From: an uncultured Clostridia bacterium
Lineage (GTDB): Bacteria; Bacillota; Clostridia; Christensenellales; UBA1242
Direction of reading: 5' to 3'
Assembly (NCBI GenBank): GCA_944384535.1
Contig: CALWTS010000022.1
Coordinates: 35,023 to 99,022, forward strand
DNA length: 64,000 bases
Shown here: positions 1-64,000 of the stretch, piece by piece
Numbering within the stretch: position 1 is the first letter of the stretch
How the letters are laid out: each line of letters opens with the position of its first letter
Program-made: the position numbers and the translations under genes
The notes under the pieces: generated by a model
Seen by the model: only the letters and a program-made list of their open reading frames with translations
The model's database searches: none
What the model was told of the DNA's origin: nothing

Positions 1-794
1 ATAATGATACCAAATTATATTTACAAACAAATGGTGATCAAGTTGATGGAAATGTAAAAATAGCATTAATAGATAATGAACCAATGTATTTAGGGTATTT
101 TGGAGAAGTAGATTTAGGTGATGAGGAATATGTTACATTATCAGGAAGAACTATGTATGAAGACAACTTATTTGATGAAAGTATGAATCCTATCACTGAT
201 TTAACGAACATTGTTTTAAAATTACAAGTGGATCTTGATGGAAGTATAACAGGAGTAGAAAATGCAAAATATGTATTAATTTATATGCAAGCAGATACGT
301 ATTTTTATGTTCCAGTTAGCTTCGTTTTTGCAGAAGAACCACCTTACCCAATGATTTTTGTATTAGACACAAATAATAATGGTGAAGTAGATGAAAATGA
401 TGTAAAGTTAGATTTAAAAATTAATGTTTCTGAAGTTTTGGCAGGAATAGTTGATTTAGGAGATTTTGTGAAAGATTCTAGAGGGGCATTAATAAAACTT
501 ACGAGAGAGCAACTTGGATTGGAAGAAGGTGAAAATACAATAAATGTTATAGTTGTTTGGCAATCTACGTTTAATGATTTGAGATATCAATATACTACAG
601 AAGAATTTACTTATGAAGAGATACCAGAACTAATAGGACCTACTGAAGAAAATCTTACTTCAACATTTACTTTAACTTTTGAGGAACAAACTAGTGGAGA
701 GGTTAGTGCTTCGATCCATGTTTCAGGTGAAGGTTCAAATGCTGAAAATTTAAGAAATAATTTAATAGAAGTAATTTTTGTTTTAGATAAATAA
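1..794 (+). CDS. Secreted-type protein of unknown function, 3' part only
   Basis: The reading frame is open from base 3 at the left edge, so the true start lies outside the window; the methionine at 84 is internal. The visible 263 residues are acidic, rich in beta-prone stretches and Thr/Asn/Tyr, with no membrane segment, as in extracellular proteins. One clear motif is DTNNNGEVDEND (codons 366-401), which fits a calcium-binding EF-hand or dockerin-type loop: D1, N3, N5, G6, V8, D12. A single loop does not prove a dockerin, which normally has two. No other family is recognised. The gene is followed at 60 nt by a separate ORF. A collagen-like surface protein sits at the other end of the window, but no link between the two can be shown. 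Confidence 0.75.
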   Translation, partial: NDTKLYLQTNGDQVDGNVKIALIDNEPMYLGYFGEVDLGDEEYVTLSGRTMYEDNLFDESMNPITDLTNIVLKLQVDLDGSITGVENAKYVLIYMQADTYFYVPVSFVFAEEPPYPMIFVLDTNNNGEVDENDVKLDLKINVSEVLAGIVDLGDFVKDSRGALIKLTREQLGLEEGENTINVIVVWQSTFNDLRYQYTTEEFTYEEIPELIGPTEENLTSTFTLTFEEQTSGEVSASIHVSGEGSNAENLRNNLIEVIFVLDK

Positions 795-853
795 ATTCTT
801 ATTATAATTTTAAATATAAAAATTAAATAATATCGAATAACAGGAAGTTAAGT

Positions 854-1264
854 ATGAAAAAATCGAATAAATATGATATTAATAATTTCGAAAATGTATT
901 GGACTTAAAGCAAAGAAATAAAGTCGAGATTTTTCATCAAAAGAGAACAATGTTTATGATATTAAATAATGATATTTTGTATTTATCTAATAGTAAATTA
1001 AGTCATTACCAATGGGCTCAAGCTTTAAATATATCTTTGGAGATATTTAATTCTTTAACAAGGGGATTTGTTTTAAATAATAAAATTATTTTTTACAAGA
1101 GCAACTTTGAATATGATCAAAAAGTTATTGATGATGCGTATAAATATGCATTTAGAATTATTAGAGATTGCAATTTGGATTTTGCTGATATATTTGCTGG
1201 TGTTAAAGTTGGTAAAATTGGAGATGAATGGCAACCTAATAAAAAATTATTTACAATACATTAG
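854..1264 (+). CDS. Hypothetical protein, 136 residues
   Basis: Start ATG at 854 is preceded by AGGAAG at 6-7 nt spacing, a reasonable ribosome binding site. The product is basic, soluble, without signal peptide or membrane segment, and I do not recognise the family. Mid-protein sequence such as SHYQWAQALNISLEIFNSL looks like a helix-turn-helix or packed helical region, but this is only an impression. The gene lies 60 nt downstream of the truncated gene at the left edge and is closed by an intrinsic terminator at 1272-1306, so the two may form one transcript. An overlapping frame at 1107-1289 is a shadow. Confidence 0.7.
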   Translation: MKKSNKYDINNFENVLDLKQRNKVEIFHQKRTMFMILNNDILYLSNSKLSHYQWAQALNISLEIFNSLTRGFVLNNKIIFYKSNFEYDQKVIDDAYKYAFRIIRDCNLDFADIFAGVKVGKIGDEWQPNKKLFTIH

Positions 1265-1271
1265 AAAAAAC

Positions 1272-1306
1272 AAAAAACAAGAAGAATAATTCTTGTTTTT
1301 TATTTT
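1272..1306 (+). terminator. Intrinsic terminator
   Basis: AAAACAAGAA (1274-1283), a 6-nt loop, then TTCTTGTTTT (1290-1299) followed by a T-rich run. It lies 10 nt after the stop of the gene ending at 1264. Confidence 0.85.
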
Positions 1307-1410
1307 TTTAATTTTAAAAATTTTAAAATATATTATAATTTAAAATAATATAACATTATAATATTAAAATATTTTTGCTATATAAGTAAATTTTAAATTA
1401 TTTTTCAATA

Positions 1411-1440
1411 AAAAATCTAGTGTTTTCCAAAATACACTAG
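1411..1440 (-). terminator. Intrinsic terminator for tRNA-Arg
   Basis: On the minus strand CTAGTGT (1440-1434) pairs with ACACTAG (1423-1417), followed by a T-run (1416-1411). It begins about 25 nt after the 3' end of the tRNA-Arg gene. Confidence 0.75.
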
Positions 1441-1465
1441 AAGTTTTTGAAATAAATAAAATTAG

Positions 1466-1542
1466 TGGTGCGTCCATAGGGATTCGAACCCCAGACCTTC
1501 TGTTCCGTAGACAGACGCTCTATCCAGCTGAGCTATGAACGC
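1466..1542 (-). tRNA. tRNA-Arg (anticodon ACG)
   Basis: On the minus strand the 77-nt sequence folds as a cloverleaf. The acceptor GCGTTCA pairs with TGGACGC (one G-T pair), the discriminator is A and CCA is encoded. The anticodon stem is TCTGT/ACAGA around the loop CTACGGA, giving anticodon ACG. The T-arm carries GGTTCGAATCC. The gap 1265-1801 around it holds only this gene, its terminator and AT-rich DNA. A possible promoter for it is AGACAA (1608-1613) and ATTTTA (1584-1589) on the minus strand, i.e. TTGTCT-18-TAAAAT. Confidence 0.97.
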
Positions 1543-1745
1543 ATTTTAAATAAAATAATAATTCAAATTGAATTGTTTTTACTATTTTACGTTATTATTT
1601 TCAATATAGACAAATGTTAAATATTTTTAAACTTTGCTTGAGTATTATAACATATTTTCTTCAATTTTGCAATATTTTAAAAGTTTTTTATTTAAAACTT
1701 TTAAATTAAAATTATTATCAAATATAAAATTTTGTTTTAATTAAT

Positions 1746-1773
1746 TTGAAAATAAGTATGATAATGATAAAAT
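1746..1773 (+). promoter_or_regulatory. Putative promoter of rnhB
   Basis: TTGAAA (1746-1751), 16 nt, TAAAAT (1768-1773). The rnhB start at 1802 has AAGGG at 1791-1795 as ribosome binding site. Confidence 0.45.
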
Positions 1774-1801
1774 ATATATCAGGAGAAATAAAGGGTAAAA
1801 A

Positions 1802-2389
1802 ATGTTGGATTATGAAAAAAAATTTTCAGATGGTTTAATTGCTGGTATTGATGAAGCCGGAAGAGGACCTTTAGCAGGACCTCTTGTTTGTGCTTGTGTG
1901 ATTATGCCATTAGGTAAAGAATTAATAATTGATGGTGTGAATGATAGTAAAAAATTATCTGTAAAAAAAAGAGAAATGTTATATGAAAAAATAAAAAAAA
2001 CTGCATTATCATATTCAATAATTGAAATTGATGAAAAAGTTATAGATAATATTAATATTTTAAATGCGACAAAATTAGGAATGGAAAAATGCTTAAATAA
2101 TTTAAAAATTCAACCAGACGTAGTTTTAACTGATGCAGTACACATAAATACAGATATTTATCAAGAAAATATTATAAAAGGTGATGCATTGAGTTATAAC
2201 ATAGCGGCAGCATCTATTTTAGCTAAGGTTTATCGTGATAGAAAAATGATAGAGTTAAGTAAAATATATCCACAATATTTTTTTGATAAACATAAGGGGT
2301 ATGGAACTAAATTACATATCGAATGTTTAATCAAATTTGGACCATCAGCAATTCATAGAAAAACATTTATTAAAAATTTTATAAAATAG
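1802..2389 (+). CDS. rnhB: Ribonuclease HII
   Basis: RNase HII cuts the RNA strand of RNA-DNA hybrids and removes single ribonucleotides misincorporated in DNA. The N-terminal signature GIDEAGRGPLAGP (residues 15-27) supplies D17 and E18, and D111 in VLTDAVHI and D146 in AKVYRDRK complete the metal-binding acidic set. The conserved SYNIAAASILAK and KHKGYGT blocks are also present. At 195 residues it is of usual length. The start is fixed by the AAGGG site 6 nt upstream. It lies alone before the large helicase gene, separated by 78 nt with its own promoter for the latter; no terminator is visible between them. Confidence 0.97.
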   Translation: MLDYEKKFSDGLIAGIDEAGRGPLAGPLVCACVIMPLGKELIIDGVNDSKKLSVKKREMLYEKIKKTALSYSIIEIDEKVIDNINILNATKLGMEKCLNNLKIQPDVVLTDAVHINTDIYQENIIKGDALSYNIAAASILAKVYRDRKMIELSKIYPQYFFDKHKGYGTKLHIECLIKFGPSAIHRKTFIKNFIK

Positions 2390-2414
2390 TAATTAAAACC
2401 ATTATAATTTACAC

Positions 2415-2443
2415 TTGATATTATTTATATTTTTTGATAGAAT
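2415..2443 (+). promoter_or_regulatory. Promoter of the helicase-nuclease gene
   Basis: TTGATA (2415-2420), 17 nt, TAGAAT (2438-2443), with TG one base before the -10 (extended -10). The downstream ATG at 2468 has AAAGGGG as ribosome binding site. Confidence 0.7.
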
Positions 2444-2467
2444 ATATATGTTGAAAAAGGGGCAAAA

Positions 2468-5400
2468 ATGAAGTCTATTTATAAGTATTACAAGGAAAGA
2501 TTAATCGAAATCAGTGGAAAAAATAGAAGTTTATATTCAAAGAATCTTAGCAAAAAATATGCCTATGACATTGGGAAAATTATTTCTGATGATAAAAAAG
2601 AGTTTGATGAATTTTATAATTTTTTATGGAAAGGGAAAAGAAATAGTTTTGCTTTAATTCGAAAAGATATAAAAGAAAGATTATTCAAAAATTTTAAACT
2701 TGATGAAAAAATCAAGTCATCTTTTATAGAAACCCAAGATTTATCTTTGGAAGAGAAAAGAAATGAAAATTTAAGGAGAGAACGACTTAAAAGAGAAGAA
2801 ATTAAAAAAACTATTACATCACAGGTTACAAAATTAAAATCTTTAAAAAGAGAAGTGGAAGAATTTGCAAGAGAAACTGGTAGATATGAAATGTTTGTAG
2901 GATATCCTTTTGTTACAGGTTATGTTAATAAAGATTTACAAATAAAAGCACCGCTAATTTTATTTCCAGTTGTCATTAATGTTGAAAATGATTCAACAGT
3001 TTCTATTGAGTTAAAACATGATGAGTTTGTTCAATTTAATAAAGTTTTAATGCTTGCGTATGCAAAGGAACATAGATTAAATTGTGATGGACTAATAATG
3101 GAGTTTGATAATCTAATAGATTATAAATTAAAAAATGTTAATGATGTTATTGACTATCTTTCTGCTTATGGTTTTAGATTTGAGTATGATAAGGGATTTA
3201 ATGATGGTCTAGTTGATTTTGAAAAAATAGATGAGCCTACTTATCGAGATGAGGATTTAAAAATTATCAATTCTTGTGTTATTGGAAGATTTCCTTTAGC
3301 AAATGCTATTTATAATGACTATTCTTTGTTAGAGAAGATGAGATGGTCATCAGATGCAATTGACCAATTATTGGAAAGTAAACCAAGTAAAAAGATAAAA
3401 AAAGTAAGTAACTCTGTATATACTATAAATGATTTAGATTATGCTCAAGAAAGTGCAATTTCAAAATTAAATCAATTTGGGAATATGGTTATTTATGGAC
3501 CTCCCGGAACAGGAAAATCTCAAACTATAGTTAACATAATTTCAGATGCTTTATGTAAAAACAAAAAAGTTTTAGTTGTTTCTCAAAAAAAGGCTGCTTT
3601 AGATGTTGTATTTAATCGTCTAAAAAATTTAAATAGTAAATGTATGTTTATTACTGATGCAGAAAAAAATAAAGTTGAATTTTATGAAAGATGTAATAAA
3701 ATGCATCAAGCGTTAATTGAAAACTATAAACCTGTTGAATCAAGAGAAGGAGAATTTCAACAGGTTGAAGAGAATCTTAACAAAGAAATAGACGAATTGC
3801 AAATAATTTCTGATACACTTTTTACATCAACTCCATTTGGATTAACTTTACAAGAAATGTATACAAATTCTGCAAAAATTGGTAAAAATAGTTTTGACTA
3901 TATTTTATATAAATCATTATTAAAAAACCAAGATATTATGAAAATGGATTATAAAAAACTTTATTCTACTTTAAGAGTGATTAAAGAAAAAAATAAGAGC
4001 AGTTTATATTATAGGTATATTGAATTAAAGAAAAATAATCCATTAATTGATCATATTAAATCTGATGTTGATATACATATAATTAACCAAATGAAGACTT
4101 ATTTAAATAATTTAATTCAAAAAACAATAATCCCTTTTGATACAGCAAAGCATGAACATTCAAGACAACTGATGGTATATATGCTTGAAAATGATATTGA
4201 AGATAATGAAAAACTGAAGCCTTTGATTAAAATGATTTCAAAAATAGATTATCCTAATTTAAATAGTGCTTTAAATTGGTCTAAAGTTTTTTTTCCACTA
4301 TATCCATTCGTAAAATATAAGTTATCAAAGAAAGAGGATGAAATCAAAGAAAAGTTTGAGGGAACTTTAAATGATATTCAAAACTATATTCAAGATTATA
4401 AATTATTGGAAAAAGTGCTAGATAGAAAAGGTTATTTAATGACAGTAGATAATATAATAAATGGCAATACTGTGTTTTTAAAATTGTTATTAAATGCTTT
4501 AAATGATTACGTAGAGATTAGAGATGTAAATATATCTTTACAAGGACTTACTGATGAAGAAAAAGATATTTTAAATTTTGCATATATAAATTCAAATAGT
4601 GCAAGACAATTTAAAGAAATAATAGATAAATTATTGGGAGTTAGAGTATATCATGAAGCTGTGACTTATGAAGAAAAATATAAGGATAAACTTTCAAAAA
4701 TTATTGATTTTGAAAATATTAGAAATCGTATATTATCTTTGAAAGAAGATGAAAAACAAATTTCAAATAGTATTTGTATTGATAAATTTAAAGAAGATTA
4801 TGTGGAACACTTTAATAATGATCCCGAGAATAAAAATTATCTTTATCAAATAACTAAACAACAGGGATTAATGCCAATAAGAAAAATGATGGAATTATAT
4901 AGTGATTATTTACTTAAACTGTTTCCATGTTGGCTATTATCGCCAGAAAGTGTATCTACCATTTTTCCTTTAAAGAAAAATTTATTTGATATTATTCTCT
5001 TTGATGAGGCTAGTCAAGTTTTTATTGAAAATACTTTACCAACAATTTATAGAGGAAAATATATCGTTGTTGCAGGAGACTCAAAACAATTAAGACCTAC
5101 AGCAACATTTATGAAGCGTTATTTAGGAAATGATAATGAAGATGAGTTGGATTTAGCAACAGCTGCTGCATTAGAAGTCGAAAGTTTGTTAGACCTAGCG
5201 ACATCTAGATATAATAGTACAAATCTTACATATCATTATAGAAGTAAAAATGAAGAATTAATAAACTTTTCTAATTATGCTTTTTATGATGGAAAACTGC
5301 AAGTTGCCCCTAATATTTCAAAAAATGTAGGTTGTAAACCAATTGAACGAATAAAAGTAAATGGAAGATGGTTGGGGAGAAAGAATCAAGAAGAAGCAAA

Positions 5401-6283
5401 CGCTATTGTTTCTTTATTAAAAAAATTAATTAAAAACAAAAAGAACAAATCATCAATAGGTATTATAACGTTTAATACTGAGCAAGAATTAGCTATTGAA
5501 GATGCTATTGATGAAGAATGTAAAAAAGATTCTGCCTTTAGAGATGCTTATATTAGAGAACAAAACAGAAAAGATAATGGAGAAGATACATCTATTTTTA
5601 TTAAAAATCTTGAAAATGTTCAAGGTGATGAAAGAGATATAATTATATTTAGTATTGGTTATGCTAGAAATGAATATGGAAAAGTTGTTGCGCATTTTGG
5701 TCCGTTGTCAGTCGAAGGTGGTGAAAATCGTTTAAATGTTGCGATAACAAGAGCAAAGGAAAAGATTTATGTTGTTACTTCTATAGAGCCGGAAGAACTG
5801 TTAGTTGAAGGGACTAAAAACGCTGGTCCAAAAATATTTAAGAGTTATTTAAAATATGTAAGAGCAATCTCTTCTAAAAAGAATAAAGAAGTCTCATTTA
5901 TTTTAGATAGTTTCAAGCCTGCTCTACCTCAATCTAAGGAAGTTATTGTGTTAAATGAATTAGAAAATGATATTAAAAATGAATTAGTAAAATTAGGGTA
6001 TGATGTTGAAACAAATTTGGGAAATACTAATTATAAAATTTCATTGGCTGTATATGATAAAAATGTGGATAGATATTTGCTTGGGATAGAGTGTGATTAT
6101 GCAGCTTATAATAGTAGTGAATCAATTTTAGAAAGAGATGTATATCGAAATAAATTCTTATCTTCTAGAGGTTGGAAGATAATGAGAGTTTGGAGCAGGG
6201 ATTGGTGGTTAAATAAAAATAAAGTTATTTCAAATATTATCAAGGCTATAAATATTAATAAGAAAAAAATAGAAAATGAATAA
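2468..6283 (+). CDS. DUF4011-like SF1 helicase with C-terminal nuclease-like domain
   Basis: The 1271-residue protein has three parts. The N-terminal ~300 residues begin with LIEISGKNRSLY and include APLILFPVV, resembling the DUF4011 region seen before large SF1 helicases. The motor follows: Walker A GPPGTGKS (344-351), DEASQ Walker B (D846, E847), VAGDSKQLRPT, a QGDERD block and NVAITRAK (about 1090-1097). Roughly 490 residues of mostly helical sequence separate Walker A and B, an unusually long insert. The C-terminus has LGIECD (E1208, D1210) and a GWKIMRVWSRDWW block, typical of Vsr/PD-(D/E)XK-type nuclease folds. The domain order matches the anti-phage helicase class called Hhe (DUF4011-helicase-Vsr); that role is inference. 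It has its own promoter and terminator and no obvious partner gene. Alternatively it could be a housekeeping DNA/RNA-repair helicase. Confidence 0.85.
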   Translation: MKSIYKYYKERLIEISGKNRSLYSKNLSKKYAYDIGKIISDDKKEFDEFYNFLWKGKRNSFALIRKDIKERLFKNFKLDEKIKSSFIETQDLSLEEKRNENLRRERLKREEIKKTITSQVTKLKSLKREVEEFARETGRYEMFVGYPFVTGYVNKDLQIKAPLILFPVVINVENDSTVSIELKHDEFVQFNKVLMLAYAKEHRLNCDGLIMEFDNLIDYKLKNVNDVIDYLSAYGFRFEYDKGFNDGLVDFEKIDEPTYRDEDLKIINSCVIGRFPLANAIYNDYSLLEKMRWSSDAIDQLLESKPSKKIKKVSNSVYTINDLDYAQESAISKLNQFGNMVIYGPPGTGKSQTIVNIISDALCKNKKVLVVSQKKAALDVVFNRLKNLNSKCMFITDAEKNKVEFYERCNKMHQALIENYKPVESREGEFQQVEENLNKEIDELQIISDTLFTSTPFGLTLQEMYTNSAKIGKNSFDYILYKSLLKNQDIMKMDYKKLYSTLRVIKEKNKSSLYYRYIELKKNNPLIDHIKSDVDIHIINQMKTYLNNLIQKTIIPFDTAKHEHSRQLMVYMLENDIEDNEKLKPLIKMISKIDYPNLNSALNWSKVFFPLYPFVKYKLSKKEDEIKEKFEGTLNDIQNYIQDYKLLEKVLDRKGYLMTVDNIINGNTVFLKLLLNALNDYVEIRDVNISLQGLTDEEKDILNFAYINSNSARQFKEIIDKLLGVRVYHEAVTYEEKYKDKLSKIIDFENIRNRILSLKEDEKQISNSICIDKFKEDYVEHFNNDPENKNYLYQITKQQGLMPIRKMMELYSDYLLKLFPCWLLSPESVSTIFPLKKNLFDIILFDEASQVFIENTLPTIYRGKYIVVAGDSKQLRPTATFMKRYLGNDNEDELDLATAAALEVESLLDLATSRYNSTNLTYHYRSKNEELINFSNYAFYDGKLQVAPNISKNVGCKPIERIKVNGRWLGRKNQEEANAIVSLLKKLIKNKKNKSSIGIITFNTEQELAIEDAIDEECKKDSAFRDAYIREQNRKDNGEDTSIFIKNLENVQGDERDIIIFSIGYARNEYGKVVAHFGPLSVEGGENRLNVAITRAKEKIYVVTSIEPEELLVEGTKNAGPKIFKSYLKYVRAISSKKNKEVSFILDSFKPALPQSKEVIVLNELENDIKNELVKLGYDVETNLGNTNYKISLAVYDKNVDRYLLGIECDYAAYNSSESILERDVYRNKFLSSRGWKIMRVWSRDWWLNKNKVISNIIKAININKKKIENE

Positions 6284-6316
6284 AAAAGGTTCAAAAAAGA
6301 ATCTTTTTTATTTTTT
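6282..6316 (+). terminator. Intrinsic terminator
   Basis: AAAAAAGGTTC (6282-6292), loop of six A, GAATCTTTTTT (6299-6309) with one G-T pair, then a T-rich run. It overlaps the helicase stop codon. Confidence 0.85.
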
Positions 6317-6381
6317 TTGTAACTTAAAGACTAAAAATTATTATATTATTATTGAGGCCTGTGTTTTACTTAGGAGAAATT

Positions 6382-7161
6382 TTGAATAATACTTTAATAA
6401 CAATAATTGGAATTTTATTTATTTTTGTAATGACATCATTAGGTGGTGCGGTAGTATTCTTATTTAAAAAAGAACTTAGTAAAAATATAAATAGTTTGTT
6501 TTTAGGTTTTGCTTCAGGATTAATGATTGCTGCATCAGTTTGGTCGTTAATAATACCATCAATTAATCAAAGTGAGAATTTAGGGAATTTAAGCTTTATT
6601 CCCGCTATGGTTGGAATATTTTTAGGTTGTTTATTTTTAGTTATAATGGATAATTTTATTCCTTTTTTATTAAGAAAAAAGAATAATAAGGTCGAAAAGT
6701 TAACAAAATCTTCAAAACTATTTTTAGCAGTTACTTTACACAACATACCTGAAGGTTTAGCAGTTGGTTTGGCTTTTGGTAATGCTTTTGTATTGGGTCA
6801 GTCTAGTGCTTTTTATGCAGCGTTGTGGTTGGCTATTGGAATAGGAATACAAAATTTCCCAGAAGGAGCTGCAATTAGTTTACCTATGAAACAAGAATTA
6901 AAAAGTAAAATGAAAGCTTTTTTCTATAGTGTTTTAAGTGGAGTTGTTGAACCTATAATGGCGGTTTTAGGTGTTTTTTTGGCCACTAGTTTATCAAGTA
7001 TTATGCCTTGGTTGTTGGCCTTTAGTGCAGGTGCAATGCTTTTTGTTGTAGCAGAAGAATTGTTGCCAGAATCTAAAATTTCAGTTGAAACAAATATTGG
7101 AACATGGGGATTTATTTTTGGATTTGTTTTGATGATGGTTTTAGATGTTGCTTTAGGATAA
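6382..7161 (+). CDS. ZIP family metal transporter
   Basis: ZIP proteins import divalent metals such as zinc or iron across the membrane. The 259-residue product has about eight hydrophobic segments, and the metal-binding transmembrane motifs are visible: HNIPEG (120-125) and QNFPEG (157-162). I chose the TTG at 6382, preceded by AGGAG (6372-6376) at 5 nt. The frame is open to a TTG at 6352, but nothing resembling a binding site precedes that codon, and the family typically starts close to the first membrane helix, as here. The closest named relatives are the ZupT/GufA type; substrate cannot be read from sequence. No riboswitch or metal-operator is evident upstream. Confidence 0.92.
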   Translation: MNNTLITIIGILFIFVMTSLGGAVVFLFKKELSKNINSLFLGFASGLMIAASVWSLIIPSINQSENLGNLSFIPAMVGIFLGCLFLVIMDNFIPFLLRKKNNKVEKLTKSSKLFLAVTLHNIPEGLAVGLAFGNAFVLGQSSAFYAALWLAIGIGIQNFPEGAAISLPMKQELKSKMKAFFYSVLSGVVEPIMAVLGVFLATSLSSIMPWLLAFSAGAMLFVVAEELLPESKISVETNIGTWGFIFGFVLMMVLDVALG

Positions 7162-7217
7162 TAAATAAAATATGATAATTTAGTTATATTAATATTAAGT
7201 AAGTAAGGAAGGTATTA

Positions 7218-7424
7218 ATGAGTTATTTTAACTATCATGCTAAAGTCAAACGTTTAATTTTAGAAGGGAAAATGCAGGGATATGAATTCAAAGATGAGTA
7301 TAATGGAATAAGACCTGCTTTGGTATTATATTTTAAAGATTCAAAACCAATGCCTATTAGAGATTATAAATGGGAAAATTATGTTGATTTGCTTATGTTG
7401 TGGGATGATAAAAATGAAAAATAA
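7218..7424 (+). CDS. Small conserved-type hypothetical protein, 68 residues
   Basis: ATG at 7218 is preceded by AAGGAAGG. The product is soluble with a compact alternating pattern (ALVLYFKDSKPMPIRDYKW) that looks like a small beta-rich fold. I do not recognise a named family. Its 3' end lies 22 bases before a strong promoter for the next gene, so it is probably a separate short transcript or is read through from the ZIP gene. Confidence 0.7.
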   Translation: MSYFNYHAKVKRLILEGKMQGYEFKDEYNGIRPALVLYFKDSKPMPIRDYKWENYVDLLMLWDDKNEK

Positions 7425-7446
7425 TTTATCTTTAAAAGTCAAAGCG

Positions 7447-7475
7447 TTGACATATTTTTTTTTGAGTAGTATAAT
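7447..7475 (+). promoter_or_regulatory. Consensus promoter
   Basis: Perfect TTGACA (7447-7452), 17 nt, perfect TATAAT (7470-7475). The expected transcript starts near 7482, immediately before AGGAGG (7483-7488) and the ATG at 7494, giving a leader of only about 12 nt. Confidence 0.9.
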
Positions 7476-7493
7476 ACACTATAGGAGGATATT

Positions 7494-7814
7494 ATGGCAA
7501 ATACAAAGAAGACTACAAAATCATCAAGTTCATCATCATCTTCGAAAAGAAGTTCTTGGGGATTAAATAAAGTTTCATTTTGGACAATTGTCGCAGTAAC
7601 TTTCTTATATGCAGTTTCATTAGTTTTGTCTGCAGTTGGCGTTAACTTTAAAGTTGTTAGTGCTTTACAAGGTGTTGCAACGGCCATTATGATTGTCATA
7701 GTTGCTATTTTAGCTTGGCGCTATGTAAGATCAAAGCCAATGGTATGGAAAGTATTGTATGTAATTTGTCTATTAATAGTGATTGCTGGTATTATTATTC
7801 CATTAGTTGTATGA
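7494..7814 (+). CDS. Small membrane protein with Ser/Lys-rich N-terminus
   Basis: The 106-residue product starts with a basic, serine-rich tail (residues 1-22, including a run of eight Ser) and then has three hydrophobic segments (about 28-48, 57-76 and 86-106). The N-terminus is probably cytoplasmic. The gene has the strongest promoter in the window (consensus in both hexamers), an AGGAGG binding site and its own terminator, so it is a highly expressed single-gene unit. No family is recognised. Strong expression of such a small membrane protein suggests a structural or envelope role, which is inference only. Confidence 0.85.
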   Translation: MANTKKTTKSSSSSSSSKRSSWGLNKVSFWTIVAVTFLYAVSLVLSAVGVNFKVVSALQGVATAIMIVIVAILAWRYVRSKPMVWKVLYVICLLIVIAGIIIPLVV

Positions 7815-7815
7815 T

Positions 7816-7845
7816 AAAAAAAATGGCGTTTGCCATTTTTTTTAT
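7816..7845 (+). terminator. Intrinsic terminator
   Basis: AAATGGC (7821-7827), GTTT loop, GCCATTT (7832-7838), flanked by A-run and T-run, directly after the stop at 7814. Confidence 0.92.
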
Positions 7846-7879
7846 ACACAAAAAAAATATGTTATGAATAATTATTAAC

Positions 7880-8917
7880 ATGTTCTCTAAAATTTTGTTA
7901 AGTAAAAATAATTTATTACATAATTTAAGTTTTTTAAAAAAAATAAAAAAAGATAAAAAAATTTGTGTAATGGTTAAAGCAGAGGCTTATGGTCATGGCT
8001 CTGCTGAAATTGTTTCTATATTAAAAGATGAGGTTGAGTATTTTGGCGTTTCTAATCAAAGTGAAGCTGAGAAATTACGAAAAATTATTAATAATGATAT
8101 AATTGTATTTGGTGCGTGTGATGATTATCTTACATGTATTCAACAAAATATATCATTTGCTCTTTTTTCATATAAGCAACTAAAAAAAATTTTAAAACTT
8201 GTTAATAATGAGATTAGTTTAATTCCAAAGATGCACCTTTGTATAAATTCTGGTATGAATAGATATGGTATTAAAACTTTAAACGAGTTTAAGGAAGTTA
8301 TAAATCTTTTAAAAAGAAAAAATCTTCAACTTGAAGGAATTTATACTCATTTTTCATCATTAACAACAGATTTAAATTATACACAAAGGCAAAAAGAAAC
8401 TTTTTATAGATTTCTTTCATATTTACCTAATAATTGGAATACAATTAAACATGTTGGAGGTGGAAGATCTATTTTTACTGACATTAATGCTGATATGTAT
8501 AGAGTAGGCATAGAGTGCTATGGTTATGGAAATGAAGAGCTAAAACCAGTTATGCAAATTTATAGTAAGATTGTTGATGTACAGGAAGTTGCCAAAGGAG
8601 AACATGTTGGATATTTATGCGGTTATACCGCAAAAGAAAATATAAGGATAGCGACAATTCCTTTAGGATATGGTGATGGCTTGCCAAGAAAATTATCAAA
8701 CAAATTAGAAGTTGAGATAAATGGTAAAAAAGCTTTAAATGTTGGTAATATTTGTATGGACGCTTTTATGGTGGATATTAGTAATATTTCTTGCAAAATA
8801 GGAGATAATGTTTTAATTATGAAAGATGCAGTAAAGTTATCTCAAATCATAAATACATCAGAGTATGAAGTTTTAACTAATTTTAATAGATTTCGTGGAG
8901 AAAGAATAATTTATTAA
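7880..8917 (+). CDS. alr: Alanine racemase
   Basis: This PLP enzyme interconverts L- and D-alanine for peptidoglycan. The PLP lysine is K33 in VMVKAEAYGHG, and the second catalytic base is probably Y249 in YLCGYTA. The conserved TIPLGYGDGLPR and VGNICMD blocks follow. At 345 residues it is slightly shorter than typical alr (about 370), mainly at the C-terminus. The ATG at 7880 has no recognisable ribosome binding site; AT-rich DNA precedes it, so initiation may be leaderless or weak. It lies between a terminator and the promoter of the next gene, so it is a single-gene unit. Its presence shows that the organism makes a normal cell wall. Confidence 0.95.
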   Translation: MFSKILLSKNNLLHNLSFLKKIKKDKKICVMVKAEAYGHGSAEIVSILKDEVEYFGVSNQSEAEKLRKIINNDIIVFGACDDYLTCIQQNISFALFSYKQLKKILKLVNNEISLIPKMHLCINSGMNRYGIKTLNEFKEVINLLKRKNLQLEGIYTHFSSLTTDLNYTQRQKETFYRFLSYLPNNWNTIKHVGGGRSIFTDINADMYRVGIECYGYGNEELKPVMQIYSKIVDVQEVAKGEHVGYLCGYTAKENIRIATIPLGYGDGLPRKLSNKLEVEINGKKALNVGNICMDAFMVDISNISCKIGDNVLIMKDAVKLSQIINTSEYEVLTNFNRFRGERIIY

Positions 8918-8923
8918 CAGGTC

Positions 8924-8952
8924 TTTACAAATTATAGATTTTATGTTATAAT
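8924..8952 (+). promoter_or_regulatory. Extended -10 promoter giving a leaderless mRNA
   Basis: TTTACA (8924-8929), 17 nt, TATAAT (8947-8952) with TG one base before it. Only 7 nt separate the -10 from the ATG at 8960, so transcription should start at or within a base of the start codon, and no ribosome binding site is present. Confidence 0.85.
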
Positions 8953-8959
8953 ATAAACT

Positions 8960-9640
8960 ATGAGCGAAAAGAAATTAAATTTAAAAGAAGAGATTAAAGA
9001 AGAATTGAGAGAATCATCTGTATCGCATATTACAGAAAAAGATTTAGAAATTGACAAAAATATAGATGATAAATATACTCATTCTGCATTGAATAAATAT
9101 AAGAAAGGTTTCTCCAAAAATAAATGGTTCTCATGGTCGGGGGCATTGTCAATTACTTTTGGGGTTGCTTGTATTGTGATAATGATTATAATTGGTTCTA
9201 TATTTGTAATGTCAAGTGAAAGATTTTTAAGTTGGATTGGTAAAGAAAGTGCAGATTATGAAAGTGAAAAAGTAAAAATTATTACTTGTTGTATAGTTGT
9301 TCCAATTATTGGATTAATAGCAATTGGTGTAGGAATGAAAATTAAATCTTATGAGAGATATACAAAAGAAAAACTTATTGAGAATCTATTTTCTATATTT
9401 TTATTTGCTATTCTACAATTTATATTTGGAGGTTTAATATTTGTTGTTCTTACAATAGTTGGATATTTTACAGGTGTAGGTAGTGATTATGGGGTAATTT
9501 TTTATAATAGAATTGATAGAGGACCTCAAAAAGACAAAGAACTTGCTGATGCAAAAACTTTATATCAAAATGATTTAATTAATTATGAAGAATATACACG
9601 ACTAAAAACTTCAATCTTGCATGATGATAAGGATAAATGA
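8960..9640 (+). CDS. Membrane protein with SHOCT-like C-terminus
   Basis: The 226-residue protein has a charged N-terminus (1-60), hydrophobic segments at about 66-90, 108-126 and 142-172, and a hydrophilic C-terminal tail. The last ~35 residues (LADAKTLYQNDLINYEEYTRL) match the pattern of a SHOCT short C-terminal domain. Function is unknown. The start codon sits 7 nt after a strong extended -10 box and lacks a Shine-Dalgarno sequence, pointing to leaderless translation. The transcript ends at the shared convergent terminator at 9665-9700. Confidence 0.8.
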   Translation: MSEKKLNLKEEIKEELRESSVSHITEKDLEIDKNIDDKYTHSALNKYKKGFSKNKWFSWSGALSITFGVACIVIMIIIGSIFVMSSERFLSWIGKESADYESEKVKIITCCIVVPIIGLIAIGVGMKIKSYERYTKEKLIENLFSIFLFAILQFIFGGLIFVVLTIVGYFTGVGSDYGVIFYNRIDRGPQKDKELADAKTLYQNDLINYEEYTRLKTSILHDDKDK

Positions 9641-9664
9641 AATTAATTAATGAAGATTTAGAAT

Positions 9665-9700
9665 AAAAAAGGAACTTAATAAATAGTAAGTTCCTTTTTT
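9665..9700. terminator. Bidirectional intrinsic terminator
   Basis: A perfect 14-bp stem: AAAAAAGGAACTTA (9665-9678), 8-nt loop, complementary arm 9687-9700. A-run and T-run flank it, so it works for both convergent genes (ending 9640 and 9740). Confidence 0.92.
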
Positions 9701-9739
9701 ATATTACCTTAAGAATGATTATTGAATTAACGTTTTTTA

Positions 9740-10921
9740 TTAATCATCAGCATAATTATTAAAATAACCTGTAATCAAAACAATTGGGGTTCCTTTATCT
9801 CCACTTCCACTTGTTAAATCACTTAAAGAACCTAACAAATCGGTTAATCTACGAGGTGTTGTGCCAAGTGATTCATTTTTGTTTTTTAAATCTTTAGATT
9901 TCTGATTAATAATATCTTTTATTGCAGTTATGGCTTCTTCTCCAGATAAATCACCTATTTTATTATCTGCTATATATTTCAATTTGATTTCATTAGGTGT
10001 TCCTATAAGACCATCAGTGTAAGCAGGTGAAACGACTGGATCAGCTAATTCCCAAATTCCGCCTACGGGATCTTTAAAAGCACCATCGCCATAGACCATA
10101 CATTCCATTTTAACACCAGTTTCTTCAATTAATCGTTTTTGTAATTTTTTAATAAATGCTTTTGTATCTCGAGGAAATAACTTAAGTTTTTCATCAGTTG
10201 AAAGGTTAGAACCTAAGACACCAAATTCTTCATTATAGCCACTTCCATTTACAGATTTATTTAAAATATCATGTAAACATAAAACAATCTCAGCACCATT
10301 TTTTAAAAGAACATCTTTGTTTCTAAAACGAGAATGTATGTCAGCAGTAATAATTTTTTTTGTATATTTAAGAATTGTTGTAGGATCATTTGAAAGAATA
10401 ATTTTACAATTTTTACCACAAATATCTTTATATAATTTTATATAATCCATACCTGTGAAAGGATGTTCTATTTTACCAACTAAATTGTAAAATTGTTTTT
10501 CTGTATAAGTTTTATTAAAGTTTGTAATTCCAAGTTCGTAAAGTTTATCAATTGATACAAGAGGGTTTCCAACTTCATCAAAGGGATAAGAGAGTTGTAG
10601 GATAATTTTATCACTTCCTTTAGCAATTCCTTTCAAAATGTTAGCAAATCTATTTCTTGAAAGTATAGGGAAAATAACACCAATAGGGCCTCCTCCCATT
10701 TTATTTTTAACATCAGTAGCAATATCATCTACAGTAGCAAAATTACCTTGACTTTTTGCGACTATAGCTTCTGTTACTGCAACAATATCTTTGTCTTTAA
10801 GAGTAATATTCGCTTCTTTAACTGCATTTTTTAAACTGTTAACTGTTATCTCAACCAAATCATCTCCAGGTCGAATAATAGGGGCTTTAATACCATGCGA
10901 AATAGTTCCAATATATTTCAT
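9740..10921 (-). CDS. Coenzyme F420 gamma-glutamyl ligase (CofE)-like protein
   Basis: The sequence resembles the F420-0:gamma-glutamyl ligase family, which adds glutamate to a phospho-lactyl acceptor using GTP. The opening block (IKAPIIRPGDDLVEI), the AIVAKSQGN segment and the VYGDGAFKDPVGGIWELADP region are in the expected order. At 393 residues it is longer than archaeal CofE (about 250). I moved the start to the ATG at 10921, preceded by AAGGAG; the upstream ATG at 10951 has no binding site. Nothing else of F420 biosynthesis is in the window, and low-GC Bacillota are not known F420 makers, so the true acceptor is probably different. It converges with the membrane protein at 8960-9640. Confidence 0.75.
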   Translation of the reverse strand: MKYIGTISHGIKAPIIRPGDDLVEITVNSLKNAVKEANITLKDKDIVAVTEAIVAKSQGNFATVDDIATDVKNKMGGGPIGVIFPILSRNRFANILKGIAKGSDKIILQLSYPFDEVGNPLVSIDKLYELGITNFNKTYTEKQFYNLVGKIEHPFTGMDYIKLYKDICGKNCKIILSNDPTTILKYTKKIITADIHSRFRNKDVLLKNGAEIVLCLHDILNKSVNGSGYNEEFGVLGSNLSTDEKLKLFPRDTKAFIKKLQKRLIEETGVKMECMVYGDGAFKDPVGGIWELADPVVSPAYTDGLIGTPNEIKLKYIADNKIGDLSGEEAITAIKDIINQKSKDLKNKNESLGTTPRRLTDLLGSLSDLTSGSGDKGTPIVLITGYFNNYADD

Positions 10922-11008
10922 AATTTTCTCCTTATGCAATAATTCTAACATATATTTAAGATTTTATAAAATAATTAATGATATTTTTTAAAAAAAATAA
11001 GAAAGCTA

Positions 11009-11037
11009 TTGAAAATGAGAAGAATCAATGTTATAAT
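11009..11037 (+). promoter_or_regulatory. Extended -10 promoter
   Basis: TTGAAA (11009-11014), 17 nt, TATAAT (11032-11037) preceded by TGT. Drives the DUF2188 gene at 11071, which has AAGGAG as binding site. Confidence 0.82.
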
Positions 11038-11070
11038 AAAAACAAGTGATAAACAAGGAGATGAAAAAAT

Positions 11071-11430
11071 ATGTGTTTTTTTAAGAAAAAGAAAAAAGAA
11101 GAGAAGAATACTCAAGATGAAATTTTAAAAGAGAATGTTGAAGAAAAAGATTCTGAAAAAATGGATGAAAATGTAACAAAGGAGGAGAAGGTGAGCGAAG
11201 CAAAAACTGAGAAAAAGGCTGTTTATAGAGTTTTGTATGATAAAGAAGATAAAATGTGGAAAATAAAAAAAGATGGTGCAAAGAGAATTATTGATAGTAA
11301 AAAAACTAAAGATGAGGCTTTAGCAAGAGTTCAGGAGTTAAGCAAATCTCAGGATACAAAATTTGTTGTTTACAAGAAAGATGGGAAATTTCAAAAAAAA
11401 GCTAATTTAAATTTAAAAAATGATGATTAA
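11071..11430 (+). CDS. DUF2188 domain protein with charged N-terminus
   Basis: Residues 1-50 are extremely rich in Lys and Glu and probably disordered. Residues 50-110 (VYRVLYDKEDKMWKIKKDGA, then KDEALARVQELS, then TKFVVYKKDGKFQ) follow the DUF2188 pattern: a beta-hairpin carrying the W, a helix with spaced Ala/Leu, and a final strand ending in KDG. The function of DUF2188 is unknown. The gene has its own extended -10 promoter, a good AAGGAG site and its own terminator, so it is a single-gene unit, probably well expressed. Confidence 0.82.
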   Translation: MCFFKKKKKEEKNTQDEILKENVEEKDSEKMDENVTKEEKVSEAKTEKKAVYRVLYDKEDKMWKIKKDGAKRIIDSKKTKDEALARVQELSKSQDTKFVVYKKDGKFQKKANLNLKNDD

Positions 11431-11433
11431 AAC

Positions 11434-11467
11434 AAAAAGATAGTTTTTACTATCTTTTTTGCTTTTT
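11434..11467 (+). terminator. Intrinsic terminator
   Basis: AAAAAGATAGT (11434-11444) pairs with ACTATCTTTTT (11449-11459) around TTTT, followed by a T-rich run. Confidence 0.92.
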
Positions 11468-11501
11468 TTGTGGTATTTTATAAATATACAAAGGGAAAAT
11501 A

Positions 11502-12815
11502 ATGAAAACAAAAGTTGTTTTTTTAAAAAATGGTATCAAGTTAATTCATACGTATGTCAAAGAGGTAAATGGTGTTGACTTGCAGTTAATATTTCAAGCA
11601 GGAGCATTAAATGATCCAAAAGGGAAAGCAGGACTTGCTCATTTTTGTGAGCATGCACTTTCAAGTGCTTTTTCGACTGAAAAACATACTAGAAATGAGA
11701 GACGTTCAATGAAAAACAAATATAATTATAGCAATGCTATAACAGGTTTGTTATATATGAAGTTTTTATTACAGGTATCATCAAACAAGTTTGAAGAGGC
11801 ATTTGATTTGATGACAGAAAGTTTTAATAGTATGTTGTTTAAAGAAGATGAGTTTTATAAAGAAAGAGAAATAATTTATGATGAAATTTTAACAAGAAAA
11901 AGAGTTAATGAAGTTGAACTTGATAATGTAATCTTTCATAATTTATTTAAAGAAAAAGAGTTTAAAAATTTTAATACTAGTGCTGCAGGAAGTATAGATA
12001 CTGTAAAAAATATAACATTAAAAGATATTGAAAAATTCATAAAGGAATATCTAACTCAAAAAAATTTAATTATTGTAGTAAGCGGAAAAATATCTTTAAA
12101 AAGAATTATTAAAAATATTAATAAATTCATATTAACAAGGCTTCCTATTGGAGAGAAAAGGGGGTTTGATTTTGAAAATTACTTAGGGTATAAAAATCCT
12201 TGTTTTATTCAAAGTTCTGCTCCTGAGGAAGGAAAGTCAATCTTTAATATTATTTTTATTGTTGATAAATGTAAAAAATTTTCAGAGAGAAAAGAGGTTT
12301 TTAAACAAATTTTATTTAATTCTTGTTTAAATGAAAAACTTTTTGAATTTTATAGGACAAATCAAAATTTGTGTTATAATTCATATTCTAATATATATAA
12401 TGATAATATTTATAATGAATGTGTTATCACAATTAATTGTAATGATAACAATATTATAAAAATAATACAAAATTTTACAAAATTTTTGCGTTTTTTTGAT
12501 AATCAGTTTAATGAAACTCTTTTTAACAAATATAAAGAGAGAAAAATTGATCAAGTCAATTTTGACTTAGAGAATTTGTCATTAATTTCGAAGGGAAGAT
12601 TTTATGAATATACACAATTCAATGAGATATGTAATAGTGACAAGATAATAAAAAAGGAGATAGAATCAATTACATTTAATGATGTTTATGATTATTATAA
12701 AAAAGCATTCAGAAGTAAACCATATGTAATATTAATATCGAATGTAAAAATAATGCAAGAATTTGATTATAAAGAGTTTTGTAAAGACTGTAAAAAAATG
12801 GAAGAAAATTTATAA
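11502..12815 (+). CDS. M16 family zinc metallopeptidase-like protein
   Basis: The inverted zinc motif HxxEH is present as HFCEH (47-51) in GLAHFCEHAL, followed about 70 residues later by the ligand-bearing helix EREIIYDEIL. This is the processing-peptidase (M16) pattern, with the N-terminal catalytic half and a degenerate second half typical of the family at about 430 residues. These enzymes degrade or trim peptides. The start ATG has AAAGGGA upstream. The gene converges on tmk, and the last seven codons plus the stop lie inside the 44-bp palindrome at 12791-12834, so its C-terminus KKMEENL is identical to that of Tmk. Substrate is unknown; there is no signal peptide, so it acts inside the cell. 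Confidence 0.88.
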   Translation: MKTKVVFLKNGIKLIHTYVKEVNGVDLQLIFQAGALNDPKGKAGLAHFCEHALSSAFSTEKHTRNERRSMKNKYNYSNAITGLLYMKFLLQVSSNKFEEAFDLMTESFNSMLFKEDEFYKEREIIYDEILTRKRVNEVELDNVIFHNLFKEKEFKNFNTSAAGSIDTVKNITLKDIEKFIKEYLTQKNLIIVVSGKISLKRIIKNINKFILTRLPIGEKRGFDFENYLGYKNPCFIQSSAPEEGKSIFNIIFIVDKCKKFSERKEVFKQILFNSCLNEKLFEFYRTNQNLCYNSYSNIYNDNIYNECVITINCNDNNIIKIIQNFTKFLRFFDNQFNETLFNKYKERKIDQVNFDLENLSLISKGRFYEYTQFNEICNSDKIIKKEIESITFNDVYDYYKKAFRSKPYVILISNVKIMQEFDYKEFCKDCKKMEENL

Positions 12816-12834
12816 ATTTTCTTCCATTTTTTTA
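12791..12834. terminator. 44-bp perfect palindrome, bidirectional terminator inside two genes
   Basis: The 22 bases at 12791-12812 are exactly mirrored by 12813-12834. The outer parts are A-run and T-run, so both transcripts get a hairpin with a T tail. The two stop codons abut at the centre: TTA at 12810-12812 (minus strand) and TAA at 12813-12815 (plus strand). The terminator is thus built from coding sequence of both genes. Confidence 0.93.
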
Positions 12835-13454
12835 TTTATAGTTTCAATAATTTGAGCAGATATTTCATTAGGCGTTTTTGTTGCATCTATTATGCAGAAT
12901 CTTTGCTTTTCTAAATTTGCGATGTAATCATATCCTTTTGATACCAAACGATGAAATTCCAAACCTTCTTTTTCAATTCTATCTAAATCTTCATTTATAT
13001 TTTTCTTTCTATCAAAAGCTTTTTCTGGAGAAATTTTTAAATAAAATGTTAAATCCGGAGACACATTTCCAATAATAGTTTTTGTTAATGATAAAATTTG
13101 TTTTGCAGACATAATTTTTCTTGCCATACCTTGATAAGCTATAGTGGAGTCATAAAATCTATCCGCTATTACAATTTTTCCATTTTCTAGAGCAGGTTTA
13201 ACAACTTTGTAAACATTTTCTACTCTAGCCGCGCAAAACAAAAGTAATTCTGTCATTGGTAGTGGTTTGTCATCTTCATAATTTAATAAAAGTTTTCTGA
13301 TTTCTTCAGCTAGGGGAGTTCCACCCGGTTCTCTAACGAAAACAAAATCATCTTTATTTTTATACTTATTGATATATTCTTTTAAGAGTTTTATTTGTGT
13401 AGATTTACCGCATGCTTCTCCACCTTCAAAAGATATAAATAATCCTTTTTTCAT
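12810..13454 (-). CDS. tmk: Thymidylate kinase
   Basis: Tmk phosphorylates dTMP to dTDP. The P-loop is GGEACGKSTQ near residue 11, followed by the VREPGGTPLAEEIR block that binds dTMP and ADRFYDSTIAYQG, all classical for the family. The 214-residue length is normal. The start has AAAGGAT upstream. It lies 27 nt after the dehydrogenase-like gene and is probably the last gene of the leftward uvrC-to-tmk group. The final residues KKMEENL are encoded within a palindromic terminator shared with the convergent M16 gene, so the tail sequence is probably dictated by the hairpin rather than by Tmk function. Confidence 0.97.
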   Translation of the reverse strand: MKKGLFISFEGGEACGKSTQIKLLKEYINKYKNKDDFVFVREPGGTPLAEEIRKLLLNYEDDKPLPMTELLLFCAARVENVYKVVKPALENGKIVIADRFYDSTIAYQGMARKIMSAKQILSLTKTIIGNVSPDLTFYLKISPEKAFDRKKNINEDLDRIEKEGLEFHRLVSKGYDYIANLEKQRFCIIDATKTPNEISAQIIETINKKMEENL

Positions 13455-13481
13455 AATATAATCCTTTTTGACAATACTTTA

Positions 13482-14609
13482 TTAATCTTTATGGTTGCAA
13501 TTACAATTATGTTCTTCGCAACAACAATCAACGAATTCAATATATTGTTCTAAATTGTGTGCTTTATAAATGTTTTCTGGCATCTTATCCGTAGTTGTAT
13601 ATCCAGGTTCTGCAACTAAAACTTCAGGTATTCTATTTATAAGTGTTGCACAAGTAAGTTCTGCTGTAGCAGGTCTTTCAATGACAACTCTTGTTGAAGG
13701 TTCTCCCTCAATTGTCCAATCATTGCAGTCAAATTCGTTTTTGTCATAAACTTTTCCGATACATTCTGAAATAATAGTTGTTCCTTCTTTTGTTTCAGTT
13801 GTTACTACAGCACTAAGTCCGGTGCAGTAACCTTTAGGGATTGTCATATCAAGTGTGGAACTATATAAATCTTCATTTGCAATTTGAGGAATTGATTTTT
13901 GAGATTGATTTGTTATATGAAGACCTAATTTAGAGCATAACCAACCATTTACATTCCACATAAAACTAGGTGCAAACTTACCTGAATTAATTAATTTTTT
14001 TCTTTCTTCTGATGAAATTTCATCAATAGATGCGATTTGTTTTTGAAAATCGCTTTGACTTAAACCTGCACCATGCACTTTTGCGAGGGAAATTCCATAA
14101 TCTTCAACATTATAACTTGATTTTCCTTTAATTGTTGTAATTTTTTGTGTAGCACCACCAATGATACTAATTAAATTTCCCCAGAATACATCTTGATAAC
14201 CAGAGCCACATATTGTACATAAATTATCTTTGGCGATTTTATCTAATTTTTTAGCTAATTTTGGGTTTGAGTTTTGCGCAAAAAATGCTTCTTCGCATGT
14301 AGAAATAGCATTTACTCCATTTTTAGCACAAATTTCATAAATAGGATAGTTTTCAGAGAAAATACTTGTTGTAGTTATTATTGCGATATCTACATCTTTA
14401 TTTTGTAAGAATTTATCAAAATCATCAGCGTTTTGTATTTTGATATTAAGAGGTTTTTCGTATCCTATTATATCAGCGATATCTTTTCCTATTTTATTTT
14501 TATCAATATCGAAAGCACCAACAATTTTAATGCCTTTTTCTAGGGCATAACGCATGGTTAGAGCACTCATTTTGCCACAACCATATTGAACCATTTTAAT
14601 TTTTTTCAT
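13482..14609 (-). CDS. 2,4-diaminopentanoate dehydrogenase-like (DapB-type) oxidoreductase
   Basis: The N-terminus is a Rossmann fold: KIKMVQYGCGKMSALTMRYA with G10 and G12, followed by GAFDIDKNKIG. Overall order and length (375 residues) resemble Ord, the NAD(P)-dependent 2,4-diaminopentanoate dehydrogenase of clostridial ornithine fermentation, a relative of dihydrodipicolinate reductase. None of the other ornithine-pathway genes (aminomutase, thiolase) is nearby, so the substrate is uncertain. The start is supported by AGGAGG. The last 14 residues (362-375) are unusual: five Cys and two His in a metal-ligand-like tail. It sits 80 nt after uvrC and 27 nt before tmk in the same direction. 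Confidence 0.75.
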   Translation of the reverse strand: MKKIKMVQYGCGKMSALTMRYALEKGIKIVGAFDIDKNKIGKDIADIIGYEKPLNIKIQNADDFDKFLQNKDVDIAIITTTSIFSENYPIYEICAKNGVNAISTCEEAFFAQNSNPKLAKKLDKIAKDNLCTICGSGYQDVFWGNLISIIGGATQKITTIKGKSSYNVEDYGISLAKVHGAGLSQSDFQKQIASIDEISSEERKKLINSGKFAPSFMWNVNGWLCSKLGLHITNQSQKSIPQIANEDLYSSTLDMTIPKGYCTGLSAVVTTETKEGTTIISECIGKVYDKNEFDCNDWTIEGEPSTRVVIERPATAELTCATLINRIPEVLVAEPGYTTTDKMPENIYKAHNLEQYIEFVDCCCEEHNCNCNHKD

Positions 14610-14689
14610 AATATCCTCCTAAAAATAAGTATAACAATAAAAATAAAAATTATCAAATAAAACTAAATATTAAATGGTATCAGTTTTTA

Positions 14690-16531
14690 CTATTCTTCTA
14701 TAGATTGAACATTATTATTTTGTAAATAATTATGAATTGTTATTGCTAAACTCTTATTTATACCTGGTACTGATTCGAGCAAGTTAATTTCAGCTTTAGC
14801 AATATTGTTACTTGTACCAAAAACTTTTAAAAGAGCATCTCTTTTTTTAGGTCCAATACCAGGTATATTATCTAGAATTGATGTGGTTTGCTTTTTATTT
14901 CGTAGAGCCCTATGATAAGTAATTGCGAATCTATGTGCCTCATCCCTTATTCTTTGTAAAAGTTTTAATTCTGCACTGTATGGTTTAAGAAGGATAGGCG
15001 TTGAAGAATTTGGAGTAAAAACTTCTTCAATTCTTTTTGCTAAACTTATCATTTGAATTTGATTATCTAAGCCAAATTCTTTTAAAATTGAAAAAGATGA
15101 AGATAATTGTCCCTTTCCGCCATCAATAATAATTAAATTAGGTTTTTCTTTAAAACTTTCACCATTTTGTTCTAAAAATCTTTTTAGTCTTCTTTTTAAG
15201 GCCTCTTCAAGAGAAGCAAAATCATTTGCTCCTTTTACAGTTTTAATTTTAAATTTTCTATAATCTTTTTTGCTAGCTTCTCCATTTATGAAAACAACCA
15301 TCGAACAAACTTTATTTGTTCCGCTAATATTGGAAATATCATAACATTCCATTCTTAATGGTAACTCTTTTAAATTAAGTTTTGATTGTAACATTTTGAT
15401 AGCACCTATTGAGTTATTATATTTAATTTTTTCTTTTTCTAAGTGTTTTTCAAGGTATTCTTTTGCATTTTCAGTTGCCATATCTAAAAGATTTTTATTC
15501 AGACCATGTGGATTAGAAATAATATTTATTTTTTTGTTAAAATATTTATTAAGTAGTTCTTTGTCTTTTTCATCAAAATTATGAGATAATATAATTTCGT
15601 GAGGAATAATAAGATTTTGGTAATATTGAATAAGAAAGTTAAATAATGTTTGACTTTCTTCTAGTTCAGCATCAAGACAAGGGTAGGAAATAATACCAAG
15701 AATTTTACCGCTTCTGACAACCATATTAGTAATAACGCCACTAAGACCATCTGAGTAATATGAAAATACATCTTTACTAATATCTTTTGGTAAGTTAGCA
15801 ACTATTTTTTGTTTTAGTTTCGCAATCATCTTCAACCTATCTCTTAGAATAATTGCATTCTCAAAATTTTCATTTTTTGCTGCATTTTCCATTTTTTCTT
15901 TTAAAATGAGTTCAATTTCATCATCATTACCATTTAAAAAATTTATGACTTTATCGATTTCTTTCTTATATTCTTGAGAAGAAATTTTCATGGTGCAAGG
16001 AGCAGAACATAGACCTAATGAATAATTCAAACATTCTCTTTTTGTAAATGAATTTTTAGATATTTTCAAATTACATGATCTTATTTTGAATGCAGAATGT
16101 ATCGATTTTACAATTTCTCTAGCATCTATTCCTGCAAAATAAGGTCCAAAGTATTTGGCTCCATCATTTTTTACTTTTCTTACTATTTCAATTTTTGGAA
16201 ATTCGGATTTAACATCTATTTTAATATAAGGAAATTGCTTGTCATCTTTTAGTAATATATTATAAAAAGGTTGGTATTTTTTTATTAAATTGTTTTCTAG
16301 TGCTAAAGCATCCATTTCAGACATTGTAATAAAGTAATCAAAAGAATCTATATTGTCAACCATAGCTTGAACTTTTGTTGGTTTTGAGGAATTTCTAAAA
16401 TATTGACTTACTCTATTTTTCAAATTTTTAGCTTTACCCACATAAATTACTAAACCAGTGCTATCTTTCATTATATATACTCCTGGCTTAGTTGTTAATG
16501 TTTTTAATTTATTGTTAATTTTCTCATTCAT
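14690..16531 (-). CDS. uvrC: Excinuclease ABC subunit C
   Basis: UvrC makes both incisions in UvrAB-marked damaged DNA. The N-terminal GIY-YIG nuclease is visible (PGVYIMKD at residue 16, then VIYVGKAKNLKNR). A Cys cluster (SLGLCSAPC) follows, then a UVR motif (NAIILRDRLKMI), the RNase H-like nuclease domain (RMECYDISNISG, LIIIDGGKGQL) and a C-terminal helix-hairpin-helix pair (IPGIGPKKRDALL, VPGINKSLA). I place the start at the ATG at 16531 (613 residues) rather than 57 nt upstream, because family members begin just before GIY-YIG and a TATACT box sits 6 nt upstream, which suggests a leaderless mRNA. It is separated from hisS by a terminator. Confidence 0.96.
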   Translation of the reverse strand: MNEKINNKLKTLTTKPGVYIMKDSTGLVIYVGKAKNLKNRVSQYFRNSSKPTKVQAMVDNIDSFDYFITMSEMDALALENNLIKKYQPFYNILLKDDKQFPYIKIDVKSEFPKIEIVRKVKNDGAKYFGPYFAGIDAREIVKSIHSAFKIRSCNLKISKNSFTKRECLNYSLGLCSAPCTMKISSQEYKKEIDKVINFLNGNDDEIELILKEKMENAAKNENFENAIILRDRLKMIAKLKQKIVANLPKDISKDVFSYYSDGLSGVITNMVVRSGKILGIISYPCLDAELEESQTLFNFLIQYYQNLIIPHEIILSHNFDEKDKELLNKYFNKKINIISNPHGLNKNLLDMATENAKEYLEKHLEKEKIKYNNSIGAIKMLQSKLNLKELPLRMECYDISNISGTNKVCSMVVFINGEASKKDYRKFKIKTVKGANDFASLEEALKRRLKRFLEQNGESFKEKPNLIIIDGGKGQLSSSFSILKEFGLDNQIQMISLAKRIEEVFTPNSSTPILLKPYSAELKLLQRIRDEAHRFAITYHRALRNKKQTTSILDNIPGIGPKKRDALLKVFGTSNNIAKAEINLLESVPGINKSLAITIHNYLQNNNVQSIEE

Positions 16532-16537
16532 ATGTAT

Positions 16538-16543
16538 AGTATA
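16538..16543 (-). promoter_or_regulatory. -10 box of uvrC, leaderless start
   Basis: TATACT on the minus strand ends 6 nt before the uvrC ATG, with no Shine-Dalgarno sequence between. The -35 region is only AT-rich (no good match), so this is less certain than the site at 8924-8952. Confidence 0.5.
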
Positions 16544-16574
16544 ATCTTTTATTAAATTAAATAAAAAAGAAAAT

Positions 16575-16606
16575 AAAAAAAACATCAAAATTTTTGATGT
16601 TTTTTT
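16575..16606 (-). terminator. Intrinsic terminator of hisS
   Basis: Complementary arms CATCAAAA (16583-16590) and TTTTGATG (16592-16599), flanked by A and T runs; the hisS stop codon (16605-16607) overlaps the hairpin base. Confidence 0.85.
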
Positions 16607-17918
16607 ATTTTTTTAATATTTTATTCAAACAATCTTCTTTTGATAGAGAAAATTGTTCTCCAGTATCCATGTCTTTTAGAGAATATTTTTTCAAGTGAAC
16701 TTCATTTTCTCCTACAATTAAAATATATGGTATTTGTTTTTTATTTGCTTCTTTCATTTTTGATTTAAATGATTTATTCTCATAGTTTATTTCGCAATTT
16801 AGTGATCTTTGAAAAAAGTTTAGTAGTGATAGACATTCTTCAATGGTATTACCTAGGGGAATAATTTGTAAGTCTAATATTGAAGGGGAGAGATTTGGTA
16901 ATAAATTATTTTGGTCTAATAAGTCAAACAATCTAGTTAATCCAATGCTTAAACCGACACCAGGGAGTTTTTTGTCTGTATAATAGCCAGCTAAGTTATC
17001 ATATCTTCCACCACCGCATATAGTTCCAAACTCAGGATGGAGTGGCATAATTGCTTCAAAGACAGTTCCTGTGTAATAGTTTTGACCTCTTATAACAGAA
17101 AGATCAAGTAGATAAGTATCTTTATTTAAATTAAAAGAATTTAAGTAATTCGAAATTTCTTTTAATTCTGAAATACCTTTTTGAAATGTAACATTATTGG
17201 AAATATTTGATATTTTAGCAAGTATAAAATCAAAAGGTCCGCACATGTTTGTTAAGTATATTAATTTTTGTGAGTTTTCTTGAGAAACACCTAGTTTATT
17301 TAATTCAAAATTAACATTGTCTATTCCAATTTTTGCGATTTTATCTAAAATAATCAAAATATCTTCAGTAATATTTTTATATCCTAAATCTTCACAATAA
17401 CCAAATAAAATATTTCTATTAGATATATGATTGACAACATTTAAATTTAATTTATCAAAAACTCTATTTACTAAAATTAAACATTCAGCATCTGCAACTA
17501 GAGGAAGGTCTTCTAAACCAACAATATCAGCATCACATTGTAAAAATTCTCTAAATCGGCCTTTTTGTGCTCGTTCACCTCTATAGGCTTTTCCTATTTG
17601 ATATCTTTTAAATGGAAAAGATATTGAGTCAGAGTTCATTGCAACATATCTTGCTAGTGGAACGGTTAAATCATAACGCATACAAATATTAGTATCACCT
17701 TTTTTAAAGTTATAAATTTCTTTATCGATATTTCCTCCTGATTTTGCAAGTAATATTTCACTTAATTCAAGTATTGGAGTATCTAGAGGCATAAACCCAA
17801 AAGATTGATATAATTTTCTTATTTTATCTACCATTTCATCTAGTACAATTTGTTTATATGGAGGAAGTTCCATAAAACCTGACAATTTTCGAGGTGTTAT
17901 AATTTTTTTAGGCTGCAT
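16605..17918 (-). CDS. hisS: Histidyl-tRNA synthetase
   Basis: Class II synthetase charging tRNA-His. Motif 2 is present as FLQCDADIVG, with RYDLTVPLARYVA before it and the His-binding GRYDNLAGYY and glycine-rich FGTICGGG region after it. The C-terminal anticodon-binding domain is visible (about residues 345-437). At 437 residues it is of normal size. The start is supported by AAAAGGAG. There is no T-box leader upstream, although many Bacillota synthetase genes have one; instead the upstream gap contains DnaA boxes. It is followed by its own terminator, so uvrC is a separate unit. Confidence 0.97.
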   Translation of the reverse strand: MQPKKIITPRKLSGFMELPPYKQIVLDEMVDKIRKLYQSFGFMPLDTPILELSEILLAKSGGNIDKEIYNFKKGDTNICMRYDLTVPLARYVAMNSDSISFPFKRYQIGKAYRGERAQKGRFREFLQCDADIVGLEDLPLVADAECLILVNRVFDKLNLNVVNHISNRNILFGYCEDLGYKNITEDILIILDKIAKIGIDNVNFELNKLGVSQENSQKLIYLTNMCGPFDFILAKISNISNNVTFQKGISELKEISNYLNSFNLNKDTYLLDLSVIRGQNYYTGTVFEAIMPLHPEFGTICGGGRYDNLAGYYTDKKLPGVGLSIGLTRLFDLLDQNNLLPNLSPSILDLQIIPLGNTIEECLSLLNFFQRSLNCEINYENKSFKSKMKEANKKQIPYILIVGENEVHLKKYSLKDMDTGEQFSLSKEDCLNKILKK

Positions 17919-18063
17919 AAATGACTCCTTTTTAAAATAAATTATTGTTGTAAATAACTATTTAAAAATTTAAAACAATTATTAAATATTAAGTAATTTG
18001 AAATTGATAAAAAGCGAAATTTTAGTTGTTTGATTGCTTATTTTTGTTAAATTTGTACACAAG

Positions 18064-18178
18064 AAGTTATCCACATTTCCACAAATAAATATTTATACAT
18101 TTGTGTTTATTTTTATGCGTTTTAATAATTATTAATCATTTTAGGTGGGTTTCCACCCAAGTTATCCACATTTCCACA
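18064..18178 (+). promoter_or_regulatory. DnaA-box pair in a gene-free AT-rich region
   Basis: The 420-bp gap 17919-18339 has no ORF. It contains the exact 20-bp direct repeat AAGTTATCCACATTTCCACA at 18064-18083 and 18159-18178, 95 bp apart. Each copy carries a consensus DnaA box TTATCCACA (18067-18075, 18162-18170) followed by a half-matching ATTTCCACA. A small hairpin GGTGG-GTTT-CCACC (18144-18157) sits just before the second copy. The rest is very AT-rich. DnaA boxes of this quality suggest a DnaA-bound element: part of a replication origin or a DnaA-regulatory site. gyrA and gyrB lie 2-7 kb away, but dnaA and dnaN are not in the window. Confidence 0.6.
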
Positions 18179-18339
18179 TTAAAACTTACTTAAAAAAGTA
18201 ATTTTTAAACAAATATTATAATAATATTAATAGATATTAATTTTAAACTTTAATTATTTTGCATATATATTCATAAATATTCTTGATATACATGATTTAA
18301 AGACGATTTAAGTTTGAAATTTGTTTTTAAAATTTATAA

Positions 18340-20403
18340 TTATTCTTTTTGTAAAGAAATATTTTTCAAAAATACAGAAGGTGTGTCTTCACAAACAAAG
18401 AATAGTTTATGCAAAGCTCGGGTACTGGAAACGTAAAGTATATTTTCATCTACTTTGTTTTGATAATTTGCAATATCTACGTTTGGTATAATAACTGCAT
18501 CAAATTCGATTCCTTTTGCTGTGGCACAGGTTGTAATAAGTATTCTATTATTGTAATCTTCTGGTTCATTTATTAAGGTGCAGTTTATTTTTTGTTTAAG
18601 TTTAGATGCAATAGACTTTGCTTCTTTATTGCATTTGCAAATTACTGCAATGTGGTCATATGATTTACATTGGGTTTCTATTATGTCTATTATTTTGTTA
18701 ATTTGATCTTTTATCTGAAATAATTGAGGAGGTTGACCTGATCTATTTACAAATTCAACATCTTTTATACCAATCATGTCATTTGTAAATTTGGCAATTT
18801 CCCTTGTTGATCTGTAAGTTTTCTTTAATTCTAACAACTTACAACCTAAAAAATCTGCTGTGATTTGTAAATATTCATCTGAAACATTTTTTTCGATACA
18901 TTGATTAACATCACCAACTACTATACAAGGACATTTCCATAATTTTTTAAACATATAGATATCAACGGGTGTGAAATCTTGCATTTCATCAATTATTAAA
19001 TATTTAGCGGAGAAATCATGGTCAAATCCATATAAATAATGTTTTATTGCAAGATATGTGCCTTTGTCCATATACTTAATTGAAGTTTCTGCAGATGCTT
19101 TTAAATTTTCTCTAGCCATAAATATTTGATAAATTTTATCAATATCTCTAATTGGCAAAAATCTATATAATATTTTTTTAAAGCGTTCTTTTAAGCCTTG
19201 GTTTTGTTCTTTTGAATAATGTCTTTTTTCAGTAAAATACATTGCATATTGCCATGCAATTTTATTTATTCTTTCATACAAGTCATACCCTTTAAAAGTT
19301 TTAAAAAATAAGTCTTTTGTTTGTTCCTCACTAAATGAAATTATTTCTTTTTCTCCATCAATATCTTCATTTACTATATATGAGAGTGTTTTAGGGGAGA
19401 ATGTTTCTAAAAAAGGACCTTTTAAAAATCTTAATAATGCATCTAAATATTCATAAGAGGATTTATAAGAAATTTCATTTAAATCTTCTTGTTTAGGAGA
19501 TGTTGCAATTTCATCTAACATGCTTTCACGAGATTGGATAGGTCTTTTTAGTTCAGCTCGTGCAATTTGAGCAAATGTTGTTTCTACAAGATTGTCTTCT
19601 CCAAGTTGTGGTAAAACATCGGATATATAACTTGAAAAAATATTATTAGGTGATAATATTAAAATATCACTACTTTTAATTGTAGATCTATGTCTATATA
19701 ACAAATATGCAGCTCTATGGAGAGCTATAGAAGTTTTGCCTGAACCAGCAATTCCTTGAACCAGCATATTTTCATTTTTATCATTTCTTACAATTGAATT
19801 TTGTTCTTTTTGAATAGTTGAAACGATTTGTTTCATTTTTACTGAAACATTATGAGATAAAATATCTTGTAGTATTTCATCATTAATTGTTAAGTCTGTG
19901 TCAAAATAGGATAGTAATTGTCCATCTTCTATTTTGTATTGTCGTTTTAATTGCAAGATTCCATTATATTCATTTTTATCAATTTTAAAAGAAGCTTCAC
20001 CTAAATTATAGTCATAATATAAAGAAGATATAGGAGCTCTCCAATCAGCAACGTATACTTTATTATTATCGACTATATTCCCAATACCAATGTAGACACG
20101 TTGAGTAGTTTTTTTATGATTAGGGAGAAAATCTATTCTTGCAAAGTAAGGAGAGTTTTTTTGCAGGTGTAATCTTTTATTTTCTTTATAAATATCATGT
20201 TCTAAACTTTCAATATCAGCAAGATTACTATAAGCACCAGAAAGGTCTCCTCCTCGTGAAAGATCTGAATAGTCATCAGCAAGATTCTGTATTCCAGATT
20301 CAAGTTGTTTGGAAAGATTAACAGTTTTTTTGTTGTTTTCTTCAATTTTTTTATTTAAAATTTTAAGTGTTCTATTCAAATATTCTTTTTCTTTTATTTC
20401 CAC
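18340..20403 (-). CDS. helD: HelD-like RNA polymerase-recycling helicase (UvrD/Rep family)
   Basis: HelD binds RNA polymerase and uses ATP to release stalled enzyme from DNA. The N-terminal coiled-coil (about residues 1-90) would be the secondary-channel arm. Next come the VYIGIGNI and DWRAPISSLYYDY blocks typical of HelD, Walker A GIAGSGKTS, the Walker B region LIIDEMQDF, DVNQCI and late SF1 motifs (TTCATAKGIEFDAVI, VSSTRAL). I prefer the GTG at 20403, which has GGAGGT 4 nt upstream; the in-frame ATG at 20415 overlaps that binding site and has none of its own. It is downstream of gyrA by about 80 nt in the same direction. Confidence 0.88.
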   Translation of the reverse strand: MEIKEKEYLNRTLKILNKKIEENNKKTVNLSKQLESGIQNLADDYSDLSRGGDLSGAYSNLADIESLEHDIYKENKRLHLQKNSPYFARIDFLPNHKKTTQRVYIGIGNIVDNNKVYVADWRAPISSLYYDYNLGEASFKIDKNEYNGILQLKRQYKIEDGQLLSYFDTDLTINDEILQDILSHNVSVKMKQIVSTIQKEQNSIVRNDKNENMLVQGIAGSGKTSIALHRAAYLLYRHRSTIKSSDILILSPNNIFSSYISDVLPQLGEDNLVETTFAQIARAELKRPIQSRESMLDEIATSPKQEDLNEISYKSSYEYLDALLRFLKGPFLETFSPKTLSYIVNEDIDGEKEIISFSEEQTKDLFFKTFKGYDLYERINKIAWQYAMYFTEKRHYSKEQNQGLKERFKKILYRFLPIRDIDKIYQIFMARENLKASAETSIKYMDKGTYLAIKHYLYGFDHDFSAKYLIIDEMQDFTPVDIYMFKKLWKCPCIVVGDVNQCIEKNVSDEYLQITADFLGCKLLELKKTYRSTREIAKFTNDMIGIKDVEFVNRSGQPPQLFQIKDQINKIIDIIETQCKSYDHIAVICKCNKEAKSIASKLKQKINCTLINEPEDYNNRILITTCATAKGIEFDAVIIPNVDIANYQNKVDENILYVSSTRALHKLFFVCEDTPSVFLKNISLQKE

Positions 20404-20480
20404 TGTTACCTCCATATTTGTAAAAGATGTCTTGACAGAAAGATGTAAATATTAAATTAGAATTTATCTTTTACTTTATG

Positions 20481-23075
20481 TTAATTTTCTTCTATTGGAG
20501 TTATGTTTTCTACTTTATCCACTTGATTTTCAAGGATAGCATTTTCTTCTTCATGTGTCAAGTTATTTTCAACTGTGTTGATGTCATTTTTGATTATTGA
20601 ATTATCATCATTATTTTCTTGTTCATCTTTTTTAACAAGCGCAACACTTACAATTAGGTTATTTTCTTTTAGTTTCATTACTTTTACACCTTGGCTAACT
20701 CTAGATAAAGAACTAATTTGCTCTACAGGAGTTCTAATAATGACACCATTATCAGCAATTAACATTACATCATTATCTTCAAAAGATTGTTTTAAAGCAA
20801 CAAGGTGGCCAGTTTTTTCATTAAACACTCCTGCTTTTACACCCATGCCACCTCTTGATTGTAACCTATATTCATCAACATTAGAACGTTTACCATATCC
20901 ATGCTCTGAAATTGTTATAATTTGAGAGTTAGGCTTAATTACTGCCATATCAACAATGAAGTCGTCGTTTGTTAACTTCATACTTCGGACACCTTGGCTA
21001 TCGCGTCCCATATTACGTACATCTTTTTCACTGAAACGTATTGCTTTTCCATAATGAGAAGCAACCAAAATGTCATCTTCACCATTAGAGAGGTCGACTC
21101 CAATTAATTCATCGTTTTCTAGAAGATGAATTGCTATTTTTCCAACTTTTCTAATAGATTCAAATTCTACTAAATTAGTCTTTTTAATAAGTCCATTTTT
21201 AGTAGCCATTATAAGGTTTCCAGAAGCACCTTCTTTTCTAGGAATAATAGCTGTTACTTTTTCTCCTTCACTGAGCATTAAAAGATTAATTATAGCTCTT
21301 CCTTTTGCAATTCTTTGTGCTTCAGGTACTTCATAAGCTTTGATACAATAAACCTTACCTTTATTTGTAAAGAACAACAGATCATCATGGGTGCAAGTTA
21401 CAAACATCTTTTCAATATAGTCTTCTTCTTTTGTTTTATGAGCAGTAATACCTACTCCGCCACGATTTTGTGATTTGTATTCACTGGTTGACATTCGTTT
21501 TATATATCCTTGATGAGTCATAGATATAACAACATCTTCTTTTTCAATGAGGTCGGCAATATCTATTCCACCTGTTTCTAGACTAATTTCAGTTTTTCTG
21601 TTATCACCAAAATCATTTTTAATTTTTTCAAAGTTATCTCTAAGGATTTTCATAATTCTAGCAGGAGTTGCTAAAATATCTTCGAGGTCAATAATAAGTG
21701 CATCAAGTTCTCTTAATTCTTCATTTAGTTTTTCTACTTCGAGCGATGTAAGTTTTGATAATTTCATTTCTAATATTGCGTTTGCTTGTATTTCATCGAG
21801 TTCAAAGTTTTGAGTAAGTTTAATTGAGGCATCTTGTCTGTCATCTGAAGATTTTATGATTTTTATAACTTCATCTATATTAGCAAGAGCGATAACCAAA
21901 CCTTTAACTATGTGTTCGCGTTCTTTTGCTTTATCTAAATCATATTGAGTTTTTCTGACTAGTACTTCTTTTTGATGTTCAAGATAATAATAAAGCATTT
22001 CTTTTAAATTTAAAATTCGAGGTTGATTATTTACAAGTGCAAGAAAAATTATTCCACTACTTTTTTGTAATTGTGTTTGTTTATAAAGAGAATTCAAAAC
22101 AACTTGTGCATTGAAATCTTTTTTTATATCTATAACAATGCGCATTCCTTGTCGATCAGATTCTTCTTTAATATCACTTATTCCTTCTAATTTTTTATTT
22201 TTAACCAAATCAGCGATTTGTACAATAAGTTGGGCTTTGTTTACTTGATAAGGAAGCTCTGTAATAATAATTTTACATTTGCCACTAGATGTTTCTTCAA
22301 TTTCAGCTTTACCACGAACAATTATTCCACCTCGACCGGTCTTATAAGCATTTTTAACCGCAACTCTTCCCATGATAATACCACCGGTAGGGAAGTCAGG
22401 TGCAGGAATATATTTAATAAGTTCATCAATTTCGATATCAGGATTGTCGATTAAAGCTTGAAGTCCATTCAAAACTTCAGTTAAGTTATGAGGAGGAATA
22501 TTTGTAGCCATACCAACAGCAATACCATCTGAGCCATTTATTAATAAGTTTGGAATTTTTGCAGGTAAAACTGCTGGTTGCATAAGAGTATTATCAAAGT
22601 TAGGATAAAAATTAACAGTTTCTTTATCGATATCTTCAAGCATAAGCCCTGCAATTTTTGCTAAACGAGCTTCTGTGTAACGCATAGCAGCAGGGGGATC
22701 TCCATCTACTGAACCAAAGTTACCTTGTCCATCGATTAAAGGATATCTAATAGAAAAATCTTGTGCAAGTCTTACCATTGCATCATATACAGAGCTGTCG
22801 CCATGAGGATGATATTTACCCATAACATCTCCGACTATTCTTGCGCATTTTTTAGTAGGCTTGTCAAAAAAGTTATTCATTTCTCCCATAGCGTATAGAA
22901 TTCTTCGATGAACAGGTTTTAATCCATCACGAACATCAGGAATAGCTCTAGAAACATTAACAGCCATTGCATAAGAGATAAAAGATTTTTTTAAGTTGTC
23001 TACAGTATCGACTTTTTCTATTTTAGTATCTTTAAAAATTTCTTCTAGAGACTTTTTATTTTCTTGTTTATCCAT
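20481..23075 (-). CDS. gyrA: DNA gyrase subunit A
   Basis: With GyrB it introduces negative supercoils. The catalytic tyrosine is Y133 in [10 protein letters not shown]. The quinolone-resistance region reads [10 protein letters not shown], with S94 and D98 at the positions of E. coli S83 and D87, i.e. the wild-type residues. The C-terminal beta-pinwheel contains QNRGGVG and QSRGGMG repeats; the first is a divergent GyrA-box (the usual form is QRRGGKG). An acidic tail rich in Glu/Asn ends the 864-residue protein. GGAGG supports the start. It forms an operon gyrB, MazG-like, gyrA with short gaps (22 and 18 nt). ParC is the alternative, but the neighbour gyrB and length favour GyrA. Confidence 0.96.
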
Positions 23076-23093
23076 ATTTCCTCCGATATAAAA

Positions 23094-23411
23094 TTAGTTG
23101 TTTTTGTTTTCAATAAATTTAGAAACTCTATTTTCAACTCGTTTAAGTTTATATAATATTTCTTTATCAACTTCCTCATTTCCAAACATTAATTTAACTT
23201 GTTCGGCACAAATTATTACATCAGCAACTTCTTCAATAATATTTTTTTTAACATTTTCGAGTTTATCAGGTTCGAAGTTTTTATATCTAAAGTACTTACA
23301 TAATTCTTTTGTTAGTTCGCTCATCTCTTCAATACACATTCTAATTTGTGATTCTTCTCCCCAAGTATCTATTAATTTTTTATATAATTTTTGTTTTTCA
23401 AGATCATTCAT
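23094..23411 (-). CDS. MazG-like NTP pyrophosphohydrolase
   Basis: The 105-residue all-helical protein has the MazG/dUTPase-like metal motifs: CIEEMSELTKEL (E-E-x-x-E) and IIEEVADVIICAEQ (E-E-x-x-D). Such enzymes hydrolyse nucleoside triphosphates to monophosphates and often clean the dNTP pool. The start has AAAAGGG upstream. It is inserted between gyrB (22 nt upstream) and gyrA (18 nt downstream), with no terminator, so it should be co-transcribed and produced with gyrase. This position is unusual: gyrB and gyrA are normally adjacent. Substrate cannot be read from sequence. Confidence 0.85.
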   Translation of the reverse strand: MNDLEKQKLYKKLIDTWGEESQIRMCIEEMSELTKELCKYFRYKNFEPDKLENVKKNIIEEVADVIICAEQVKLMFGNEEVDKEILYKLKRVENRVSKFIENKNN

Positions 23412-23433
23412 GATTAAAACCCTTTTAATATAA

Positions 23434-25392
<1,959 letters not shown>

Positions 25393-25424
25393 TTAAATCT
25401 CCTATATATAATATACATATATAT

Positions 25425-25453
25425 ATTATATATAAATATATAGAAAAAGGCAA
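25425..25453 (-). promoter_or_regulatory. gyrB operon promoter
   Basis: On the minus strand TTGCCT (25453-25448), 17 nt, TATAAT (25430-25425). The spacer and flanks are an alternating TA tract, which melts easily and could make the promoter sensitive to supercoiling; gyrase genes are classically controlled that way. The last point is inference. Confidence 0.7.
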
Positions 25454-25590
25454 GTTATTTTAAAAAATAGATACTTGTTACATTGGATAAAATATAAAAA
25501 AACAGGTAAAAATTGGTGAAATTTTTTGAAAAAAGTTGAAAACTAAAAATGTATGTGATATGATAATTTGTCGTAAAAATGTGGGGAAAA

Positions 25591-26088
25591 ATGGAACAAG
25601 ATAAAGAAAATATAAATATAGATATAAAAAAGAATGAAGATAAACATGTAAACGAATCAAACACTCATCTTAGCAAAAAGGAACAATTTATACAATTTGT
25701 TAAATTTTTAGGTTTTTCACTTTCTGCTGGAGTTATACAGTTGTTATCTTTTGAGTTGTTATATAATTGGATAGGTTGGAAAGTTTGGTGGGCATCATAT
25801 TTAATCAGCATTTTATTATCAGTAATATGGAATTTTACGTTTAACAGAAAATTTACATTTAAATCTGCAAATAATGTTCCTATAGCAATGTTACTTGTTT
25901 TGTTTTATTATTGTGTTTTCACTCCTATTTCGTTATTTGGAGGAAATGCACTTGAAGGAATAGGTTGGAATGGAACGTTAGTAACTTTTTTGATGATGGT
26001 AATTAATTTTTTAACAGAATTTTTATGGGATAAATTTATAGTTTTTAATGATAATCTTATGAACAGGGTATTAAAAAAAAATAAATAG
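25591..26088 (+). CDS. GtrA-like family membrane protein
   Basis: GtrA-like proteins are four-helix membrane proteins often involved in moving lipid-linked sugars for surface glycosylation. The product has four hydrophobic segments after a charged N-terminus (~30 residues), with the family hallmarks WNFTFNRKFTF after helix 2 and FLWDKFIVF at the end. A TTGAAA-17-TATGAT promoter (25536-25564) predicts a start near 25571. I prefer the ATG at 25591 with a GGGGA site; an in-frame ATG at 25579 is also possible. The final residues KKNK lie in a palindromic terminator shared with the convergent peptidase gene. Confidence 0.87.
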   Translation: MEQDKENINIDIKKNEDKHVNESNTHLSKKEQFIQFVKFLGFSLSAGVIQLLSFELLYNWIGWKVWWASYLISILLSVIWNFTFNRKFTFKSANNVPIAMLLVLFYYCVFTPISLFGGNALEGIGWNGTLVTFLMMVINFLTEFLWDKFIVFNDNLMNRVLKKNK

Positions 26089-26107
26089 AACTCTATTTAT
26101 TTTTTTT
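26074..26107. terminator. Palindromic bidirectional terminator overlapping both stop codons
   Basis: A 15-bp stem (26074-26088 with 26093-26107) around AACT. The stops TAG (26086-26088, plus) and CTA (26093-26095, minus) form the stem top, so both proteins end in KKNK. Confidence 0.9.
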
Positions 26108-26464
26108 GATAACAATAAAGGGTTGTTTTCTATATCTTTTTTCTAAACAATGATCATCAAACCACATATAAAAAAATCTAGAAGCAGGAAAATAATTATA
26201 TCCATCTTGACATCCATCTGTATCATCATAAGGATCAGCAAAAATCAAAATATCTTCATTTCCTTCATCAGATAATTTATCAAAACCTATTAAAAGTTTA
26301 TAGTGTCCACCATAATCTACATTTTCAAGTATGATAGGAGAACCTTCCGTTAAATTTGAAACAACAAAATTTCTAAAATCTTTATAGTCAGAGAAACATA
26401 AATCATTTTCTTTTCTTGGAAAATCAATACTTGAAATAATAGTATAAAGATTGTTTTTGTTCAT
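26093..26464 (-). CDS. C39-type peptidase, His/Asp half (frameshifted)
   Basis: This ORF carries the second half of a papain-fold C39-like peptidase: the probable catalytic His in DYGGHYKLLIGFD and Asp in LIFADPYDDTDG, followed by QDGYNYFPASRFFYMWFDDH. It lacks the catalytic Cys, which is in the preceding ORF (26461-26745). The two overlap by 4 nt (ATGA), with the junction in a run of six A: one extra A would fuse them into a normal single protein of about 218 residues. Either the gene is broken or misread by one base, or the ribosome slips or restarts. No good binding site precedes this ATG. It ends inside the shared palindromic terminator. Confidence 0.75.
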   Translation of the reverse strand: MNKNNLYTIISSIDFPRKENDLCFSDYKDFRNFVVSNLTEGSPIILENVDYGGHYKLLIGFDKLSDEGNEDILIFADPYDDTDGCQDGYNYFPASRFFYMWFDDHCLEKRYRKQPFIVIKKNK

Positions 26465-26745
26465 TTTTTAAAGAAGTTCACCATGTTTTTTAATTTTGTA
26501 CCATGATAAGGTCTAGTATTAATCATATTAGAAATTTTAAATTCATCTAAATTTGCTAATTCACAATTTTTTTCATTTGCAAATAAGTATTTTAAGACCA
26601 TTTCAATACATCTAGGTCCACAAGTATATTCTGTTTGTTGTTGTAATGTTTTGAAATGTTTAAGAATAACTAATGAAGATTTATTTAAGTTAGGTTCATT
26701 GTCAATATTATAAAAATTATAATGATAAAAATATTTATTTTTCAT
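26461..26745 (-). CDS. C39-type peptidase, catalytic Cys half (frameshifted)
   Basis: The 94-residue ORF contains the catalytic Cys region QQQTEYTCGPRCIEMVLKYL of a C39-like cysteine peptidase and ends right after TKLKNMVNFFKK at a TGA. The remaining catalytic residues are in the next ORF, which starts at the overlapping ATG. AAAGGA upstream supports the start at 26745. C39-type proteases of this soluble class have no transporter domain; peptide substrate unknown. See the partner entry for the frameshift. Confidence 0.75.
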   Translation of the reverse strand: MKNKYFYHYNFYNIDNEPNLNKSSLVILKHFKTLQQQTEYTCGPRCIEMVLKYLFANEKNCELANLDEFKISNMINTRPYHGTKLKNMVNFFKK

Positions 26746-26795
26746 AATCGTTCCTTTTTATATGAATTATAAAAAAATAAAAAATATTGTCAATT

Positions 26796-27353
26796 TTATT
26801 TTTTGTTTATAAACGAAAAATGCTGATTTTTGAACACAACTTTATAAGTATTATTTTCTTTTAGTTCACCTTTATAAAAAATTTTGGCTTGGATTTTTTC
26901 TTTTGCGTTTATTTCAGAATATATAATATCGTAAAAATTATAACCTAAAATATTGAGGCAAGGATTTATGTAATACAGACTGTTTTTTATATAAACGATT
27001 CCAATAAATGTTAGAATTAAAATAAAAAGAATATAACTACTGATTAATTTAAGATTTAATTGCAAAGCAAAAAGAACAAACAAAGAGAAATAACCAAAAA
27101 AATGTTTATCAGTTATGTTCTTTTTTTTCAATATAACAATTTCTTTTGAACTCATGTGACTAAAATAAATATTTGAGATAAGCCCAAAAACACCACTTCC
27201 TATAAGTATTAAAAGGGTAATAAGATATAAAATATAAAGCATGTTAAAAACTAAACTTTTTGATATCAATTCAATAATAAGTTTAATTAAGATAAGTATA
27301 TACATTGGAACAAAAGCAGAAAGATATAAAAACAAATTTTTTAATTTTTCCAT
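26796..27353 (-). CDS. Four-helix membrane protein of unknown function
   Basis: The 185-residue product has about four hydrophobic segments (near 8-30, 36-60, 92-110 and 112-132) and a soluble C-terminal tail of about 55 residues with alternating pattern (NPCLNILGYNFYDI, then KIFYKGELKENN). The layout and the NPxLxxLGYxFY block remind me of KwaA-type membrane proteins of the Kiwa anti-phage system, but I cannot confirm this and no KwaB is present. I chose the ATG at 27353; a TTG at 27377 is in frame. Neither has a Shine-Dalgarno sequence. The gene is divergent from the membrane protein at 27430. Confidence 0.65.
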   Translation of the reverse strand: MEKLKNLFLYLSAFVPMYILILIKLIIELISKSLVFNMLYILYLITLLILIGSGVFGLISNIYFSHMSSKEIVILKKKNITDKHFFGYFSLFVLFALQLNLKLISSYILFILILTFIGIVYIKNSLYYINPCLNILGYNFYDIIYSEINAKEKIQAKIFYKGELKENNTYKVVFKNQHFSFINKK

Positions 27354-27395
27354 AATAATATTTTGTTTCAAACACAAAAAAATATTAAAATTATT

Positions 27396-27423
27396 TTGTT
27401 TTATTTAAATAATTGGTTAAAAT
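27396..27423 (+). promoter_or_regulatory. Promoter giving a leaderless mRNA
   Basis: TTGTTT (27396-27401), 16 nt, TAAAAT (27418-27423). Only 6 nt separate the -10 from the ATG at 27430, and no binding site is present. Confidence 0.6.
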
Positions 27424-27429
27424 ATAAGT

Positions 27430-28092
27430 ATGATATTGGTTTCATATATTTGTTTAGCTGTTTTATGTTTAATAATGACAGTTGTTTACGCTTTGTTTAA
27501 TAATAAGATAGGTTGGCAAGGATTGTTGGTAAAGGGGTTGACAATGTTATCTTTGTTGGTCCTTGCTTTGGTATCTGCAAATTTAAAATCATTAATTAAT
27601 GCTATTTCTTTATACATACCAATAGGCTTATCTGTTTTGCTAGTTTGTGAATGTCTTTATTGTGTAGAAATTGAAACAAAACAACGTTATATTTTTTCAA
27701 GAGTTTTACAAATACTTGGATATCTATCCATAGCGTTTAGTGCGATGGCTTTATCAGAATTTAATATTTTAGCAATTATAGGCGGAATGTTGTTTGGTTG
27801 TGGTATTGGCTTAATTTGTTGGGGCATAAAAAGATATAGCAAAATAGAGACAATCTTAATGGAAATAATTTCGTTTGTAGCTATAGGAATGATTATTGGT
27901 TTTGGCATACATAGTTTGATGAACTCAAGCCATTTTGTATCATCAATTTTAATTTCTATATCTGGTGTTATTTTACTTATACAAAAAATATTAACAACGT
28001 TTAATAATAATAAAAAGTCAATAATCTTTATTTCTAATATTTTGTATGTAATTGCGTTAATATCAGTTAGTAGTTCATTGTTTTTCTATTAA
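27430..28092 (+). CDS. Polytopic membrane protein, possibly YhhN-like
   Basis: The 220-residue product is almost entirely hydrophobic, with seven to eight membrane segments and very short loops. The size, the segment count and an early VKGL-containing helix recall the YhhN/TMEM86 lysoplasmalogenase family, but the conserved residues are not clear enough to assign it. The ATG lies 6 nt after a TAAAAT box without a Shine-Dalgarno sequence, so it is probably leaderless. No terminator is visible; the initiator tRNA promoter begins 27 nt after its stop. Confidence 0.7.
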   Translation: MILVSYICLAVLCLIMTVVYALFNNKIGWQGLLVKGLTMLSLLVLALVSANLKSLINAISLYIPIGLSVLLVCECLYCVEIETKQRYIFSRVLQILGYLSIAFSAMALSEFNILAIIGGMLFGCGIGLICWGIKRYSKIETILMEIISFVAIGMIIGFGIHSLMNSSHFVSSILISISGVILLIQKILTTFNNNKKSIIFISNILYVIALISVSSSLFFY

Positions 28093-28118
28093 TAGACAAA
28101 ATTTTTAACAAAAAAGTA

Positions 28119-28147
28119 TTGACAATAGTGGTTTAAATGCATATAAT
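28119..28147 (+). promoter_or_regulatory. Consensus promoter of initiator tRNA
   Basis: Perfect TTGACA (28119-28124), 17 nt, perfect TATAAT (28142-28147); transcription would start about 6 nt before the mature tRNA 5' end at 28160. Confidence 0.92.
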
Positions 28148-28159
28148 ATATATGCGTGA

Positions 28160-28236
28160 CGCGGGATAGAGCAGCTCGGAAGCTCGTCGGGCTCATAACC
28201 CGAAGGTCGTTGGTTCAAATCCAACTCCCGCAACCA
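28160..28236 (+). tRNA. Initiator tRNA-fMet (anticodon CAT)
   Basis: Acceptor CGCGGGA and TCCCGCA leaves C1 unpaired with A72, the hallmark of bacterial initiator tRNA. The anticodon stem TCGGG/CCCGA carries the three G-C pairs that mark initiators, around loop CTCATAA. The T-arm has GGTTCAAATCC, and CCA is encoded. Single gene with its own consensus promoter and a terminator at 28243-28268. Confidence 0.98.
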
Positions 28237-28242
28237 TAGTTC

Positions 28243-28268
28243 AAAAAGTGGGGTATACCCATTTTTTT
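28243..28268 (+). terminator. Intrinsic terminator after tRNA-fMet
   Basis: TGGG (28249-28252) and CCCA (28258-28261) around GTATA, with A-run/T-run extension of the stem and a T tail. The frame starting at the ATG at 28248 begins inside this hairpin, which argues against that start for the next gene. Confidence 0.75.
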
Positions 28269-28286
28269 TATATAAAGGGTGGTAAT

Positions 28287-28913
28287 ATGTTAAATTTACA
28301 ACAAGTTGTAGAAAATTTTAAAATTATTCCTAGCGATAAAACAAATGAATGTTTGATTTCTAATATGAATAATCATGGGGGAGAGAATGTTCTTTATGTT
28401 TTTGCTGGACCAAATGGAAGTGGAAAATCTACGTTGATTGCAAATTTTTACTTAAATAGAAGTTTTGATAATGTTGGATATATAAATGCTGATGTTTATG
28501 CGAAAACAATATTTAAAGATGTGATAGATGAAAAAGAAAAAAACTATCAAGCAATGTATTATACAATAGATAAAATGTATAAAAATATTAAAACAGGAAA
28601 ATCTGTTGTTTATGAAACTGTTTTGTCTCATCCTAGTAAATTAGATATAATAAAAAAATACAAAGAAAATGGATATCAAGTAGTAGCTATTTTTATTTCT
28701 CCAGAAAAACCAGAAATTAACATTGAAAGGATAAAGAAAAGAGTAAAAGAAGGGGGACATGATGTTGACCCAATTAAAGTAAGGCAAAGATTTAATAGAA
28801 GTCATAAATTAAAAAGTGAATTAAAAAATATAAGTGATATATATTATGAAATCGATAATACTGATTTACCAAAAATTATACAAATAGATATAAATAATGA
28901 TAATGAAAAATAA
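28287..28913 (+). CDS. Zeta-toxin-like kinase, no visible antitoxin
   Basis: The 208-residue protein matches the zeta-toxin/predicted ATPase family: P-loop GPNGSGKST (41-49), YINADVYAKTIF (the zeta substrate-binding Asp region), VYETVLSHPSKLDII and the lid RVKEGGHDVDPIKVRQRF with its arginines. Zeta toxins phosphorylate UDP-N-acetylglucosamine precursors, poisoning wall synthesis, whereas chromosomal solo relatives may have other substrates. I moved the start to the ATG at 28287, preceded by AAAGGGTGG; the frame upstream runs through the tRNA terminator. No epsilon or PezA-like antitoxin gene lies next to it. A bidirectional terminator separates it from the convergent ABC gene. Confidence 0.85.
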   Translation: MLNLQQVVENFKIIPSDKTNECLISNMNNHGGENVLYVFAGPNGSGKSTLIANFYLNRSFDNVGYINADVYAKTIFKDVIDEKEKNYQAMYYTIDKMYKNIKTGKSVVYETVLSHPSKLDIIKKYKENGYQVVAIFISPEKPEINIERIKKRVKEGGHDVDPIKVRQRFNRSHKLKSELKNISDIYYEIDNTDLPKIIQIDINNDNEK

Positions 28914-28941
28914 AAAAACAATCTTTTGTGATTGTTTTTTT
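28912..28941. terminator. Bidirectional intrinsic terminator
   Basis: AAAAAAACAATC (28912-28923), 6-nt loop, GATTGTTTTTTT (28930-28941); overlaps both convergent stop codons. Confidence 0.9.
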
Positions 28942-30751
28942 AATTAATGTTTTCAGCAAAAAACATATTTTTGAATTTGATATTATTTTCAAATAAATAA
29001 TCAAAAGTGCCAATATCAACAATCTTTCCTTCATCTAGGAAGAAAATTTTATCAACATTTCTTATTGTGGATAATCTATGTGCAACAATGATTATGGTGC
29101 TTTTTCCTTTAAGAGAATCGATACTTTTCTTAATTTCTTCTTGTGCAAAATTGTCAAGAGAACTTGTGCTTTCATCAAATATTATAATTGATGAATTACG
29201 CAAAAGTGCTCTAGCAATAGCAAGTCTTTGTTTTTGACCTCCAGAAAGTTTAATTCCACTTTCGCCAACTTTAGTATCTAAACCTTTATGTAGGGAAGCT
29301 ACAAATTCTTTTAATGAAGCCTTATTAATAGCATCGTTTAATTCTTCATCTGTTGCATCTTCTTTTGCGAGTAGTAAATTTTCTTTTATAGACATATCAA
29401 AAATATATGGAAACTGATTAACAAGAGAGATTGCATTTCTTAAAGATTTTTTATCTAAATCGTTTATGTTAATGTTGTCAATAAGTACTTCACCATCATC
29501 AACTTCATACATTTTTGACATTAAGTTTAATATAGTCGATTTACCGCTACCAGATTTTCCAACGAAAGCGACAGTAGTATTAGGTTCAATTTTAAAAGAT
29601 AAATTGTCAAATATTTTATTTGTAGAAACAATTTTTCTTTCTTTGTTTTTTGTTTTATTTTCTTTTTTTAATTTCTCGTTTAAATTATGGTCATCAGGTT
29701 GTTCGTATTCTACATAAGAATAAGATACATTTTTAAATTCAATTTTACCTTTTATATTATTAAGTTCGACATTTCCAAATTTTTCACAAACAAATTCTTT
29801 ATCATCAAAAAGAGCAAACATTCTTTCAGTGCATACTTTAATTTCCACAAAAATATTTGCTATATTTCCAACTCCCCAAATAAAGCTATGAATATTTCCA
29901 TTATTAGAATAAATTATCATGAAAGCTGCAATAGTCAGAATTCCTAAATCAATTAAATATATTCCGAAAATAAGCATTAAAACTCCACAAAAATCAATAA
30001 TGAAGTTTCTAATAGACCAAAATCTCATGTTTGTAACTTCTGTTTTATAACATGTTTTTTTATAATCATCATAATTTTGTTTTGAGACTTCACTCAATTT
30101 AGCTTCTAACCCTAGAGCTTTAATATCTTTTTCGCTTCGTATAATTTCAGTAGTAAGAGAATTTATTATATCATTCTTTTTTCTAGTAATTCTTCTATTT
30201 TTTCTATTAATTTTATTTCTTTTTAATTCAATTATTAAACAAATAACAATTATTGCAAGTAGAATTAACCCCATATAAACGTTAATGGTAGAAATATAGA
30301 TAACAATTATGATAGCGGTAATAATATCTGTAAAAATTTCAACTAAATCAGCTAAGTTATTAACAACACGTTCAGGATCATAAACAATTCTTTGTACAAA
30401 TGTCCCAGTGTCATGATCTGCGTAAGTTTTTGAATTAAGTTTGAAAGCCTGTTTTGCAAGATCTAAGTTTAAATCAGCCATAATTTTATTAGAGTATTTG
30501 TAATAAATCAAGTAAGCAATATACCAACAAATTCTTTTTATAACAATCAAAGAAGCTGCGAAAAGCATTGTATAGATTGCTTGTTTGTAAAGTTTTATTG
30601 TGAGTAATTCAATTGCTTTAGCGAATGATATTGTTTCAAAAATTGTACATGCACTAGCAATAATATAAACTAAAATATAAAAGAAGATTGCAAGTTTGTA
30701 CGTTTTTAGATATTTAGTTAGATTAATTTTATTGATTTTAATTTTTTCCAT
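28940..30751 (-). CDS. ABC exporter, fused permease and ATPase
   Basis: A half-transporter of 603 residues that should dimerise. Residues 1-300 form the six-helix membrane domain. The ATPase follows: Walker A VGKSGSGKST, Q-loop VNQFPYIF, signature LSGGQKQRLAIARAL, Walker B SIIIFDEST and the H-loop AHRLST. A charged insert (DDHNLNEKLKKENKTKNKE) lies just before the ATPase core. It resembles multidrug or peptide exporters of the BmrA/LmrA/MsbA layout; the substrate is unknown. The ATG at 30751 follows CGGAGG, which is part of the terminator hairpin of an attenuator, and a 27-codon leader ORF lies upstream. This arrangement suggests induction by ribosome stalling. Confidence 0.93.
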   Translation of the reverse strand: MEKIKINKINLTKYLKTYKLAIFFYILVYIIASACTIFETISFAKAIELLTIKLYKQAIYTMLFAASLIVIKRICWYIAYLIYYKYSNKIMADLNLDLAKQAFKLNSKTYADHDTGTFVQRIVYDPERVVNNLADLVEIFTDIITAIIIVIYISTINVYMGLILLAIIVICLIIELKRNKINRKNRRITRKKNDIINSLTTEIIRSEKDIKALGLEAKLSEVSKQNYDDYKKTCYKTEVTNMRFWSIRNFIIDFCGVLMLIFGIYLIDLGILTIAAFMIIYSNNGNIHSFIWGVGNIANIFVEIKVCTERMFALFDDKEFVCEKFGNVELNNIKGKIEFKNVSYSYVEYEQPDDHNLNEKLKKENKTKNKERKIVSTNKIFDNLSFKIEPNTTVAFVGKSGSGKSTILNLMSKMYEVDDGEVLIDNININDLDKKSLRNAISLVNQFPYIFDMSIKENLLLAKEDATDEELNDAINKASLKEFVASLHKGLDTKVGESGIKLSGGQKQRLAIARALLRNSSIIIFDESTSSLDNFAQEEIKKSIDSLKGKSTIIIVAHRLSTIRNVDKIFFLDEGKIVDIGTFDYLFENNIKFKNMFFAENIN

Positions 30752-30783
30752 AAAAAACCTCCGTATAAATGTTTACGAAGGTT
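30752..30783 (-). terminator. Attenuator terminator that also hides the ribosome binding site
   Basis: On the minus strand AACCTTCGTA (30783-30774) pairs with TACGGAGGTT (30765-30756; one T-G pair), followed by six T and the ABC gene ATG. The GGAGG binding site lies in the second arm. The first arm is also complementary to TACGAATGGTT (30847-30837) within the leader ORF, one T bulged, which gives a competing antiterminator. Confidence 0.8.
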
Positions 30784-30822
30784 ACTATAATAAAATTTAG
30801 CAAAAATAAGTCTATAAAAAAA

Positions 30823-30906
30823 TTATTTTATAATAGAACCATTCGTATAACAGTAATTATTTAAGTAATTAGATTCATTTTTTAATAAAAATTTATATAT
30901 TATCAT
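30823..30906 (-). CDS. Leader peptide of the ABC exporter, 27 residues
   Basis: ATG at 30906 with GGAG 9 nt upstream encodes MIIYKFLLKNESNYLNNYCY followed by TNGSIIK and a TAA at 30825-30823. It is Tyr- and Asn-rich (four Tyr, five Asn), has no signal peptide and no obvious export or antimicrobial features. Its 3' third contains the antiterminator segment (30847-30837, from codon 20 to 24), so its translation can decide whether the downstream terminator forms. The layout is that of a leader ORF like bmrB, which controls the bmrCD exporter in Bacillus subtilis by ribosome-mediated attenuation. No antibiotic or amino-acid sensor can be identified. Confidence 0.7.
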   Translation of the reverse strand: MIIYKFLLKNESNYLNNYCYTNGSIIK

Positions 30907-30950
30907 TAAATGATTCTCCTTTTGTTAAAATAATTTATTACGATAGAATA

Positions 30951-30979
30951 ATTAAAGCATATTATAGACAATTTGTCAA
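30951..30979 (-). promoter_or_regulatory. Promoter of the ABC exporter leader
   Basis: Minus strand TTGACA (30979-30974), 17 nt, TTTAAT (30956-30951) with TG one base before it. It lies just after the preceding gene, so the leader and exporter have their own transcript. The gap 30752-30986 holds this promoter, the leader ORF and the attenuator. Confidence 0.8.
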
Positions 30980-30986
30980 TATTTTT

Positions 30987-32864
30987 TTATAAAGAAAAAT
31001 CTTCTATCGAAAAATCTGCACTTTCAATAACTTTTCCTTTAGCTCCTATTTCTATAGCAGGGGAAATATCATTTTTTTCACTATTACCAATAACAAAAAG
31101 TTCTTCAGGTTTTATATTTTCTTTTTGAATAATTTCTTGATAGATAAATTTTTTACTTGTTTGTCCATTTTCAAATTTATTAATGTAAATACCGCTAAAT
31201 AAACTTAAATCAATATTTAATTGTTTACTAGTTTCATTAATTTCTTTTAAAGTTGAATTTGAAACAATATAGATTTTATATTTTTCCGCAAATTTACTTA
31301 AAGTTGAATTACTTGTAACTTTACAGTTTGATAGATCAACAGGACATTCATTATGTTCTCTATAATCAAGCCAAACATTTACATTTTTTTTATTTTCAAT
31401 AAGTTTTTTAACAATATATTCATCAGATAAATCTTTAATATCATTAAAGTTTTCATTTTTAAAGAAATAATTTAAAGCTTTTACACAAAATTCATTCCAA
31501 GGTGTCCAATCCACACCACTATATAAAGTATCATCAAAGTCAAATATTACAACTTTGATATTATTATTAATATTTTTCATCCAATTTTTTCTTTTAAATA
31601 TTATAAAATCTAATATAGTTAAAACAATTGGTGGAAACATTATAAAAGCATATGTTAAATATATATTTACAGGTAAAAATTGTGCGATAAAATAAATTCC
31701 TACGAAATATAACATTGCTATAACTTCTTGCCACATTAAAAGACGAACTTTTCCACCCCAGCATAGTATATATGAACTTAAATTCCAAGATAAAAATCTA
31801 AAAAGATGCATTACAACATATAGTAAAAGACTAATAAACGCTCCTGATTGAATATCTTTACTCATACCATTAATAATTGGAATTGAAAAACTCAAACTTA
31901 GTATAAAGTAGATAAACCAAATAACAATAGTTGCATATAATGAATAAGTTCCTGTTTTATAAGCTTCTTTAAATTTATTTTCACCTAATTGTCTGCAAAT
32001 ATCTATACTTGTTACAACTATAAAAGAAAACAAGAGTCCATTAAATAAATCAAGCACATTTTCAAAATATGAATATTGGTTAAAGAAGATTTCACTCACT
32101 CTTAATATAAAGAAAGAAAGCATAATGTATCCTATTTGCCAAATAAATTGAGTGACAAACATTCGCCATATAATAATAAATTCTTCTTTTGAAATTTTAA
32201 ATTTTGTAAATTTAAAGAGATTTACTTTAAAATATTTATTGTTTTTAAAATAAATGATTACAAAAGTTAGCGTAGTAATAGTTGTAAAAATATAAATTAA
32301 AGGTATTAAATCTAACGACATATTAAAGCAGAAATAGGTAATTAAAAATCCTATAATAATAAGACAAGATTTAATAACAGCATCTAGCATTTCAGCTATA
32401 AAAATTTTCAATTCTTTTAAAATATTACAAATAAAGGTAGAATTAGTAGAAAAAAACATATAAATTAGCATAACAAAATAAAATTTATAATCAATTGTTG
32501 TAGGTAGGGCAAGTAAGCCGTGTAAAACTGGATAATAACAAGATGCTAAAATAATAACAAATATAATTGAACAGAAAAAATTAAGGTATAAACCTACTTT
32601 TATATAACGTGTAACTATTTTTTCATCTTTAATATTTTGATTTATATAAACACTAACTCCATTTGAAATTCCGAAAGCAATAATGTCACAAAAGTATGCA
32701 ATACTTAAAATTGCATTAAAGTAAGTAAGATCGTTAATATTCATTGTGTTTGCGAGTATAGAGCTGATTGTTAAATAAACTGCTAAAATTAAATACTTTA
32801 GCAAAACCCATTTAGCACTTTTATAAGTTTTGAAAAAATAAATCCAAAATTCTTTTTTAAGCAT
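30987..32864 (-). CDS. Flippase-like membrane protein fused to HAD phosphatase
   Basis: The N-terminal ~430 residues carry about 12 membrane helices of the MATE/polysaccharide-flippase (MOP) type. From about residue 438 a HAD hydrolase follows: motif I VVIFDFDDTLYSG, motif II IVSNST, a K-containing TSKKFIYQ and motif IV VIGNSEKNDISPA. Motif I retains DxD, so the domain may be active. The combination is unusual and could couple lipid-linked sugar flipping to dephosphorylation of an undecaprenyl-phosphate or sugar-phosphate species. I chose the ATG at 32864, preceded by AAAGGAT; the frame upstream of it is open. It lies 58 nt after metG with a hairpin between. Confidence 0.8.
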   Translation of the reverse strand: MLKKEFWIYFFKTYKSAKWVLLKYLILAVYLTISSILANTMNINDLTYFNAILSIAYFCDIIAFGISNGVSVYINQNIKDEKIVTRYIKVGLYLNFFCSIIFVIILASCYYPVLHGLLALPTTIDYKFYFVMLIYMFFSTNSTFICNILKELKIFIAEMLDAVIKSCLIIIGFLITYFCFNMSLDLIPLIYIFTTITTLTFVIIYFKNNKYFKVNLFKFTKFKISKEEFIIIWRMFVTQFIWQIGYIMLSFFILRVSEIFFNQYSYFENVLDLFNGLLFSFIVVTSIDICRQLGENKFKEAYKTGTYSLYATIVIWFIYFILSLSFSIPIINGMSKDIQSGAFISLLLYVVMHLFRFLSWNLSSYILCWGGKVRLLMWQEVIAMLYFVGIYFIAQFLPVNIYLTYAFIMFPPIVLTILDFIIFKRKNWMKNINNNIKVVIFDFDDTLYSGVDWTPWNEFCVKALNYFFKNENFNDIKDLSDEYIVKKLIENKKNVNVWLDYREHNECPVDLSNCKVTSNSTLSKFAEKYKIYIVSNSTLKEINETSKQLNIDLSLFSGIYINKFENGQTSKKFIYQEIIQKENIKPEELFVIGNSEKNDISPAIEIGAKGKVIESADFSIEDFSL

Positions 32865-32896
32865 AAAATATCCTTTAACCCAAGGTAAAAACAAAG

Positions 32897-32915
32897 AACC
32901 TATCAATGATAGGTT
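32897..32915 (-). terminator. Weak hairpin between metG and the flippase gene
   Basis: A perfect 8-bp stem (AACCTATC with GATAGGTT, 3-nt loop) 8 nt after the metG stop; its minus-strand tail is T-rich but interrupted, so partial termination or RNA stabilisation is likely. Confidence 0.5.
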
Positions 32916-32922
32916 GATAGTT

Positions 32923-34935
32923 TTAGTTTTGAAGATTTTTTTTAGCTAACTGGTCAAGTTGAGATTGGTGTCTTTTAAAGAAATCTTCTTTTTCTTTAAG
33001 AGGTTTAAGATGCATATGTTTATTTAAATCTAAAACATCAGATAATTCACTAAAAATATAATCCCAGTTAAAACATTTAGCTTTATCTAAACCAACATAG
33101 TCTGCAACATTTTCTGTTCCGCTTGGAGCAATAGGGTGTAATAAAGTGTTTGCTACAAAAATCATTTGTAAAGTATTTACAGTTAATTTTGCTAATTTTT
33201 CATTATCATTTGCATTATTTATTTCTTTAACCCAATACTTATTGATATTTCTTATAAATACATCTAAAGTATTATATACTTGGTTGAATTTTTTATCATA
33301 CATAAATTTTTCAACATCTAAAATAGCTTTTTTACAATTTTCGAAGGTCAAATCATCAATTTTAGCATTAGGTATAATTCCTTCAAAATTTTTTTGAGTA
33401 GAGTAAAAAACTGTTCTTAATATTCTGTTATAAACATTAGTTAACAAATTTCCTTCGATAATCATAGGATCAATGTCATCATCTTTAGCATCTGGATCAA
33501 AAGCTTTTGGCGAAAGACTAACATTATTATTTGTAAGATTCATTGCAAGAAAATGCATTCTAAACTGTTCAGCTGTATAGTAATTAAGAAATTCGGCAGC
33601 CACAGGTGGTTTTACATTACCTGAAGAACTAGCTTTTTTATTCATATAAAGAATTGACTTTATAGGGTTGATTTTGGTTAAGCGTAGTTGTCCATCTTCA
33701 GGATCTAATATAGGATTTTTTCCTTGAGTATAAAGCCACATAGCTTGTTGAGCAGGTCCATAAAAATAAATATTATCTTCACCTAAAAATTGATAAACTT
33801 GTCCATCTTTACTACACCAATATTTTTTCCATTCATCATTATCTTTACCGATTTTTTCTAAATAAGTTTTTGTGAAAGAAATTGGAGCCCACAAACTTTC
33901 AGGCCAAACATAGAATGTTTGATTTTTGACACCATCGATTTCTGGACAAGGCACGCCCCAAGATATATCTCCAGTTAAACGGAATGGGGTAAGAGTTTTA
34001 CCTGTTCTATATCTAATGTTGTTTTGAGCAAGGATTTCACAAGCATATTCCCTTTGTTCAAGTTCATCAAAAACTATGGTCATGCTAGGAGCTTTTTCAT
34101 TTTTATCGAGTTCAGTAAAATTAGGTAATTTATCTTTAATTTGGTTAAATTTATCAAAGAATTCTCTTTTAATATAAATTTCGGGCTTTTTAAAAAATTC
34201 GCGAATTTCTTTCACCATAAACTGAGGAGTGTCACTTTTTCTATCCAAAGAGTCAATCCATTCTTTTAAAATATCATTACATTTTTCTAAATTAAAATAT
34301 AAGTTTTCGATTTTTACAAGTTTTGGCTTTTCTCCACTTATTGTACTGACAGGATCAATTAAATCTTGAGGTAAATATTGATGTCCTAAATCACATTCAT
34401 CAGCATAACCTTTTTCGCTTTGACAACCTTCAATAGGACACTTTCCAACAACTTGTCTACCATTTAACAAACAATTGTTTTTTTCATCGAAAAATTGCCA
34501 AGAAGAATGTTTAGATACCATACCTACATCATGCAATTTTTCAATAAACCATTTACTAGTTTGAGTATGAATTTCTCCAGCACGCCCAATAGCAGAAGCA
34601 CCATAGAAGTCAAAATTGATTTCAAACTTTTCAAAAATTTCTTTTTGCAATTTATGGTTGTTTTCAACATATTGCTGTATAGTAATATTATTAATTAAGT
34701 TATGATCTTTTAAATTTCTGTACGATTCAAGAGCAGGGGAACCATAACAATCTGTTCCTGAAACAAATATAACATTATCTTTACCTATTCTATCTCTTAA
34801 AAAACGAGCAAAAACATCTGCTCTTAATGTCATACCAACATGACCATAATGTAATAACTTATTACCATAAGGCATACCGGAAGTAACAACAGCTCTTTTA
34901 GGAAAAGAAGGTCTAGGTCTAACAAAATCGTTCAT
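32923..34935 (-). CDS. metG: Methionyl-tRNA synthetase-like class I synthetase
   Basis: Class I synthetase of the Met family. The HIGH motif is HYGH (29-32) in PYGNKLLHYGHVG, and a zinc-knuckle block CPIEGCQSEKGYADEC with DLGH follows. The KMSKS loop is degenerate: KASSSG (434-439). The conserved SWGVPCP, FYVWPE and NVYNRILRT blocks and a helical anticodon domain are seen. Length 670. This variant type occurs in several Bacillota; if a canonical metG exists elsewhere in the genome, this copy may have a specialised role. AAGGAG supports the start. It lies 9 nt after sigH in the same direction. No T-box leader. Confidence 0.85.
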   Translation of the reverse strand: MNDFVRPRPSFPKRAVVTSGMPYGNKLLHYGHVGMTLRADVFARFLRDRIGKDNVIFVSGTDCYGSPALESYRNLKDHNLINNITIQQYVENNHKLQKEIFEKFEINFDFYGASAIGRAGEIHTQTSKWFIEKLHDVGMVSKHSSWQFFDEKNNCLLNGRQVVGKCPIEGCQSEKGYADECDLGHQYLPQDLIDPVSTISGEKPKLVKIENLYFNLEKCNDILKEWIDSLDRKSDTPQFMVKEIREFFKKPEIYIKREFFDKFNQIKDKLPNFTELDKNEKAPSMTIVFDELEQREYACEILAQNNIRYRTGKTLTPFRLTGDISWGVPCPEIDGVKNQTFYVWPESLWAPISFTKTYLEKIGKDNDEWKKYWCSKDGQVYQFLGEDNIYFYGPAQQAMWLYTQGKNPILDPEDGQLRLTKINPIKSILYMNKKASSSGNVKPPVAAEFLNYYTAEQFRMHFLAMNLTNNNVSLSPKAFDPDAKDDDIDPMIIEGNLLTNVYNRILRTVFYSTQKNFEGIIPNAKIDDLTFENCKKAILDVEKFMYDKKFNQVYNTLDVFIRNINKYWVKEINNANDNEKLAKLTVNTLQMIFVANTLLHPIAPSGTENVADYVGLDKAKCFNWDYIFSELSDVLDLNKHMHLKPLKEKEDFFKRHQSQLDQLAKKNLQN

Positions 34936-34944
34936 AAAAACTCC

Positions 34945-35538
34945 TTAAATTATATCATTTTTTAAAAATGATAATTTATTTTTAATTCTTGTTAAAGCAT
35001 TATCAATGCTTTTTTTATTAATATTACCCAGTTTTGAAATTTCATTGTAATTATAACCTTGTAAATAAAGTGATAATACTTTTAGTTCTAAAGAGGATAA
35101 TGATTTTTCAATTTTATTTTTTAATTCTTCTAATTTTTCTTTTTCAATTAATTTATCATCAGGGGAAGGAAGATCAGAAGGAATAGGAATTTCTTTTAAA
35201 TTGTCTTCTTCATCTAAATCACTTTGTTCAAAAATTGGTAGGGCGCTAGATAAAATTTTATTTTTTTCTGAACTAGCAATTCTTACAGCATTTTGTATTT
35301 GATGTTTAATGCAAGTGCTAGCAAAAGTTTTAAAAGATGCATTTTTTTTATCATGATAGTGAGTGATTGCTTTATACAAACCTATCATACCTTCTTGAAC
35401 AATATCTTCTATATCTCCATCAGTAAGGAAGTAACTTCGAGCAATTTTATTAACTAAAGATTTATATTTTGATAGAAGTTCATTTACTGCATTTTCATCA
35501 CCTGATTGAGCTTGAAAAGAAAGTTCTTCATCTGTCAT
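34945..35538 (-). CDS. sigH: RNA polymerase sigma factor SigH-like
   Basis: A sigma-70 family factor of 197 residues: region 2 (KIARSYFLTDGDIEDIVQEG, IGLYKAITHY, ASFKTFASTCIKHQ) and region 4 (SSLELKVLSLYLQGYNYNEI) are clear, with no sigma 3 region of full length. The sequence and context (rlmB and mrnC upstream) match SigH, which in Bacillus controls early stationary-phase and sporulation genes. Start has AGGAG, located within the end of rlmB; the two overlap by 11 nt. In Bacillus sigH is followed by rpmG-secE-nusG, which here lie 13 kb away on the other strand. Confidence 0.9.
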   Translation of the reverse strand: MTDEELSFQAQSGDENAVNELLSKYKSLVNKIARSYFLTDGDIEDIVQEGMIGLYKAITHYHDKKNASFKTFASTCIKHQIQNAVRIASSEKNKILSSALPIFEQSDLDEEDNLKEIPIPSDLPSPDDKLIEKEKLEELKNKIEKSLSSLELKVLSLYLQGYNYNEISKLGNINKKSIDNALTRIKNKLSFLKNDII

Positions 35539-36265
35539 TTTTTTCTCCTAAACGTTGACGTAATGTTTCAAATACAACTATACCACAAGCAACAGAAGCA
35601 TTTAAAGAATTAATTTTTCCCATTAAAGGAAGTGAAATAACACTATCACAACAAGATAATATAGATTTCTTTATTCCAAAACCTTCTGAACCTATTACTA
35701 TAGCGATGTTTTGATTTAAATTCTTTTTATAAATATTTTCTCCACATGCCTCAGCTGCGTAAACCCATATATTTTGTTGTTTAAGTTCTTTAATTACATC
35801 TTTAAGATTTGTTACTTTAGCTATCATTATATTACTTATTGCACCAGTACTTGTCCTAATAACAGTTTCGTTTATTTGACAAGCTCTATTTTTAGGAATA
35901 ATGATTCCGTGAACACCAGCACATTCGCAAGATCTAATAATAGCCCCTAAATTATGAGGGTCTTCAATTCCATCTAATAAAATTATAAAATTTTTTTCAT
36001 TTTTTTTCTTGGCAATATTTAAAATTTCATCAAGAGATGAATATTGAAAGTCAACAGTTTCTGCGATATATCCTTGATGATGTCCTGTTTTAGATTTTTT
36101 ATCCAAAATATTTTTATTTAGAAATTCTAATTTTACTTTTTTTTGAGTTGCTAAATTAATAATCTCCTCTTTTCTAAATTTATAGTTTAAATCCACGTAA
36201 ATTTTATTAATTGTTAGATTATTATTTAAAGCTTCTTTAATTGCATTTTTACCTTCTAATAGCAT
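35528..36265 (-). CDS. rlmB: 23S rRNA 2'-O-methyltransferase RlmB (TrmH family)
   Basis: RlmB methylates the ribose of G2251 in 23S rRNA. The SPOUT signature blocks are present: LLDGIEDPHNLGAIIRSCECAG (from about residue 96), VIGSEGFGI and LPLMGKINSLNASVA. The N-terminal substrate-binding domain (GKNAIKEAL) is also visible. Length 245, normal. The start has AAAGGGTGA. It lies 60 nt downstream of mrnC and overlaps sigH. Confidence 0.94.
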   Translation of the reverse strand: MLLEGKNAIKEALNNNLTINKIYVDLNYKFRKEEIINLATQKKVKLEFLNKNILDKKSKTGHHQGYIAETVDFQYSSLDEILNIAKKKNEKNFIILLDGIEDPHNLGAIIRSCECAGVHGIIIPKNRACQINETVIRTSTGAISNIMIAKVTNLKDVIKELKQQNIWVYAAEACGENIYKKNLNQNIAIVIGSEGFGIKKSILSCCDSVISLPLMGKINSLNASVACGIVVFETLRQRLGEKNDR

Positions 36266-36325
36266 AAATTCACCCTTTAAGATAATTCTACAATTTTTTT
36301 TCTAAAAAGTCAATTAATAAATGTT

Positions 36326-36733
36326 TTACACATTTAAAGAAAGATTTAAAATATATTCCAATTTTTGTTTGTCACCTGATAAATACAAAAAACCTATAAG
36401 AATTTCAAAAGCTGTTGCAAACGAATAATCTGAATTAGTAGCATTTTTAGCATGATGTTTTGGTTTTGCATTTCTTCCTCTTCTTACAATATCTAATTCT
36501 TCTTCATTTAAAAAGGGAAGAATAAATTTTAAAGATTTTGCTTGACTGGAAGCTTTACAAAATTTTGATGCTAAAGAATGATAATTAGACATCTTATTTT
36601 GGGAATTTTCTTTTAAAATTTTTTCTCTTATGTAAAGAGTGTGGACACTATCTCCAATAAAAGCCAAAGGTAATAAATTAGTTTTTAATAAATTTTTTAG
36701 TAGATCTTTATTTTCGTTAAATTCGCAAAACAT
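36326..36733 (-). CDS. mrnC: Mini-ribonuclease 3
   Basis: A small RNase III domain without the dsRNA-binding domain, 135 residues. The catalytic motif LAFIGDSVHTLYIRE (E/D ligands) and the RRGRNAK and FATAFEILIGFLYL blocks are typical. Mini-III matures 23S rRNA ends in Bacillus. The start is preceded by AGGAG. The order mrnC, rlmB, sigH follows Bacillus, where cysS precedes mrnC; here ychF lies upstream and yacP is absent. Its own promoter is at 36783-36811. Confidence 0.93.
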   Translation of the reverse strand: MFCEFNENKDLLKNLLKTNLLPLAFIGDSVHTLYIREKILKENSQNKMSNYHSLASKFCKASSQAKSLKFILPFLNEEELDIVRRGRNAKPKHHAKNATNSDYSFATAFEILIGFLYLSGDKQKLEYILNLSLNV

Positions 36734-36782
36734 TAATACTCCTAAACATTAAATTAAATATTTAAAGAAAATCGACAAAAAT

Positions 36783-36811
36783 ATTATAACAAAATTTAAT
36801 AAATATATCAA
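36783..36811 (-). promoter_or_regulatory. Promoter of the mrnC-rlmB-sigH-metG group
   Basis: Minus strand TTGATA (36811-36806), 17 nt, TATAAT (36788-36783) with TG one base before it. It lies between the ychF terminator and mrnC. Confidence 0.82.
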
Positions 36812-36820
36812 TTTTTAAAT

Positions 36821-36854
36821 TGATAAAAAATAAAACGCAGAATTTCTGCGTTTT
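36821..36854 (-). terminator. Intrinsic terminator of ychF
   Basis: Perfect arms AAAACGCAGAA (36832-36842) and TTCTGCGTTTT (36844-36854) with a T-rich minus-strand tail; the ychF stop overlaps it. Confidence 0.88.
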
Positions 36855-37947
36855 AAATATTAAATCTAAATAAGATAACATCTCCATCTTGGACAATATA
36901 ATCTTTTCCTTCCATGCGTACTTTACCTTTTTCTTTTGCTTTGATATACGATCCCGCTTCAATTAAATCGTTATAAGAAACTACCTCTGCCTTGATAAAT
37001 CCTTTTTCAAAGTCAGTATGAATTTTACCTGCAGCAGCAGGGGCTTTTGTACCTTTTTTTATGGTCCAAGCTCTGACTTCTTTTTCTCCAGCAGTCAAGA
37101 AACTCATTAAACCTAAAAGATCATAGCTTGCACTTACAAGTTTTTCAAGACCACTTTCATTTATACCAAGTTCTTCTTTAAACATAGCTCTTTCATCATT
37201 AGGGAGTGATATAAGCTCTTCTTCAATTTTTGCAGACAAACAAATGACTTTTGAATTTTCTTTATCTGCAAAATCTTTTACAGCTTGGACAAATTTATTT
37301 TCTTTTTTGCTAATATCGTTTTCGCTAATATTAGCAACATAAATAACTGGTTTTGCTGTCAAAAGTTGTAAATTTTTCAATATTTTAAGTTCTTCTTCAT
37401 CTGTTATACTAATAGATCTTGCTGGAAGATTATTTTCAAGTGCTGATTTAATTTTTTCCATTAAATTTACACCTGAAATTAAGCTTTTATCACCAGTTTT
37501 AATTAATTTTGAATCTTTATCTAATTTTTTGGAGATTTGTTCAAGATCTGCTAATGCCAATTCTAGGTTGATTATTTCTATATCTCTTAAAGGATCTATA
37601 GAACCATTTACATGAATAATCTTTTCATCATCAAAACATCTTACAACATGAACGATAGCATCTACTTCACGGATATGACTTAAAAATTTATTACCAAGTC
37701 CTTCACCTTTGCTTGCACCAGCAACAAGACCAGCAATGTCTACAAATTCAATAGATGCTGGTGTAATTTTTTGTGTATTATAAAGTTTACCTAAAACTTC
37801 TAATCTATAATCAGGAACATCTACTATTCCTATATTGGGTTCGATAGTACAAAAAGGGTAGTTTGCACTTTCTGCTCCAGCATTAGTAATAGCATTAAAT
37901 AGAGTACTTTTTCCTACATTAGGAAGTCCTACAACACCAATTTTCAT
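36853..37947 (-). CDS. ychF: Redox-regulated ATPase YchF (Obg family)
   Basis: A universally conserved P-loop protein that prefers ATP over GTP and binds ribosomes. [13 protein letters not shown] is the G1 motif near residue 7, [19 protein letters not shown] is G3 and the TGS-like C-terminus ends in [16 protein letters not shown]. The G4-type motif is in the NISENDI region. Length 364 (family about 363). AAAGGATA supports the start. It is flanked by the terminators of the giant gene upstream and its own. Confidence 0.97.
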
Positions 37948-37967
37948 ATTATTTATCCTTTATTAAA

Positions 37968-38004
37968 TTTTAAGAGTCTAGCGAAGAATACTAAACTCTT
38001 AAAA
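37968..38004 (-). terminator. Putative terminator of the giant helical gene
   Basis: TTTTAAGAGT (37968-37977) pairs with ACTCTTAAAA (37995-38004), with further CTA/TAG pairing inside. It is close to the stop at 38011, but the T tail on the minus strand is short. Confidence 0.6.
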
Positions 38005-38010
38005 CAAATT

Positions 38011-41000
38011 TTATTCAATATCTTTGTCATTATTTGGCTCTTCTAAATTTTCTTCATCTTCTATTTCAACAGAACCAGCTTCATTTTCATTACTATATTC
38101 AGCTTCAGCTTCTTTTTGAGCAGCAAGTTCAATTTCTTTCTTTTTACGTTTTGAAACAAAACCAAAAAGAATAGAAAGATTATCTTTAAGAGCACTACGT
38201 GTTAATTTTTTATCTGTAGCTTGTTTTGTTTTGCCTTTCAATGATTCGGCATTTTCTTCTTTAACACCATATATTTTATTTCTTTGTTTTATTAATTCTC
38301 TTGAAAGTTTTGCTAAATCCTTCATCCTTTGTGTTGCTGTTCTAGTTTTTCTGATATTAGGATTATTCTTTCTAACATCACGAATTTCTGTGTATAATAT
38401 TTGTAATAAGTCATAAAGATCTTGATTTTCTCTATTATATAAGTCGATACCACTTCTTTGAAGAATATCAGTATCTCCTGCAGCAAAAGCTTTGAAAACG
38501 TTTTCTGCTTGACTATCTGACAATCCATAACTTGAAGCTAATGTTAACAAATAAGATGAAGCTTCTTTGATATTTGCAATTTCTTTATCAATAGCTTTTT
38601 TATAATCATAAGCACCTTCTTCGATACCTTTGGTTAAAGTTTTATTGTGCTGTTTTGCTAATATATCAAAATATTTAAAGTCTTCTTTAGTAAAATCTTT
38701 TTCGTTAAAGGTAATATTGTATTTATTTAGAGTAGTGGAATCTTTATTTGCTAAAGCTTCTATGATTTCTTGAACTTGTTCTGAAGTGAATTTAGCATCT
38801 CTTTCAGTTTCTGCAGCTGCTAGAATTTCTTTTAATTTATTACCAGTCTTAGCCATGTTTTTATTTATAAAATCAGCAGCTTTTTGATTATCTTTATAAA
38901 TATCAACATTTCCAATCAATTTTTTATCAGCACCTATAGTATCAATTAAAGTTTGGTCTTGTGGGCTGAAAACTAAAGATTCATTTTCAATATTAAAACT
39001 CTTAAGAATTTCGATATCTCCTTCAGCAAAAGCTGTCAATGCCCTTTCTACATCTTCATCTGAATATCCTTTTTCGGACAATGCTAATATAGCATTTATT
39101 TTTAAATTCAAGTCCTTACAATCCTCGTCATAAGACTCTAAATCAATTTCACCTAGCAAAGTATCTTGTTCATCTATGCTAGGGGCGATACTAGATTCTT
39201 CTAGATATTCAAGTCTACGTTTTTGTTTTTTGATTGCTTTATCGGTTGCAGAATTTATGTTGCTAGTTGTTTCAAAGGATGCAATAGCTTTTTCTTTTTC
39301 AACTTTTTCATCTTCTGTATAATGTGAATCCAAATCATCTAAAAATGTTAAAACTTCGTAAACAGGTTTTTCTACTACATTTCCGTCAGTATCTTTAATT
39401 TCAGTAATGGTGTATGGTAAATTTAATTCTTCAATAAACTCAGGATTTTGTTCAAAGAAATCTCTAAATTCTTTTTTGGCTCCATCATTATTTGCATCTT
39501 CAACAATTTTTTCCCATAAACCATTAAAAATCTTGGCTTTTTCAACGAAATCTGCTAGGTGATAAGTTCCTTCAACAAATTCTCTTTCGTATGAATTAGT
39601 TGTGTTATATAAGTCGGTTAAATATTGGATATTTTGGTCAAATTCTGCTAATTTATTATTTGCAATCATTGTAAATCCAAAACTTTGTTCGTAATTATCA
39701 AAAGCTGTAGCAATATCTTCAGGTTTTTTCGAACCATCAGCTAGTGTAGATTTAACGAAATCAACAATTTCAAATTCTTTTTTGCTAACAGTTGATTTAC
39801 CAATGTTAATTTCAGTAGTTTTAAAAGGAAGATTCAATTCTTGTAAAAATTTATTGTTATCTTGACAGAATTTAATAAATTCAGTTGGATCCCCATTTTT
39901 TGCCAATTCCCAAGTTCTATGGAATTCATCATTTTTTTCTTTAAATTCTTCTCGTTTTCTCTTTTGTTCAGCAATATTGAGAGCTTCGGAATCTTTATCA
40001 GTTAAATCTCTTCTTGCATTAAATTCTCTTTTTCCTTCATCAACATATTTTAATGATTCTTCATAGGATTTTTGATCTAGACCAAATTTTTCCAACATGC
40101 TTTCTATAAATTTGCTACCTGTGATATTTGGATTTTTGTTTTGTGCGAGTTCTAATTCTGAAATAAATCTTTCTCTATCAATTCCAAATCTATCGACAAG
40201 AAGTTCTAAAACAGAGGAATAAGAAGGTTCTTGAGGATGTCTTAAATCATATTTAGCTTGATTATATTCAGCTTGAACGAAAGGAATTCCATATTTTCCT
40301 CTTGTGAGAGAGAGTGTTTCGTGAAGTGAAGATAACTCTCTTTCACTTCTAGCATTGTAGCAATCAATTAATCTCTCCGACTCTTCGGATATTTCAGAAG
40401 TATCAGCAGAAGCATAGTTGCCATTTTCTTTACAAAATTGCTCAAGAAATTCTTTATAAGTTGGTCCATTTGGTTCAACCTTTTTGTTTCCAAGAGTTTC
40501 AATAATAATTTCTTTTAGAAGTTCTGCACTAGATTTGTCTTTTCCTTTGTTGTCTTCAACATATTTTCTAAATATTTTTTGTTGTTCAGGAGAAAACCTA
40601 GCCAACAAATCTTCAAAAGATTTTTGATTTTTTACTTCAGTTAAAACCGTTTCTCTAGATTTTTTAAATTCTTCAGCGGAATATTCTTTTCCACCTCTTC
40701 CTGCTGCATATTTATGAATATTACCTATTATAGCTTGATTTAGAGTTCCGTTTACATTTGCAACAACATATCTTTTAATTCTATCATAAAATTTTAATCT
40801 TTTTTCTTTTACAATAGGATCTGTTTCATTTGTTTTTACATCTTGTTCTAATCTATCAATTCTAACAAGAATTCTTGCAAAAGGTAAAAGCGATTTAGTC
40901 TGTTCATCACTAGGTTTACCTTTATAAATCATTTTTGCCAAATAATTTACTTTTTTTGCTAATAATTTACCAGCTTCACTATTAGGATTATTAAAAGAAG

Positions 41001-44000
41001 ATCTTGGAAGGAGGGGATCAAGCTGTTCAAATGATTTTTCAAAATCGCTGATTTTTCTTGTTAAATTTGATGTTTGAATTTGTTGATTTTCAACATCTAA
41101 AACGGCATCATAAAGTTTTTTAGCTTGACGGTATTCAGAAATTTCCTTTTTTAATTGAGGATTTTTAGATAAATCAATTTCTTTATTTGTTGCTTTATCT
41201 CTTAAAACGTTATTACCACGACTATCGTAATGTAATGAATATTTTGCCTCAAAAGAAATTACAATAGGTTCAACAAGTCTTTTAGCTACTTTAACATATG
41301 TGTTATTGCTATTAAAATTGTTAACATTATCAATAGGGGGAAGTATAGATGAAACATCCGTTCCACTTTTATACATTTCGCCAACCTTACTAGCAACGCC
41401 ATAAGATTCTGCTTCGGCATAGAATGTTTCAAGAGCTCCAGCCAAGTTTTTAGCATGTGATTTTCCTGTTTTTGCTTTTGGTTCTTCAAAGAATTCATCT
41501 AACAATCCAGACAAATTGTCGTCAACTTCTTTTTCTTTGTCTGAAAGTCTATCCTGTCTAGTTGCTTTAGCTGTTTCATCTCTATCACGTAATTGTTCAA
41601 TTTGTTTAGCAGAGCTAGAGTTACTATAAAATCCAAACGTATAATCTTTCAAATAATCATCAACTGCTTTAGTATAATCTTCATCAGTTTTTAAAACATA
41701 ATCTTTTTCATCAGCAGTTAAGTCGCGAATAGCGATAGCAAAAGTCTCTTGTTCATTGACAGAATCTATTTTTTCTACATTTTCTTTGGCAATATCTTTT
41801 ATAGAATCTATTGAAGATTTAATTTTGGTACCATGTTGTTCAAGAATTTCCATGATACCAACTCTTTCTTCTTCAGGAATCTTATCTAGGATGGCAGTTA
41901 TTTGTCTATGTGATATTTCATCTTGAACAGAATAATGTTTTAATATTGTGCCGCCATAACGTTCAAAAATCTTTTTACGTTGTTCAGGTGTAATGTTAGG
42001 GTAGTCAAGAACTCTAGAAATTCTATCCTCATCAATTTCTTTATCAGAGCAACTGAGGTAAACTTTTTGTTCTCTATAAAGACGTCTTTCATTTCCTTGA
42101 GCTTCGTGGGCAATAGACATTTTTTCAATAAACTCATTAAGTTGAACTTGATTTCTAGGATCAAACATTGCCGCAATTCTCATGCGATCTTGAGGTGGAA
42201 CTTGTTCAAAATTTGTATCAATGAAATTTTTTATAAGAAGCTGTCTTTTTTCAAGGTCTTTTTCAAAGTTTATTTCTTTCATTTGAGCAATTAAACCTTG
42301 AGTTTTAGAACCATCAGGTTGAACAACACCTTCTCTAATTGAATATCCATCCATTGATTGAAGTTTTTCAAAGTTAGAAGTAGCTTGTTGATTTTGTGAA
42401 TTTTCATCTTCTACAACAAAACCAACTCCGTACTTGTTATATAAATCAGAGAACTCTTTAGCAACAGCATTACCACCATTTTCAATATTATTTTCTACTA
42501 AATTATTTACTTCTTTAAATTTTTCAGCGGTTAATTCGTGTAATTTGTCTAGTTCTTTTTCTTTAGCAAAAAAGTCATCTTCTAAAGTATCGTAATCTTC
42601 AAGTGATTCAAATTTTCTTTTTTCTCTTTCGTAAGGATTCCAAACAAATTTTTCTGACATAGCAGAAGTTACTGCTCCGACTCCAGTCATAACAGCTCCT
42701 AGGATAGCAAAAATTGCTCCCACACCTGGAATCATTGCACCAATCAAGAAGAAAAGCCCTAAACTCATAAGTGTATTGCCAGCAGCTTCAACACCTTTTT
42801 TGATATTTCTTTCAGATTTATTAACTACAGGTTCTGTAGAATCTTCTTCTTCTTCTTTTTCTTCTTCCTTTTTTTCTTCTTCAGGTTTTTTTTCTTCCTT
42901 TTTTTCTTCTTCAGTTTTTTTTTCTTCCTTTTTTTCCTCGGGTGGTACAGGTTTTTCGTTTTCGTCATCACCCTTATCTTTATCATTTTTAAAGTATTTA
43001 TCATGATAAATATTGTTGACAACAAAAAGTTTTTCTATAAGTATTTGTAATTCCTTATTGTTTGGAAGATTTTTACAAAATTCATTAAAATCTTTAAAAA
43101 ATTTATCAAATTTATCTGCTATTTGTTTAAAATTATTTGTAAATCTATTAAATGTTTTATAGATATCATTGATATTAGTATTTAATTCATTCAATTGATC
43201 TATTATTTCTTTTAAAGCAATCTTAATTTCTTCAGGTTGATTTTGGTAAAAAATGGTTATTTGTTGGTAAAATTCTATGAATAAATTGTAAAAGTTCGTC
43301 TCGTTTTCATCAGGTTTTTGAGATTCTGGGACAATTCCAACATAAACATTACAAATATTTACTATTTGGTCACCAAAATTATTAATTTCTACATTTTCTG
43401 TATGATTAACTCGGTAATCATTGAAAGTTTCGTAAAAATTAGTCAATTTTTCAGAAATATTTATTAAATTGTTTGTAATATTATTGTTTTCTTCATAAAT
43501 ATTTTTTACATCATTATGAATTTCTGTTAATTGATTATATACTTCTGTCAATGAATTTTTAATTTCTATCGATTGTTTATTGTAAAACTCTGTAAAACTA
43601 TTAAATAGATTAAAAATTAAAGTAATGATTTCAGGAGTAGGTGGTTCTGGTGGTTTTGTTTCATCTTCTTTTTCTTGTTCTGGTTTCGTTACAGAACTTT
43701 CTTTTATTTTGAAAATGATGTCGCTATAATTTCTAGCATCTTTTGGATAAAAGGTTAAGTCATTGCCATCATTAGTTTTTATCGTACTAGCATCCTTAGT
43801 ACTATCTGGAGTTAACGGATTACCTAAACAATCTTTTAAGATTTTTAAAAAGTTGGTGTTTGACTCTGAAATTGTCGAAGTTTCATCTTTAGAAATAGTG
43901 TTTAAATTAAAACCATAATAATTATTACCACATTCAAGTGACACCAAAGGACCTTCATTACTACTTTGAAGAAGGTATCCTGTACATTTTACGAAGGAAC

Positions 44001-44760
44001 CATTTTGGAAAAATAAAATATCTTGTCCACCTTTTGAGTTTGGTTGAGTGACAAAAATGTGAGGTTGAATGTTAGGATCTTCTCGATCTTTAAAATCCAT
44101 GGAGTGTATTGTAAATTTCCCTAGTGTTATGGAATTATTACCACGTATTTTTGATGCATATAAACCTATTAAATATGGAGGTACAGATTTTATGCTTTGG
44201 TAATCTTGAAAATATTCTCCACCATCATTAGTCTTTAAGAGGTTTTCAACAACATCATACTTCATATTTAAATCAATACAATTTTGATTTTCGGTAGAAT
44301 AATAATAAGACTTATCATCAAGGTCAATTCTAATATCAGTTGCTGAAGATGTAATCGTATAATTTTTACCATCAGTGGATCGTATTTTAATAATAAGTTC
44401 TTCTTCTTTTCCTTTTCCTTTACCTCTTGTTTCAAAAGAGATTGGACGACTTCTAGAACCTTTTCCAGGTTGAATATCAAAAACAAGGTCAGTTCCTTCT
44501 TTTTTTAAGCCAGGAAGATCGGTTAATAAGTTTCCATCTTTATCTTTGAAAATATCGGAAATATGAATTCTAACTTTTAATTTATCTCCTTCTCTATCAA
44601 TTGAAAAGATAGATTTTTGCTGTGTTGAACTATCGCCAAAAGGAAAAGTTCCTTTAAAATCAATTAGACTTCCATCTGAACCGTTTAAAGATTCATCCAT
44701 TGAAACGTTTTGATTAAGAATTTTTTCACCTATTTTTATTCTGTTTTGTACTGATGCCAT
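38011..44760 (-). CDS. Giant repeat-rich, mostly helical protein, 2249 residues
   Basis: I do not recognise a family. Start is the ATG at 44760, preceded by AGGAG; there is no signal peptide. In order: a beta-rich N-terminal region (about 1-380); a duplicated coiled segment (about 383-450 and 491-562; for example EFYNKQSIEIKNSLTEVYNQ versus QNQPEEIKIALKEIIDQ); a Lys/Glu low-complexity stretch (about 600-645); a Gly-rich membrane hairpin (about 660-698, GLFFLIGAMIPGVGAIF); then about 1550 residues of helical, charged sequence. Within this, two ELNLPxxxTEI units lie near 1640 and 1775, and three units near 1890, 1980 and 2065 share a Dxxxxx-AFAxGDxxIL pattern. It could be a cytoplasm-to-membrane scaffold. 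It has its own TTGACA-17-TATATT promoter, divergent from secA. Confidence 0.85.
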   Translation of the reverse strand: MASVQNRIKIGEKILNQNVSMDESLNGSDGSLIDFKGTFPFGDSSTQQKSIFSIDREGDKLKVRIHISDIFKDKDGNLLTDLPGLKKEGTDLVFDIQPGKGSRSRPISFETRGKGKGKEEELIIKIRSTDGKNYTITSSATDIRIDLDDKSYYYSTENQNCIDLNMKYDVVENLLKTNDGGEYFQDYQSIKSVPPYLIGLYASKIRGNNSITLGKFTIHSMDFKDREDPNIQPHIFVTQPNSKGGQDILFFQNGSFVKCTGYLLQSSNEGPLVSLECGNNYYGFNLNTISKDETSTISESNTNFLKILKDCLGNPLTPDSTKDASTIKTNDGNDLTFYPKDARNYSDIIFKIKESSVTKPEQEKEDETKPPEPPTPEIITLIFNLFNSFTEFYNKQSIEIKNSLTEVYNQLTEIHNDVKNIYEENNNITNNLINISEKLTNFYETFNDYRVNHTENVEINNFGDQIVNICNVYVGIVPESQKPDENETNFYNLFIEFYQQITIFYQNQPEEIKIALKEIIDQLNELNTNINDIYKTFNRFTNNFKQIADKFDKFFKDFNEFCKNLPNNKELQILIEKLFVVNNIYHDKYFKNDKDKGDDENEKPVPPEEKKEEKKTEEEKKEEKKPEEEKKEEEKEEEEDSTEPVVNKSERNIKKGVEAAGNTLMSLGLFFLIGAMIPGVGAIFAILGAVMTGVGAVTSAMSEKFVWNPYEREKRKFESLEDYDTLEDDFFAKEKELDKLHELTAEKFKEVNNLVENNIENGGNAVAKEFSDLYNKYGVGFVVEDENSQNQQATSNFEKLQSMDGYSIREGVVQPDGSKTQGLIAQMKEINFEKDLEKRQLLIKNFIDTNFEQVPPQDRMRIAAMFDPRNQVQLNEFIEKMSIAHEAQGNERRLYREQKVYLSCSDKEIDEDRISRVLDYPNITPEQRKKIFERYGGTILKHYSVQDEISHRQITAILDKIPEEERVGIMEILEQHGTKIKSSIDSIKDIAKENVEKIDSVNEQETFAIAIRDLTADEKDYVLKTDEDYTKAVDDYLKDYTFGFYSNSSSAKQIEQLRDRDETAKATRQDRLSDKEKEVDDNLSGLLDEFFEEPKAKTGKSHAKNLAGALETFYAEAESYGVASKVGEMYKSGTDVSSILPPIDNVNNFNSNNTYVKVAKRLVEPIVISFEAKYSLHYDSRGNNVLRDKATNKEIDLSKNPQLKKEISEYRQAKKLYDAVLDVENQQIQTSNLTRKISDFEKSFEQLDPLLPRSSFNNPNSEAGKLLAKKVNYLAKMIYKGKPSDEQTKSLLPFARILVRIDRLEQDVKTNETDPIVKEKRLKFYDRIKRYVVANVNGTLNQAIIGNIHKYAAGRGGKEYSAEEFKKSRETVLTEVKNQKSFEDLLARFSPEQQKIFRKYVEDNKGKDKSSAELLKEIIIETLGNKKVEPNGPTYKEFLEQFCKENGNYASADTSEISEESERLIDCYNARSERELSSLHETLSLTRGKYGIPFVQAEYNQAKYDLRHPQEPSYSSVLELLVDRFGIDRERFISELELAQNKNPNITGSKFIESMLEKFGLDQKSYEESLKYVDEGKREFNARRDLTDKDSEALNIAEQKRKREEFKEKNDEFHRTWELAKNGDPTEFIKFCQDNNKFLQELNLPFKTTEINIGKSTVSKKEFEIVDFVKSTLADGSKKPEDIATAFDNYEQSFGFTMIANNKLAEFDQNIQYLTDLYNTTNSYEREFVEGTYHLADFVEKAKIFNGLWEKIVEDANNDGAKKEFRDFFEQNPEFIEELNLPYTITEIKDTDGNVVEKPVYEVLTFLDDLDSHYTEDEKVEKEKAIASFETTSNINSATDKAIKKQKRRLEYLEESSIAPSIDEQDTLLGEIDLESYDEDCKDLNLKINAILALSEKGYSDEDVERALTAFAEGDIEILKSFNIENESLVFSPQDQTLIDTIGADKKLIGNVDIYKDNQKAADFINKNMAKTGNKLKEILAAAETERDAKFTSEQVQEIIEALANKDSTTLNKYNITFNEKDFTKEDFKYFDILAKQHNKTLTKGIEEGAYDYKKAIDKEIANIKEASSYLLTLASSYGLSDSQAENVFKAFAAGDTDILQRSGIDLYNRENQDLYDLLQILYTEIRDVRKNNPNIRKTRTATQRMKDLAKLSRELIKQRNKIYGVKEENAESLKGKTKQATDKKLTRSALKDNLSILFGFVSKRKKKEIELAAQKEAEAEYSNENEAGSVEIEDEENLEEPNNDKDIE
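42842..42945 (-). repeat. Lys/Glu low-complexity repeat within the giant gene
   Basis: Tandem imperfect units of CTTCTT-rich DNA encode runs of EEKKEEKK. It joins the N-terminal coiled region to the membrane hairpin and could vary in length by slippage in multiples of 3. Confidence 0.8.
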
Positions 44761-44794
44761 AAACACTCCTAAATAAAACAATTTAATCACTAAT

Positions 44795-44823
44795 AATATA
44801 CCATTAAATGAGTTTGTTGTCAA
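44795..44823 (-). promoter_or_regulatory. Promoter of the giant helical gene
   Basis: Minus strand TTGACA (44823-44818), 17 nt, TATATT (44800-44795); 34 nt upstream of the ATG at 44760. Confidence 0.85.
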
Positions 44824-44971
44824 GCAAAGATAGTATCAAAAGAGATATTGTTTTCAGTAATATTGGTTAAGAATGAGGAAAATAAATTGTCGTAATTTGA
44901 AAAAAATTTTTAAATATTATTTCAATTTTTGTTTATATAAAGTTTTTATTAAATTTAAACTGATAAACATT

Positions 44972-44999
44972 TTGATATTTTGAAAAAATTTGTTAAAAT
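44972..44999 (+). promoter_or_regulatory. secA promoter
   Basis: TTGATA (44972-44977), 16 nt, TAAAAT (44994-44999), extended by TG one base earlier. The gap 44824-45025 holds only the two divergent promoters and AT-rich DNA. Confidence 0.65.
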
Positions 45000-45025
45000 A
45001 GAGGTAATTTGGTTAAGGAGATAAA

Positions 45026-47752
45026 ATGGGACTTTTTGGAAATGAAAACAAATCTCAAGTTAAAAAATTAAAAAAGATAGCAGATAAAGTAGTGTTATTA
45101 GAAGAAAAATATAAAAATTATTCAAATGAACAATTGAGAGCTTGTACAGATGAATTTAAACAAAGGTACAGTGTCGGGGAAAGTTTAAATGATTTATTAC
45201 CTGAAGCTTTTGCTGTTGTAAGAGAAGCTTCTGCAAGGGTTTTAAACATGAGACATTTTTATGTTCAAATTTTAGGTGGTATTGCTTTGCATCAAGGAAG
45301 AATTGCAGAAATGGCAACAGGAGAAGGTAAAACATTGGTTGCAACATTACCAGCTTATTTAAACGCAATTACAGGGAAAGGTGTTCATGTTGTAACTGTA
45401 AACGAATATTTAGCAAAACGTGATGCTGAGTGGATGGGGAAAATTTATAAATTTTTAGGGTTAACTGTAGGGGTTACTTTAAATGGACAAAACGATGAAC
45501 AAAAGAAAATAGCATATCAAGCGGATATAACATACTGCACAAATAATGAATTAGGGTTTGATTATTTAAGAGATAATATGGCAAGAAATAAAAATGCCAG
45601 AGTTCAAAGAGGTTTAAATTTTGCAATAGTTGATGAAGTTGATAGTATTCTTATTGATGAAGCTAGAACACCTCTTATTATTAGTGGAAGAGGGGGAAAA
45701 TCATCTGATGGGTATGTAACTGCACAAAAATTTGTAAAAACATTAAGAAAAGAGACTGATGTTGAAATTGATATTAAAACAAAACAAATAAATCTTACTG
45801 ATAGGGGAATATCAAAGGCAGAGGCTTTTTACAGAATTGAAAGTTTGTCTGATCTTCAAAATATAGAGATTAATCACTATATAAATAATGCTTTACGTGC
45901 AAATTTTATAATGCACAGAGATGAAAATTATATTGTTAATAAAGATAATGAGGTTGTTATTGTCGATGAATTCACTGGTCGTTTATCGCCAGGGAGAAGG
46001 TTTTCATCTGGTTTGCATCAAGCTATTGAAGCTAAAGAAGGTGTTGATATAAAAGATGAGAATCAAACATACGCAACAATAACTTTTCAAAATTTCTTTA
46101 GATTATATTCTAAATTGTCTGGTATGACAGGTACAGCTAAAACAGAAGAAGGAGAGTTTAGAACAATTTATAAATTAGATGTTGTTACAATTCCTCCTAA
46201 TCTTCCTAAAATAAGGATAGATTATCCAGATATTATGTACATCTCTGAAAAAGGTAAAATCTCAGCAATAATAGAAGAAATCAAAGAATGTCAATCAAAG
46301 GGACAACCAGTTTTAGTGGGAACAATTAACATTGATAAATCTGAACTTTTATCAAAAGCGTTGAAACATGCAGGGGTTAAACATCAAGTTTTAAACGCTA
46401 AAAATAATGAAAAAGAAAGCGAAATAGTTGCCCAAGCTGGAAGAAAAGGAACGGTAACAATAGCAACAAATATGGCTGGGCGTGGAACTGATATTTTATT
46501 AGGTGGAAATCCTGAATTTATGACTATAAAAGAAATGCGAGATAAGGGATTTAGTGAAGAAGAAATTTCATATGCAACAGCTTTTAATTATATAGATGAT
46601 GAAAAATTGAATAATGCAAGGAATATTTATAGAGAGTTATATTTAAATAACAAGAAGATTACAGATGAAGAAAAAGAAGAAGTTAAAAAACTTGGAGGTT
46701 TGCATATTATAGGTACAGAACGTCATGAATCAAGAAGAATTGACAATCAGTTAAGGGGACGTTCTGGACGACAAGGTGATCCAGGCTCAAGTGTGTTTTT
46801 CTTATCTTTAGATGATGACTTGTTTAAAAGATTTGCAACTGAAAAATTAAGGAAGGTATTATCATTTTTTAAAGTAGATGAAAATATGCCAATTCAAATG
46901 AAAATTATTGCAAAGCAAGTTGAAGCTTCGCAAAGAAAAATTGAGTTGCAAAATTTTGGTATAAGAAAAACAGTTTTGCAATTTGATGATGTAATGAATA
47001 AACAAAGAGAGATTATTTATGAAGAAAGAAATGAAGTTTTAGATGGAAAGCCAGTTCATGAACAAATTATGCGAATGTTACCTGAAGTTGTTTCAAAATC
47101 AGTATATAAAATAATTAATGATGATAAGCCATATTATGAGTGGGATTTAAAAGCATTAAACAAAGAACTTGAAAATGGTATATTTGAAAAAGATAGCAAT
47201 CAAATAACAGATGAGTTTGTTGAAGGTTGTGATGTTAATGATGTTATTGAAAAAGTATTAAAACTTGTTGATAAAAGATACAGTGAAAGACAGAAAGAAG
47301 TTGAAGAAATGGGAATTAACTTCGAAGACATTGAAAGGAATGTTCTTTTGCGAATGGTTGATATAAATTGGATGAGTCAAATTGAAGACATGCAAATTAT
47401 GAAAGATGAAATTATATCAAGACAATTTGGACAACAAGATCCAGTGCTTGCATATAAGAAAGAAGGATTTGAAATGTTTGATAACATGATTGATAAGATA
47501 AAGGAAAATACTTGTAAAATATTACTTAACGCAAAAATTCAGCAAGCACCTCCAGAACCAGAAGCAAAACCAGTAAAAATAGTTTTTACAGGAAAAGAAT
47601 TAACACCAGAGGAAAAAGCTGCTCAAAAAGCGAAGGGAAAACTTCAAATACAAAAAACAATTTACAATGAAGGACCAAAAACGGGAAGAAATGATTTATG
47701 TCCATGCGGTTCAGGGAAAAAATATAAAAATTGTTGTGGAAGAAATCAATAA
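45026..47752 (+). CDS. secA: Protein translocase ATPase SecA
   Basis: SecA drives export through SecYEG. Visible: Walker A ATGEGKT (97-103), VDEVDSILIDEARTPL, the NMAGRGTDI and GTERHESRRIDNQLRGRSGRQGD helicase motifs, and a C-terminal SEC-C zinc knuckle (GRNDLCPCGSGKKYKNCC). Length 908. AAGGAG 5 nt upstream fixes the start. No SecA2 paralog is in the window. It is followed by no clear terminator before the small HicB-like gene, which has its own promoter. Divergent to the giant gene. Confidence 0.98.
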   Translation: MGLFGNENKSQVKKLKKIADKVVLLEEKYKNYSNEQLRACTDEFKQRYSVGESLNDLLPEAFAVVREASARVLNMRHFYVQILGGIALHQGRIAEMATGEGKTLVATLPAYLNAITGKGVHVVTVNEYLAKRDAEWMGKIYKFLGLTVGVTLNGQNDEQKKIAYQADITYCTNNELGFDYLRDNMARNKNARVQRGLNFAIVDEVDSILIDEARTPLIISGRGGKSSDGYVTAQKFVKTLRKETDVEIDIKTKQINLTDRGISKAEAFYRIESLSDLQNIEINHYINNALRANFIMHRDENYIVNKDNEVVIVDEFTGRLSPGRRFSSGLHQAIEAKEGVDIKDENQTYATITFQNFFRLYSKLSGMTGTAKTEEGEFRTIYKLDVVTIPPNLPKIRIDYPDIMYISEKGKISAIIEEIKECQSKGQPVLVGTINIDKSELLSKALKHAGVKHQVLNAKNNEKESEIVAQAGRKGTVTIATNMAGRGTDILLGGNPEFMTIKEMRDKGFSEEEISYATAFNYIDDEKLNNARNIYRELYLNNKKITDEEKEEVKKLGGLHIIGTERHESRRIDNQLRGRSGRQGDPGSSVFFLSLDDDLFKRFATEKLRKVLSFFKVDENMPIQMKIIAKQVEASQRKIELQNFGIRKTVLQFDDVMNKQREIIYEERNEVLDGKPVHEQIMRMLPEVVSKSVYKIINDDKPYYEWDLKALNKELENGIFEKDSNQITDEFVEGCDVNDVIEKVLKLVDKRYSERQKEVEEMGINFEDIERNVLLRMVDINWMSQIEDMQIMKDEIISRQFGQQDPVLAYKKEGFEMFDNMIDKIKENTCKILLNAKIQQAPPEPEAKPVKIVFTGKELTPEEKAAQKAKGKLQIQKTIYNEGPKTGRNDLCPCGSGKKYKNCCGRNQ

Positions 47753-47854
47753 AATTCAAGTTTTAATATTTTTAAAGAAAAATAAACAAATAAAATTTTA
47801 ATATAATAGAATGATGAAAATTACAATATAATTTTAAAAATTTGTATAATTGTT

Positions 47855-47882
47855 TTGAAAAAAAAAACAAGTATGATAAAAT
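47855..47882 (+). promoter_or_regulatory. Extended -10 promoter of the HicB-like gene
   Basis: TTGAAA (47855-47860), 16 nt, TAAAAT (47877-47882) preceded by TGA. Confidence 0.65.
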
Positions 47883-47900
47883 CTACTTAAGGAGCATTAC

Positions 47901-48185
47901 ATGAGAAGTTATACTTATCCAGCGGTTTTTATTAAAGATGAAGATAATGATGAATATAAAGTGTTTTTCCCAGATTTAGAAATTACAACAGATGGGAAAT
48001 TTATGGAAGAAGCATTTCTTTATGCAAAAGCATGTTTAAAAGCATACTTTGTATATGTTGAAAAATACGATTTAGATTTTAATATGCCATCTGAATATGA
48101 AATAGTAAAATCAGCATGTGATGGTAAGGATAATGAAATTGTAATGTTGGTTGATGTAGATGTTTATGACAGGGATTTAAAGTAA
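47901..48185 (+). CDS. HicB-like protein, no HicA partner
   Basis: The 94-residue product resembles the HicB antitoxin N-terminal fold: YPAVFIKDEDNDEYKVFFPDLE is the typical beta-strand start and the EEAFLYAKACLKAYF helix follows. HicB normally ends in a DNA-binding domain, which is absent or very small here, and no hicA gene lies next to it. It could be an orphan antitoxin-like protein with another role. AAGGAG supports the start. Its promoter is at 47855-47882. Confidence 0.75.
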   Translation: MRSYTYPAVFIKDEDNDEYKVFFPDLEITTDGKFMEEAFLYAKACLKAYFVYVEKYDLDFNMPSEYEIVKSACDGKDNEIVMLVDVDVYDRDLK

Positions 48186-48276
48186 AGTTATTTTCTATAT
48201 TTCACTAATATTGCACAAAAAGAGATAAAAATTGCTATAAAATCTTTATAAAATTTATAAAAAAATCAATTATTTG

Positions 48277-48305
48277 TTGACAAGAAAATATAACTATGAT
48301 ATCAT
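48277..48305 (+). promoter_or_regulatory. Promoter of the rpmG-secE-nusG group
   Basis: TTGACA (48277-48282), 17 nt, TATCAT (48300-48305) with TG one base before it. Start of transcription is expected near 48312. Confidence 0.8.
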
Positions 48306-48309
48306 AATG

Positions 48310-48341
48310 CTAGCACTTCTAGAACGGGGTGTTAGTTTTTT
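48310..48341 (+). promoter_or_regulatory. Terminator-like hairpin at the 5' end of the rpmG transcript
   Basis: CTAGCACTTC (48310-48319), loop TAGAAC, GGGGTGTTAG (48326-48335, three wobble pairs), then six T. It begins at or within two bases of the predicted start of transcription, so it would be a 5'-end hairpin that could act as an early attenuator or as a stabiliser. The rpmG binding site AGGAG follows. Confidence 0.65.
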
Positions 48342-48356
48342 GTTAGGAGAAAGAAA

Positions 48357-48518
48357 ATGGCATTACCAAAACGTAAAAACATAATTCTTGCTTGTACAGA
48401 ATGTCAAGAAAGAAATTATGCAACAAGTAAAAATACAGCTGCAAATCCTGAAAGAATTGAAATAGTAAAATTCTGTTCAAGATGCGGAAAAAGAACTGTT
48501 CATAAGGAAACCAAATAA
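48357..48518 (+). CDS. rpmG: 50S ribosomal protein L33
   Basis: A 53-residue ORF. It begins [20 protein letters not shown], with zinc-type Cys pairs at C13/C16 and C40/C43 (the Cys-containing form of L33), and ends in [14 protein letters not shown] 8 nt upstream. First gene of the secE-nusG-rplK-rplA cluster, as in Bacillus. Confidence 0.96.
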
Positions 48519-48532
48519 TAATCGGGGGTTTT

Positions 48533-48952
48533 ATGTCTAAAAATAAGAAGTCAAAAAAACCAAAGAAAAACCAAGCAGAAGTATTAGAAAAGGCTCCTGA
48601 TGTTTCTGTTGTTAACGAAAAATCTGAAAAAAATTTAGATCAAGTTACTGAAATTTCAATTGTTGAAGAAAAAGCAGGGGAGGTTTCTGAGCAATCTTCT
48701 AAGGCGGCAAAAATTGAGGATAAAAAAGGTAAAAAGAAAGACAACAAAAAGAATACAAAGAAAAGAAAAGACAAGATTAGCTTAAGGGAGAAAACTAGAG
48801 GGGCTATTTCTGAGTTTAAGAAGGTAACATGGCCAACTTTTGGTGAAGTTTGTAAAAAAACAGGAGTTGTTTTAGTTGTTGTTCTTGTTTTTGCTGTTGT
48901 AGTATTTGGAATAGACTATTGTTTAGGCTTGCTTATAGGGTTATTAAGGTAG
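48533..48952 (+). CDS. secE: Preprotein translocase subunit SecE
   Basis: SecE clamps the SecY channel. The C-terminal ~60 residues are the SecE core: an amphipathic helix with FKKVTWPTFGEV (the conserved KKVxWP) and one membrane helix VVLVVVLVFAVVVFGI. The N-terminal ~80 residues are a charged Lys/Glu extension with a KKGKKKDNKKNTKKRKD run, making the protein 139 residues against about 60 for typical Gram-positive SecE. GGGGG upstream of the ATG. It follows rpmG by 14 nt. Confidence 0.95.
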   Translation: MSKNKKSKKPKKNQAEVLEKAPDVSVVNEKSEKNLDQVTEISIVEEKAGEVSEQSSKAAKIEDKKGKKKDNKKNTKKRKDKISLREKTRGAISEFKKVTWPTFGEVCKKTGVVLVVVLVFAVVVFGIDYCLGLLIGLLR

Positions 48953-48962
48953 AGAGGTAACT

Positions 48963-49616
48963 ATGGAAGAAAAAGAAACAAAATTGGAACAGGAAGATCA
49001 GTTGAACATTAATACATCTGAACAAGTCGGTGAAAATTCTAGTGTTAATAATGAATTAAGTGAGGATGAAAAAGGATATAAAGAATTTGTTGAATCTTTA
49101 CCTGCAAAATGGTATGTTCTTCACACTTTTTCTGGATATGAAAATGTAGCTAAAGAAAATTTAGAAACTGTAGTTGAAAAATTTAATTTACAGGATAGAA
49201 TTTTTGATATAATCATTCCAATGGAAGACGTTGTTGAGGAAAAAAACGGTAAGAAAAAATTAGTTCAAAGAAAAGCTATGCCATGTTATATTTTAGTAAA
49301 GATGAAATATGCAGATGATTTGTGGCATAATGTCACAAGAACTAGAGGAATTACTGGTTTTGTAGGTCCAAAGGGAAGACCATTAGCCTTAACTGAAGAA
49401 GAAGTTTTGAAATTAAGACTTGAAAAAATCAAAGTTGATATTAATTTAGAGGTTAATGATAAGGTTGAGATAATTGATGGACCTTTAAATGGTATGGTTG
49501 GCACAGTAACTGCAATAAATACTGAAAATGGTATTGCTTCAGTTGTTGTAGAGATGTTCGGAAGAGAAACATCTGTAGATGTTGAGTTATCTCAAATAAG
49601 AAAAATTAATCAATAA
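48963..49616 (+). CDS. nusG: Transcription antitermination protein NusG
   Basis: NusG controls RNA polymerase pausing and links it to the ribosome. The NGN domain starts at KWYVLHTFSGYEN (about residue 49), with FVGPKGRPLALTEEE, and the KOW motif is VEIIDGPLNGMVGTV. The first ~48 residues are an acidic extension. AGAGG upstream; 10 nt after secE. Length 217 against about 175 for typical NusG. Confidence 0.97.
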   Translation: MEEKETKLEQEDQLNINTSEQVGENSSVNNELSEDEKGYKEFVESLPAKWYVLHTFSGYENVAKENLETVVEKFNLQDRIFDIIIPMEDVVEEKNGKKKLVQRKAMPCYILVKMKYADDLWHNVTRTRGITGFVGPKGRPLALTEEEVLKLRLEKIKVDINLEVNDKVEIIDGPLNGMVGTVTAINTENGIASVVVEMFGRETSVDVELSQIRKINQ

Positions 49617-49627
49617 ACTGGTATACC

Positions 49628-49714
49628 GTGAATTAAATTCACTAAATATACACTCGAGAAAATCTCGTTTTAAAAATCGTGGGAGAGTGGAACTGCAACC
49701 ACTCAAATAACCAC
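49628..49714 (+). promoter_or_regulatory. Structured rplK-rplA leader
   Basis: Between nusG and rplK are hairpins GTGAAT-TAA-ATTCAC (49628-49642) and CGAG-AAAAT-CTCG, then a nested element: outer GTGG/CCAC (49679-49682, 49711-49714) around GAGTGG/CCACTC (49685-49690, 49699-49704). AAAGGAGG and the rplK ATG follow. Ribosomal-protein leaders of this kind are often the site of autoregulation by L1; that is inferred from position. Confidence 0.55.
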
Positions 49715-49727
49715 AAAGGAGGATAAA

Positions 49728-50156
49728 ATGGCAGAAAAAAAAGTAGCGGCAATGGTTAAACTTCAATTGCCAGCAGGTAAAGCCACTCCGGGACCTCCAG
49801 TAGGTTCAACACTTGGACCACATGGAATTAATCTTGGTGCCTTTACAAAAGAATTTAATGAGAAGACAGCTTCTCAAGCAGGATTGGTTATTCCTGTTGT
49901 TGTGACTATCTATGCAGATAGAAGTTTCACATTTGTACTAAAGACTCCACCAGTAGCAATACTTATCAAAAAAGCTCTTGGATTGGAAAAGGGTTCTGCA
50001 GTACCAAATAAAACAAAAGTCGGACAAATAACAAAAGCACAAGTAAAACAAATTGCTGAAACAAAAATGCCAGATTTAAACTGCACATCTCTTGAGTCTG
50101 CAATATCTATGGTTGAAGGTGCTGCTCGTAGCATGGGCGTTACTGTAGTTGACTAA
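49728..50156 (+). CDS. rplK: 50S ribosomal protein L11
   Basis: 142 residues. [27 protein letters not shown] is intact at the N-terminus (proline-rich linker for the stalk base), and the C-terminal rRNA-binding region ends in [19 protein letters not shown] upstream. Normal length. Confidence 0.98.
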
Positions 50157-50167
50157 GGAGGAGTGAT

Positions 50168-50848
50168 ATGAAAGAGAGCAAAAAATATACTCAAGCTGTT
50201 CAAATGTTAACACAAAAATCTTATGATATATCAAGCGGTTTTGATACATTATTAACACTTCCTAAAGCAAAATTTGATGAAACAGTAGAACTTCATGTAC
50301 GATTAGGTGTTGACGGAAAAAATGCTGATCAACAAGTAAGAGGAGTTTGTATTCTCCCTCATGGAACAGGAAAGAACTTGAAGGTTTTAGTTATAGCAAA
50401 AGGTGATAAAGCTGATGAGGCTGTGAAGGCTGGAGCTGATTATGTTGGAGCTGAAGAAATTGTTGCAAAAATTCAAGGTGGTTGGTTAGATTTTGATGTA
50501 TGTATAACTACACCGGATATGATGGGTGTTGTTGGTAGAGTTGCTAGAGTTTTAGGACCAAAAGGACTTATGCCAAATCCAAAAAGTGGAACAGTTACTA
50601 TGGATGTTGTAAAAGCTATTAAAGATGCAAAAGCTGGTAAAGTTGAATATAGACTAGATAAAACAAATAATGTACATGTAATATTAGGAAAGGTAAGTTT
50701 TGGAAAAGAAAAATTAATAGATAATTTTAATACAGTTATTGAAGCTTTAGTAAAAGCTAAACCAGCAGCGGCGAAGGGACAATATTTTAAAAATGTTGCT
50801 ATTGCTACAACAATGGGTCCAGGACTTAAAATTAACGTTACTATGTAA
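50168..50848 (+). CDS. rplA: 50S ribosomal protein L1
   Basis: 226 residues with the L1 core blocks [34 protein letters not shown] and [13 protein letters not shown] upstream; 11 nt after rplK. It is followed at once by terminators and not by rplJ-rplL, which in most Bacillota come next, so those genes must lie elsewhere. Confidence 0.98.
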
Positions 50849-50852
50849 TAAT

Positions 50853-50880
50853 AAAAAAGAGATTTTAAAATCTCTTTTTT
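50853..50880 (+). terminator. Intrinsic terminator of rplK-rplA
   Basis: A 28-bp perfect palindrome (AAAAAAGAGATTTT and its mirror) directly after the rplA stop. Confidence 0.92.
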
Positions 50881-50885
50881 CATGT

Positions 50886-50916
50886 AAAAAAACTTATGCA
50901 TTGCATAAGTTTTTTT
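50886..50916 (-). terminator. Intrinsic terminator of the giant surface gene
   Basis: Perfect 15-bp arms at 50886-50900 and 50902-50916; the stop of the minus-strand gene (50916-50918) abuts it. It stands back to back with the rplA terminator. Confidence 0.9.
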
Positions 50917-53900
50917 TATTTAATTTTTTGACGTTTTCTTAACCCAACAGTTATACCAATAATAGCTCCAACCGCTATTACACCAAATATAATTGCAATA
51001 ACAGCAAAAGCATTTAAAGGTTCGGTTTTTTCAACTTTATAAGAATGAAGGAGGTGACCACTAGTACTATAAATTTGAATAAAGTAAACGCCGGTTGAAG
51101 TAATATTTAATGTTTGAGTTTCTGACATTGTAGGAATTGTATCAGAAGTATAATAGAAGTAATTGTTTGCAATTTTGATATAGGAATCACCCACAGCATT
51201 ATAATAATTTTGTAAATTGAATGTAATTGAAATATTATCTGTTGTGCTTGAACCTTCCGGTATTGAAACTAAAATAGGTGGGGTTTGCATATTAATCCAA
51301 AATTCAAAACTAAAAGTTGAACCAATAGTGTTTATGTACGCTGAATTATTTGGAGATATTGTTACAACATATCTTCCGGATCCTGTTTTTTCATCTAGAT
51401 AACTAATAATTAATTCGGATAGATATTGTTTGTTATTGATGAGAATTTTGTCAAAGTTTGAAATTTGAACTAAATCATCTGTAATATCTATTCCATTTCT
51501 AATTACTTGTTTAACATAATAATTGCTATAATTAGTAAATTCGTAGGCATACCTAGATTCATTTTTATTTATAATTGTAAAATTAAATTCTTCTTCTCTA
51601 ATACTAATGTTTGTTGTACTTGTAGCAGAGAATTTAATAGTGTAAAAACCAGGTTCAGTAAAAGTATATTCATTGTTTGTTAATATATAACCTGAAGAAT
51701 TTGAAGATGAAGCAGAAGAATAAGTTAATCCGTTTTTCAAAACTGATATTTCAGGATAACGTTGGTAATAAATAGATAAATTTGTTAAAGATAATTTTAC
51801 CGAATTATTATAAACAGCATTTTGAATTGGTTCTGTAATTATTTGGTTACCATCATTATCAGTTGTTGTGATGATAAAAGGAACAGAATTTAAGAAAATA
51901 ATATCTAAATAATTGCTGTTTTTAAACTTTTGTACATTTGCTGGCGTACAAGAATCATACAAACTTACTCTATATGTACCAGCCTTTTCAATATATACAT
52001 ATGAAACATCTCCATTATTATAAACTTGAGGGTATATTGTTACATATTTTCCATTAAATAATTTTAAAACTTCAATATTAATTTTGTTTTGTTCAATTCC
52101 ATAGTAAGCTGTAAAAGAAAGTTTTAATTTATCAAAATAAGTATCATCTTTTTCAGCAACAATAGTTACTGTAGATTCAGATTTAATTGAAGATGTGAAA
52201 CCTGATGCTGTTTCATAAATAAATTGATTAACAATATTATTTGTTTCTTCAATATAAATAATTGTAAAGTAACCAACAGATTCAGAACAACTATAGTAGT
52301 ATACTTCAACCCAAACTTCTGTGCCTGTACTTGAAGCAGAGATAAAGTCGATTTTAACATTTAATTCTTCATTAGGAGTAATAGTTAAACGATTATTTTT
52401 ATCAGTTAAATAATTTACGCTGACAATATAATTTGTTTCATATTCATATCCCATATTATCAGTAAAAGTGATGTTACTTTTACTTACACTGTTTCCATCA
52501 ACAGCGATATAATAATATGAAGTAGAGGAATCCAAAATTGTAATTTGATAAATTCTGCATAAGTTGGTAAAAATTGAATTTGAATCGTATTTAACCAAAA
52601 TCAAATATTCTCCAGATCCGCTGATAGTAAAACCGCTTGTAGAAGTTTCCTCACCACTTATTAATTCCCAAGTTAAACCATTATCTCTAGATAGATAAGT
52701 ACTAAAAGAATATCCATCTTGGTAGTGGAAGTTACCTTCATAAGCTAAAGAAGCGCCATTACTTAAGAAAATTGATACATTTTGTGAGTAGGTAGTAATA
52801 GTTTGAGCTGAAGAAGTGTAAGGAACACCATAAAAATCAACGGTCATAGAAGTTATATTTCCTATATCATCAATTGGTTTTTGATTTTTATCATTAAATA
52901 TAATTCCTCCATTTGGGAGATCATTTAATGAATTTGATATAGAAGGAAGTTTGTTGTAAAGTCTAATATTAATTGTCTTTATAATATTTTCTGACTCATT
53001 ATCTCTGATAACAATCTTGTAATATTCATCCCAGTTTAAGTTATTAGGAGGATTGAATTTATATATATATATGTTATTTAAAGTGTTTTCTGATTTTTCG
53101 ATTAATGATGTAACATCATTACCATCTTTGTTGAAAATTTGAACTTTGTATAGAAGTGTATTATAAGAGTAATTAATTGTTTGATCTGATAAATATGTTA
53201 TAGAACCATCACTTTCAGAAATTTGATAAATAGTTGAATTTCCAGTTACCTCAACGTAAGAAGTCTCATTTGCAAGTTGAATAAGAGTTGTGGTGTTTCT
53301 AAAGTTATCAGTAATTTCATATTTAACCTTTTGAGAGGCGTTAGCTCCTAAATTTATTGCAATTTGCAAAGTTGTATTATTAGGTAATGTGGTAAAAGAA
53401 ATATATGAATTGTTTATAAAATCTTGAATAGGTGTCCAAGTTCCATAAGGATCTTGATTTGCAATCATAATAATCTTCCATTTATCTGCTTCAGTACTTG
53501 TACTATCAAATTGATATATGGTAATTGAAGTAGGGAAAATGTAACTTGTAGTTGTGCTTTGATATTGATCTAGTGAAGGAACAGAAATGTTTAAAATTGC
53601 AGAAGTTTTTGAAGGATCTTCAACTTTTTCTACATTTAAAGATGCATCCATAATTGATAGATAAATTTTTTGATTTGTACCTATAGTTCTATCACTAAGA
53701 GTAATAGAGTGTTTTGTGCTTGATGATTCAACATTTTCAAAAAGCGAAGATAATGTAACTTGTTCAAATTGAGTGCCACTGGAGTTAAATATAACTTTAT
53801 AAACATAATTGCTTGAGAGCCAAGGTGATTTCATGTATCTAATTTCACTTTGATTTGAAATTTTTAAGTAGAATAATTGCCAAGGATCTGATTTGTAATT

Positions 53901-56900
53901 AATATCTTTCAATATAAATCCACTATTAGAATAAATATTATATCCAGTTGTTATTTCATTATCATAAACTTTTTGAGTTTCTGGATGTTGAGAGTTAGTA
54001 TAAGATAATGCATCTGTTCTTACATTTGCGTCATTTTCATCATATGAGTCAATTACGTAAACTAAATACACACACATATTTTTAGCATAATCCAATTCAA
54101 CAACTTCATAATAACCACTCACAAAATCAGAAGGTGATGAAATTGATAAATCCCAATAAATTGAAGAAGAAAAAGATGCTTTATCCACTTGGATATAAGA
54201 TTCATCGAGATTTGGTATTTGTTTAAAGTAAATACTTTGTGTGTCATATGGAAAAGCTGAAGAATTTGTCAAAGTTTCTTTTAACGTAGTTGTAAAGAAC
54301 TCTTTAGTAACATTGTAACTGTAATATTTAAAGTTACCTGTGTTAATAGAATATGAGTAACTTAATAATGATAAGTCAGTTGATGCGTTAACAGCTTGTT
54401 CTTCATTTTTGTAATTAAAGTATCTTCTCATATAGATTTGTTGATAATTTTTTGTAAAAGCTTTATTAGTCGCATTTTCTGTATTTGTCATTAAGTTTTG
54501 CAAATTTTGAGTAGGAGCAGACCTGTCGAAGTAAATTGTTTTTGTAATACGTTTGTAATAATTTGAATTAAAACCTTCATACTGCATAGTAATTTGAAGG
54601 TAACTATTATTTGCAGTAATCAAACTAGATGTGTCAATTTCAAAATATCTAGTATTATTTCCATCTTTTACTTCGCTTCTAGCAACCGTTTGTGGAAAAC
54701 TTTTGATTTGTATCATTGATTCGTCAATTTTTGCTTGATATTGAGAAGTAGGATTTTCCCATTGAATAGTTAAAAAATCAGAATTTGTGTAATAAGTGTC
54801 TTTTGAGGTGGTAGAAGATAGGATGTAACCATCAGAACCAATAATATCAAATGATGGTTCCTCTGATAAAATTTCAAATCCAAATTTATAAAAATCGTAG
54901 AAATAACTTTCATTACCTATATTATTAGCTTGATAGATTGTAACAACATATGTACCTTCTTGGTAAAAATATTGTGTTGGATTTGTACCATCAGCAATAT
55001 GTCCTTCGTCTGATTGATATATATTTAAGAATCCATTTGTTGTCGTACCATTTGAGCAATATGTTGTTACATTGCCAGTTGATGTTGGGGTGAATTGAAT
55101 TTCTGCAAAAATTTCATATTCAGCAATAGTTACATAATTATTTAGATATTCGTATGCTTTTTGTTCAGTATTAAATGTTTGGACTACAATTCCTTCAACA
55201 ATAACATCAAAATAATTGTTTTCATTTTTTTCAACTCTTGCATTACCATAATATGAAAGATTATTATTATTAAATACAGAATATTCTTTTCCATTATTTT
55301 TGTTAACCGAAGACTGTGTATGGGTAGTATATTTGTATTTTGGAATATATAACGACATAGGTAACTTATTTCCTGAAACAGAAAAAGATTCAAATGTTTC
55401 ATCTCCAAAAGAATCTTTTGTATAGAAAGAACCATTGTTTAATCCTGTATCAGCACTAATTGAAGGGAAAGATATTTCTATAGCAGAATTATTTTCACCG
55501 CTGTACATACTTAAAATAATATCTCCACCAACGATACTTTCTAATGTTGAATTTTGATTATCATCTTTTACAGATTCCAAACTTGAAATTAGATTAAAGT
55601 CATCAACAACAAAGGTTATTGTTCTTCTAAAATAGTCATACTGATCGGTTATATCACCTTTAATATAAGTTCTTTCAATGACATACCTTCCAGCTTTTGG
55701 AGTCTCAGAGGAACCTAATATAATTTCAAAATCTTTTATTTTACCAGGGTCTATTATGTTATTATCAGATTTTTTGTAAATAACAGTTGTTGATTCTATA
55801 GTTTCTGAAATATCGTAATAAAAGTATGTTACGTCTCCTATTTTTTTGGGATTTACTTCATAAGGGTAGTAGTATAACATAATACTATCAACCACAGAGC
55901 CATTTTCAGGGAATGGAACATAGTATAATGTAATTTTTTCGTCAGCATTAATAGGTGTATAGTATGCAAATTTATAAGAAAGATTTGTTTGTGAGTAATC
56001 TTCTCCTTCTATAGAGTTTACATCATGAGTATAATATGTAACACCATCTTTTTCGTAAGAGTATAATTCTCCAGTAAGATTAAAACCAGCCACGTCAATG
56101 ATGCCTCCATCATCAAAATTTATAGATAATTTTGAAGCATCTGATGTAACATTAAAACTTAGATAAGAACTTGAATAATTTTTGTAATTAGTTTCTTCAT
56201 CTTTAGTAAATTGAGTGTTTGATTGATCTCTTAACAAAATCTTATAAGTACCTTCTAAAGCTTTGTTGTTTTCATCTATAAAGGTTATTTTATAATTTGA
56301 ACCATTATATGGAGAGTAACTTGAATTAGGTTGTGTATCTTTAATATAAACCTTATCATTTATTGGTATAATAAGATAAGTTCCGTTGTAACTTTCAATT
56401 CCTGCATTTATTTCACCATTCACAGCAAAAGCACCCAATCCAGAAATTGATTGTATATCACTATTTTTTAATGAATTAAAGAAATTATTTAATGTTTCCT
56501 GTAATTTGATTTGAGCATTTTTAACATCTACTCCATACTGATAGGAAGTTATTGATTGATAAGCCGTTGGGTTTTCTATATATATTGCTTTATTATCAGA
56601 CCATTCGATTGAAATAGTTGTGTTTTCTTCAGGTATAGATATAATTTCGCTATTAGACATTAATTTTCTAACAACTGACCTTCCTTGTATTGTCTGAACA
56701 AAAATAGGACTAGACGAATCTAATAAAAATATTTCAAAAGCAGAGTTTCCTGCTTGATCATAAATTTCTAGAATATAAAAACCATCATTTGATTTTACAT
56801 AAGTTGCATTTATTGTGTTTGCAAATGAAATAGAATTTTTATATTCTGACCAATTAGAAGAATTGTTTAAATTTAATTTATAAGAAACTGGTAAGGTAGA

Positions 56901-59279
56901 AGATAACTGTATGAGATAAGTTAAAAGATTTGAAAGTTGATCTGAATTAGTTTGAGCAGTGTAATAATTGATATTTTCCATAGGAATATACTTTACAAAA
57001 CCATAAGTTGCTGCATTACTCTTTTTTTCAGACCAAGAGAATATCATTGGTTGATTCGTGCTATAAGATGAGAAAGATTCTCCTATTTTATATTCAGTAG
57101 AAGTAGATAAAGAAACATTTCTAGCAGTTATGTTTTGAATTTCACTTGTGTCAATTGTAAAAGTTCTCGAACTAGGTTTTTCCGTATTGTTTGTTGTAAT
57201 TTTTATAGTGAAAATCGCATTAGCAATTGAACTTGTTTTTTCAATTAAAATACCTTGTTTTCCTGCTACTTTGCTGTTGTACAAATCATTGTCTTGTGCT
57301 TCTTCAAATGTTTGGTAGGTGATTCCGTAACTAGTTAAATTTTTTATATCAACATCTTGAAAGAAATAAGAACCAGTTTGATAATTTAATGCTGATAATG
57401 TTATTTGAACTTTAGCATCATACATATTATTTTCTGAATCATTTAAAATATATACATTTTTATTAGTAAAACCATTAGTGTATATTTCATTAAAATTTTC
57501 ATCCAAAACAGTTACAGTAGGAACAGTATTTGTCACTTGAAAGAAAAATATTTGATAATGGCAAAAAGCACTTTGTAAGGTTCCGCTTGTAGACATATAA
57601 TCACCAAAATTATATTGAATTATATAAAGGTATGTGCCAGGAGAGTTTTGGTTAAAGCCACTAAATTCTGTATTATTATTATTTGTTATGAATTCTCCAT
57701 CATCATCAGTTGAAAGTGTATAAATTTTACTAAAGCTAGATAAAAGAGTTACATTGTTAATAAATTTTATAGGTGTTTGATTAGTTGAAACTGGTTTTAT
57801 ATTATTGTTATTAATGTATTCTAAAGATTTCTCTCGCAAATTTTCCAAATTAAAGTTTGATGACTGAGAAACTACTGGTTGTTTATAAACAGAATTGTCA
57901 TCGGAAATTAGAGAATTAGTGATTTTACTTGTAATATCAGCAGAATTTGAGTAAGTTGCTGTAGTATAATCAATATTTTTTAAATCAACAGATTCAGGTT
58001 GGTTTGTTAAAGAGTTAATGTTGGAGTAATCTGAATATGCAGATTTGAAACCATAAAGATAAAGTCTCTGATTTTTATTGTTAAATACGGAAGAAGAAGA
58101 TAATTCTTCTAAAGGTATTTTATAAGTGATTTCGTTGTTATTTGATGCAACTTTATAGAGATAAGTAAATGAAAAATCATAACAACCTAATTCATAGAAA
58201 ACTATAGAAGCCTGGTCATTAGAGATGATATTTGTTTGTATAACATAATCTTCTTTGGATATTTCATTTCCGTTTTCATCTAGTTGCTTAAAAGATTTAT
58301 TATTGTATTCTAATGTAATTGAAGATGTGTTTTGTTCAATATCTGTATAGTTTATTTTAATTTGATAAATATTAGGATTAAATTTAATTGTAGGAAGTGA
58401 GTTATCAATATTTCCACAACTGAAATTATAAAAATAATATCTTGAATATGAATTTGTAGTAGGGAGAACTGTTTGTTGGAGATTTGAAGATATTGTTAGA
58501 TTAGGTAAACCTGTTGTGGAGTTAAAATATGTGTTAGCGTTAAATATCATAAAAGTATAGTAAATTGTTTTTTCAGAAGATGTGAATGTTAATCCACCAT
58601 TATCTGTATAATATTCTAGGAAAGGAATAGCAAGAGTGTAGCATCCTTCTTTATTTAAAGTAATGGTGTTTTTATCTATTTCTTCTGTACCAAATTTAAT
58701 CGAATCTAAACTAGTATCTAACTTAAAATTAATATCTAGTTGTTGAGGTGTAAAATTATATGTAGTTACAACACTATTTTCAGTTGATTTTGCATAATTG
58801 CTTATGTTTTGTAATTGCATTAGGTTAGTGCCAGTCATACCTTGTGATATTTGTGCATTTGTTAAATTATAATAAAGTGAAAGTGAATTTTGAAAATCAA
58901 AGTAATAAAAGTTTTGTTGATCTGATAAATCTGCTGAATCATTATCACCAGAAAAATAAGCATAGTTTGTATTAGAATCTTGTCCAGGTGTGGTATTTGG
59001 AATATTTATTATTTTATTTCCTATCTTAATGTTTTTGTTTCCACCGGTTTGAAAAAGGTAAATAGTATTTCCAACATTTCCAACAGAAGAACCACTATCT
59101 GTGGATGTATTAACTATAAAATATTCAGGTAAAGAATTTGATATTGTTTCATATTCCTGAAGACTAGCCTGTGAGGATAGAAATTGTTTATCATTAAAAA
59201 TAGAAATTCCAAAGACCAAAATGCCTATCATCATAAAGGAAAGTATTAATGAATTAAAAATTTTTTTCACTTTATTCAT
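50916..59279 (-). CDS. Giant cell-surface protein with N- and C-terminal membrane anchors, 2787 residues
   Basis: A very large Ser/Thr/Asn/Tyr-rich protein. Residues 1-35 are a signal peptide or signal anchor (basic start, then [21 protein letters not shown]). The C-terminus has one hydrophobic helix ([20 protein letters not shown]) followed by the basic tail RKRQKIK, so it should stay anchored with the bulk outside. Between them are many beta-sandwich-like units containing YxxxIYD-type strands and phrases such as [14 protein letters not shown] and YEIVELDYA, suggesting tandem Ig-like adhesin domains. No LPXTG. AAGAGG upstream of the ATG. I do not recognise a family. It ends at a terminator back to back with that of rplA. 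Confidence 0.88.
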
Positions 59280-59553
59280 AATTACACCTCTTAAAACTAT
59301 TTATTCAATTATGATTTTACCATACAGAAAAAAAAAAACAAAATGAATTTAATAAAATATATACAAAATATAACTAGTATATATATATTAATATACTCTT
59401 ATTTAAAAAAAATAAACAAAAGAAATATGTGTGAAGAAAAATAAAAAAAATAAAATGTTCTTATGTTTTTTAGAGTTAAACATATAAAATCTTTATCACC
59501 AACAATTTAGCAAAAAATAAAGTATTGTCATATAAATTAAAGAGGTGTGATTT

Positions 59554-60618
59554 ATGAAAAAAATTTCTTTATGTATGATAGTAAAAAATGAAGAAAAAAA
59601 TTTAGATAATTGTTTAGGTAATGCCAGTGAATATGCTGATGAAATTATTATTGTAGATACAGGTTCAACAGATGATACGAAAAAGATTGCAAAAAAGTAT
59701 ACAGACAAAATTTATGATTTTGAATGGGACTATGATTTTTCTAAAGCAAGAAATTATTCGTTTGACAAAGCAAATTTTGAGTACATAATGTGGTTAGATG
59801 CTGATGATATTATATTAAATGACAGCATAGAGAATATAAAAAAATGGAAACTTGAAAATGCGGAGGAAGATGTTTTAATGTGCAAATATATAACATCTTT
59901 TGATGAAAATTTAAAACCTTTATTTCAATATTTTCGAGAAAGAATTTTAAAAAACACTGCAAATTTAAGATGGAAGGATCCAGTTCATGAGTGTATAACT
60001 CCACAAGGAAAAGTTGTGTTTAGAGATGATATAATGATATACCACAATAAATCAAAAAAAGAAGAAACCGGAAGAAATTTAAATATCTATTTAAAAATGA
60101 AAAATAATAATATTAAATTTAGTCCAAGACAACAATTTTATTACGCAAGAGAATTATATTTCAACAATAAAATTGATGAAGCAATTCACGAGTTTTCTAA
60201 GTTCATAACAGAAGATAAGGGGTGGGTAGAAAATAACATTGATGCTTGTTTACATCTTGCAAAATGTTATATATTAAAAAACCAGAATGATAATGCTTTA
60301 TTATCTTTGTTTGGTTCATTTCGCTATGGTGTTCCAAGGGGAGAAGTTTTATATGAAATAGGTAATGTTTTTATCAATAAAAATGATTACAAAACGGCAA
60401 TTTATTGGTTTAAAAAAGCTTTAGAAAGTGAAAAAAGTATACAGAGTGGGGCATTTATAAATGAAGATTGTTACGGCTTTTTACCAGCATTACAATTGTG
60501 TATGTGTTTTTATAAAATAGGTGATATAAATCAATCTTATCATTATCATCAAATTGCAAAAATGTTAAAACCAAATGATAAAAGAGTGTTGTTTAATGAT
60601 GAATTTTTTAAAAAATAA
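59554..60618 (+). CDS. GT2 family glycosyltransferase with TPR-like C-terminus
   Basis: The first ~190 residues are a GT-A domain: SLCMIVKNEEKNLDNCL, VDTGSTDDT and the metal-binding LDADD (residues 81-85), with KDPVHE later. The C-terminal part (about 200-350) has helical repeats with TPR-like spacing (YEIGNVFINKNDYKTAIYWF). Such proteins transfer sugars to lipids or proteins; SunS-like peptide S-glycosyltransferases share this layout, but no peptide substrate gene is nearby. AGAGGTG supports the start, the same site type as the divergent surface gene. A promoter cannot be placed with confidence in the AT-rich gap 59280-59553. Confidence 0.85.
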   Translation: MKKISLCMIVKNEEKNLDNCLGNASEYADEIIIVDTGSTDDTKKIAKKYTDKIYDFEWDYDFSKARNYSFDKANFEYIMWLDADDIILNDSIENIKKWKLENAEEDVLMCKYITSFDENLKPLFQYFRERILKNTANLRWKDPVHECITPQGKVVFRDDIMIYHNKSKKEETGRNLNIYLKMKNNNIKFSPRQQFYYARELYFNNKIDEAIHEFSKFITEDKGWVENNIDACLHLAKCYILKNQNDNALLSLFGSFRYGVPRGEVLYEIGNVFINKNDYKTAIYWFKKALESEKSIQSGAFINEDCYGFLPALQLCMCFYKIGDINQSYHYHQIAKMLKPNDKRVLFNDEFFKK

Positions 60619-60645
60619 AAAAAGCTATGAATAAATAGCTTTTTA
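60619..60645. terminator. Bidirectional intrinsic terminator
   Basis: AAAAAGCTAT (60619-60628), 6-nt loop, ATAGCTTTTT (60635-60644); overlaps the convergent stop codons. Confidence 0.85.
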
Positions 60646-61572
60646 TCTTAATTTAAAATTATCAAATTCATGTAATTTTTTAGTCATTAATTTTAAAAAT
60701 TTTTTACGTTTAACTGAGACTGTCATTAAAATGTGTCCTTTTTTATTAAAAGTAACGAAAGTTTTACCGGGCTCGTCTTTAGTGTCAACTTCAATTTCAA
60801 TTTTTTTACATTTAAAAAGTCTAGGATTAGTTAAAAATAAATATGCACATGTGTCATTAGTAGCAATTCGTTTATCTTCATATCCTCTTTCCCAATATGT
60901 TTTATACATTTGATAAATAAAATTACCTACTTCGTTCATATCTCTCATTTGATAAACGTAATCCTCTGTTAAATAAGCCTTATTTCTTCCCATATCAGAA
61001 GGAACCATAACAAGGGGAATATTACTCTTTGTTACAATTTCAAAAGCTTCTGGATCTGATGAAATATTAAACGAAACATGCTTTGGAAATCCAGGTACTC
61101 CATAAGGAGCAGCTCCCATAAATATTATTTTTGGAATTTTTTTGATGATATCAGGATGTTTTGTTAAAAGAGTTGCAATATTTGTATGTGGACCAAAAAT
61201 GAAAGGAATGATGTCGCCATCTCCTTCATTAAGAACTCTATACATAGCTTCAACTGCATCTTCTTTTAATAAGTTATCTTTATTTACAGTTTTTGGGGGA
61301 ATGTACCCGCCCATTCCTTCTTTAGAATGTACTATTTCTGCAGTTGGACTAATTCTATATAAAGCCTTGCTAGCACCTTTTGCAACAGGATATTTTAAAT
61401 TAAATTTATCAAGAAGGTGTAACAAATTTCTAGTACCTGTATTTACTTTAACATTTCCAGATACAGTTGTAAGAAGTTTTATATCAAGTTTTTTATCAAA
61501 TAATGCAAATATTAGACAAGCAGAATCATCAACTCCTGGATCTGTATCAATTATAATTTTATATTTTTTCAT
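60643..61572 (-). CDS. Nucleoside hydrolase (IunH-type)
   Basis: Nucleoside hydrolases cleave the N-glycosidic bond of ribonucleosides for salvage. The calcium-binding signature DTDPGVDD (9-16) is complete, and the FGPHTNIATLL and NISSDPEAFEIV blocks and a C-terminal NDTCAYLFL region are present. Length 309. AAAGGA supports the start. Specificity (purine or uridine) cannot be told. Confidence 0.94.
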   Translation of the reverse strand: MKKYKIIIDTDPGVDDSACLIFALFDKKLDIKLLTTVSGNVKVNTGTRNLLHLLDKFNLKYPVAKGASKALYRISPTAEIVHSKEGMGGYIPPKTVNKDNLLKEDAVEAMYRVLNEGDGDIIPFIFGPHTNIATLLTKHPDIIKKIPKIIFMGAAPYGVPGFPKHVSFNISSDPEAFEIVTKSNIPLVMVPSDMGRNKAYLTEDYVYQMRDMNEVGNFIYQMYKTYWERGYEDKRIATNDTCAYLFLTNPRLFKCKKIEIEVDTKDEPGKTFVTFNKKGHILMTVSVKRKKFLKLMTKKLHEFDNFKLR

Positions 61573-61659
61573 ACCGTAATTTCCTTTTGTAGCGTAATAT
61601 CATATAAAACATATTATATGCCAAAATCCATAAAAAGACAAATGTTTTATCTAATTTCG

Positions 61660-61688
61660 TTGTTTTTTGTTTGTAAATATGCTAAAAT
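61660..61688 (+). promoter_or_regulatory. Extended -10 promoter of tRNA-Ser
   Basis: TTGTTT (61660-61665), 17 nt, TAAAAT (61683-61688) with TG one base before it; tRNA begins 10 nt after. Confidence 0.75.
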
Positions 61689-61697
61689 TAATTAAAT

Positions 61698-61788
61698 GAA
61701 GATGTACCGAAGAGGTCGTAACGGGACGCACTCGAAATGCGTTTGTCGGGAAACTGGCACGTGGGTTCGAATCCCACCATCTTCGCCA
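61698..61788 (+). tRNA. tRNA-Ser (anticodon CGA)
   Basis: 91 nt with the long variable arm of class II tRNA. Acceptor GAAGATG/CATCTTC, discriminator G, encoded CCA. The anticodon stem ACGCA/TGCGT surrounds CTCGAAA, giving anticodon CGA. The T-arm has GTGGGTTCGAATCCCAC. No terminator follows: the next gene's binding site begins within the CCA end, so the tRNA and that mRNA may be one primary transcript. Confidence 0.97.
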
Positions 61789-61802
61789 AGAGGTATTTTA
61801 GT

Positions 61803-62678
61803 ATGATGGAAGAAAGATATTTTTTTATAACACCTGAAAAAGCAAGAGAATTAATAGAACATTCTAAACAAATTAAAACTTTTAAAGCTGGAGGTAATTC
61901 TAGGGCTTTTATTGTTGGAAATTTTGTTGTTTTAGAAGCTAATATTCACACGAAAGATTTATCTTTATACAAAGATAAAAAACCATTAGATGTTATTATT
62001 CAAAAATTACATAAATTAAAGCAACAGGGAGTATCTGTGGTTCCAATTTTAGGCTATTGTTATAATTTGGAAGAAGAAAGGGACTATGGGGACAATACTT
62101 ACAACGAAGGTTACATAATTCAAGAAAAAGCACAAGGGCAAGAACTTTGGGATTATGATAAAATGTTAGGATATAAAGGTAATTTAAGTGATAAGAGTAA
62201 AAAATATATAATAGAACGAATAAGACTTCTTGCAGATGCACCACAGGAACATTACGATAAATTTGTATTAGATTATATTGCTATAGAGAAAGAAAATATT
62301 ATGATTGATCCATCAAAAACAACAAACTTTTTTTATGACCCTAAAGTTGGATTTAGTTTTATAGATTTAAACCATGAGACAAAATCTAAAAAAGAACACG
62401 AGCTAAAAGATATTTGTTTTATTCGACATTGCTTAATTGTGTGTTTAAGTTCTTTAAGACAAAAAGAATTATATACTGAAGAAGAATTAAAACAAATAGA
62501 AGAATGTAATTTAATGATATTTAAAAAATGTAAAAGTGCTTTAATCAAAGTTGGTTATTCTGAGAGATTTATCGAAGAAGCACTATCTGCTAAAAGAATA
62601 GATAGAAATTTTTTTAGCGAATATTTAATTTTAGGATATAATTTTTTTCAAAATAGTAATGAGCAAGGAGTATATTAA
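61803..62678 (+). CDS. Kinase-fold protein of unknown function
   Basis: The 291-residue protein looks like a protein-kinase or aminoglycoside-phosphotransferase-like fold: a glycine-containing GGNSRAFIVGNFVVLEANI (strand-loop-strand), a hinge-like GYIIQEKAQGQELWDYD, an HYDKFVLDYIAIEKENIMID region and FSFIDLNH near the metal-binding position. I do not recognise the subfamily. Start chosen at the ATG at 61803, with AAGAGG (61788-61793) that begins in the tRNA CCA end; the frame further upstream only reads through the tRNA. It is followed by ppa at 4 nt, probably in the same transcript. Confidence 0.7.
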   Translation: MMEERYFFITPEKARELIEHSKQIKTFKAGGNSRAFIVGNFVVLEANIHTKDLSLYKDKKPLDVIIQKLHKLKQQGVSVVPILGYCYNLEEERDYGDNTYNEGYIIQEKAQGQELWDYDKMLGYKGNLSDKSKKYIIERIRLLADAPQEHYDKFVLDYIAIEKENIMIDPSKTTNFFYDPKVGFSFIDLNHETKSKKEHELKDICFIRHCLIVCLSSLRQKELYTEEELKQIEECNLMIFKKCKSALIKVGYSERFIEEALSAKRIDRNFFSEYLILGYNFFQNSNEQGVY

Positions 62679-62682
62679 TTTT

Positions 62683-63213
62683 ATGAATATTTGGAAAGAT
62701 ATTAATGAAAAAAGGATAAAACCAGATGATTTTATAGTTTGTATTGAAATTAAACAGGGCGATAAAACGAAATATGAACTTGATAAAGAAACAGGCTTTT
62801 TAATGATGGATAGAGTCTTGTATACAAGTACAAATTATCCAATGAATTATGGTTTTATACCACTAACTTTAAGTGAAGATAATGATCCTCTTGATGTGTT
62901 TGTTCTTTGCAGTCAACCTTTAGATAGATTATGTCTTGTGCGATGCTTTCCAATTGGAGTCGTAACTATGAAAGATAGAGAAGAGGAAGATGAAAAAATT
63001 ATTGCTATTCCATTTGGAGATCCTCAGTATAATACATATAAAGACATATCACAACTACCTAAACATACTTTTGATGAGCTTGAACATTTTTTAAAAGTTT
63101 ATAAACAATTAGAAGACAAAGAAGTTAAAGTCGAAGCACTCCAAGGATATGAAAATGCTATTGAGGTTATAAGAAAAAATATAAAAAGATATCAAGATTT
63201 TTGTATAAAATAA
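62683..63213 (+). CDS. ppa: Inorganic pyrophosphatase, family I
   Basis: Hydrolyses pyrophosphate to two phosphates. Family I pattern: KYELDKETGFLMMDR, YPMNYGFIP and the metal-binding DNDPLDVFVL block, then VEALQGYENA. From the ATG at 62683 it is 176 residues, the size of the E. coli enzyme, and starts MNIWKDI as related proteins do. An upstream in-frame ATG at 62659 overlaps the kinase-like gene; AAGGAG at 62665-62670 serves the later start. A terminator follows. Confidence 0.95.
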   Translation: MNIWKDINEKRIKPDDFIVCIEIKQGDKTKYELDKETGFLMMDRVLYTSTNYPMNYGFIPLTLSEDNDPLDVFVLCSQPLDRLCLVRCFPIGVVTMKDREEEDEKIIAIPFGDPQYNTYKDISQLPKHTFDELEHFLKVYKQLEDKEVKVEALQGYENAIEVIRKNIKRYQDFCIK

Positions 63214-63240
63214 AAATGTATGGTTTTCCATACATTTTTT
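63212..63240. terminator. Bidirectional intrinsic terminator
   Basis: AAAAATGTATGG (63212-63223), TTTT loop, CCATACATTTTT (63228-63239); between ppa and the collagen-like gene. Confidence 0.92.
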
Positions 63241-63242
63241 AT

Positions 63243-64000
<758 letters not shown>

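Follow-up and report, generated by a model that had tools for sequence, protein, structure and literature searches.

A predicted ribosome-mediated attenuator, with four segments in mutually exclusive pairings, upstream of a gene for an ABC exporter from uncultured Clostridia

Control of vmlR in Bacillus subtilis is described as attenuation at both the transcriptional and the translational level (PMC9226507). The genes ermK, mef/mel and lmo0919 are likewise listed as antibiotic resistance genes with leader-region attenuators that act on transcription (PMC5418344), and at the toiL uORF of Escherichia coli topAI, tetracycline is reported to stall ribosomes at the start codon and to open the RNA around the topAI binding site (PMC12121999). 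A survey from 2010 reports that ABC genes can be preceded by attenuators, in one case at an operon for multidrug export in lactobacilli (PMC2965389). Here we analyzed a leader of an ABC exporter gene from an uncultured Clostridia bacterium, for which no paper was found among the matches listed in a search of the open-access literature. Our results make it highly probable that this leader is a ribosome-mediated transcription attenuator of four segments with mutually exclusive pairings, with masking of the exporter Shine-Dalgarno (SD) sequence in most of the 28 loci compared.

The window, by which we mean the whole 64,000-nt stretch of DNA that was analyzed, corresponds to positions 35023-99022 of contig C22 in a genome of 1.24 Mb (Table 1). 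The exporter scored below the curated cut-off for each of the 25 best of 184 matched NCBIfam families, and among the best 60 of 281 matches to solved structures it shows a general resemblance to P-gp, Sav1866 and MsbA. Its relatives are from uncultured Clostridia, one being Candidatus Caccovivens faecavium. A single exporter gene follows the leader and the next downstream gene is on the opposite strand. A zeta-toxin-like kinase gene (28248-28913, plus strand; PF06414, E 7.9e-12), which adjoins a tRNA gene, converges on the exporter gene. On its other side the single ORF at 30987-32906 (minus strand) combines a HAD hydrolase domain with a membrane part, for which the MATE match is weak and just below the Pfam cut-off. 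At 26093-26745 (minus strand) there are two ORFs in different frames, first one of 94 aa that weakly matches C39 peptidases and then one of 123 aa, the two perhaps being one broken gene.

Table 1. Features of the leader and the exporter gene, in positions of the window
Feature	Position	Strand	Basis or remark
Leader region	30979-30749	minus	between stop of gene 32906-30987 and exporter ATG 30751
Promoter TTGACA-17-TTTAAT, TG preceding -10	30951..30979	minus	sequence
-35 TTGACA, followed by 17-nt spacer	30979-30974	minus	sequence
-10 TTTAAT	30956-30951	minus	sequence
Leader SD AGGAG	30916..30920	minus	sequence
Segment A AGAATCATTT, leader SD region, 5' arm of anti-antiterminator	30908..30917	minus	pairs with 30835-30844
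Leader ORF, 27 codons, MIIYKFLLKNESNYLNNYCYTNGSIIK	30823..30906	minus	ATG at 30906, stop ends 30823
Segment B, antiterminator 5' strand, end of leader ORF	30835..30847	minus	pairs with A or C
Segment C, terminator 5' arm	30774..30783	minus	partner of B
Segment D, terminator 3' arm	30756..30765	minus	contains exporter SD GGAGG (30758-30762)
Predicted terminator, six-T run	30752..30757	minus	sequence; abuts exporter ATG 30751
ABC exporter, 603 aa, half-transporter (transmembrane domain and ATPase)	28940..30751	minus	PF00664 and PF00005

A first-pass annotation of this DNA had listed a promoter, a 27-codon leader ORF with a good binding site and a terminator (30783-30756) that ends in six T's before the exporter ATG and holds the exporter GGAGG in its second arm, and every one of these elements is present (Table 1). 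The antiterminator that it drew from inside the leader ORF, with 10 pairs and one bulge, was reproduced by duplex folding, in which TACGAATGGTT (30847-30837) pairs with AACCTTCGTA and the bulged base is a T. Two of the six T's double as the last pairs of the stem, and the region 30200-31600 holds only one terminator-like site, as compared to 0.0 (sd 0.2) expected from shuffled sequences. We predict from these features that the hairpin and its U run form an intrinsic terminator. The promoter is shared by the relatives: TTGACA with at least 10 of 12 promoter positions is present in 28 of 28 leaders, and the 17-nt spacer in 27 of them. No covariance model of Rfam 15 matched window positions 30700-31020 at E <= 1, nor did any match seven related loci at E <= 0.1, and an Rfam riboswitch or known leader was rejected on this basis.

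By duplex folding, 28 leaders (the window and 27 relatives) form three helices that share strands. Segment A is the leader SD and start region, B is the end of the leader ORF, and C and D are the terminator arms. The helices A:B, B:C and C:D are mutually exclusive in a chain of the same kind as segments 1:2, 2:3 and 3:4 of the trp leader. In the window, A:B joins AGAATCATTT to GAATGGTTCT (30844-30835) by 10 pairs including G-U, which was equalled by 3 of 100 shuffles, and in many relatives the helix extends through the leader start codon. In none of the 28 leaders did more than 5 of 100 shuffles equal A:B; for B:C the number did not exceed 7 of 100 in 27 leaders and was 19 of 100 in the remaining one (L019). 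The window's own A:B is weak, with pairing at least as good as the native one from 4 of 24 foreign B segments, and both A:B and B:C are absent from the minimum-energy folds of its full-length leader.

The exporter SD is carried on the 3' arm of the terminator hairpin, with the ATG immediately after, in 20 of the 28 loci. The terminator lies apart from the exporter SD in 8, which speaks for termination of transcription in addition to masking of the SD; the transcriptional and the translational level are likely both in play, as reported for vmlR (PMC9226507). By eye, five loci (L010, L016, L017, L021 and L026) have an extra CCTTCG arm between terminator and exporter SD, in L010 as part of a full second hairpin, and in these the terminator and the SD mask look as if they were split between two copies.

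Folding predictions with masked segments were made for 52 leaders. In the unmasked full-length RNA, A:B formed together with C:D in 50 of 52, and when B was masked C:D was formed in 50 of 52. With the 5' part masked and D still unmade, B:C was obtained in 52 of 52. When the same mask was applied to the full-length RNA, B:C without C:D was found in 14 of 52 only, and at least six B:C pairs in 22 of 52, some of them with part of C:D, so that read-through has to be decided while the RNA is being made and not at equilibrium. In the unmasked RNA with D still unmade, A:B formed in 28 and B:C in 23 of 52, so by a simple fold the state without a ribosome is not cleanly "off".

Compensatory changes were counted in an alignment of 46 rows, among them the truncated L091 and an additional, incomplete match from L010. 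This alignment (A4) was fitted to a model of A:B with C:D and thus leans towards that model, in which 90.3% of the cells are paired and both sides have changed in 22 of 31 pairs (68 cells vs. 21.9 in shuffles, reached by 0 of 500). Of the outer A:B pairs, 12 of 14 are doubly changed somewhere in the 46 rows. B:C stood outside the model and is paired in 92.7% of cells, with double changes in 7 of 12 pairs (17 cells vs. 6.0 shuffled, reached by 0 of 500). When the partners were shifted, pairing fell to 25-55%. Within a close set of 17 leaders B:C has 3 doubly changed pairs (vs. 0.7, 0 of 500 shuffles); A:B with C:D shows no excess of pairs there (2 vs. 1.8), because the close set hardly varies, and a modest excess of cells (6 vs. 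3.0, 12 of 500 shuffles). We also exchanged partners among 25 chosen divergent leaders. The mean energy was -16.3 kcal/mol with own vs. -9.9 with swapped partners for A:B, and -16.3 vs. -10.4 kcal/mol for B:C, and the own partner was strictly best in 10 of 25 (A:B) and 5 of 25 (B:C). Exceptions were L157 (A:B) and L179 (B:C), where the own partner paired less well than swapped partners did on average, and L147 (B:C), where the two were equal. The promoter, leader ORF, antiterminator and terminator are conserved in related genomes. The switch proposed in the first-pass annotation, which a lack of conservation of the ORF or the pairing segments would have contradicted, thus survives this check, and the comparison of the sequences predicts an antiterminator and a terminator that are mutually exclusive and maintained by compensatory change.

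The initial contig scan gave 59 loci, and from L009-L053 we tried 43 (L018 and L051 start within the exporter gene). The full layout stands before orthologous exporters in 27 of these 43 relatives. The 16 relatives where it was not found are L027, L029, L031, L032, L034, L037, L040 and L041-L049; L040 has a degenerate leader with only three codons left, and L037, the same contig as L170, has no leader by eye. A model (R1) built from the 17 close leaders was run on 297 genomes of the family and gave a match at E <= 0.1 in 56, for which the downstream ORFs were compared with the exporter. On reading, the match is a leader in 45 of the 297 genomes, 43 of them upstream of the orthologous exporter (window included), one at a contig end (L087) and one before a remnant (L091); in the other 11 no exporter follows and the match reads as an ordinary terminator. 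Each R1 match with E <= 1.2e-4 is a leader, and a second target gene was rejected since all these matches, bar L087 and L091, precede the same exporter. A further search covered 297 order-level genomes, with those of the family among them; outside the family no match fell below E 4e-4, and three weaker ones had E 4.7e-4 to 0.0097. In this search and in that of the family the filters were set stricter, at the cost of weak matches, and the genomes were a sample of a larger group. In L091/L127 (G054:C3, ~29559-29678), A and B stand directly before only the last 151 exporter residues, 83% identical to those of the window, as if the terminator and most of the exporter gene had been deleted.

In a second set of 60 upstream regions of orthologs, a leader was found in 25, 17 by script and 8 by eye (L136, L140, L157, L158, L165, L171, L177 and L187), and 35 were without. 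At least 17 of the 60 are on contigs of the initial scan, including 9 of the 25 leaders, which leaves 16 new ones. L136 is the contig of L039, and L145 equals the degenerate L040 and was counted among the 35; the terminator chosen by the script for L141 is doubtful. The leader starts with GTG in L157 and L187, and in L165 B is placed beyond the leader stop. The leader is thus absent from many related exporters (16 of 43 and 35 of 60 in the two sets). Another kind of leader was seen in the same family at L121 (G047:C2:298900-302200, minus 1707-1537), where a gene named by eye as AspRS-like lies behind a promoter-like stretch, a leader and a terminator. This leader, translated by eye as VVKVILVNNNNNNFNVTQ, starts with GTG and contains six Asn codons in a row, and a stretch past its stop can pair with the terminator (by eye); the arrangement resembles that of a classic Asn attenuator, here on AspRS.

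For the analysis of the leader ORF, near-identical relatives were reduced to one each (72 to 63 rows); 8 further repeats were left out of the amino-acid, Asn-cluster and open-frame counts, and these 8 with 3 more from another set. The leader frame is open over 18-36 codons in 55 of 55 distinct leaders, which are all that were tried and have an ORF of at least 15 codons, as compared to 2 of 55 and 3 of 55 for the same stretch in the +1 and +2 frames. Segment B was located by motif in 47 of the 63 rows, three of which (L035, L094 and L112) had a wrong short ORF, leaving 44 usable. B is read as HTNG or HANG in most leaders, as IRMV in L014, L015 and L086, and in the third frame in L039, L052 and L109, so it is not the peptide that is conserved. 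In every frame the leader stop is 17-35 nt past the start of B (44 of 63 rows), which would place B under a terminating ribosome whatever the frame. Judged from these sequences, the leader is retained as an ORF and not as a peptide, which fits a switch set by ribosome position and would disallow a sensor of the whole peptide, although a part for the first leader codons may remain.

The leader had earlier been called rich in Tyr and Asn. Of the two, Asn is enriched: every one of the 30 leader clusters has it within codons 2-12, vs. 22.7 in dinucleotide shuffles (0 of 1000). Tyr is below the shuffled expectation across the 55 leaders (15 vs. 44.8); its abundance is only a quirk of the window copy, and the idea of a Tyr-rich leader was dropped. 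Val is likewise enriched, which we attribute to the A:B pairing of ATGGTT. Among 16 further divergent leaders, three of them translated by eye, three have no Asn in codons 2-12 (L163, L179 and L186). In a set of 37 chosen representatives Asn peaks 4-5 codons before B, in 20 of 37 vs. 12.3 in shuffled order (7 of 2000 shuffles; 58 of 2000 for any window), and without close relatives this becomes 15 of 31 vs. 10.6, reached by 115 of 2000 shuffles. AsnRS gave three matches in the genome, all under the cut-off.

The mechanism put forward in the first-pass annotation, a ribosome that stalls early vs. one that finishes the leader, fits this anatomy, although it had missed the third helix, A:B. With A:B included, the leader would work as follows. 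If no ribosome is present, A:B would form and leave C free for D, giving termination. A ribosome that reaches the leader stop would cover B, and C:D could then form, with termination and with the exporter SD buried. If instead the ribosome halts anywhere from the start codon up to roughly codon 10, A would be blocked from pairing and B left free; B:C would form while C is made, ahead of D, and RNA polymerase would read through with the exporter SD exposed. Since A is placed over the start codon, arrest at initiation would count too. The signal would be the position of the ribosome and not the peptide. That the leader is translated, that transcription terminates there in the cell and that the helices fold in this order is inferred here, and we infer in the same way that the leader senses antibiotics and that read-through depends on leader translation, with which the open frame and the placement of the stop are consistent. 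The physiological trigger would presumably be a translation inhibitor that the exporter helps to remove.

Several other explanations have to be weighed against this attenuator. The hairpin could simply be a constitutive terminator or mark the 3' end of the gene upstream, in which case leader ORF and pairings would be due to chance. Evidence from a single locus would leave room for this, and the window's own A:B is weak, but the promoter before the leader and the open frame are conserved and the helices covary, which makes this explanation barely credible; an ordinary terminator or chance pairing was rejected because of the covariation. It is also unlikely that the leader acts on translation only, C:D being nothing more than a mask of the exporter SD. 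The 20 hairpins that carry the SD on their 3' arm would be expected in such a case, and T runs are common in such AT-rich DNA. However, the hairpin scores as a terminator where 0.0 are expected by chance, and in 8 of 28 loci hairpin and T run stand apart from the SD, five of these with the second CCTTCG arm before it.

What arrests the ribosome is a separate matter. The leader could be an amino-acid attenuator that senses charged tRNA-Asn, with Asn starvation stalling the ribosome just before B. Such a sensor would agree with the Asn in codons 2-12 of all 30 clusters (vs. 86 of 136 among long ORFs that have an SD-like motif but were not curated), with the position of the Asn peak relative to B, and with the presence in the same family of an AspRS-like gene behind a six-Asn leader run (L121). 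But most leaders lack a long Asn codon run, an exporter is an odd target, the peak weakens once close relatives are left out, and both amino acid and position were chosen post hoc. With the three Asn-free cases among the 16 further leaders, we consider this very unlikely, and a strict Asn sensor was dropped. A codon run for a single amino acid is not found in every leader. General or drug-caused arrest is favoured over an amino-acid signal because 3 of 16 further leaders have no Asn there and the positional peak is weak.

Going beyond the ribosome-mediated attenuator as such, the leader may belong to an undescribed RNA family in which the position of the ribosome alone, through any arrest within roughly the first 10 codons and at initiation too, switches on one exporter. 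We hold this as a possible reading that falls somewhat short of being probable. If true, the RNA family would so far be confined to one family of uncultured Clostridia with small genomes, and would unite terminator, exporter SD and leader SD in one unit of four segments. It would then be a peptide-independent sensor of general translation stress on a freely drifting leader peptide, and the Asn enrichment would mark the usual stall site, by tRNA-Asn supply or by a drug acting there. The attenuator predicts that the exporter is turned on under translation stress in an otherwise uncharacterised lineage, and its ~230 bases would be a ready reporter for which antibiotics this lineage meets. With dozens of natural variants in the clade and B in all three frames, it offers a rare separation of RNA pairing and ribosome position from the peptide.

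Compared with the systems described so far, our best reading is that the leader is a ribosome-mediated attenuator of an already known kind, which would work like vmlR and bmrB, with vmlR as the closest analogue. As that leader is described (PMC9226507), both have a uORF in an anti-antiterminator hairpin, a competing antiterminator, an intrinsic terminator and an SD-masking hairpin, as predicted in our case, and both precede a gene of the ABC class, for resistance in vmlR and for an exporter here. In the same account the vmlR uORF has 3 codons and its SD is single-stranded ahead of the hairpin, whereas the leaders analyzed here have 18-36 codons and their SD and start region is arm A itself; and unlike in vmlR, a single hairpin would serve as terminator and as SD mask at once in 20 of 28 loci. 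The product of vmlR is an ABCF factor (PMC9226507), in contrast to the membrane exporter here. The toiL leader, according to its description, is likewise a single uORF read out by ribosome position, comparable to the start region covered by segment A, but it acts by SD masking and Rho on a toxin-antitoxin target, in contrast to the predicted intrinsic terminator and the exporter here (PMC12121999). The likeness to ermK, mef/mel and lmo0919 is one of description, as these are other genes with other leaders (PMC5418344). The first-pass annotation had pointed to the bmrB/bmrCD type, and as a working analogy this is useful, since bmrB of B. subtilis bmrCD is described as a leader ORF with ribosome-mediated transcription attenuation of an ABC multidrug exporter (PMC4191407). 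Membership in that type does not follow: in bmrB, by the same description (PMC4191407), the terminator is inside the leader ORF and two half-transporter genes come after it, whereas here the leader stop ends at 30823, the terminator starts at 30783 and one exporter gene follows.
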